The notes under the pieces: model-generated
Told to the model about the DNA's origin: nothing
The model's database searches: none
Seen by the model: the letters and a program-made list of their open reading frames with translations, nothing else
Translations under genes and position numbers: made by a program
Shown: in pieces, positions 1 through 22,339 of the stretch
How the letters are laid out: every line of letters starts with the position of its first letter
How positions within the stretch are numbered: the first letter of the stretch is position 1
Source: a virus
IMG/VR virus record: IMGVR_UViG_3300031862_000769
Location: 1 to 22,339 of that record
DNA: 22,339 nucleotides
Reading direction: 5' to 3' (one strand)

Positions 1-930
1 ATGAACCGCACGACGCCATCGCAGACTCCGTGGTGGAAGAGGCTCCAAGCCTGGCCGAGCCACCTCCCCCATCTGCTCGCAGCCTTCCAGGGCGGCTTAC
101 GGAGTCTCCTGGTTATGCCCGCGGCTGTTCTGGTCGCTCTCGTGGTGCTGTTTTTCGCCTGGTCCTGCGAGCGCCAGGCGCGCCTGCGCCAATCCCTGGT
201 GGCCGAGCAGGTGAAGAAGCAAGCCACGGCGGATATTTCCCGCCTGGAAGCACAAGCGGCCGCCGCTATTCGCGAGGCCAACCAGCAGCACGCCCAGGCG
301 ATTCGCGAGCTCGAGTCCCGGCGCCAGAAGCTCGAGCGCGAAGCTCAAGGGTTGCGCGAGCGCCTCCGCGCTCTCCGCCAGCAGGAGCACGAGCGTGTCG
401 ATCAGGTGGCGACGCTTCCCATTTCCGAGGTGGCGACCCGAGTGGCCGCTCGGCTGGGCCAAGAAAGCCGGGGTTCGGAATCAGGGATTCGGGATTCGGG
501 AAAACAAGAACTGGACGCCGAACGTGCGACCCAGAGTCCCGGCTCCTCCGACGCGAACTTCGAAACCCGAATCCCGGATCCCGGCTCTTCAGCCCCGAGC
601 CCGATTCTCGCCTTGACCGACGAGGACGCACGGAGAATCGAGACTGCCCTTATCCAACTCGATTCCTGTCGCCAGCAGCGCGACGTCTTAGACCTGCAAG
701 GCGCCAACTGTCGCGGCCAGTTGAACCTCAGCTCCGCCGTCGTAGCCGAGCAAGCGGCAGCGACAGGGAAACTCAATTCCGCCTTAGCGGCCAAAGATCA
801 AATCCTGGCCCGACGCGAGGCCGCGCACCAAGCCGCGCTAAAAGCTGCCCGGGGAACCTGGCGCAGCCGCTTCCTGCGCGCGGTTCAGTACTTTGCCGCC
901 GGCGTGGTGGCAGGAGTGGTGATCCGATGA
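1..930 (+). CDS. Membrane-anchored coiled-coil protein, possible spanin/lysis factor
   Basis: A 309-residue protein opens the window exactly at its ATG, so its upstream context is unseen. It has a strong hydrophobic segment at about residues 36-54, followed by a long charged Gln/Arg/Glu-rich coiled coil (about 58-135) and a second hydrophobic stretch at the C-terminus (about 292-307). An N-terminal anchor plus coiled coil, just upstream of packaging genes, resembles inner-membrane spanin-like proteins (Rz type). No diagnostic motif proves this. Residues about 155-200 are encoded by repeat DNA (GGGATTCGGGATTCGGG and its near complement), giving a low-complexity Ser/Arg/Pro linker. The stop overlaps the next ATG (ATGA at 927-930). 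The gene is very likely real; the lysis role is inferred from position and topology only. Confidence 0.6.
   Translation: MNRTTPSQTPWWKRLQAWPSHLPHLLAAFQGGLRSLLVMPAAVLVALVVLFFAWSCERQARLRQSLVAEQVKKQATADISRLEAQAAAAIREANQQHAQAIRELESRRQKLEREAQGLRERLRALRQQEHERVDQVATLPISEVATRVAARLGQESRGSESGIRDSGKQELDAERATQSPGSSDANFETRIPDPGSSAPSPILALTDEDARRIETALIQLDSCRQQRDVLDLQGANCRGQLNLSSAVVAEQAAATGKLNSALAAKDQILARREAAHQAALKAARGTWRSRFLRAVQYFAAGVVAGVVIR
471..600 (+). repeat. In-frame repeat cassette with inverted arms
   Basis: The left arm is GGGATTCGGGATTCGGG at about 483-499. The right arm carries CCCGAATCCCGGATCCCGG at about 568-586, roughly its reverse complement. The segment is read through in frame by the first gene and encodes a low-complexity linker after the coiled coil. 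It belongs to the dispersed cassette set seen throughout the window. Confidence 0.7.
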
Positions 931-1109
931 CGGCCCCCAACAGAATCACAGCGCCGAGCTTTAGAGGGCCCAAGAACTCATCCGAGACGCAGCGGCAGAG
1001 CCGCCAGCGTAAGCGGCTCTGCCCGCAGATTCATAAGTTCGACGAGACGGCGCGAGCTGGAGATGGTGGCAGGAAGCCATCTCTACTGTCAGGAGTGACG
1101 CTCCCATGA
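927..1109 (+). CDS. Small basic protein, possible translationally coupled gene
   Basis: A 60-residue reading frame sits between two membrane-protein genes. It shares ATGA overlaps with both: its ATG overlaps the upstream TGA at 927-930, and its TGA overlaps the downstream ATG at 1106-1109. AGGAG lies at 912-916, ten bases before the ATG. The product is rich in Arg, Lys, Ser and Gln and has no hydrophobic segment or recognisable domain. Against it being a gene: it contains a perfect 11-bp inverted repeat at 994-1004/1013-1023, typical of the intergenic cassettes in this window. The exact coupling favours translation. It might be an outer-membrane spanin partner by position, but no lipobox-type signal is visible. 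Confidence 0.4.
   Translation: MTAPNRITAPSFRGPKNSSETQRQSRQRKRLCPQIHKFDETARAGDGGRKPSLLSGVTLP
994..1023 (+). repeat. Perfect 11-bp hairpin repeat
   Basis: GGCAGAGCCGC (994-1004) and GCGGCTCTGCC (1013-1023) are exact reverse complements separated by 8 nt. There is no T-tract, so it is not an obvious intrinsic terminator. Confidence 0.7.
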
Positions 1110-1645
1110 CTCCGATTGACGTCGAGCGTGTCGCCCTGTGGTGGGGGCCTGGCATCCTGGTCCTGATCATCTTCGGTTACGGCTTTCTGCGTCTCGCCCA
1201 CTATTGGATCGAGAAATCCATGGAGGTCAAACGCCAGCAAATGGCCAGCGCTTACGGCATTGCTCGCCAGTACATCGAACAGTTCCTGCGTGCTCAGAGC
1301 TCGCAAGCCGACGCCCTTTCCCGGCTCGCCAACTCCGTCGAGCACCGCGAGTCTCTGGAGAGCTTTGAACACCAGGAAATGCTGATTGCTCTCAAAGCCC
1401 TGCATCGCGATATCGATTCTCTCCGCTGCCGCCGTGACGAGCCGCCCTGCGTACTTCGCCTCGATCCCTCGGAGCTCAAGCGGCGTCTCGAGTCCGTCTC
1501 GCCGGTGGCCGCGCCGGGTCTGTTTCCCGAGTCGCCGCGCACGGGTTTCAGCCCCTCACCGATAGGCACACCCGCGGCAGCGCCAGGCGGAAGTCCTCCC
1601 GACATTTTTGTCGGTAGCCCAGCACCCAATTTGGGGGTGAAGTAA
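1106..1645 (+). CDS. Single-span membrane protein, Mu gp25-like by position
   Basis: The 179-residue product begins with a hydrophobic segment (about residues 11-31, WWGPGILVLIIFGYGFLRL). An amphipathic helical region (about 35-120) rich in Gln, Glu and Arg follows, and then a Pro/Ser/Gly-rich tail. In Mu-like phages a small N-terminally anchored protein (gp25, DUF2730) directly precedes the gp26/gp27/terminase genes. The order here matches, but the sequence alone does not establish homology. AGGAG at 1091-1095 supports the ATG. The low-complexity tail includes a CCGACA-TTTT-TGTCGG hairpin (1599-1614), another repeat-derived C-terminal extension. The next gene starts 2 bases after the stop, so this is an operon. 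Confidence 0.6.
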   Translation: MTPIDVERVALWWGPGILVLIIFGYGFLRLAHYWIEKSMEVKRQQMASAYGIARQYIEQFLRAQSSQADALSRLANSVEHRESLESFEHQEMLIALKALHRDIDSLRCRRDEPPCVLRLDPSELKRRLESVSPVAAPGLFPESPRTGFSPSPIGTPAAAPGGSPPDIFVGSPAPNLGVK

Positions 1646-1647
1646 CC

Positions 1648-1962
1648 ATGACCAACAGCCTTCGTCAGAAAGAAGTCATCCGGGGGAAGATTCTCTATTA
1701 CCTGGCGCTGATCTATCCGCAGGCTGCCACGTTGCCGCTCTTGCAGGGTGAACTGGACATCATCGGCTATCCCCTACCCATGGACCAGTTGAACTTCCAC
1801 ATTGCTTACCTGGCGGAGAAGGGTCTCTTGTCCGTAGAACGCGCGCGGGGGCCTCACTCCCGCCGCGAGATCCCCCTGGTGAAGATCACCGCCAAGGGTA
1901 TCGACTACCACGATGGCCGCCTGCCCGTGGACGACGGCATCTACCTGGAGCCAAGGCAATGA
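1648..1962 (+). CDS. Mu gp26-like winged-helix protein (VpaChn25_0724 family)
   Basis: A 104-residue protein with a compact winged-helix look. Helices occupy residues about 1-60, including LPMDQLNFHIAYLAEKGLLS, the typical recognition-helix/turn layout of this family. A beta-wing with ITAKGIDYHDGR near the end matches the 'LTERGLDVAAGR' style ending of VpaChn25_0724 (Mu gp26) proteins. In Mu-like phages this small protein always lies just upstream of gp27 (DUF3486) and the terminase, as here; its biochemical role is unknown, and a DNA-binding role in packaging or late regulation is only inferred. A G-rich ribosome binding site (GGGGGTGA) lies just before the ATG. Its stop overlaps an ATG (ATGA 1959-1962). 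Confidence 0.75.
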   Translation: MTNSLRQKEVIRGKILYYLALIYPQAATLPLLQGELDIIGYPLPMDQLNFHIAYLAEKGLLSVERARGPHSRREIPLVKITAKGIDYHDGRLPVDDGIYLEPRQ

Positions 1963-2210
1963 AGGATCAGAAGGCCGCCGGACGGGCGGGACTCAAGTCC
2001 CGCCGGAACGGGAAGACACAGAATGTTTCATTTGTTTCCTTGTCGGCTCCTACGGCGGGGTCCCCGGCAAGCCGGCCGGGTCGGGCGCCGGGCCAGGCCC
2101 CCGGCCAGCCGGGGCGGGTTCCATCCCGCCCTTCCGTATCTGCCAGAAGTAGTTTCTCAGCAGCCTGTTAGACCCTGAGGTTGCACTAGCGGGTTGATCC
2201 CGCTCCTGAC
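1963..2210 (+). repeat. Intergenic block of several palindromic cassettes
   Basis: This 248-base gap holds GGCGGGACT-CA-AGTCCCGCC (1985-2004, perfect), a GC-rich run of overlapping palindromes at about 2053-2138 built from GCCGGGC/GCCCGGC words, and AGCGGG-TTGAT-CCCGCT (2188-2204) next to the start of the following gene. A 70-codon frame (1959-2171) crosses it, coupled by ATGA to the gp26-like gene. Its product is pure low complexity (Arg, Pro, Gly, Ser), so it is treated as repeat DNA. Confidence 0.7.
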
Positions 2211-2855
2211 ATGGCGATGAAACAAGAACCTCGCACTACTAACGCCGACGTGCCAGACCTGGCGCCCGAGCAGCGGGCGCTGGTCGAGCAGATGCTCATT
2301 GACGGCGCCACCTTCGAGGACGTGGTCGAAGCCGTCAACAAGCGCGGCGGCCCGGGGGTATCGCTCACGGCAGTGCAGAATTTTTTTCGCAGCAATCTGG
2401 AACTCCAGAAGCAGCGCATTCGCCGGCAGGTGGAAGACTTCGAGAAGCTCAAGGCGGCGCTGGGCAACCCCGACACGGCTGAAGCGCGTCTCGCAGCGGC
2501 CACTTTGTTCTCCGGATACATGCGTCTCTACCGCAAGGACGCCGAGATCACTCCCAAGGATGCCGAGCGGGCGCGCCTGCAACGCGAGAACTTGCGCCTC
2601 CGGCAGCGCATATTGTGGATGAAGGAGCGATCGGAGCGCGACAAGCACTCTTGGAACCAGGTGCGCGTTCGCCATGAGCAGGCCAAATTGGAGAAGCTCA
2701 GGGGCGAAATGCGCGAACTTCGTCAGTCCCTCAAGGAGTCCTTGCAGACGCACAAGCTCAGCCCGGAGGCGCTCCGGAAGATTCAAGAGATCTACGGCCT
2801 CATCACCGAGCCCTTTGTCCCAAAGGAAGTATCCGATGCGCTCCCGCAAAGGTAA
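2211..2855 (+). CDS. DUF3486 family protein, Mu gp27-like, probable small terminase
   Basis: A 214-residue, highly charged helical protein. An N-terminal helix-turn-helix-like region (about residues 17-60, with GATFEDVVEAVNKRGGPGVS) is followed by long coiled-coil helices (about 62-190, many Arg/Glu/Gln). This is the typical layout of DUF3486/Mu gp27, thought to act as the DNA-recognising small terminase subunit. It lies directly before and overlaps the large terminase by 20 bases, which supports the role. The start is uncertain: ATG 2211 and ATG 2217 are both possible, and neither has a clear Shine-Dalgarno, because an AGCGGG...CCCGCT repeat ends 6 bases before the start. Confidence 0.78.
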   Translation: MAMKQEPRTTNADVPDLAPEQRALVEQMLIDGATFEDVVEAVNKRGGPGVSLTAVQNFFRSNLELQKQRIRRQVEDFEKLKAALGNPDTAEARLAAATLFSGYMRLYRKDAEITPKDAERARLQRENLRLRQRILWMKERSERDKHSWNQVRVRHEQAKLEKLRGEMRELRQSLKESLQTHKLSPEALRKIQEIYGLITEPFVPKEVSDALPQR

Positions 2856-4512
2856 AGTAACGCCGGCCTCCCGACCGGCTGATGCCAACATCGCGGCAAC
2901 TCGTGGGCGGCAAATCCCGGCCGGCAAGACCCACGATGCGGCCAGGGGGGCGCCGGCGCAACGGGCATCCGGCGTTGCCGCCGAGACGGCGGCGCTACAC
3001 CTGCTGCCCTACCAGCGCCGCTGGGTGGCGGACAACTCGCCACTCAAGATCGTCGTCAAGGCGCGTCAGATTGGTTACTCCTTCGCCGCCACACTGCGCG
3101 CCGTTCTGGAGTGCCTCAAAAGGAAGACCACCTGGATCTTTCTCTCCAAGGGCGAGCGCCAGTCGCGTCTGCTGATGGAGAAGGTGCAGGAGCACATCCA
3201 CTCCTGTGGGATCATCGCCCAGGCTTGCGAGTCCACGTTCTTTGAGGGCACGCTCATCAAGCAGCTCGAGACGCGCTTCCCCAACGGTTCGGTCATCTAC
3301 GGCCTGCCCGCCAACCCCGACACGGCCCGGGGCTACTCCGGCCATGTGACTTTGGACGAGTTCGCCTTCCATGCCGACGCCGACAAGATCTACTCCGCGC
3401 TCTTTCCTACCGTCACGCGCGGCTACAGCCTGGAAGTGATCTCCACACCCAATGGGCAGCAAGGAAAGTTCTACGAACTCGCCAAAGCCGCCGGGCTCAC
3501 TGAAGCAGATCTGAAATTTGAAATCTCAAATTCCGCCCGCCCTGGCGGGCGGACGTGGTCGGCACATGCCTGCGACATCTACGCGGCGGAACGGCAGGGC
3601 CTGAAAATCGATCTCCAGCTCCTGCGCGCGGGTTGTGACGACGAATCTTCCTGGCAACAAGAGTATTGCTGCCAGTTCGTCTCCACGGCTGAGAACTTCA
3701 TCCCGCCTGACCTCCTCACCCCCGCCCTCAGCGCCGAGGCTAGTATGGATACTCCCCTCCCCATGCTGGCCTCGGCGCCCCGCCCTCCCTCACCCCCGGC
3801 CCCTCTCCCGCTAGGAGAGGGTGTCCCGCAGGGCCGGGTGAGGGGCGAAGCGGCAGCGTCCGAGTTCTACTTGGGCATCGACATCGGCCGCCACCATGAC
3901 CGCACGGTGTTTTGGCTGGATGAAGTCGCGCCGCCGCCCGCGGCGGCGGAATTCAGAACTCAGAATTCAGAATTGTCAATTTCCGTCACGCGTTTAGTCC
4001 GCACTTTGGAAAAGACGCCGTTTGCCGAGCAACTGGCAATGGCGCGCGAACTCCTTTCGCTCGCGGGGCCGGACGGGGGCGCGCTCATCCGCCGCGCCTG
4101 CATTGACGCGACCGGCATGGGCGCCCCGCTAGCCGAATCCCTCGCGCGCGAATTTGGCCCACGCGTGGAGCCCGTAACCTTCAGCGCCGCCGTGAAGGAA
4201 GACTTGGCTTATCGCACCAAGCGGCGCCTGGAAAGCCGCCTCTCGCTTTTGCCCGACACGCGCGAGATTCGCCGCGCCTTCAGCGCCGTCAAGCGGATGG
4301 TAACAGTGACGGGCAGCCTGCGCTTTGACGCCGAGCGCACGGAAGCCGGTCATGCCGACGAATTCTGGGCCAAAGCGTTGGCCGACCTCGCGGCGGATTA
4401 CCGGCCCGTGGCGCGGCTGGCCGACGGGTTTCTGGTGGAGGGCACGCCGATCATCGCCCCGGCCGCGTTCGTCGAGGTGGACACAGCCTGGGCCGCACTA
4501 GGGTCTTTGTAG
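2836..4512 (+). CDS. Terminase large subunit (Mu gp28-like ATPase/nuclease)
   Basis: The packaging motor. The start at 2836 is chosen because AGGAAG (2824-2829) precedes it; the frame stays open further upstream but in shadow sequence. This gives 558 residues. The ATPase part has a Mu-type Walker A, KARQIGYS (75-82), Walker B VTLDE (171-175, D174/E175 catalytic) and the coupling motif STPNG (203-207). The RNase H-like nuclease part has acidic residues D349 (GIDIG), D424 (CIDATG) and D508 (DEFWAKAL). Three low-complexity stretches come from in-frame repeat cassettes: about residues 225-240, 316-339 and 371-381. The first two lie around the ATPase/nuclease linker and the third in the nuclease domain. 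The TAG stop lies inside a fourth repeat, so the C-terminus may have been cut short. Motifs are intact, so the enzyme could be functional. Confidence 0.9.
   Translation: MRSRKGKVTPASRPADANIAATRGRQIPAGKTHDAARGAPAQRASGVAAETAALHLLPYQRRWVADNSPLKIVVKARQIGYSFAATLRAVLECLKRKTTWIFLSKGERQSRLLMEKVQEHIHSCGIIAQACESTFFEGTLIKQLETRFPNGSVIYGLPANPDTARGYSGHVTLDEFAFHADADKIYSALFPTVTRGYSLEVISTPNGQQGKFYELAKAAGLTEADLKFEISNSARPGGRTWSAHACDIYAAERQGLKIDLQLLRAGCDDESSWQQEYCCQFVSTAENFIPPDLLTPALSAEASMDTPLPMLASAPRPPSPPAPLPLGEGVPQGRVRGEAAASEFYLGIDIGRHHDRTVFWLDEVAPPPAAAEFRTQNSELSISVTRLVRTLEKTPFAEQLAMARELLSLAGPDGGALIRRACIDATGMGAPLAESLAREFGPRVEPVTFSAAVKEDLAYRTKRRLESRLSLLPDTREIRRAFSAVKRMVTVTGSLRFDAERTEAGHADEFWAKALADLAADYRPVARLADGFLVEGTPIIAPAAFVEVDTAWAALGSL
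3508..3552 (+). repeat. In-frame AAATTTGAAATCTC run plus GC palindrome in terminase
   Basis: CAGATCTGAAATTTGAAATC-type sequence is joined to a perfect 20-base palindrome-like unit CCGCCCGCCCTGGCGGGCGG (3533-3552). It is translated in frame as about KFEISNSARPGGRTW, between the ATPase coupling motif and the nuclease domain. Confidence 0.7.
3783..3850 (+). repeat. In-frame CCTCACCC...GGGTGAGG repeat in terminase
   Basis: Nested inverted repeat: CCTCACCCCCGGCCC (about 3788-3802) with GGGCCGGGTGAGG (3831-3843), and an inner CCTCTCCC/GGAGAGG stem. It encodes a Pro/Gly-rich linker (SPPAPLPLGEGVPQGRVRGE). From memory, this palindrome family is widespread in bacterial intergenic DNA and is often translated into similar peptides. 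Confidence 0.75.
3946..3978 (+). repeat. In-frame AATTCAGAATTC repeat in terminase nuclease domain
   Basis: A run of GAATTCAGAACTCAGAATTC-type sequence encodes EFRTQNSEL within the nuclease domain, between D349 and D424. Similar words recur at about 11280-11312 and 16290-16392. Confidence 0.7.
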
Positions 4513-4564
4513 GGGCGGCCCCCCGTGGCCGCCCAGGGCAGGCACAGAGGCCTGCCCCTACAGG
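4508..4564 (+). repeat. TGTAGGGGC...GCCCCTACA palindromic cassette
   Basis: The outer stem is TGTAGGGGC (4508-4516) with GCCCCTACA (4554-4562). Inner stems are GGGCGGCC/GGCCGCCC (4513-4520/4527-4534) and a GGGCAGGC/GCCTGCCC pair. The cassette provides the terminase stop codon (TAG 4510-4512) and fills most of the gap before the portal gene. Confidence 0.85.
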
Positions 4565-4588
4565 AACACGAACCAACGGATGTGACGC

Positions 4589-5971
4589 ATGAAACTCGGA
4601 CCGCTGGAAATTTCCTGGACGCGCAAGGCGGCAATGGAAACCGAGGCTGGCGCAGACCCTGTAGGTCTGCGATCTTCGGAGGGAAACCGCCGCAGACCTG
4701 AAAGGTCTGCGCCATCCGCCGAGAACGCGCCGCGCGGCCTCCCTGGCACGCCCATCTTTCACGGGTTCCTGCGGGACTTCGGCGAGTACAACGCTCAGCT
4801 CGAAGGTCTCACGGCGATCCGCACCTACGAGAAGATGCGCCGCTCGGACGCGCAGGTGGCCGCCACACTGTTGGCCTGCGAGCTGCCGATCCGCGCCGCC
4901 CACTGGGACGTTCATCCCGGTTCTGACAATGCCCAGGACCGCGAAATCGCCCAATTCGTCCGGGACAACCTTTTCGGCGGGCTCGAATACATTTCACCCG
5001 GCGGGGTCACCGTCTCGCAGTGCTGGGACGACGTCTTGCGTAACGCCCTGCTGATGCTCGCCTTCGGCGCCGCCGCCCACGAGGAGGTCTATGCGGTGGA
5101 TGGCCGGCGCATCCGCTTGGCTCGCCTCGCCCCGCGCCTGCCCATCACCTTCTATCGCTGGCTGATGGACACCGATGGTGAGACCCTACTGGCACTGAAC
5201 CAGTACGGCTACCGCAACGGCAACTTCGAGAGCGTCGAGATCCCTGCCGACCGCCTCGCCATTTTCACCTTCAACCAGGAAGGCGCCAACTTCTTCGGCC
5301 GCGCCATGCTCCGCCCCGCGTACATGCACTGGTACATCAAGCATCAGCTCTACCGCATCGACGCCATCGCTGGCGAACGCAACGGCTTGGGCGTGCCCAC
5401 CATCGAGCAGGGCCCGAGCGCCGCCCGTGAGGACCGCGAGGCGGCGGAGAAGTGGGTAACGCAGCTCGCCGCCCACGAAAAGACCGGCGTCTCGCTGCCC
5501 AGCGGCTGGAAGTTTTCGCTTAAAGGCGTGGAAGGCAACGTCCGCGACCTGTACAACTCCATCCAGCACCACAACATTGAAATATCTCGCACGGCTCTTG
5601 CCTTCTTTATGAACCTGGGCCTGGGGGCACGGGCGGGCGGTAACCGGGCGCTCGGCGAGTCGCAGAGCGATTTCTTTTTCCTCGCCGTGCAAGCCACCGG
5701 CGACCACCTGGCGCGCACGCTCTCCGCCACCGCCATCAAACGGCTGGTGGACTACAACTGGGCGGGCGTGGAGCGCTATCCCGTGCTCTCGGTCTCCAAC
5801 CTGCGCGCGCGCAGCTTCGACCAGGTGCTCGATACTTTAGCGCGCCTCGCGCAGACCGGCGTCGTCGCTCCCTTCCCGGAACTGGCGCAGTACATCTGCC
5901 ACGAGCTGGGGCTGCCGCTGCCGAAGAAGCCAGAAGACAGGAGTCAGGTGACAGTAGGCAGTGGTCCGTAG
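4589..5971 (+). CDS. Portal protein (DUF935, Mu gp29-like)
   Basis: A 460-residue protein that would form the dodecameric portal through which DNA enters the head. The central part is typical of DUF935: IRTYEKMRRSDAQVAATLLA (about 71-90), the preceding FHGFLRDFGEYN, and the later region FFGRAMLRPAYMHWYIKHQL followed by ERNGLGVPTI. Its position right after the large terminase matches Mu. The ATG at 4589 has only a weak GGATGTG upstream, because a repeat cassette ends shortly before. Residues about 22-46 are encoded by two CGCAGACC...GGTCTGCG modules and their spacer. The last about ten residues and the TAG come from another repeat. Both tips therefore look repeat-modified while the core is intact. 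The usual MuF gene does not follow. Confidence 0.88.
   Translation: MKLGPLEISWTRKAAMETEAGADPVGLRSSEGNRRRPERSAPSAENAPRGLPGTPIFHGFLRDFGEYNAQLEGLTAIRTYEKMRRSDAQVAATLLACELPIRAAHWDVHPGSDNAQDREIAQFVRDNLFGGLEYISPGGVTVSQCWDDVLRNALLMLAFGAAAHEEVYAVDGRRIRLARLAPRLPITFYRWLMDTDGETLLALNQYGYRNGNFESVEIPADRLAIFTFNQEGANFFGRAMLRPAYMHWYIKHQLYRIDAIAGERNGLGVPTIEQGPSAAREDREAAEKWVTQLAAHEKTGVSLPSGWKFSLKGVEGNVRDLYNSIQHHNIEISRTALAFFMNLGLGARAGGNRALGESQSDFFFLAVQATGDHLARTLSATAIKRLVDYNWAGVERYPVLSVSNLRARSFDQVLDTLARLAQTGVVAPFPELAQYICHELGLPLPKKPEDRSQVTVGSGP
4651..4711 (+). repeat. Two 21-nt CGCAGACC...GGTCTGCG modules in the portal N-terminus
   Basis: CGCAGACC-CTGTA-GGTCTGCG spans 4651-4671, and a second copy with a TGAAA centre spans 4691-4711. 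Each is exactly 21 nt (7 codons), so insertion keeps the frame. A diverged copy occurs at 7041-7061 in the protease/scaffold gene. Confidence 0.8.
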
Positions 5972-6095
5972 TCCGTGGTCCGTGGTCAGTTGCCAGCGCT
6001 CGTTTTTGGCAACGGCCACAGACAGATTCAGGCGGTTTGCTGCCTGTTTTTTGGCTTTTGAGTTTTGGCTTTTGATTTTTGATTTGCTCTTCACT
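5940..6095 (+). repeat. Repeat block at portal end and before the protease gene
   Basis: Contains GTAGTCCGTGGTCCGTGGTC (about 5968-5987), whose first TAG ends the portal gene, and a GGCTTTTGAGTTTTGGCTTT run at about 6052-6071 continuing to about 6090. There is no gene in this stretch; the next ribosome binding site (GGAGG 6096-6100) begins immediately after it. Confidence 0.75.
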
Positions 6096-6105
6096 GGAGG
6101 TTCTC

Positions 6106-7500
6106 GTGCTTGCGCCTGCTACAAATCTCAAATCTGAAGTTTCAGATCTCAAATCTGCGGTTTCAAATTTGACACCCATAGCCTGGAAGCAGCCGCGGTT
6201 CGTCGTCAACCTCGACGCTCCGCTGCCCCCGGAGGAGTCGCTCGTCCGCATTCCCCTGGCCATTACCGGCAAGTGGCTGCGTAGCCCCGCGCCGAATGGT
6301 ACGGGGCGTGGCGCCCAGGAGTTCTCCATCACTCGGCGGGACCTGGAAGAGATTGTTCACAATTTCCAGGAGCGGCTGAATGGCGAAATCAACGTGGACT
6401 ACGACCACGCCAGCGAAATGCCGGAAGTGGCGGCGGGCGGCCCCATCCCTTCCGCCGGCCGCATTGTCAAGCTGGACCCGCCGGAGCCTCTTGCAGTGAG
6501 TAGTGAATCGCGAATAGCGAGTGGCGGGAAACCCGATTCGCTGGCCGCTGCTCCCCATTGGCGTTTCATTTTGTGGGGCTGGTACGAGCCCACCGAGCGG
6601 GCGCGCGCGCTCATCCAGAACCGCGAATACCGCTACATCTCACCCGCCATCGACTGGACCATGCGCAACAAGCGCACCGGCAAGCCGCAGGGCGCCGCGC
6701 TCACGTCGGTCGCACTCACCAATCGTCCGTTCCTCGAAGAAATGCCCCAGATTCGCCTCTCCGACCCGGCTTATCTACCCGCGGGAGACGTACCGCCGCC
6801 CTCCGGGCGGCACCACGATGCCGGCAGGACGCCGGCACTACACCAGATCCATGGAGGTCCCATGAAGCAAGTCACACTCTCCGTCGTGGACGGAAGAATC
6901 AAAGTCATGCACGCAGACCTCAAGGACACCTATGTCCTGGAACCCGAAGAGATGCGGAAGTGCCTGGCAGAGCTGGGGCTGGTTTCCCCGGCAACGGCTG
7001 CGGCCGCGCTGGCTGAGAGCGCACCTGAGCTGGAAAGGCACGCAGACGCGACGAGTCTGCGCCAGCCGGCAGAGGCCACTCTGGCCGCCGCGCAGGAGAT
7101 TTCGGTCGTCCAGGCCGCGGCCCTGCTCAGCGAGGGTGTGGCGCGCGGGAAGTTCATCTCCGCCGTCGCCTTCTTCCGCGCCCAGGTGGAACGCGAACTT
7201 GACGAGGCCATCAGAACCGGCAAGATCCTGCCACGTCAGCGCGAAGACTGGCGGAAGATCGCCCTCTCCGACTTTTCCACCTTCCGCAGAATCTTGGCCG
7301 AACAGAAAACCCAGGTTCCGTTGCGCCCCGTGGGCTTCTCGGGCGCTCCGCCCGAAGACGTGCAGACGCAGGTGAAGCTGCTCGTCGAACAACGCTGCCG
7401 CGAACGCCAGATTTCTTTTGGCCAGGCGCTAACGGAAATCGGCCGCGAACACCCGGAACTGGCGCAGGAGTACCGAAGAGCCGTCAGCGGCAGCCAGTAA
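6106..7500 (+). CDS. Mu-like prohead protease I fused to scaffold domain
   Basis: The start is taken as GTG 6106 because GGAGG (6096-6100) lies 5 bases before it, giving 464 residues; an upstream TTG in repeat DNA is less likely. Residues about 25-235 form the Mu-like protease domain, with INVDYDHAS (D98, Y99, D100, H101), GWYEPTERARALIQNREYRYISP and ALTNRPFL, all characteristic of Mu I-type proteases that mature the prohead. Residues 253 onward form a helical scaffold domain that can also be made separately from ATG 6862. N-terminal residues about 6-22 (TNLKSEVSDLKSAVSNL), an internal SSESRIASG stretch and the domain junction are repeat-encoded. Its place between portal and capsid agrees with the function. 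Confidence 0.85.
   Translation: MLAPATNLKSEVSDLKSAVSNLTPIAWKQPRFVVNLDAPLPPEESLVRIPLAITGKWLRSPAPNGTGRGAQEFSITRRDLEEIVHNFQERLNGEINVDYDHASEMPEVAAGGPIPSAGRIVKLDPPEPLAVSSESRIASGGKPDSLAAAPHWRFILWGWYEPTERARALIQNREYRYISPAIDWTMRNKRTGKPQGAALTSVALTNRPFLEEMPQIRLSDPAYLPAGDVPPPSGRHHDAGRTPALHQIHGGPMKQVTLSVVDGRIKVMHADLKDTYVLEPEEMRKCLAELGLVSPATAAAALAESAPELERHADATSLRQPAEATLAAAQEISVVQAAALLSEGVARGKFISAVAFFRAQVERELDEAIRTGKILPRQREDWRKIALSDFSTFRRILAEQKTQVPLRPVGFSGAPPEDVQTQVKLLVEQRCRERQISFGQALTEIGREHPELAQEYRRAVSGSQ
6119..6172 (+). repeat. In-frame AAATCTCAAATCTG repeat in protease N-terminus
   Basis: Alternating AAATCTCAAATCTGAAGTTT-like words with a complementary second half are translated as TNLKSEVSDLKSAVSNL right after the start codon. 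The same word family is seen at 3508-3532 and 15241-15268. Confidence 0.7.
6494..6545 (+). repeat. In-frame GAATCGCGAATAGCGAGTGG repeat in protease
   Basis: AGTGAGTAGTGAATCGCGAA (from about 6496) plus AGCGAGTGG, followed by GAAACCCGATTCGC, encodes VSSESRIASGGKPDSLAA inside the protease domain. It reads as an inserted loop before the conserved HWRFILWGWYEP. Confidence 0.6.
6793..6850 (+). repeat. Palindromic cassette at the protease/scaffold junction
   Basis: CCGCCCTCCGGGCGG and GCCGGCAGGACGCCGGC inverted repeats stand side by side immediately upstream of the internal scaffold ribosome binding site. They encode the linker PPPSGRHHDAGRTPALHQ. Confidence 0.7.
6862..7500 (+). CDS. Nested scaffold protein, Mu Z-like internal start
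   Basis: A 212-residue product in the same frame as the protease gene, starting at ATG 6862 after a strong GGAGGT (6853-6858). Mu makes its scaffold from an internal in-frame start of gene I, and the same logic fits here. The sequence MKQVTLSVVDGRIKVM looks like a natural N-terminus, and the junction before it is repeat-derived linker. The protein is mostly helical and charged, with an Ala-rich centre (about residues 40-90 of the short form), as expected of capsid scaffolds removed by the protease. The spacer between GGAGG and ATG is short (4 bases). The short form is inferred from sequence, not observed. Confidence 0.7.
   Translation: MKQVTLSVVDGRIKVMHADLKDTYVLEPEEMRKCLAELGLVSPATAAAALAESAPELERHADATSLRQPAEATLAAAQEISVVQAAALLSEGVARGKFISAVAFFRAQVERELDEAIRTGKILPRQREDWRKIALSDFSTFRRILAEQKTQVPLRPVGFSGAPPEDVQTQVKLLVEQRCRERQISFGQALTEIGREHPELAQEYRRAVSGSQ
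7041..7061 (+). repeat. Diverged 21-nt CGCAGAC...GTCTGCG module
   Basis: CGCAGAC-GCGACGA-GTCTGCG occupies exactly 21 nt (7 codons) within the scaffold domain. It keeps the frame, like the two copies in the portal gene. Confidence 0.65.
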
Positions 7501-7501
7501 T

Positions 7502-7578
7502 AGCGAAACTCGAAATCCGAAACTCGGTATCGCCGAGTTTCGACTGACGAGTTTCGATTTTCATATTTCGAATTTCGG
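7502..7578 (+). repeat. GAAACTCG/CGAGTTTCG hairpin cassette
   Basis: Left words CGAAACTCGAAATCCGAAAC, then GGTATCGCC, then CGAGTTTCGACTGACGAGTT form interleaved inverted repeats, ending in ATATTTCGAATTTCGGAGG. The terminal GGAGG doubles as the Shine-Dalgarno of the next gene. Confidence 0.75.
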
Positions 7579-7587
7579 AGGAAATGA

Positions 7588-7998
7588 ATGGCAGGAGCAA
7601 CCTACGTTCTTGATAAGACCTATAAGGTGGTCGAGGCAGCCGGCATCTCCAAGTTCCGCGCCGTGGTGCCCGGCACCAACGACGGCGAGTGCAAACTGCC
7701 GACCGCCGCCAACCAGCTCGCTTACGGCATCACCCAGGAGACGCAGTCCAAGCAAAACGCCAACGTCGTGGTGCGCAAGTATGGCATCTCGCGGGCTGTC
7801 GCCAAAGGCACCATCACCAAAGGCGACTACATCGAGGTCGGCGACTCGGCTGGCGCGCTGCGCAAGGCCGACCTGAGCACCGTCCCTGGCGCCGCTACGC
7901 TGCACCACATCCTGGGCATCGCTGAGACGTCCGCCGCCGATGGCGAGATTTTCTTCCTCTTCCTCTCGCCCGGCCCCGTCGTCATGCCGGTGAGCTAG
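7588..7998 (+). CDS. DUF2190-type capsid decoration (cement) protein
   Basis: A 136-residue, beta-rich small protein with the character of the DUF2190 family: alternating short strands, KFRAVVPGTNDGECKLPTAANQ, YGITQETQSKQNANVVVRKYGISRAVAKGTITKGDYIEVGD-type repeats of valine/glycine strands, and a C-terminal segment stating HHILGIAETSA. Such proteins cap the capsid surface and usually lie immediately before or after the major capsid gene, as here. GGAGG at 7576-7580, contributed by the repeat cassette, lies 7 bases before the ATG. It has no signal peptide or membrane segment. Family call by pattern only. Confidence 0.7.
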   Translation: MAGATYVLDKTYKVVEAAGISKFRAVVPGTNDGECKLPTAANQLAYGITQETQSKQNANVVVRKYGISRAVAKGTITKGDYIEVGDSAGALRKADLSTVPGAATLHHILGIAETSAADGEIFFLFLSPGPVVMPVS

Positions 7999-8288
7999 AA
8001 GCAGGATTTAGGATCTAGGAGCTGGCTAAATCCTGAATGCTAGATCCTCGGCCCTGATTATTTCCGCGGGCCGGTCCCGAGGGGTCAGCCTCCGGGATAC
8101 TTCGCCCCGCTTGCAGTCGAGCGACCTGCTGACGGGTCTCCGCGTCCTTAGCTGTCAGCGGTCAGCAGTCAGCTTTCAGCAAGTAGCTCTTGGCTGACGG
8201 CTGATGGCTGACGGCTGGTAACCCCGCGCGCGGAGCGCTGCTTGTAAGCGGCATATAGGGGCGGGCCTTGTGCCTGCCCTTGTAGGAG
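7999..8288 (+). repeat. Large intergenic repeat block before the capsid gene
   Basis: The 298-base gap contains three distinct cassettes: GGATTTAGGATCTAGGAGCT with the partner TAAATCCTGAATGCTAGATC (about 8005-8047); a 7-nt periodic GTCAGCN/GGCTGAN hairpin (about 8151-8219); and TAGGGGCGGGCCTTGTGCCT followed by GCCCTTGTAGGAG (about 8257-8288), whose end provides the Shine-Dalgarno AGGAG (8284-8288) of the capsid gene. Between them (about 8050-8150) I see GC-rich sequence with no gene. A promoter could be hidden here but none is recognisable. Confidence 0.75.
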
Positions 8289-8296
8289 AAAAAACC

Positions 8297-9232
8297 ATGC
8301 CCGACATCTCGATGGTGCACGTCGATCAAGCCCTGACCGAAGTCTCCATCGCTTACCGCAACGCCCAATTCGTGGCGGACCAAATCTTTCCGCGCATCCC
8401 GGTAACGAAGCAATCCAACAAGTACTTCATCTACTCCAAGGAAAGCTTCCGGATCCTCGATGATGCCCGCCGCCCCGGAGCGCGCGCCAATGAAATCGAT
8501 TGGACGCTCTCCACCGACACTTACTTCTGCGAAGGCCACGCCCTGGCGCAAGCCATTCCCGACGAGCTGCGCGCCAACGCGGACCAAGCCATCGACGTGG
8601 ATGTGGACACCACGGAAACTCTCACCGACCTCCTCTATCTCCAGCGCGAGATCGTGGTCGCCTCCAAGGCCACCGACCCCACCGTGATCACACAATCCAC
8701 TACGCTCTCCGGCAACAGCCAGTGGTCCGATTACACCAACTCCGACCCCATCCCGGTGGTCGAAGACCAGAAAGCCACCATCCAAAAGCAAATCGGCCTG
8801 CTGCCCAATTCTCTCCTGGTGAGCTATCCGGTATTCAAGGCGCTGCGCAACCATCCCAAGGTCCTGGAGCGCTTCAAGTACGCGCAGGTCGCCATCCTGC
8901 AGCCTGACCACCTGAAGTCCGCCTTCAACGTGGACAACTTCTTCGTGGCCTCGGCGGTCAAGAACACGGCCAAAGAGGGCGCCGCGGACTCGCTCGACTA
9001 CATCTGGGGCAAGAACGCGATCCTCTTCTATGCGCCGCCCACGCCCGGCCGCCGCACCGTCTCACTCGGCTACCAGTTCACGTGGCTGTTTGGTGCGAAC
9101 ACCGGGGGTTTCCTTGTGAAACGCTACCGCGATGAGTCGCGCACGGCCGACATCGTGGAAGTCCAGCTCTACTACGACGCCAAGGTGGTGGCGCCTAACG
9201 CCGCCTTCCTCTGGCTCTCAGCTGTCGCGTAA
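8297..9232 (+). CDS. Major capsid protein
   Basis: A 311-residue protein. The ATG 8297 is preferred over an in-frame ATG 27 bases upstream because AGGAG (8284-8288) sits at the right distance. Features typical of HK97-fold coat proteins of this group: an N-terminal region VSIAYRNAQFVADQIFPRIPVTKQSNKYFIY, a helical spine (about 95-135, DVDTTETLTDLLYLQREIVVASKA), the later NSLLVSYPVFKALRNHPKVLERFKY motif and the C-terminal GYQFTW...FLVKRYRDESRTADIVEV segment. No cleavable N-terminal scaffold region is obvious, in line with a separately encoded scaffold. It follows the protease/scaffold and decoration genes and precedes connector genes. Confidence 0.88.
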   Translation: MPDISMVHVDQALTEVSIAYRNAQFVADQIFPRIPVTKQSNKYFIYSKESFRILDDARRPGARANEIDWTLSTDTYFCEGHALAQAIPDELRANADQAIDVDVDTTETLTDLLYLQREIVVASKATDPTVITQSTTLSGNSQWSDYTNSDPIPVVEDQKATIQKQIGLLPNSLLVSYPVFKALRNHPKVLERFKYAQVAILQPDHLKSAFNVDNFFVASAVKNTAKEGAADSLDYIWGKNAILFYAPPTPGRRTVSLGYQFTWLFGANTGGFLVKRYRDESRTADIVEVQLYYDAKVVAPNAAFLWLSAVA

Positions 9233-9238
9233 ACGGAG

Positions 9239-9333
9239 CGATCAGCTTTCAGTGGTCAGCTATCAGTGAACAGTTCGTGGCTGACCGCTGATGGCTGACG
9301 GTCTGTAGGGGCGGGTTTGAAACCCGCCCCTAC
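9239..9333 (+). repeat. GTCAGC/GCTGAC hairpin plus perfect 14-bp palindrome
   Basis: The first part (9240-9302) is a 7-nt periodic set of ATCAGCT/GTCAGCT words, followed by the complementary GGCTGAC/CGCTGAT words. The second is GTAGGGGCGGGTTT (9305-9318) with its exact reverse complement AAACCCGCCCCTAC (9320-9333) and a single-base centre. A GAGGA ribosome binding site for the next gene follows directly. Confidence 0.85.
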
Positions 9334-9345
9334 CGAGGATTCACC

Positions 9346-9831
9346 ATGTCTTTCACCACCATCGACGCTGTTGCCGCTCACTACCCTGGTTTTCAGCGTG
9401 GCGTCACAGGGCAGAACCCCTCCGACGTGCAGATCCAGGCCTGGATTGATAATCAGAGCGCGCGCCTCACCGCCCTGGCCGTGGCTCGCGGCTACGTGCT
9501 CGAGGGCTTGGCTTCCTCGAACCCACAAGCCTACTCCCTGCTTTCGCTGATCAACGAACTGGGTGCCGCGGCCGATCTCGGCGAGGCGTTGTTTTCGCTG
9601 CTGGGCCCAGACGCCTCCTCGCAGGGCTGGGCCAACCCGAACGCTTTCCGACGCTCCTGCGAGACCATGCTGGCGGAGCTCAACCGCGGCGACTACGACA
9701 AGCTGTTCATTGCCGCAGCCCGCACCGGGGATACTTTTCCCGCCTTCGGCGGCGTCGCCGGCCAGGAGACGGACCCGACCGACCGCGAAGACGACAGCAA
9801 CCTGTCGTTCCGCAAGGACGACGTCTTCTGA
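9346..9831 (+). CDS. Putative head-tail connector protein
   Basis: A 161-residue protein directly after the capsid gene, where Mu-like phages keep gp35/gp36-type connector genes. It is largely helical: TIDAVAAHYPGF (about 5-16), VQIQAWIDNQSARLTALAVARGYVL (about 28-52), LSLINELGAAADLGEALFSLL, and RRSCETMLAELNRGDYDKLF. This helical-bundle look, with a 'position in sequence space' helix near the start, resembles gp6-like/DUF1320-type adaptor proteins. The acidic tail (DPTDREDDSNLSF) is not part of the bundle. GAGGA precedes the ATG at a good distance. I do not recognise an exact family, so the function is inferred from position and fold impression. Confidence 0.55.
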   Translation: MSFTTIDAVAAHYPGFQRGVTGQNPSDVQIQAWIDNQSARLTALAVARGYVLEGLASSNPQAYSLLSLINELGAAADLGEALFSLLGPDASSQGWANPNAFRRSCETMLAELNRGDYDKLFIAAARTGDTFPAFGGVAGQETDPTDREDDSNLSFRKDDVF

Positions 9832-9869
9832 GCTCTGGTAGCGCAATGCCCGCTCTTCGGCGTTACGCC

Positions 9870-9984
9870 GGGTGGCGCACACATGGCGGTCTGTGCCCTG
9901 TGTGCGAGTCCGATAACCACATACCTCGCCAAACGCGCGATGTATGCGCCACCCAACTGAATTTCGAATTTCGAGTTTCCACAA
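9870..9984 (+). repeat. GGGTGGCGCACACAT...ATGTATGCGCCACCC hairpin cassette
   Basis: The arms at 9870-9884 and 9940-9954 are reverse complements with one mismatch. The right arm with its flank (GCGCGATGTATGCGCCACCC, 9935-9954) is identical over 20 bases to 10563-10582. It is followed by GAATTTCGAATTTCGAGTTT, which reaches to 8 bases before the next ATG and leaves no clear Shine-Dalgarno. Confidence 0.85.
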
Positions 9985-10512
9985 ATGATCGAATTCACGT
10001 TCAACTTCAATCCGGCTCCCATCGACCGCGCCCTCGCTGCCTTCCAGGAATCACTCGCGGATTACTCCCCCGCCCTGCGTCTCATTGCCGACGACTTCCG
10101 GGAGATGATCTCGGAGCAATTCGCTTCTGAAGGCCGCGCGGGGGGCACGCCGTGGGCTGAACTCGCGCCCTCCACCCTGCGGCGAAAGCCAACTGGCAGC
10201 TCTGGGATTCTCTACTCCACCGGGGCCCTGCTGCGCTCTCTCCGCGATTCCGGCGCGCCCGGTCACGTCGAGGAACTCGAAGCTGAGTCGCTCACGCTCG
10301 GCAGCCGTCTTCCTTATGCGCAGTACCACCAGACCGGGACTGGCTGGGGCGTTGGACGGACTGAATCCGCCTCGGCCATGCGCCAAGGGCCTGGCATGCC
10401 CATGCGTCCCCTCATCGTCGTGTCGCGACAACGCAGCGATGTGTGGGCCGAGATGTTTCAGCAGGCGCTCGAAGGGAAAGCTCTGCTGCTGAGCGCTCGA
10501 GAACTCGGGTAG
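9985..10512 (+). CDS. Phage virion morphogenesis protein (Mu G-like tail completion)
   Basis: A 175-residue protein of the phage virion morphogenesis/tail completion family (Mu gpG, P2 gpS related). Features are a helical start with DRALAAFQESLADYSPALRLIADDFREMISEQFASEGRAG, then GTPWAELAPSTLRRK, SSGILYSTGALLRSLR, a beta part ESLTLGSRLPYAQYHQTGTG and the C-terminal MPMRPLIVV, all hallmark pieces of the family ('...W..L.P.T...K....iL..tG.L..S', 'YA.iHq.G'). These proteins act at the head-tail joining or tail maturation step. No Shine-Dalgarno precedes the ATG; repeat DNA abuts it. The TAG stop (10510-10512) lies in the next GTAGGGGCGG cassette. Confidence 0.85.
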   Translation: MIEFTFNFNPAPIDRALAAFQESLADYSPALRLIADDFREMISEQFASEGRAGGTPWAELAPSTLRRKPTGSSGILYSTGALLRSLRDSGAPGHVEELEAESLTLGSRLPYAQYHQTGTGWGVGRTESASAMRQGPGMPMRPLIVVSRQRSDVWAEMFQQALEGKALLLSARELG

Positions 10513-10640
10513 GGGCGGCCTCTGGCCGCCCGCGGAGTCAGCGGTCGCACACATCGCCTAAAGCGCGATGTATGCGCCACCCGCGGCGCGCCGTGCTCCT
10601 ACAGAGCGTGCCGGCCTGAAGGCCGCCGCTACAAGAAGGT
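10509..10640 (+). repeat. Three repeat cassettes between tail genes
   Basis: GTAGGGGCGGCC-TCT-GGCCGCCC (10509-10531) carries the upstream stop codon. A hairpin of GGTCGCACACATCG (10543-10556) with CGATGTATGCGCCACC (10566-10581) comes next. A third unit, GCCGGCCTGAAGGCCGCCGC followed by TACA, lies at about 10610-10633. An ATG inside the second unit (10568) is not taken as a start. Confidence 0.8.
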
Positions 10641-10645
10641 TCACG

Positions 10646-11200
10646 ATGAACGCCCGTTACCAGGCGCAATTCGCCAAGCCGCTTGTCAACCAGTTGATCG
10701 CCCTCCTGCAACGCGATCAGCAGGCTGCCCTGGATATTATCAATGCCGATCGCCCGCCGGGCCGGGCGCTGAACCCTTTGGCAGCTTTTCACAAGGAAGC
10801 AGCGCCCATTCAGAACTGGCCGGCGCTCGTGCTGGTGGCCCAGGAAGCCGCGTTTGACGCCGCTTCTGACCCTGACCTGCGCACCCAGGCGCTGCACTTC
10901 TTCTGCGCCCTGGCCATTACCGGCTCCGACCCGGAATGGCTGGCTGAAGACGCCATGGATTACCTGCGTGCGGTGGACATCGTACTCACCTCCGTCCCTC
11001 TCGCCGACTTCTACAAACCGCTCGCTATCAATCACCGCACCGTCCCGGGAGGCACCACGTCGGGGCTCGATCCCGCGGTCTCGAAGATCCAAGAGCTGCG
11101 CATCACCCGCCACGACCTCGGCGCCTTGGTCGGGCGTCGCGGCGGAGCGCTCGCCCGCGGCCCCCAGATCGAATTCACCGTCGAGTTGGAGGAAAGATGA
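10646..11200 (+). CDS. Tail-joining protein candidate, function unassigned
   Basis: A 184-residue protein. ATG 10646 with AGAAGG (10634-10639) at a good distance is chosen over an in-frame ATG at 10568, which lies in repeat DNA. The product is mixed alpha/beta: ARYQAQFAKPLVNQLIALLQRDQQAALDIIN (helical), LNPLAAFHKEAAPIQNWPALVLVAQEAAF, HFFCALAITGSDPEWLAEDAMDYLRAVDIVLTSV, and a C-terminal beta hairpin ending in QIEFTVELEER. Lying between the tail completion gene and the fibre/tail-tube genes, it occupies the place of Mu gp37 or a tail terminator, and the final beta strand pair would fit a terminator. I cannot match it to a named family. Confidence 0.5.
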   Translation: MNARYQAQFAKPLVNQLIALLQRDQQAALDIINADRPPGRALNPLAAFHKEAAPIQNWPALVLVAQEAAFDAASDPDLRTQALHFFCALAITGSDPEWLAEDAMDYLRAVDIVLTSVPLADFYKPLAINHRTVPGGTTSGLDPAVSKIQELRITRHDLGALVGRRGGALARGPQIEFTVELEER

Positions 11201-11202
11201 AG

Positions 11203-11312
11203 GCAGGGGTCAGAAGGAATTTTGAATTGTGAATTATGAAAGAAGAACGCGCCGATGGAGAGGAAACGTGAAGAGCGAAAAATTCAGAATTCATAATTCA
11301 GCATTCAGAATT
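11203..11312 (+). repeat. AATTGTGAATTATGAA / AATTCAGAATTC cassette spanning a start region
   Basis: GAATTTTGAATTGTGAATTA (11218-11237) is matched by AAATTCAGAATTCATAATTC (11279 onward) and a further AGCATTCAGAATTG. The second half is translated as the N-region of the next gene's signal peptide. The ribosome binding site GGAGAGGA and GTG 11268 lie between the two halves. Confidence 0.7.
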
Positions 11313-13817
11313 GCCTTTTTGCTGGCTTGTGTCTTCTGTCTTCCGGCTTCGTCATACGCCGCCACGCACGTTACCGCCTCGTTCGATTTGGGACAGAACC
11401 CGCGCGTCATGGCCACCATCAATGGCACGCCCATGTACGGACTGGTGTTCGCCCAACGGAACCGGCCCGTCACATACAACGGCGTCGAGTACAGAGCTGC
11501 GCTGATCAAAGGCTACCTCAACGCGAGCGGCCAACTGAACGATGGCGAAGGGAACGCCTGGCTCGATCTGATCCCCAACCTCACGGCGACGCCTGCCGGC
11601 ACGTACTACGTGGTGACACTGAATATCCAGGGCCGCGTACACTCGGAAATCTGGGTGGTCCCGGACCAACCCACGGTCAACGCCCAGCTCTGTCGCCAGG
11701 CGGAACCGCCCTCGGCCACCGTCCCGGCCCTCTTCTATCAGTTCCTCCAACGGGATGGCGCCGACCTCGCCCAGCGCCCCAAGTTGAACCTCACCGGCCC
11801 CGGCGTGAACTGTGCCGACAACTCCGGACAGCTCCGAACCGACTGTACTTTTTCTGGTGGGGAATCGGTGCCTCGCGCCTCGGCGACAGCTTCCGGTAGC
11901 GTCAAGACCGATTCGACGGCTGCTGACCCCGTTGTCTATCTCCAGTCGAGCACTGATTCCCTGCTCGCCGGAAAAGCCAGTTCCATCCACACGCATCCTG
12001 AAAGCGACGTCACCAACCTGATTGCGGACCTGTATGGGAAGGCGCCGGTAGTACACACCCACGCCGGGTCGGAGGTCACCAATCTGGTCTCAGACCTTGC
12101 GGCCAAGGTGCCGGCAACACGGACCATCTCCACCTCTGCGCCGCTTACCGGTGGCGGCCCGCTTTCTTCCGACCTCCTGCTTTCCATGCCTCACGCGAGC
12201 GGCGGGCAAAGCGGCTACCTCTCGTCGGTGGATTGGACGGCCTTCAACGGCAAGGAGAACGTCCTCACGTTCACCTCGCCCCTGTCGCGCCCGGTGAACA
12301 CCATTTCGTGTCCCAACTGCGTCACGAATGTTCCGGGCAGCGCGCCGATCAGCTCGAGTGGTGGAACCACGCCGTCCATCTCCATCGCCACCGCCACAGC
12401 TTCCGCGATCGGCGCCGGCAACGTGGCTGGCACGGCAAACGAAATCAGCGTCAGCTACGCAGGCGGTACAGGGACGCTCTCCATCGCGCCCACCTTTGAC
12501 CTGAGCGGCAAGACTGCCACCGCACCCGTGAAGGCTACTACCATAGCTGGCGCTCCCACTTCCTGCTTAGCCAACAAGGAGCTACTGATCCAGACGGACG
12601 CCTCGCCAGCGGGCCAGCAACTCTTCCTCTGCAACGCGACCGGAAACGGCTGGAACAAGGTGGGTGACGGCGGTGGTGGGGGAGGCGGCGGGGACAACAT
12701 CTCCGTGAATGGCGCCGCTGCCGCGGACGCGAATTTCAGCGACTCGACGCCGGCGCCTCCGGCCAATGCGCTCAACATCAAGTGGCAGAAAGCCAGCTCA
12801 ACGCCGAACAACCTTTCAGCTTACGTTCCTTACTCTTCCCCTTTGAATGTCTCTTCGGGAAACCTGACAGTCGGCGCCAATACCCTCACTGCGACGCACC
12901 TCGACGAAACCGAAGCCTTCGACTTCACGGGCACCTTGGGGCTACCGCGCAAATCCGATCCCTCTTCGCCGGTGGTGGGAGAGGTTTGGATCAACGGCGC
13001 CGAGCTCAAGTTCCGAGACAATCAGGGCGTCCCCGCCACCCAGGTCGTCGAGCGTCAAGCAAACAAAAGCCCAGCGAACGGGTACGCTTCCCTAGACGCT
13101 AGTAGCTTGGTGCCCAACAATCAGCTTCCGTCCCTCTCAGGCACAGGCGGATGTACGAACCAGTTTGTCCGCACCCTCAACGACAAGGCGGCCCCGGCCT
13201 GCGCGACCGTCACCTCGGGCGACGCCGATTCGACCCTCGAGAAAACGGCCAACAAAAACGGCGCCAACGGCTACGCTGGTCTTGACGCCTCCAGCAAGCT
13301 CACCGCTGCGCAAGGCCAGGAGGTGTGGGCGCTCACCGACCTCTCCGATGTCGCCATCACTTCGCCCGCCCTCGCGCAGGTGATCCGCTACAACGGCACC
13401 TCCTGGGTCAACGCCAGCCTGGCCTGCGCGGACATCACCAACTGCCCTTCGCTGGTCGCTTCGGGAACGGCAGGGACTGGCCCTTCCAAAGTCGGGACGG
13501 CCTCGACCGCCGCCCGCAGCGACCACGACCACCGCTCCATCCATGACGACGGAAGCGGCGTGACGGAAGGCAGCGGGCGCAACCGGACCCTCGACTACGA
13601 CGGCGCCACCAGCGGCAGCGACGGTGACACCTACCTCTCCTTCACCGAAACCCTCTCCTTCAGCGCCGACTCCAACAACGCGCCCGCTCAGCCATTCACC
13701 AGCGAGTTTTTTTCTCCCAGCTTTTTCGCAAAAGCGATCTTCGCGTGGCCAGGCGATCCCGGAACCCCGCGCCGCCTGGCCGAGGCATGGAATATCGGAG
13801 GTAACAATGTCGAGTAA
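11268..13817 (+). CDS. Fibre-like protein with Sec signal peptide
   Basis: Start GTG 11268 follows GGAGAGGA; ATG 11229 in repeat DNA is the alternative. The 849-residue product begins with a credible Sec signal peptide: basic n-region, hydrophobic AFLLACVFCLPAS, and an Ala-X-Ala-like site SYA|A at about residue 31. Next comes a beta-rich domain (about 32-195, including TYYVVTLNIQGRVHSEIWVV). A long Ser/Thr/Gly-rich fibre follows, with motifs common in tail fibres: SAPLTGGGPLSSD, GYLSSVDWTAFNGKE, two copies of ANGYAxLDASS and WALTDLSDVAI. HxH motifs occur at H241/H243, H263/H265 and H753/H755. A poly-Gly linker lies near 466-475. The gene lies inside the head/tail operon and overlaps the tail-tube start by 11 bases. 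A signal peptide is odd for an assembled tail protein. Confidence 0.65.
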   Translation: MKSEKFRIHNSAFRIAFLLACVFCLPASSYAATHVTASFDLGQNPRVMATINGTPMYGLVFAQRNRPVTYNGVEYRAALIKGYLNASGQLNDGEGNAWLDLIPNLTATPAGTYYVVTLNIQGRVHSEIWVVPDQPTVNAQLCRQAEPPSATVPALFYQFLQRDGADLAQRPKLNLTGPGVNCADNSGQLRTDCTFSGGESVPRASATASGSVKTDSTAADPVVYLQSSTDSLLAGKASSIHTHPESDVTNLIADLYGKAPVVHTHAGSEVTNLVSDLAAKVPATRTISTSAPLTGGGPLSSDLLLSMPHASGGQSGYLSSVDWTAFNGKENVLTFTSPLSRPVNTISCPNCVTNVPGSAPISSSGGTTPSISIATATASAIGAGNVAGTANEISVSYAGGTGTLSIAPTFDLSGKTATAPVKATTIAGAPTSCLANKELLIQTDASPAGQQLFLCNATGNGWNKVGDGGGGGGGGDNISVNGAAAADANFSDSTPAPPANALNIKWQKASSTPNNLSAYVPYSSPLNVSSGNLTVGANTLTATHLDETEAFDFTGTLGLPRKSDPSSPVVGEVWINGAELKFRDNQGVPATQVVERQANKSPANGYASLDASSLVPNNQLPSLSGTGGCTNQFVRTLNDKAAPACATVTSGDADSTLEKTANKNGANGYAGLDASSKLTAAQGQEVWALTDLSDVAITSPALAQVIRYNGTSWVNASLACADITNCPSLVASGTAGTGPSKVGTASTAARSDHDHRSIHDDGSGVTEGSGRNRTLDYDGATSGSDGDTYLSFTETLSFSADSNNAPAQPFTSEFFSPSFFAKAIFAWPGDPGTPRRLAEAWNIGGNNVE

Positions 13818-14409
13818 CGTTGACGCAACCAAGATCCACCAAGGACCCGGTAAGCTCTGGCTGGATGTGACAGTGCCCGCCAACGGCAGCCGGCTGGTGA
13901 TCGATGCCGCGGGCGAGCCGACGCCAGGCACTCCCATTTTTGCTGGCGCTACGGAAGGCGCGGCCACTGTGGTCCTGTCTCCCAAGCTCGAGCAGATCGC
14001 GGCGGACCAGGTCGCCGCTCCTATCGACATCGTCATGACCGGTGAAGCGGAATCCATCGAGCTCACCTTGAAGGAATCCGACCTGGCCAAGCTCAAAAAC
14101 TTCGTCGTGCACGGCTCCTTCTCCTCGGGCACCGACACCAATCTTCCCCCGGGTTCGCAGACCTACGAGGAAATCTCCTTTGGCGGTGTCGTCTCTATCC
14201 CCAAGACTTCCGTCGCGGTGATTTCCCCCCGCCGGGATGCCGCAGGGAAGTACGTCGTCAGCCAGCTCTATCAGGCCTACCAGGCTGAGGCGATCCAGCT
14301 CCCCTTCCAGCGCGGCAAGGAGACTACCTATAAGGTGAAATTCGACGGCCTGGCCGATCCCACGCGCCCCGTGGGCGACCAGGTGGGCAAGATCTATCGG
14401 CAAACGTAA
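13807..14409 (+). CDS. Major tail tube protein
   Basis: A 200-residue, beta-rich protein; ATG 13807 is preceded by GGAGG (13798-13802) and overlaps the end of the fibre-like gene. The pattern fits tail tube proteins: N-terminal KIHQGPGKLWLDVTVPANGSRLVID, an ATEGAATVVLSPKLEQIAADQV segment typical of tube proteins that bind the neighbouring ring, TGEAESIELTLKESDLAKLKNFV, and a C-terminal YKVKFDGLADPTRPVGDQVGKIYRQ. It lies upstream of tail chaperone and tape-measure genes, the usual order. No sheath gene accompanies it, so the tail is probably non-contractile. It would polymerise around the tape measure to form the tail. Confidence 0.75.
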   Translation: MSSNVDATKIHQGPGKLWLDVTVPANGSRLVIDAAGEPTPGTPIFAGATEGAATVVLSPKLEQIAADQVAAPIDIVMTGEAESIELTLKESDLAKLKNFVVHGSFSSGTDTNLPPGSQTYEEISFGGVVSIPKTSVAVISPRRDAAGKYVVSQLYQAYQAEAIQLPFQRGKETTYKVKFDGLADPTRPVGDQVGKIYRQT

Positions 14410-14412
14410 AGA

Positions 14413-14512
14413 TGCTGTCAGCAGTCAGCGATCAGCTCTCAGCAAGAAACCGTTCTTGCTCATTGCCGACGGCTGATAGCTGATGGCTGAAACACCGATC
14501 GCTGAGAGCTAC
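14413..14512 (+). repeat. Long GTCAGC/GCTGAT hairpin before the chaperone gene
   Basis: The centre is AGCAAGAA (14441-14448), a 4-base loop and TTCTTGCT (14453-14460), flanked by TCAGC and GCTGA arms. A second pairing option, AGCTCTCAGC (14434-14443) with GCTGAGAGCT (14501-14510), is perfect and ends 3 bases before the next ATG. Confidence 0.85.
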
Positions 14513-14513
14513 T

Positions 14514-15023
14514 ATGCCAAACGAGAGCCACATTGCCACCCCTGACGACTGGCGCGCCGCGTCGCGGACGAGCCGGGAAGCGCACGCCGAGCCGCTGCAC
14601 CTGCCAAGTGGCGCCGTCATCTTGGCGGCCAAGCCGGAGCCACTCGCGTGGATCCTGTCCGGGCGCGTCCCTCAACGTCTGCTGGCAGTGGCGCTGCAAG
14701 GTGATGCGCAGGGTTCCACGAACGCTCCGAAAGAGATCAGCCGCGAAGAAATCCTTGACCTCGCCCGGTTCGCCACGGAACTAGTGCGCGCGAGCGTGGT
14801 GCAACCGCGCATCGGCGAGAAGCCAGGAGAAATCTCCCTGGACGATATCCCGGTCGAGGATCGCGCCTTTATCTTCGATTGGGCCTGCCGCTCGCTCGGT
14901 GAGGCGGCTGAAACCAGCTCTCCCGCCACATCGCGCGGTTCGGCAGGCTCTGCGGCAACAGGACCAAACCCCAGGCAGGAGGATCTCTCCAGCGTTAAGC
15001 TGGAGCGGTTTCGTCAAAAGTGA
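14514..15023 (+). CDS. Tail assembly chaperone, short form
   Basis: A 169-residue protein between the tail tube and tape measure. Its early part (IATPDDWRAA...EPLHLPSGAVILAAKPEPLAWILSGRVPQRLLAVAL) is the typical opening of tail assembly chaperones, 'a.dw......v.LPSG..v.lr...p..ll..G.iP..l'. The middle (ISREEILDLARFATELVRASVVQPRIG...DIPVEDRAFIFDWACRS) continues that family. These proteins coat the tape measure before tail-tube polymerisation. The only possible Shine-Dalgarno, GAGAG (14504-14508), is weak and inside a hairpin arm. The frame ends at TGA 15021, next to a second overlapping frame, see the frameshift entry. Confidence 0.72.
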   Translation: MPNESHIATPDDWRAASRTSREAHAEPLHLPSGAVILAAKPEPLAWILSGRVPQRLLAVALQGDAQGSTNAPKEISREEILDLARFATELVRASVVQPRIGEKPGEISLDDIPVEDRAFIFDWACRSLGEAAETSSPATSRGSAGSAATGPNPRQEDLSSVKLERFRQK

Positions 15024-15234
15024 AAACTTCACGCTTCTGGCTATTACCGCACAGAGGTTTGGCTGCCGTCCCAGCAGCCTGGTGCGCCTCGCTGACCCGG
15101 TGCTGGCGCTGGATTTCGACCTCGCCGCGGCGGCCCGGCTGCTTCAAAGCGAGCGCGCCGCCCTGGCGGAACCGGACTCGGCCAGCGAAGAGCCAGCTTC
15201 CGAGCCCAGGCGCACCCGCGAAATCTTTTGGTAG
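14514..15234 (+). CDS. Tail assembly chaperone, frameshifted long form
   Basis: A separate frame, open from before 14899 to the stop at 15234, continues the chaperone after its stop. Before about 15005 this frame looks like shadow sequence. After it, the translation is protein-like: SENFTLLAITAQRFGCRPSS, then LVRLADPVLALDFDLAAAARLL, resembling the C-terminal domains of phage tail chaperone long forms (lambda gpGT analogues). The move from one frame to the other is -2 (or +1). The best site is C AAA AG before TGA: a lysine tRNA on AAG (15018-15020) can re-pair on AAA (15016-15018), and the next codon is AGT 15019. This gives 240 residues (169 plus 71). Mu is known to use a -2 shift for its tail chaperone. 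Exact site not proven. Confidence 0.65.
15015..15023 (+). promoter_or_regulatory. Candidate -2 ribosomal frameshift site
   Basis: CAAAAGTGA: zero-frame codons CAA AAG TGA. A two-base back-slip of tRNA-Lys from AAG to AAA gives AAA AGT GAA, entering the downstream chaperone frame. The stop codon in the A site would favour slippage. An alternative +1 slip at AACCCCAG (about 14967-14974) is possible but would add implausible sequence. Confidence 0.5.
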
Positions 15235-15240
15235 GTGCAG

Positions 15241-15352
15241 TCATTTGAAATCTGAAATCTCAGATCCGGTTTCACGCTTCTTGCCGACGCGGCGTCTGGC
15301 GCGGTCTAGACGAGTTTCGCGTCTCGCATTGCGAGTTTCGCCTCTTTCAGGG
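15241..15352 (+). repeat. AAATCTGAAATCTC and CGAGTTTCGCGTCTCG cassettes
   Basis: ATTTGAAATCTGAAATCTCA at about 15243-15262 is followed by GACGAGTTTCGCGTCTCG and GCGAGTTTCGCCTC (about 15308-15343). This fills the gap before the tape-measure gene. No gene is seen. Confidence 0.7.
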
Positions 15353-15358
15353 TGACCC

Positions 15359-16240
15359 ATGCCGAGCAGCTACTCGTCAGAACTCCTCATCCGCATTGGC
15401 GCGGACCCCTCCCACGCCGAGGCCAACATTCTGCGCTTCCGCCGATCCTTCTCGCGAGAGCTTGCCGCACTGGGGACCGAGCTCAAACGATGGTCTACGC
15501 AGAGCTACGACGATCTCAGCCGGATGGCCACCGCAGATAAGACTCTGCAAAACCTCGCCGCCCATTGGAAAGTCAGCTTGGCTTCGGTCAACGACGCTTT
15601 GAACCACAACCGCCAGATGGCGCAGCATTGGAAGATCGATCTGGTGGCCAATCTCGCGGAGGTTCTGAACGCCGGACGGGTTCTGGAGGCGAGCCTCGTC
15701 CGGGGCTTTCTGATTTTCGATTCGGCCCTGGGCGTCAACATCGCCAACGCCGTTATCTGGCAGAAATCGATTGGCGAAGCGTTTCGCAAGGCAGCGCTGC
15801 AGGCCGTCGGGTCGATTGCTCAGGAAGCCCTCGTGCGGGCGATATACTCCACCGCGCTGGGCTTCTATCTGCTCGCCATACAGGACTATCGCGGGGCTGC
15901 GCTGGCCTTCAAGTCCGCGGCGACCTTCGGGATCGTGGGCGGAGCGGCCGCGCTGGCAGGCCGCGCGCTCGCCGGCGCCGAAGTCCGTGAGGGTGAGCGC
16001 GGCGCGGTGGTCCGCCGGCCGGGCGCGGTAGCACCTGAGTTGATTGTCTCGGGACAAGGCGGGAAGGCCGCAGAAACTCCACCTGCCCAGAAGACCATCC
16101 AGGTGATCTTTCAAGGTTCCGTCTACGGCGGCCAAGCGGGCATTGATGAACTGGTACGCCACGTCTCCCAAGCCGTGACGGAGCGCGACGTAAATCTGGT
16201 CGCCTACACGGTGGTTCGCCAGCCGGCCACGCGCGCGTAG
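15359..16240 (+). CDS. Tape measure protein, unusually short
   Basis: A 293-residue protein after the chaperones, the fixed place of the tape measure. The N-terminus (SSELLIRIGADPSHAEANILRF) matches the common TMP opening '.elli.i.ad...a...i..f', followed by helices with regularly spaced Trp/His (LAAHWKVSLASVNDALNH, QHWKIDLVANLAEVLNA). A hydrophobic region (about 110-205, including RAIYSTALGFYLLAIQDYRGAALAFKSAATFGIVGGAAALAG) resembles TMP C-terminal membrane-active segments. Typical tape measures have 600-2000 residues; 293 would imply a very short tail. AGGGTGA precedes the ATG. No frameshift or fragment of a longer gene is visible on either side. Confidence 0.7.
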   Translation: MPSSYSSELLIRIGADPSHAEANILRFRRSFSRELAALGTELKRWSTQSYDDLSRMATADKTLQNLAAHWKVSLASVNDALNHNRQMAQHWKIDLVANLAEVLNAGRVLEASLVRGFLIFDSALGVNIANAVIWQKSIGEAFRKAALQAVGSIAQEALVRAIYSTALGFYLLAIQDYRGAALAFKSAATFGIVGGAAALAGRALAGAEVREGERGAVVRRPGAVAPELIVSGQGGKAAETPPAQKTIQVIFQGSVYGGQAGIDELVRHVSQAVTERDVNLVAYTVVRQPATRA

Positions 16241-16417
16241 CGCGCGGAAAGGAGACAGAGGACAGAAGCCAGCAGAAGAACAATGCGGAATTCTGAATTA
16301 TGAATGCTGAATCTCGTTCTTCTCATTCTGACTCCTGACGTGTGACTCGGGAATTCTTTTTCACACTTCATAATTCAGACTTCAGAATTTACTCTGACTT
16401 GTGACTCCTGACTACTC
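16241..16417 (+). repeat. Repeat block with AATTCTGAATTATGAATGCT and TGACTCCTGAC words
   Basis: Left words GGAATTCTGAATTATGAATG face right words CTTCATAATTCAGACTTCAG (about 16294/16366). Between and after them TCTGACTCCTGACGTGTGAC and TCTGACTTGTGACTCCTGAC form a second set. The cassette runs up to the following ATG, leaving no ribosome binding site. No gene is visible. Confidence 0.8.
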
Positions 16418-16804
16418 ATGTCGAATCCCAAGATCGTTTACAACCCGGCGGGCGGGACGGAGCAGACGCTGCTCTTCGTTTTCCCTCCACGCAATCTGCC
16501 GGGATACTCCAAAGCGGCAGTCCGTCACGACAACCTTTCCACCGCGGGGATCCGTGAATGCGTGCTCGAGCGCGTTGACCAGTTCCTGGAGTTGTCGATG
16601 GACTGGATCCAGGCTGGCAACGACCTCGCGAATTGGCAAGCCTTTCTCGACCACGCGATGACGGGCGAACCTTTTGCCTATTATCCCGACGCCGATCTGC
16701 CAGCCTTCACCAACTACGTCCTCGAGGACACCGAGGCCAGGATCGAATACAAGGCGCCGGGCGCGTATTCGGTGACGCTGAAGTTGCGCCGGCACGTCGG
16801 TTAA
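16418..16804 (+). CDS. Dit-like distal tail protein candidate
   Basis: A 128-residue protein between tape measure and hub. The sequence (KIVYNPAGGTEQTLLFVFPP, RHDNLSTAGIRECVLERVDQFLELSMDWI, AFLDHAMTGEPFAYYPDADLPAFTNYVLEDTEARIEY, YSVTLKLRRHV) reads as a beta-sandwich tail protein with a central helix, like short distal-tail or tail-tip adaptor proteins that connect the tube to the hub. The place between tape measure and hub supports this. There is no Shine-Dalgarno before the ATG, only repeat DNA (TGACTACTC), so either translation is coupled to upstream genes or the start is atypical. No alternative in-frame ATG or GTG at the N-terminus looks better. Confidence 0.55.
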   Translation: MSNPKIVYNPAGGTEQTLLFVFPPRNLPGYSKAAVRHDNLSTAGIRECVLERVDQFLELSMDWIQAGNDLANWQAFLDHAMTGEPFAYYPDADLPAFTNYVLEDTEARIEYKAPGAYSVTLKLRRHVG

Positions 16805-16832
16805 GGGCGGACCTCGCGGTCGCCCATCCAGG
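16805..16832 (+). repeat. Degenerate GGGCGGACC...GGTCGCCC palindrome
   Basis: GGGCGGACC-TCGC-GGTCGCCC immediately follows the stop of the Dit-like gene. It is a weaker member of the TAGGGGCGG family. Confidence 0.6.
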
Positions 16833-16850
16833 CATTGAGGAAATATTGCG

Positions 16851-17033
16851 ATGCCCCTCGTCACCAACTCGTACTTCGACGCCAAGAATCTCAAGCTTAA
16901 CAAGCGCCCATTGTATCTGGTGATGATTGAAGGCCTGCCAGAGCCCCTGACCACTTTTCGTCCGGAAGAGGCTTGCGTGACCCGCTACGGATACGGCATC
17001 TGGGGATACGGCGCTAGCGGCTACGGATACTAG
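16851..17033 (+). CDS. 60-residue tail-tip peptide, probable detached N-terminus of a hub
   Basis: GAGGAAAT precedes the ATG at a good distance, so translation is likely. The sequence KRPLYLVMIEGLPEPLTTF is the kind of opening strand pair found at the start of phage tail hub proteins ('..rPLYlv.IeGl....tt'). It is followed by RPEEACVTRYGYGIWGYGASGYGY, a Tyr/Gly repeat. In related hubs that opening continues into the domain that here begins at about residue 881 of the next gene (LKVPQGVQQVIRQLEG). The peptide thus looks like a hub N-terminal piece separated from its body, perhaps supplied as a separate subunit. It ends at TAG in a different frame from the next gene, so a simple frameshift does not explain it. 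The domain relation is inference. Confidence 0.55.
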   Translation: MPLVTNSYFDAKNLKLNKRPLYLVMIEGLPEPLTTFRPEEACVTRYGYGIWGYGASGYGY

Positions 17034-17097
17034 GTTGGAGGTCCGCGGCGCCGCCACAAAAGCAGACGGACGCCGATAGCGGACGCGGAGCATTTAG

Positions 17098-20000
17098 ATG
17101 GCTGAAGTCGGCACGTTCTTTCCGGGGGATTTGGCGACGGCGCTCGACTCCGCGCTGGAGTGGATGCTCTCCAGGCTGAATGCCAGTTGTGCCCCCTTCG
17201 TAGGCAATGCGCTGCTGACGCCCTCTGACCCGGCATTCGTGGAAGGCGCGATCAACTCCACCGAGACAACCTACTCGCAACTCGCGCAGGAGCGCCAGCC
17301 CAGCATCGTCTTCGATCCCGTCTTCGGTCTGCCACTCGACGATCAAGCGGGACCGGATGGCTTCCCCATCAATTACTCCAGCGCGCCTCTGCTCTCGGGA
17401 AATCTAATAGCGAACGTGCTCCATCTCACTCAGGTCACGGATGTGAGTGGCCGTGTCTTCGACCTCCTCGATCCTCCCGGCCAGTATCGCGTGGATGTCT
17501 ACTCCCGCACCGACACCTTCTACTACCAAGGTTCTTCTTCGCTTTCGCCGGACAACACCTGGAAAGTCACAGGCGTCCATGTGGGAACGGCGCTTGCCTT
17601 CCTGATGCCTGCCACGTCGCCACAGCCCGAGCTGGGTTCCTCGACCCCGGCTGTTACCGGCTGGATCGCGTATTCCAATCTCGGCGTCGGTAATCGGCTG
17701 CGAGACTATTTCGTGCGGGTCTACGCGAAGACGGATATCGAGTACCTGCAAGAGGACAACATCCCCATCGTCGTGCAGGACTCGCGCCATGCCCGCTATG
17801 GGACCAACAAGGTCATCCAGAGCGGGACGCCCGTGGCGCACGTCATCTACAACCACCCGCAGTTGGGGCCGCTCGATCTCTATTCCACCCTGCAGAACCT
17901 GGCGGTGTTTTCTGATTTGCCGCGGTCGATCGAAGTGCCGCCGGGCGATCCCGACTACGCCAACCCCGGCACGCTGGTCAGCTCCAATGTCGCTTATGTC
18001 CAAAACCGCGGCTGGATCTACGACGCGGCGCTCGCCATCATCACCTTCTCCTTGGCGGGGCTCTGGGATGCGGCGAAGCGCATCATCGTGCGCCTGAACG
18101 CGCTCCGCGACTCACCGGGTTATCTCCCTTCGCTGGTACTCGAGAATGCTGAGGACGGCTCCGTGAATCGCTGGGCGCTCGCCGGCGGATCGGGCAGCAT
18201 CGCGAACGTTTTCGACTCCACCGAGCCACCCGCGCAGTCAGGCGGTTCCAACGTCATCCTCTTCACTGCCACCACCGCCCCGGCAAGCTGGAACTTCACC
18301 GGCAGCGGCCTGCCGGACTCGGCGGATTCCATCGTCGACTGGCGCTTCAAAACCGCCGTCGCCTTCAAGTTCATCGTCGGCGTCACCAGCTCCACGGGCG
18401 GGGTCATGAGTATTGAATTTGTTTCGAGTGGCACCGCAGGCTACGACCCCGTCGCGAAGAAAATCAGCGCGCCAGTCACCTGGACAGCCAACCAGTGGCG
18501 CGTGCTGAATCAAGAACTCAACAGCCTGATCGGGCAGTACGTGCCCGGCGAGACGCTGCTCTCCATCGCTTCCTTCAAGGCCGAGGTCGATGAGGCGGGA
18601 GAGCTGCGTCTGGATAACCTTTCCGTGGGCGCGCCGCAGCCCGCCGGCAGCCTTAGTTTTTCCTACGACGTCTACAACGGGCAGGTTGACCAGGCGTACA
18701 TCCGCTCCGGCGCTCAGGCCTGGGTCGCCTACGCTTACGGCATCTACATGGAGCGGACGGGCGACTTCCGCTCTGCCGCGCTCGGCCTCCAGAGCATGTT
18801 GAATTGTCTCTTCTCGCTGCAATCGACCGCCGCCGATCTTCGCCAGAACTTGATTCTGGGCGGCTGGGGAAGATACCAAGACCCCGGCTATCAATACGTC
18901 CCCGGCCAACTCCCCTGGGTCTCCACCGAACACAACATCGACTGCTATTTCGCTTTCGACAAAGCTTCGCGCGTATTGCCCACGGCTGCCCAGAACCTCT
19001 TTCAACGCGGCTGGATCTCGCAAGCGCAGTTCGACGCGCTCAAGACGACGGCCACCACGGCTGGCCAGAAGGCCACGCAAGTCAGAACGGCAACCGTCAA
19101 TCAGCTTTGGATTCCTGCTTCCGGCGGCACGAAAGGCCACTTTGCTCAGGGCGCTAGTGCCTCCGGCCTAGATACTTCCCTGGCGCTCGACGCCGCGGGA
19201 ACTTGGGCGGCCCTCTTCTACCACGAGGTTGGCGAGGAAACCAAGGCCGTCGAATGCCTGGAATTCGTCTACGAAGAATTCTTCCTCACCAACCGCCAGA
19301 TCCTCAAGAGTAGCCAGCCGGACTCCTTCAACCAGGCTTACGAGCAGTTGACGCCCTTTGACGGATTCCAACCCTACGCGGATTCCCCAGGCGGCTATTC
19401 CGGCTCGCCCGAGTCCATCTGGACAGAGGGCACCTGGGCCGCCCTGGCAGCCTATCTGCGTCTATACCAGAACTTCAACTTGCGAGACTATTTCGCGGCC
19501 CACTACCCAGGTGGGCTCGATGCTTTTCTCGCGCGTCTCGTGCAAAGCATGAAAACCGCCGGCACGACCACCGGCCACCGCGGCCTGCTGGCATTTTCCC
19601 TGGCGGCGCGACGTCTGCCCTGGGAATTTTCCGTGCGCATGACGCTCGCGGCCACGGCTTGGTTCTGGATCACCGCCACGCGCAACGACATCCTGTTCAG
19701 CATCACGTCCGACGCCCTGCTTGGCCGCCCTTACCTTAAGGTTCCACAGGGCGTTCAGCAGGTGATCAGGCAATTGGAAGGACAGGGTTCCATCGGAGCC
19801 CTGGAACTGGAAACCATCGATGCGGCGGGTTACATAACTGCTCTCGCGAGCGGCGGGCGCCTCGAGGGTCGCAAGGTAACCCTGAAAGTCGGTTACCCCG
19901 GAATGGCTTCCACCGACTTTGTCACCCTGGCAACCCAGCAGGTTGAGTCCGTCCAGGCCCTACCAGATTCGACGGGATACGTGCTCGAGTGCCGAGACCT

Positions 20001-21075
20001 GAAGCGCAGCGCCAAAACGAAGATCTTCACGCGCGGTGATGATGGGTTCTTCACCTCCCAAGATCACCCCCGCTCACTTCTGGCCAACCCCATAGACTGT
20101 GCGTTGGTCGTTTTTCAGAACGAACTCGGGCTGGGCCAAGTGCCCTTTCTTCCCGAATCTTCTTGGAAGCTCTACGACCCCACCCAGTGGGACCCTGCGG
20201 CCACTAACAATCCCACCTTGATTGACCCCAACCCTTACGTCGATGTCGAGAGGTTCCTCACCTACAGGAATGGAATGTTTGCAGGTTACCTGCTCGAGTT
20301 CGAGTTCCAGCAGCCTGTGGAAGCCAAGCAGTTTCTGGAGTATGAGCTCTTCCGGGCACTGGGAGGATACTTGCTGGTCCTCCCGGATGGCCGTCTCTCG
20401 CCCCGGTTCTTCTTCCCGCCCTTTGCGTTCCCGAACCTCTTTGAGTTCAACGAACGTAACATGACCGTACTCCCCGGGGTAGAGCGCCATCCCATCATCA
20501 ACCAGGTGACCTACCGGCTCGATTATGACGGTAGCAATTTCCAAACGGAGCTGCTCTTCCTCTGCGCGCCTTCGCTTCAGCAGTACGGGCTGGCCGGTCA
20601 ACACACCATCGAGTCAAAAGGGCTGCGCGTGGCGCGCGGCGGGGCGTCGTTGGCCGCGCTCACCGCCACGCGCATTTTCCGTCGCTACGCGGGCCTGAAC
20701 CCCGTGACGGGTGTGCCCAACGGCGGCGCGGCCATCCTGAGGGTCACCAGCCACTTCCTCACCTTAACCGTGGAGGTCGGAGACTACGTCCTCGTTTCCC
20801 ACCCACTTGTCCCCGACTTCGAAACCGGCAGGCGCGGCGTGTACAACCGGCTCTTCGAGGTCATTGAAAAGCAGCCAAACTACTCGGAAGGGACCATGAC
20901 TTACCGCCTCCTCGATGCCGCCTGGACGAGAACCAAGAAGCTTTCGCGGATCGCTCCGCAGGGCACACCCTCTTATCCCAGCGCGTCAGAATACGAGCGC
21001 GCGCGGTACATGTTCGTGTGCGCAGATTCGACGAGGACGTATTCCAACGGAAGCGCAGGCAAAACGATTTGGTAG
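17098..21075 (+). CDS. Tail hub with glycosidase-like and jelly-roll modules
   Basis: A 1325-residue multidomain tail-tip protein; GGAG precedes ATG 17098. In order: about 1-100 unknown; about 105-290 beta-rich, with YRVDVYSRTDTFYYQGSSS and DYFVRVYAKTDIEYLQEDN; about 300-345 the start of an (alpha/alpha)6-barrel-like domain (NRGWIYDAALAIITFSLAG, D309); about 346-512 a jelly-roll, carbohydrate-binding-module-like insertion (NAEDGSVNRWAL...DEAGELRLDNLSVG); about 518-875 the barrel continues (YNGQVDQAYIRSGAQAW, STEHNIDCYFAF with E611 and D615, WTEGTWAALAAY with E777, FSVRMTLAATAWFW); 881-1325 the hub domain (KVPQGVQQVIRQLEG, GSIGALELETID, GRKVTLKVGYPGM). Barrel plus binding module suggests glycan degradation at the tail tip. 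The catalytic role is inferred. The TAG stop lies in a repeat. Confidence 0.7.
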   Translation: MAEVGTFFPGDLATALDSALEWMLSRLNASCAPFVGNALLTPSDPAFVEGAINSTETTYSQLAQERQPSIVFDPVFGLPLDDQAGPDGFPINYSSAPLLSGNLIANVLHLTQVTDVSGRVFDLLDPPGQYRVDVYSRTDTFYYQGSSSLSPDNTWKVTGVHVGTALAFLMPATSPQPELGSSTPAVTGWIAYSNLGVGNRLRDYFVRVYAKTDIEYLQEDNIPIVVQDSRHARYGTNKVIQSGTPVAHVIYNHPQLGPLDLYSTLQNLAVFSDLPRSIEVPPGDPDYANPGTLVSSNVAYVQNRGWIYDAALAIITFSLAGLWDAAKRIIVRLNALRDSPGYLPSLVLENAEDGSVNRWALAGGSGSIANVFDSTEPPAQSGGSNVILFTATTAPASWNFTGSGLPDSADSIVDWRFKTAVAFKFIVGVTSSTGGVMSIEFVSSGTAGYDPVAKKISAPVTWTANQWRVLNQELNSLIGQYVPGETLLSIASFKAEVDEAGELRLDNLSVGAPQPAGSLSFSYDVYNGQVDQAYIRSGAQAWVAYAYGIYMERTGDFRSAALGLQSMLNCLFSLQSTAADLRQNLILGGWGRYQDPGYQYVPGQLPWVSTEHNIDCYFAFDKASRVLPTAAQNLFQRGWISQAQFDALKTTATTAGQKATQVRTATVNQLWIPASGGTKGHFAQGASASGLDTSLALDAAGTWAALFYHEVGEETKAVECLEFVYEEFFLTNRQILKSSQPDSFNQAYEQLTPFDGFQPYADSPGGYSGSPESIWTEGTWAALAAYLRLYQNFNLRDYFAAHYPGGLDAFLARLVQSMKTAGTTTGHRGLLAFSLAARRLPWEFSVRMTLAATAWFWITATRNDILFSITSDALLGRPYLKVPQGVQQVIRQLEGQGSIGALELETIDAAGYITALASGGRLEGRKVTLKVGYPGMASTDFVTLATQQVESVQALPDSTGYVLECRDLKRSAKTKIFTRGDDGFFTSQDHPRSLLANPIDCALVVFQNELGLGQVPFLPESSWKLYDPTQWDPAATNNPTLIDPNPYVDVERFLTYRNGMFAGYLLEFEFQQPVEAKQFLEYELFRALGGYLLVLPDGRLSPRFFFPPFAFPNLFEFNERNMTVLPGVERHPIINQVTYRLDYDGSNFQTELLFLCAPSLQQYGLAGQHTIESKGLRVARGGASLAALTATRIFRRYAGLNPVTGVPNGGAAILRVTSHFLTLTVEVGDYVLVSHPLVPDFETGRRGVYNRLFEVIEKQPNYSEGTMTYRLLDAAWTRTKKLSRIAPQGTPSYPSASEYERARYMFVCADSTRTYSNGSAGKTIW

Positions 21076-21126
21076 CGCCGCCGCCGCGGCGGCTCTGGAA
21101 ACCGCCAGGGAGATGCTGGCGCTACA
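21073..21126 (+). repeat. TAGCGCC...GGCGCTA hairpin after the hub gene
   Basis: GTAGCGCC (from 21072) and GGCGCTAC (to about 21125) are reverse complements, with GC-rich internal pairs CCGCCGCGGCGG. The cassette contains the hub stop codon TAG. Confidence 0.7.
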
Positions 21127-21139
21127 TAGGTGAAAAACG

Positions 21140-21625
21140 ATGGCTCAACTGACGTTTCAGACCATTCCCGGATTTGTGGATCTGCCCGATTCCGCCCTCG
21201 CCGCAGATCAGCCTTTGACCGATTACTCGCTGGCAAAGATTTCCAACAACGCGAAATTCGCGGTTGTGCGGCCAGAGAGTTTCTACGGCTGGTACCGAGA
21301 CGGCGAAAGCGCGAAGCTCCCCGTCAGCCCAGTGGACGGCTACGTCTACTCGCGCTCGGAACTCGAATATGAGGTCGCAGCCTGGTGCTCTCGCTCGCCC
21401 GCTGGCGACGCCGAGACCAACGGCGCCAAAACGAAACCCGCACGCGCGAATTCCAACGACGCCAGCGGCACCCTCTTCCTTATGGATTTCTGGGTGGAGG
21501 AAAAGAACGAGGCGAATCCGGGCCTCGTGCACTGCGCTGTTCACTACTGGAACAACGGCACGGAAACCGTGACCAATGGCGGGTTCGTCAAGGTGCGCAC
21601 GATCGCCACGCGGCTGTCCGGTTAG
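21140..21625 (+). CDS. Tail-tip/baseplate protein, function unassigned
   Basis: A 161-residue protein after the hub, with AGGTGA before the ATG. It has a mixed beta pattern: TIPGFVDLPDSALAADQPLTDYSLAKISNNAKFAVVRPESFYGWYRDGE, a central hydrophilic loop AGDAETNGAKTKPARANSNDASG, and strands LFLMDFWVEEKNEANPGLVHCAVHYWNNGTETV and GGFVKVRTIATRL. The aromatic-rich strands would suit a host-contact or fibre-attachment role. I do not recognise a family. Its place between the hub and the last gene of the window suggests it belongs to the tail tip. Confidence 0.45.
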   Translation: MAQLTFQTIPGFVDLPDSALAADQPLTDYSLAKISNNAKFAVVRPESFYGWYRDGESAKLPVSPVDGYVYSRSELEYEVAAWCSRSPAGDAETNGAKTKPARANSNDASGTLFLMDFWVEEKNEANPGLVHCAVHYWNNGTETVTNGGFVKVRTIATRLSG

Positions 21626-21634
21626 CCGTGAACT

Positions 21635-21665
21635 CAGGGGCCAGCTTTCAAGCTGGACACCTGAA
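21635..21665 (+). repeat. CCAGCTT-TC-AAGCTGG palindrome
   Basis: CCAGCTT (21641-21647) and AAGCTGG (21650-21656) are exact reverse complements, flanked by CAGGGG and CACCTG. It is a small member of the palindrome set, sitting just before the GAGGT ribosome binding site of the next gene. Confidence 0.7.
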
Positions 21666-21676
21666 TTGAGGTCAAT

Positions 21677-22339
21677 ATGGCAATCATCCGAACCGTCCTC
21701 CCCCGCAAGGGGATCATCCAGCCCAAGCATGGCGACAACTATGAAGCGGACTTGGACACCAACTGGCAACTGATCGATGCCCTGCTGCAAGACGCCCAGG
21801 ACGTACAGGCGGCGGTCAAGGCGGCAGGGACCGTAGCAGCCTGGTTACAGGATTCCGGCCTTTGCGGTGTCCTTTCGGGGTTCGATCTGAGTCCCTCGGC
21901 AACCTTGACACCGGGCCTCACGCCCGGAGTGCTTTACGCCCAAGGGGTTCGCTACGCCCCAGCAACCGCCAACCCCGGCCCGGCGCCCCCCAATGCCACA
22001 TCCTATCTCTGGTGGGACTCCATAAGCGGATTCTGCTACAACCTTACGGGGACCCCGCCCTCCCCAGGCGACGCGTATCTGGGCATCGTTACGGCTGATC
22101 CAACACGCGTGACCGCAACTACGAATTCCACCAAACTCTATGGCCGGATTCCCGTGGACGCGCCGGTGGCAGGCAATTTCTCCCTGGCCCACCACTTGGG
22201 CCGGACCCCTTGCGGAGCCTTGATCTACCCGACTTCCGGAGGTGCACTGTGGTTCCAATCGCCGACCATGTTCGACGCGACGAATCTCTATCTGGTGGCT
22301 TCAGATGCCGGCGTCACCGCAGGAGTGCAGGTATGGTGA
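21677..22339 (+). CDS. Tail-tip receptor-binding candidate
   Basis: A 220-residue protein complete at its TGA on the last base of the window. GAGGT precedes the ATG. It starts with a short segment RTVLPRKGIIQPKHGDNYEADLDTNWQLIDALLQDAQ, typical of phage fibre attachment regions of the form 'i..P..g.n...w..n.qlid', followed by a helix. A beta-rich distal part (about 75-215) follows, with PGVLYAQGVRYAP, TSYLWWDSISGFCYNLTGTPPSPGDAYLGIV and LAHHLGRTPCGALIYPTSGGALWF. This layout is that of a small receptor-binding or fibre protein. Downstream genes are not visible, so further fibre components may follow. Confidence 0.55.
   Translation: MAIIRTVLPRKGIIQPKHGDNYEADLDTNWQLIDALLQDAQDVQAAVKAAGTVAAWLQDSGLCGVLSGFDLSPSATLTPGLTPGVLYAQGVRYAPATANPGPAPPNATSYLWWDSISGFCYNLTGTPPSPGDAYLGIVTADPTRVTATTNSTKLYGRIPVDAPVAGNFSLAHHLGRTPCGALIYPTSGGALWFQSPTMFDATNLYLVASDAGVTAGVQVW

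Follow-up and report, generated by a model that had tools for sequence, protein, structure and literature searches.

This locus raises the question of whether a phage tail hub can carry a glycosidase-like domain within its own chain and, if so, what such an arm would do. The window, that is, the whole 22,339-nucleotide stretch analyzed here (IMG/VR record IMGVR_UViG_3300031862_000769), contains a gene that the original prediction described as a tail hub with an (alpha/alpha)-barrel glycosidase-like domain, and the open reading frame and all the motifs it quoted were found where it had placed them. Judged from the sequence, the 1325-aa ORF is real and intact: it is conserved over residues 1-1325 in 5 IMG/VR contigs, and the full-length gene is present in at least 12 Acidobacteriota contigs (38-74% identity), the relatives being from soil viruses and Acidobacteriota contigs. 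The reading we find reasonably probable from sequence and structure models is a tail hub with a carbohydrate-active toroid arm of its own family, which would bind and probably cut glycan at the point of ejection. The gene and the parts of its product are as follows.

17098..21075, + strand: hub-toroid fusion gene, 1325 aa (intact ORF; orthologs full-length)
17098..17448, + strand: N-terminal region, aa 1-117 (alignment of 20 relatives; modeled from aa 112 onward)
17449..17994, + strand: beta-rich region ahead of the toroid, aa 118-299 (AF2 pLDDT about 46-89)
17995..18120, + strand: toroid hairpin 1, aa 300-341, with Y308 and D309 (AF2 pLDDT about 72-89 by blocks)
18121..18639, + strand: inserted beta-sandwich, CBM-like, aa 342-514 (AF2 pLDDT mostly 86-97)
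18640..19707, + strand: toroid hairpins 2-6, aa 515-870 (AF2 pLDDT 87-98 in most blocks)
19738..21072, + strand: baseplate hub domain, Mu gp44/T4 gp27-like, aa 881-1325 (AF2, Foldseek)

The alignment of 20 relatives shows a conserved start, YYPGDF..TL.WL.SRQ, after which the length of the N-terminal region varies, and aa 118-299 hold a conserved KTDIEYLQEDNIPI motif. With high confidence, residues 300-341 and 515-870 are predicted to form an (alpha/alpha)6 toroid, modeled mostly at pLDDT 86-98. Structure prediction returned the six-hairpin toroid that had been anticipated and not a non-barrel fold: six inner helices start at residues 307, 537, 610, 697, 776, and 850, the two helices of hairpin 1 span 307-320 and 323-338, and five outer helices are seen, the sixth being absent up to the end of the modeled stretch. 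Foldseek matches of the toroid part are (alpha/alpha)-barrel carbohydrate enzymes, with a glucuronyl C5-epimerase as the best (E 4e-11) and GH78 rhamnosidase, GH94, GH116, GH125, and 2-epimerase among the others; the TM-scores are low (0.19-0.26), being taken over the entire 771-residue multi-domain model. The limits first proposed for the toroid, 300-345 and 518-875, were nearly right, while the beta-sandwich in the gap between them had gone unreported.

This CBM-like insert separates hairpin 1 from hairpin 2 and is present in 33 hub ORFs and in 0 other toroid proteins. Its Foldseek matches include CBM11 (6r31, E 1.4e-5; 1v0a, E 3.6e-5) but extend to axonemal FAP20-like and phage tailspike sandwich domains, and sugar binding by the insert is therefore only putative. 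Comparison by hhalign did not support a shared origin with the sandwich found ahead of the toroid in the secreted proteins (0.07%).

The pocket of the toroid was examined in 31 sequences, comprising 24 phage rows and 7 cellular rows. Three stretches at the N-termini of inner helices stand out.

18928..18942, + strand: STEHNID motif, E611-H612-N-I-D615, N-terminus of the third inner helix (conservation)
19189..19206, + strand: D698 to W703, N-terminus of the fourth inner helix (both residues 31/31)
19420..19431, + strand: W775-T-E777-G778, N-terminus of the fifth inner helix (W775, E777, and G778 31/31)

E611, D698, and E777 are found in all 31 sequences, as is Y308, and D309 and D615 in 30/31; residue 775 is S in two extra relatives outside this set (L017 and L019). 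The N-terminal windows of the modeled inner helices contain precisely the five conserved acids and 0/28 of the remaining acids (hypergeometric p = 4e-6), indicating that the acid placement exceeds chance. By this placement, the acids would cluster at one rim of the toroid, in what appears to be an intact active-site ring. D309, E611, D615, and E777, all singled out in the original prediction, are thus conserved and, in the model, fall at the inner-helix N-termini, where they would lie near one another. D698 had not been noticed at that stage. We infer that the toroid is an enzyme and that its substrate is a polysaccharide, with hydrolysis as the presumed reaction rather than epimerization or mere binding.

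Alternatively, the toroid could be a lectin-like pseudo-enzyme, a hub arm that kept the fold and the pocket but serves adsorption only. The toroid is accompanied by a CBM-like insert, the fixed differences between phage and cellular rows (R536, Q684, L697, Y767, and mostly also H612 and D692) could mean a changed role, and other baseplates have several oligosaccharide-binding sites (PMC7296036). However, the five acids hardly vary across the tail proteins of phages of Thermus, Microbacterium, Coprococcus, and Acidobacteriota and across secreted bacterial relatives, a very deep divergence, and binding alone does not call for their retention, which makes this alternative unlikely in our view.

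For a carbohydrate-active toroid, the next question is its chemistry. Pfam, NCBIfam, and PDB sequence searches, run with the protein itself and also with profiles, reached no named family, and in Pfam no family scored above its cut-off and no match was obtained at E <= 1; a PDB match to a TetR regulator and a match to tryptophan dioxygenase were due to chance. Comparison by hhalign with known (alpha/alpha)6 families gave weak scores, namely 54% for 2-epimerase (186 columns), 41% for GH78, 20% for MGH1-like, 8% for GH127 (20% with cellular rows only), and just 0.1% for C5-epimerase, the top Foldseek family, the C5-epimerase and GH78 profiles holding only three sequences each. A cellular homolog, from a search that covered Acidobacteriota, has weak matches to GH127 (E 1e-4) and to the GlcNAc 2-epimerase family (E 0.016). 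By profile comparison, the toroid falls outside the known glycoside hydrolase families and is as close to the epimerases of the superfamily as to its hydrolases. It is like the (alpha/alpha)6 enzymes (C5-epimerase, GH78, GH94, GH116, GH125, GH127, and GlcNAc 2-epimerase) in its fold and in its ring of conserved acids, which such enzymes are expected to have, but differs from them in having no significant sequence or profile match to any.

An epimerase or lyase on the side of the 2-epimerases or C5-epimerases, modifying a receptor glycan, is an alternative to which we give still less weight. The top structure matches are glucuronyl C5-epimerases, the top profile match is GlcNAc 2-epimerase, and STEHNID aligned to the S-x-GH-x-x-E motif of that family. 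Nevertheless, that profile match is the weak one given above, H612 (24/24 phage rows, 4/7 cellular rows) is G in 3/7 cellular rows, GH78, GH94, GH116, and GH125 match equally by Foldseek, and a 2-epimerase works on sugar ends, which would be odd for a tail.

The assignment of the C-terminal part to the tail hub draws on its predicted fold and on the neighboring genes, listed here.

13807..14409, + strand: putative major tail protein with an Ig-type domain (phrog_2175, E 3.8e-9; start at the ATG at 13807)
15359..16240, + strand: short helical protein of 293 aa, putative tape measure (position, conserved order)
16418..16804, + strand: putative small Dit-like protein, 128 aa (conserved order in nearly all relatives)

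A hub domain had been proposed at 881-1325, directly after the toroid, and AF2 and Foldseek bear this out with a gp27/gp44 fold, although the model is of moderate quality (mean pLDDT 70). Searches with residues 870-1325 matched 3d37 (E 3.8e-9), T5 pb3 (7zhj, 2.2e-8), Mu gp44 (1wru, 1.1e-6), the lambda tail tip (8xcg, 6.6e-6), and GTA (6tba, 1.2e-5). The hub part matched no sequence family, and a PHROGs search with it gave scattered weak matches only. Within these models, the toroid fold and its fusion to the hub are well supported. The putative major tail protein has 43-86% identity in relatives, while family searches with the putative tape measure gave 0 matches; the tape measure and Dit-like identities are suggested by gene position. 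The hub-toroid gene lies directly 3' of the Dit-like gene, an order kept in nearly all relatives and the position expected of a tail hub after a putative tape measure and Dit-like protein. That the C-terminal part is no hub and the protein an ordinary depolymerase-bearing tail fiber or spike seems very improbable: in PHROGs, the toroid families are labeled "tail fiber protein" and the hub model is of limited quality and lacks a sequence-family match, but 43 structure matches at E <= 0.001 are headed by baseplate hubs and tail-tip proteins from many systems, and in nearly all relatives no other large gene lies between the Dit-like gene and the small tail genes downstream.

We propose that a short-tailed, siphovirus-like phage or prophage of Acidobacteriota has this protein as its central tail hub. 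The last 445 residues of the protein would form a gp27/gp44-type hub closing the tail tube beneath a small Dit-like ring, probably with threefold symmetry, because of its hub homologs. The N-terminal two thirds would form a peripheral arm, consisting of a beta-rich linker, the (alpha/alpha)6 toroid, and the CBM-like sandwich. The toroid, most likely carbohydrate-active and a family of its own, would have a pocket lined by D309, E611, D615, D698, E777, and conserved tryptophans that may provide an acid/base site, and its substrate would be a surface polysaccharide (exopolysaccharide, capsule, or O-antigen), the chain of which the insert may hold. The hub would thereby attach to the glycan layer at the future site of DNA ejection and probably cut it there.

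A glycosidase fold beside a hub has a precedent in the megatron proteins of the gene transfer agent RcGTA and roseophage R4C, in which a TIM barrel with no known function is linked to a central domain resembling a hub; a carbohydrate-binding domain (482-629) splits the peripheral domain of R4C in two (212-481 and 630-903) (PMC7296036, PMC10276861, PMC13420450). The order is the same here, with an N-terminal region, an adhesin-like or beta region (aa 118-299 are in a position comparable to the megatron's adhesin-like domain), a glycosidase-like peripheral fold, likewise interrupted, and a gp27-type central domain, and the proteins are of similar size. However, the peripheral domain is a modeled (alpha/alpha)6 toroid instead of a TIM barrel, sequence homology was not found (no Pfam match at E <= 1), and whereas the megatron has a fiber-binding C-terminus and leaves part of the hub function to a second, dedicated hub protein, one protein here covers the entire gp44-type hub and ends there. 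We therefore regard the arrangement as megatron-like, yet the protein as no megatron. A glycosidase-like fold embedded in a hub had been considered unusual; the fusion itself was found, but the parallel with the megatron layout weakens its novelty. This shared layout suggests that two unrelated glycosidase folds, TIM barrel and toroid, may have been recruited beside the DNA exit, that is, twice. The C-terminal hub fold is also shared with Tal/hub proteins (Mu gp44, T4 gp27, T5 pb3, and the tail-associated lysin of phage NF5), several of which are joined to enzymes. Tal proteins begin with the hub and carry the lysin behind it, whereas the hub-toroid protein has its enzyme-like part N-terminal to the hub; a search of it for a lysozyme or peptidase domain found none.

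To our knowledge, searches for phage depolymerases have been almost confined to beta-helix and propeller spikes, and we know of few phages of Acidobacteriota, a phylum abundant in soil. A conserved toroid family whose candidate catalytic residues are clear would represent a new and testable class of tail enzyme, the polysaccharide-cutting tool would sit in the DNA-delivery hub and not on a separate spike, and the role of a glycosidase-like arm at the hub thereby becomes experimentally approachable. DepoScope found an alpha/alpha toroid in 11/984 phage proteins with polysaccharide-degrading folds and omitted this fold from its model for want of examples (PMC11326577); those depolymerases are of the same broad fold class as the toroid described here.

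Outside the hub-fusion group, the toroid occurs as a free-standing tail protein or within a fiber. Residues 515-870 have homologs in Thermus phages (TMA_030 and phiYS40), Microbacterium phages (Zooman gp69 and RubyRalph gp42), and Coprococcus phage NatCom_10489, where the toroid, with its conserved residues retained, follows other domains and is encoded in a separate gene without the hub domain or the CBM-like insert. The hub profile is absent from these other toroid phages, and viral contigs scanned with the Microbacterium protein gave no further relatives. The hub fusion and the insert have a single origin. The hosts of toroid phages belong to Acidobacteriota, Deinococcota, Actinomycetota, and Bacillota, and related secreted bacterial proteins exist as well. 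We see about even chances that the toroid is an undescribed polysaccharide-active family, an old tail-protein module in phages of these four phyla that became a hub arm once. The original prediction did not note how widely the toroid occurs as a module by itself or in fibers, and one phage protein (L046) carries a phosphodiesterase/hydrolase domain beside its toroid.

The open reading frame at 17098-21075 (+) encodes a 1325-aa protein that was originally predicted to carry a glycosidase-like barrel directly before a tail hub domain, and modeling bore out both parts. An AlphaFold2 model of residues 112-882, built with 39 sequences (mean pLDDT 83.5), contains an (alpha/alpha)6-type toroid in which most blocks score 86-98 and the first hairpin about 72-89. 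Its helices (307-320, 323-338, 537-554, 561-573, 610-636, 642-670, 697-710, 714-728, 776-788, 793-802, 806-822 and 850-862) include six inner ones, with outer partners present for the first five, and a beta-sandwich at 342-514 separates the first hairpin from the remaining toroid. Two relatives (L017 and L019) have an extra ~66-aa insertion in the toroid just before residue 679. Foldseek against the PDB placed D-glucuronyl C5-epimerases first (E 4e-11), followed by GH78, GH94, GH116, GH125 and a 2-epimerase, all of them (alpha/alpha)6 enzymes. TM-scores were low because the query is multi-domain and domain orders differ, and the argument for the predicted fold is carried by the E-values and the consistent fold class. 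In the same PDB search, the sandwich matched CBM11 and axonemal FAP20-like sandwiches. In a viral structure library, the best match was F9VHN7 (E 4e-16), whose 585 aa equal the length of Thermus phage TMA_030. Residues 870-1325 were modeled with a mean pLDDT of 70, and their structural matches are baseplate hubs and tail-tip proteins from many systems. These include 3d37, a tail protein of Neisseria MC58 (E 3.8e-9), along with Mu gp44, T5 pb3, the lambda tail tip, a tail-associated lysin of a phage, the gene transfer agent and contractile injection systems. Sequence-family searches with this part reached no family, and the case for a predicted tail hub domain is strong because fold and gene position combine.

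Conservation was analyzed in 24 phage and 7 cellular rows, and 13 columns were conserved in at least 30 of the 31 (Y308, D309, G538, G589, E611, D615, G685, D698, W703, W775, E777, G778 and W855), with enrichment of acids (p = 0.002) and tryptophans (p = 0.006). D309, E611, D615 and E777, the acids singled out in the original prediction, are all among them. The five conserved acids are the only ones in the modeled inner-helix N-terminal windows, where none of the other 28 acids falls (p = 4e-6). The exceptions are the relative L001 with D309G, the Coprococcus phage with D615S, and both L017 and L019 with W775S; fixation of R536, Q684 and Y767 is confined to the phage rows. Judging from alignment and model, the pattern points to a pocket probably under catalytic constraint.

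None of the named families matched the toroid. Weak leads came from a cellular homolog, with GH127 (E 1e-4) and a 2-epimerase family (E 0.016) both under curated cut-offs, and from profile comparison, which gave the 2-epimerase family 54% and GH78 41% (hub control at most 2.2%). The 2-epimerase alignment placed STEHNID on the S-x-GH-x-x-E motif, which holds a catalytic histidine, a possible correspondence that is a lead only. A Pfam scan of two secreted Acidobacteriota toroid proteins found no family above cut-off; as a group, such secreted proteins resemble a carbohydrate-active family that has no name yet.

As a tail module, the toroid is old. Versions without a hub are encoded by the Thermus phages phiYS40 and TMA, by Microbacterium phages, where the RubyRalph and SadLad copies are labeled minor tail protein, and by further viral contigs; a Coprococcus phage has one as well, two genes downstream of its tape measure gene. 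The toroid also occurs in Acidobacteriota proteins of 483-742 aa (including L063, L070, L064, L104, L066, L108 and L109) whose predicted secretion was called by eye from signal-like N-terminal sequences; in several of these, a beta-sandwich-like region precedes the toroid. In one case (L040), the toroid lies within a long fibre-like protein, and a 1458-aa viral protein (L046:2500-6873) combines a phosphodiesterase/hydrolase domain (492-814) with the toroid (1166-1450), possibly making it a two-enzyme tail protein. Phage and cellular rows split with full support in the toroid tree, and hub-fused rows form one clade (99/100). The CBM-like insert was present in 33/33 hub ORFs tested and in none of the other toroid proteins. 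Given the single hub clade, the confined insert and the toroid's occurrence elsewhere in other proteins, hub fusion and insert would therefore most simply be a single event in an Acidobacteriota phage lineage.

The fold, conservation and position of this protein were established computationally. For its stoichiometry, substrate and chemistry, we infer a model in which three copies would sit below a Dit-like ring, by analogy with hub homologs, with their N-terminal arms pointing outward. The CBM-like insert would bind surface polysaccharide as the phage approaches the outer membrane, and the toroid pocket would cleave it on the way.

In the RcGTA megatron, an adhesin-like domain (47-229) is followed by a peripheral (230-744) and then a central one (745-984) (PMC7296036); in phage R4C, a carbohydrate-binding domain interrupts the peripheral domain (PMC10276861), which a recent preprint describes as a TIM barrel with no known function (PMC13420450). 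The plan is the same but the barrel differs, a toroid here and a TIM barrel in the megatron. With this precedent, a glycosidase fold next to a hub has been seen before, and the claim that such an arrangement is unusual therefore needs narrowing: the novelty lies in a toroid occupying that position, and in an unnamed, widespread toroid family with conserved acids.

The window, a virus record of 22,339 bases, carries a head and tail gene block:
Window, head and tail block: terminase, Mu/P23-45-type portal, Mu-I-type protease, major head protein, neck protein and Ig-domain tail protein
2065-2137: tRNA-Pro gene, anticodon AGG, directly before the terminase genes

Full-length relatives of the hub-toroid protein were found in five IMG/VR contigs (39-74% identity) and a dozen Acidobacteriota contigs (38-69%), the latter suggesting an Acidobacteriota host; additional copies were partial or frame-broken, and a second scan yielded more relatives. 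In L021, L024 and L039, the hub gene is split across two frames (sequencing error or decay). The neighborhood is conserved in nearly all relatives: the hub gene is preceded, in this order, by genes for the Ig-type tail protein, a 169-aa protein, the 293-aa putative tape measure and the 128-aa putative Dit, and is followed by genes for proteins of 161 aa and 220 aa. The 293-aa protein (15359-16240), for which no family match was found, is the sole tape-measure candidate and, if it is one, implies a very short tail. The 862-aa product of 11229-13817 contains a phage tail repeat, and its gene, with the neck genes on one side and that of the major tail protein on the other, is unusually placed for a fibre; among relatives it was detected only in L001, L010, L032 and L034. 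The gene for the major head protein has imperfect GTCAGC/TCAGC-rich repeats on both sides (8136-8228 and 9237-9301), which recall the intergenic repeats of bacteria, and a low-complexity stretch within the terminase reading frame, PRPPSPPAPLPLGEGVPQGRVRGEA (about 3780-3865), has the look of an in-frame insertion of a repeat element.
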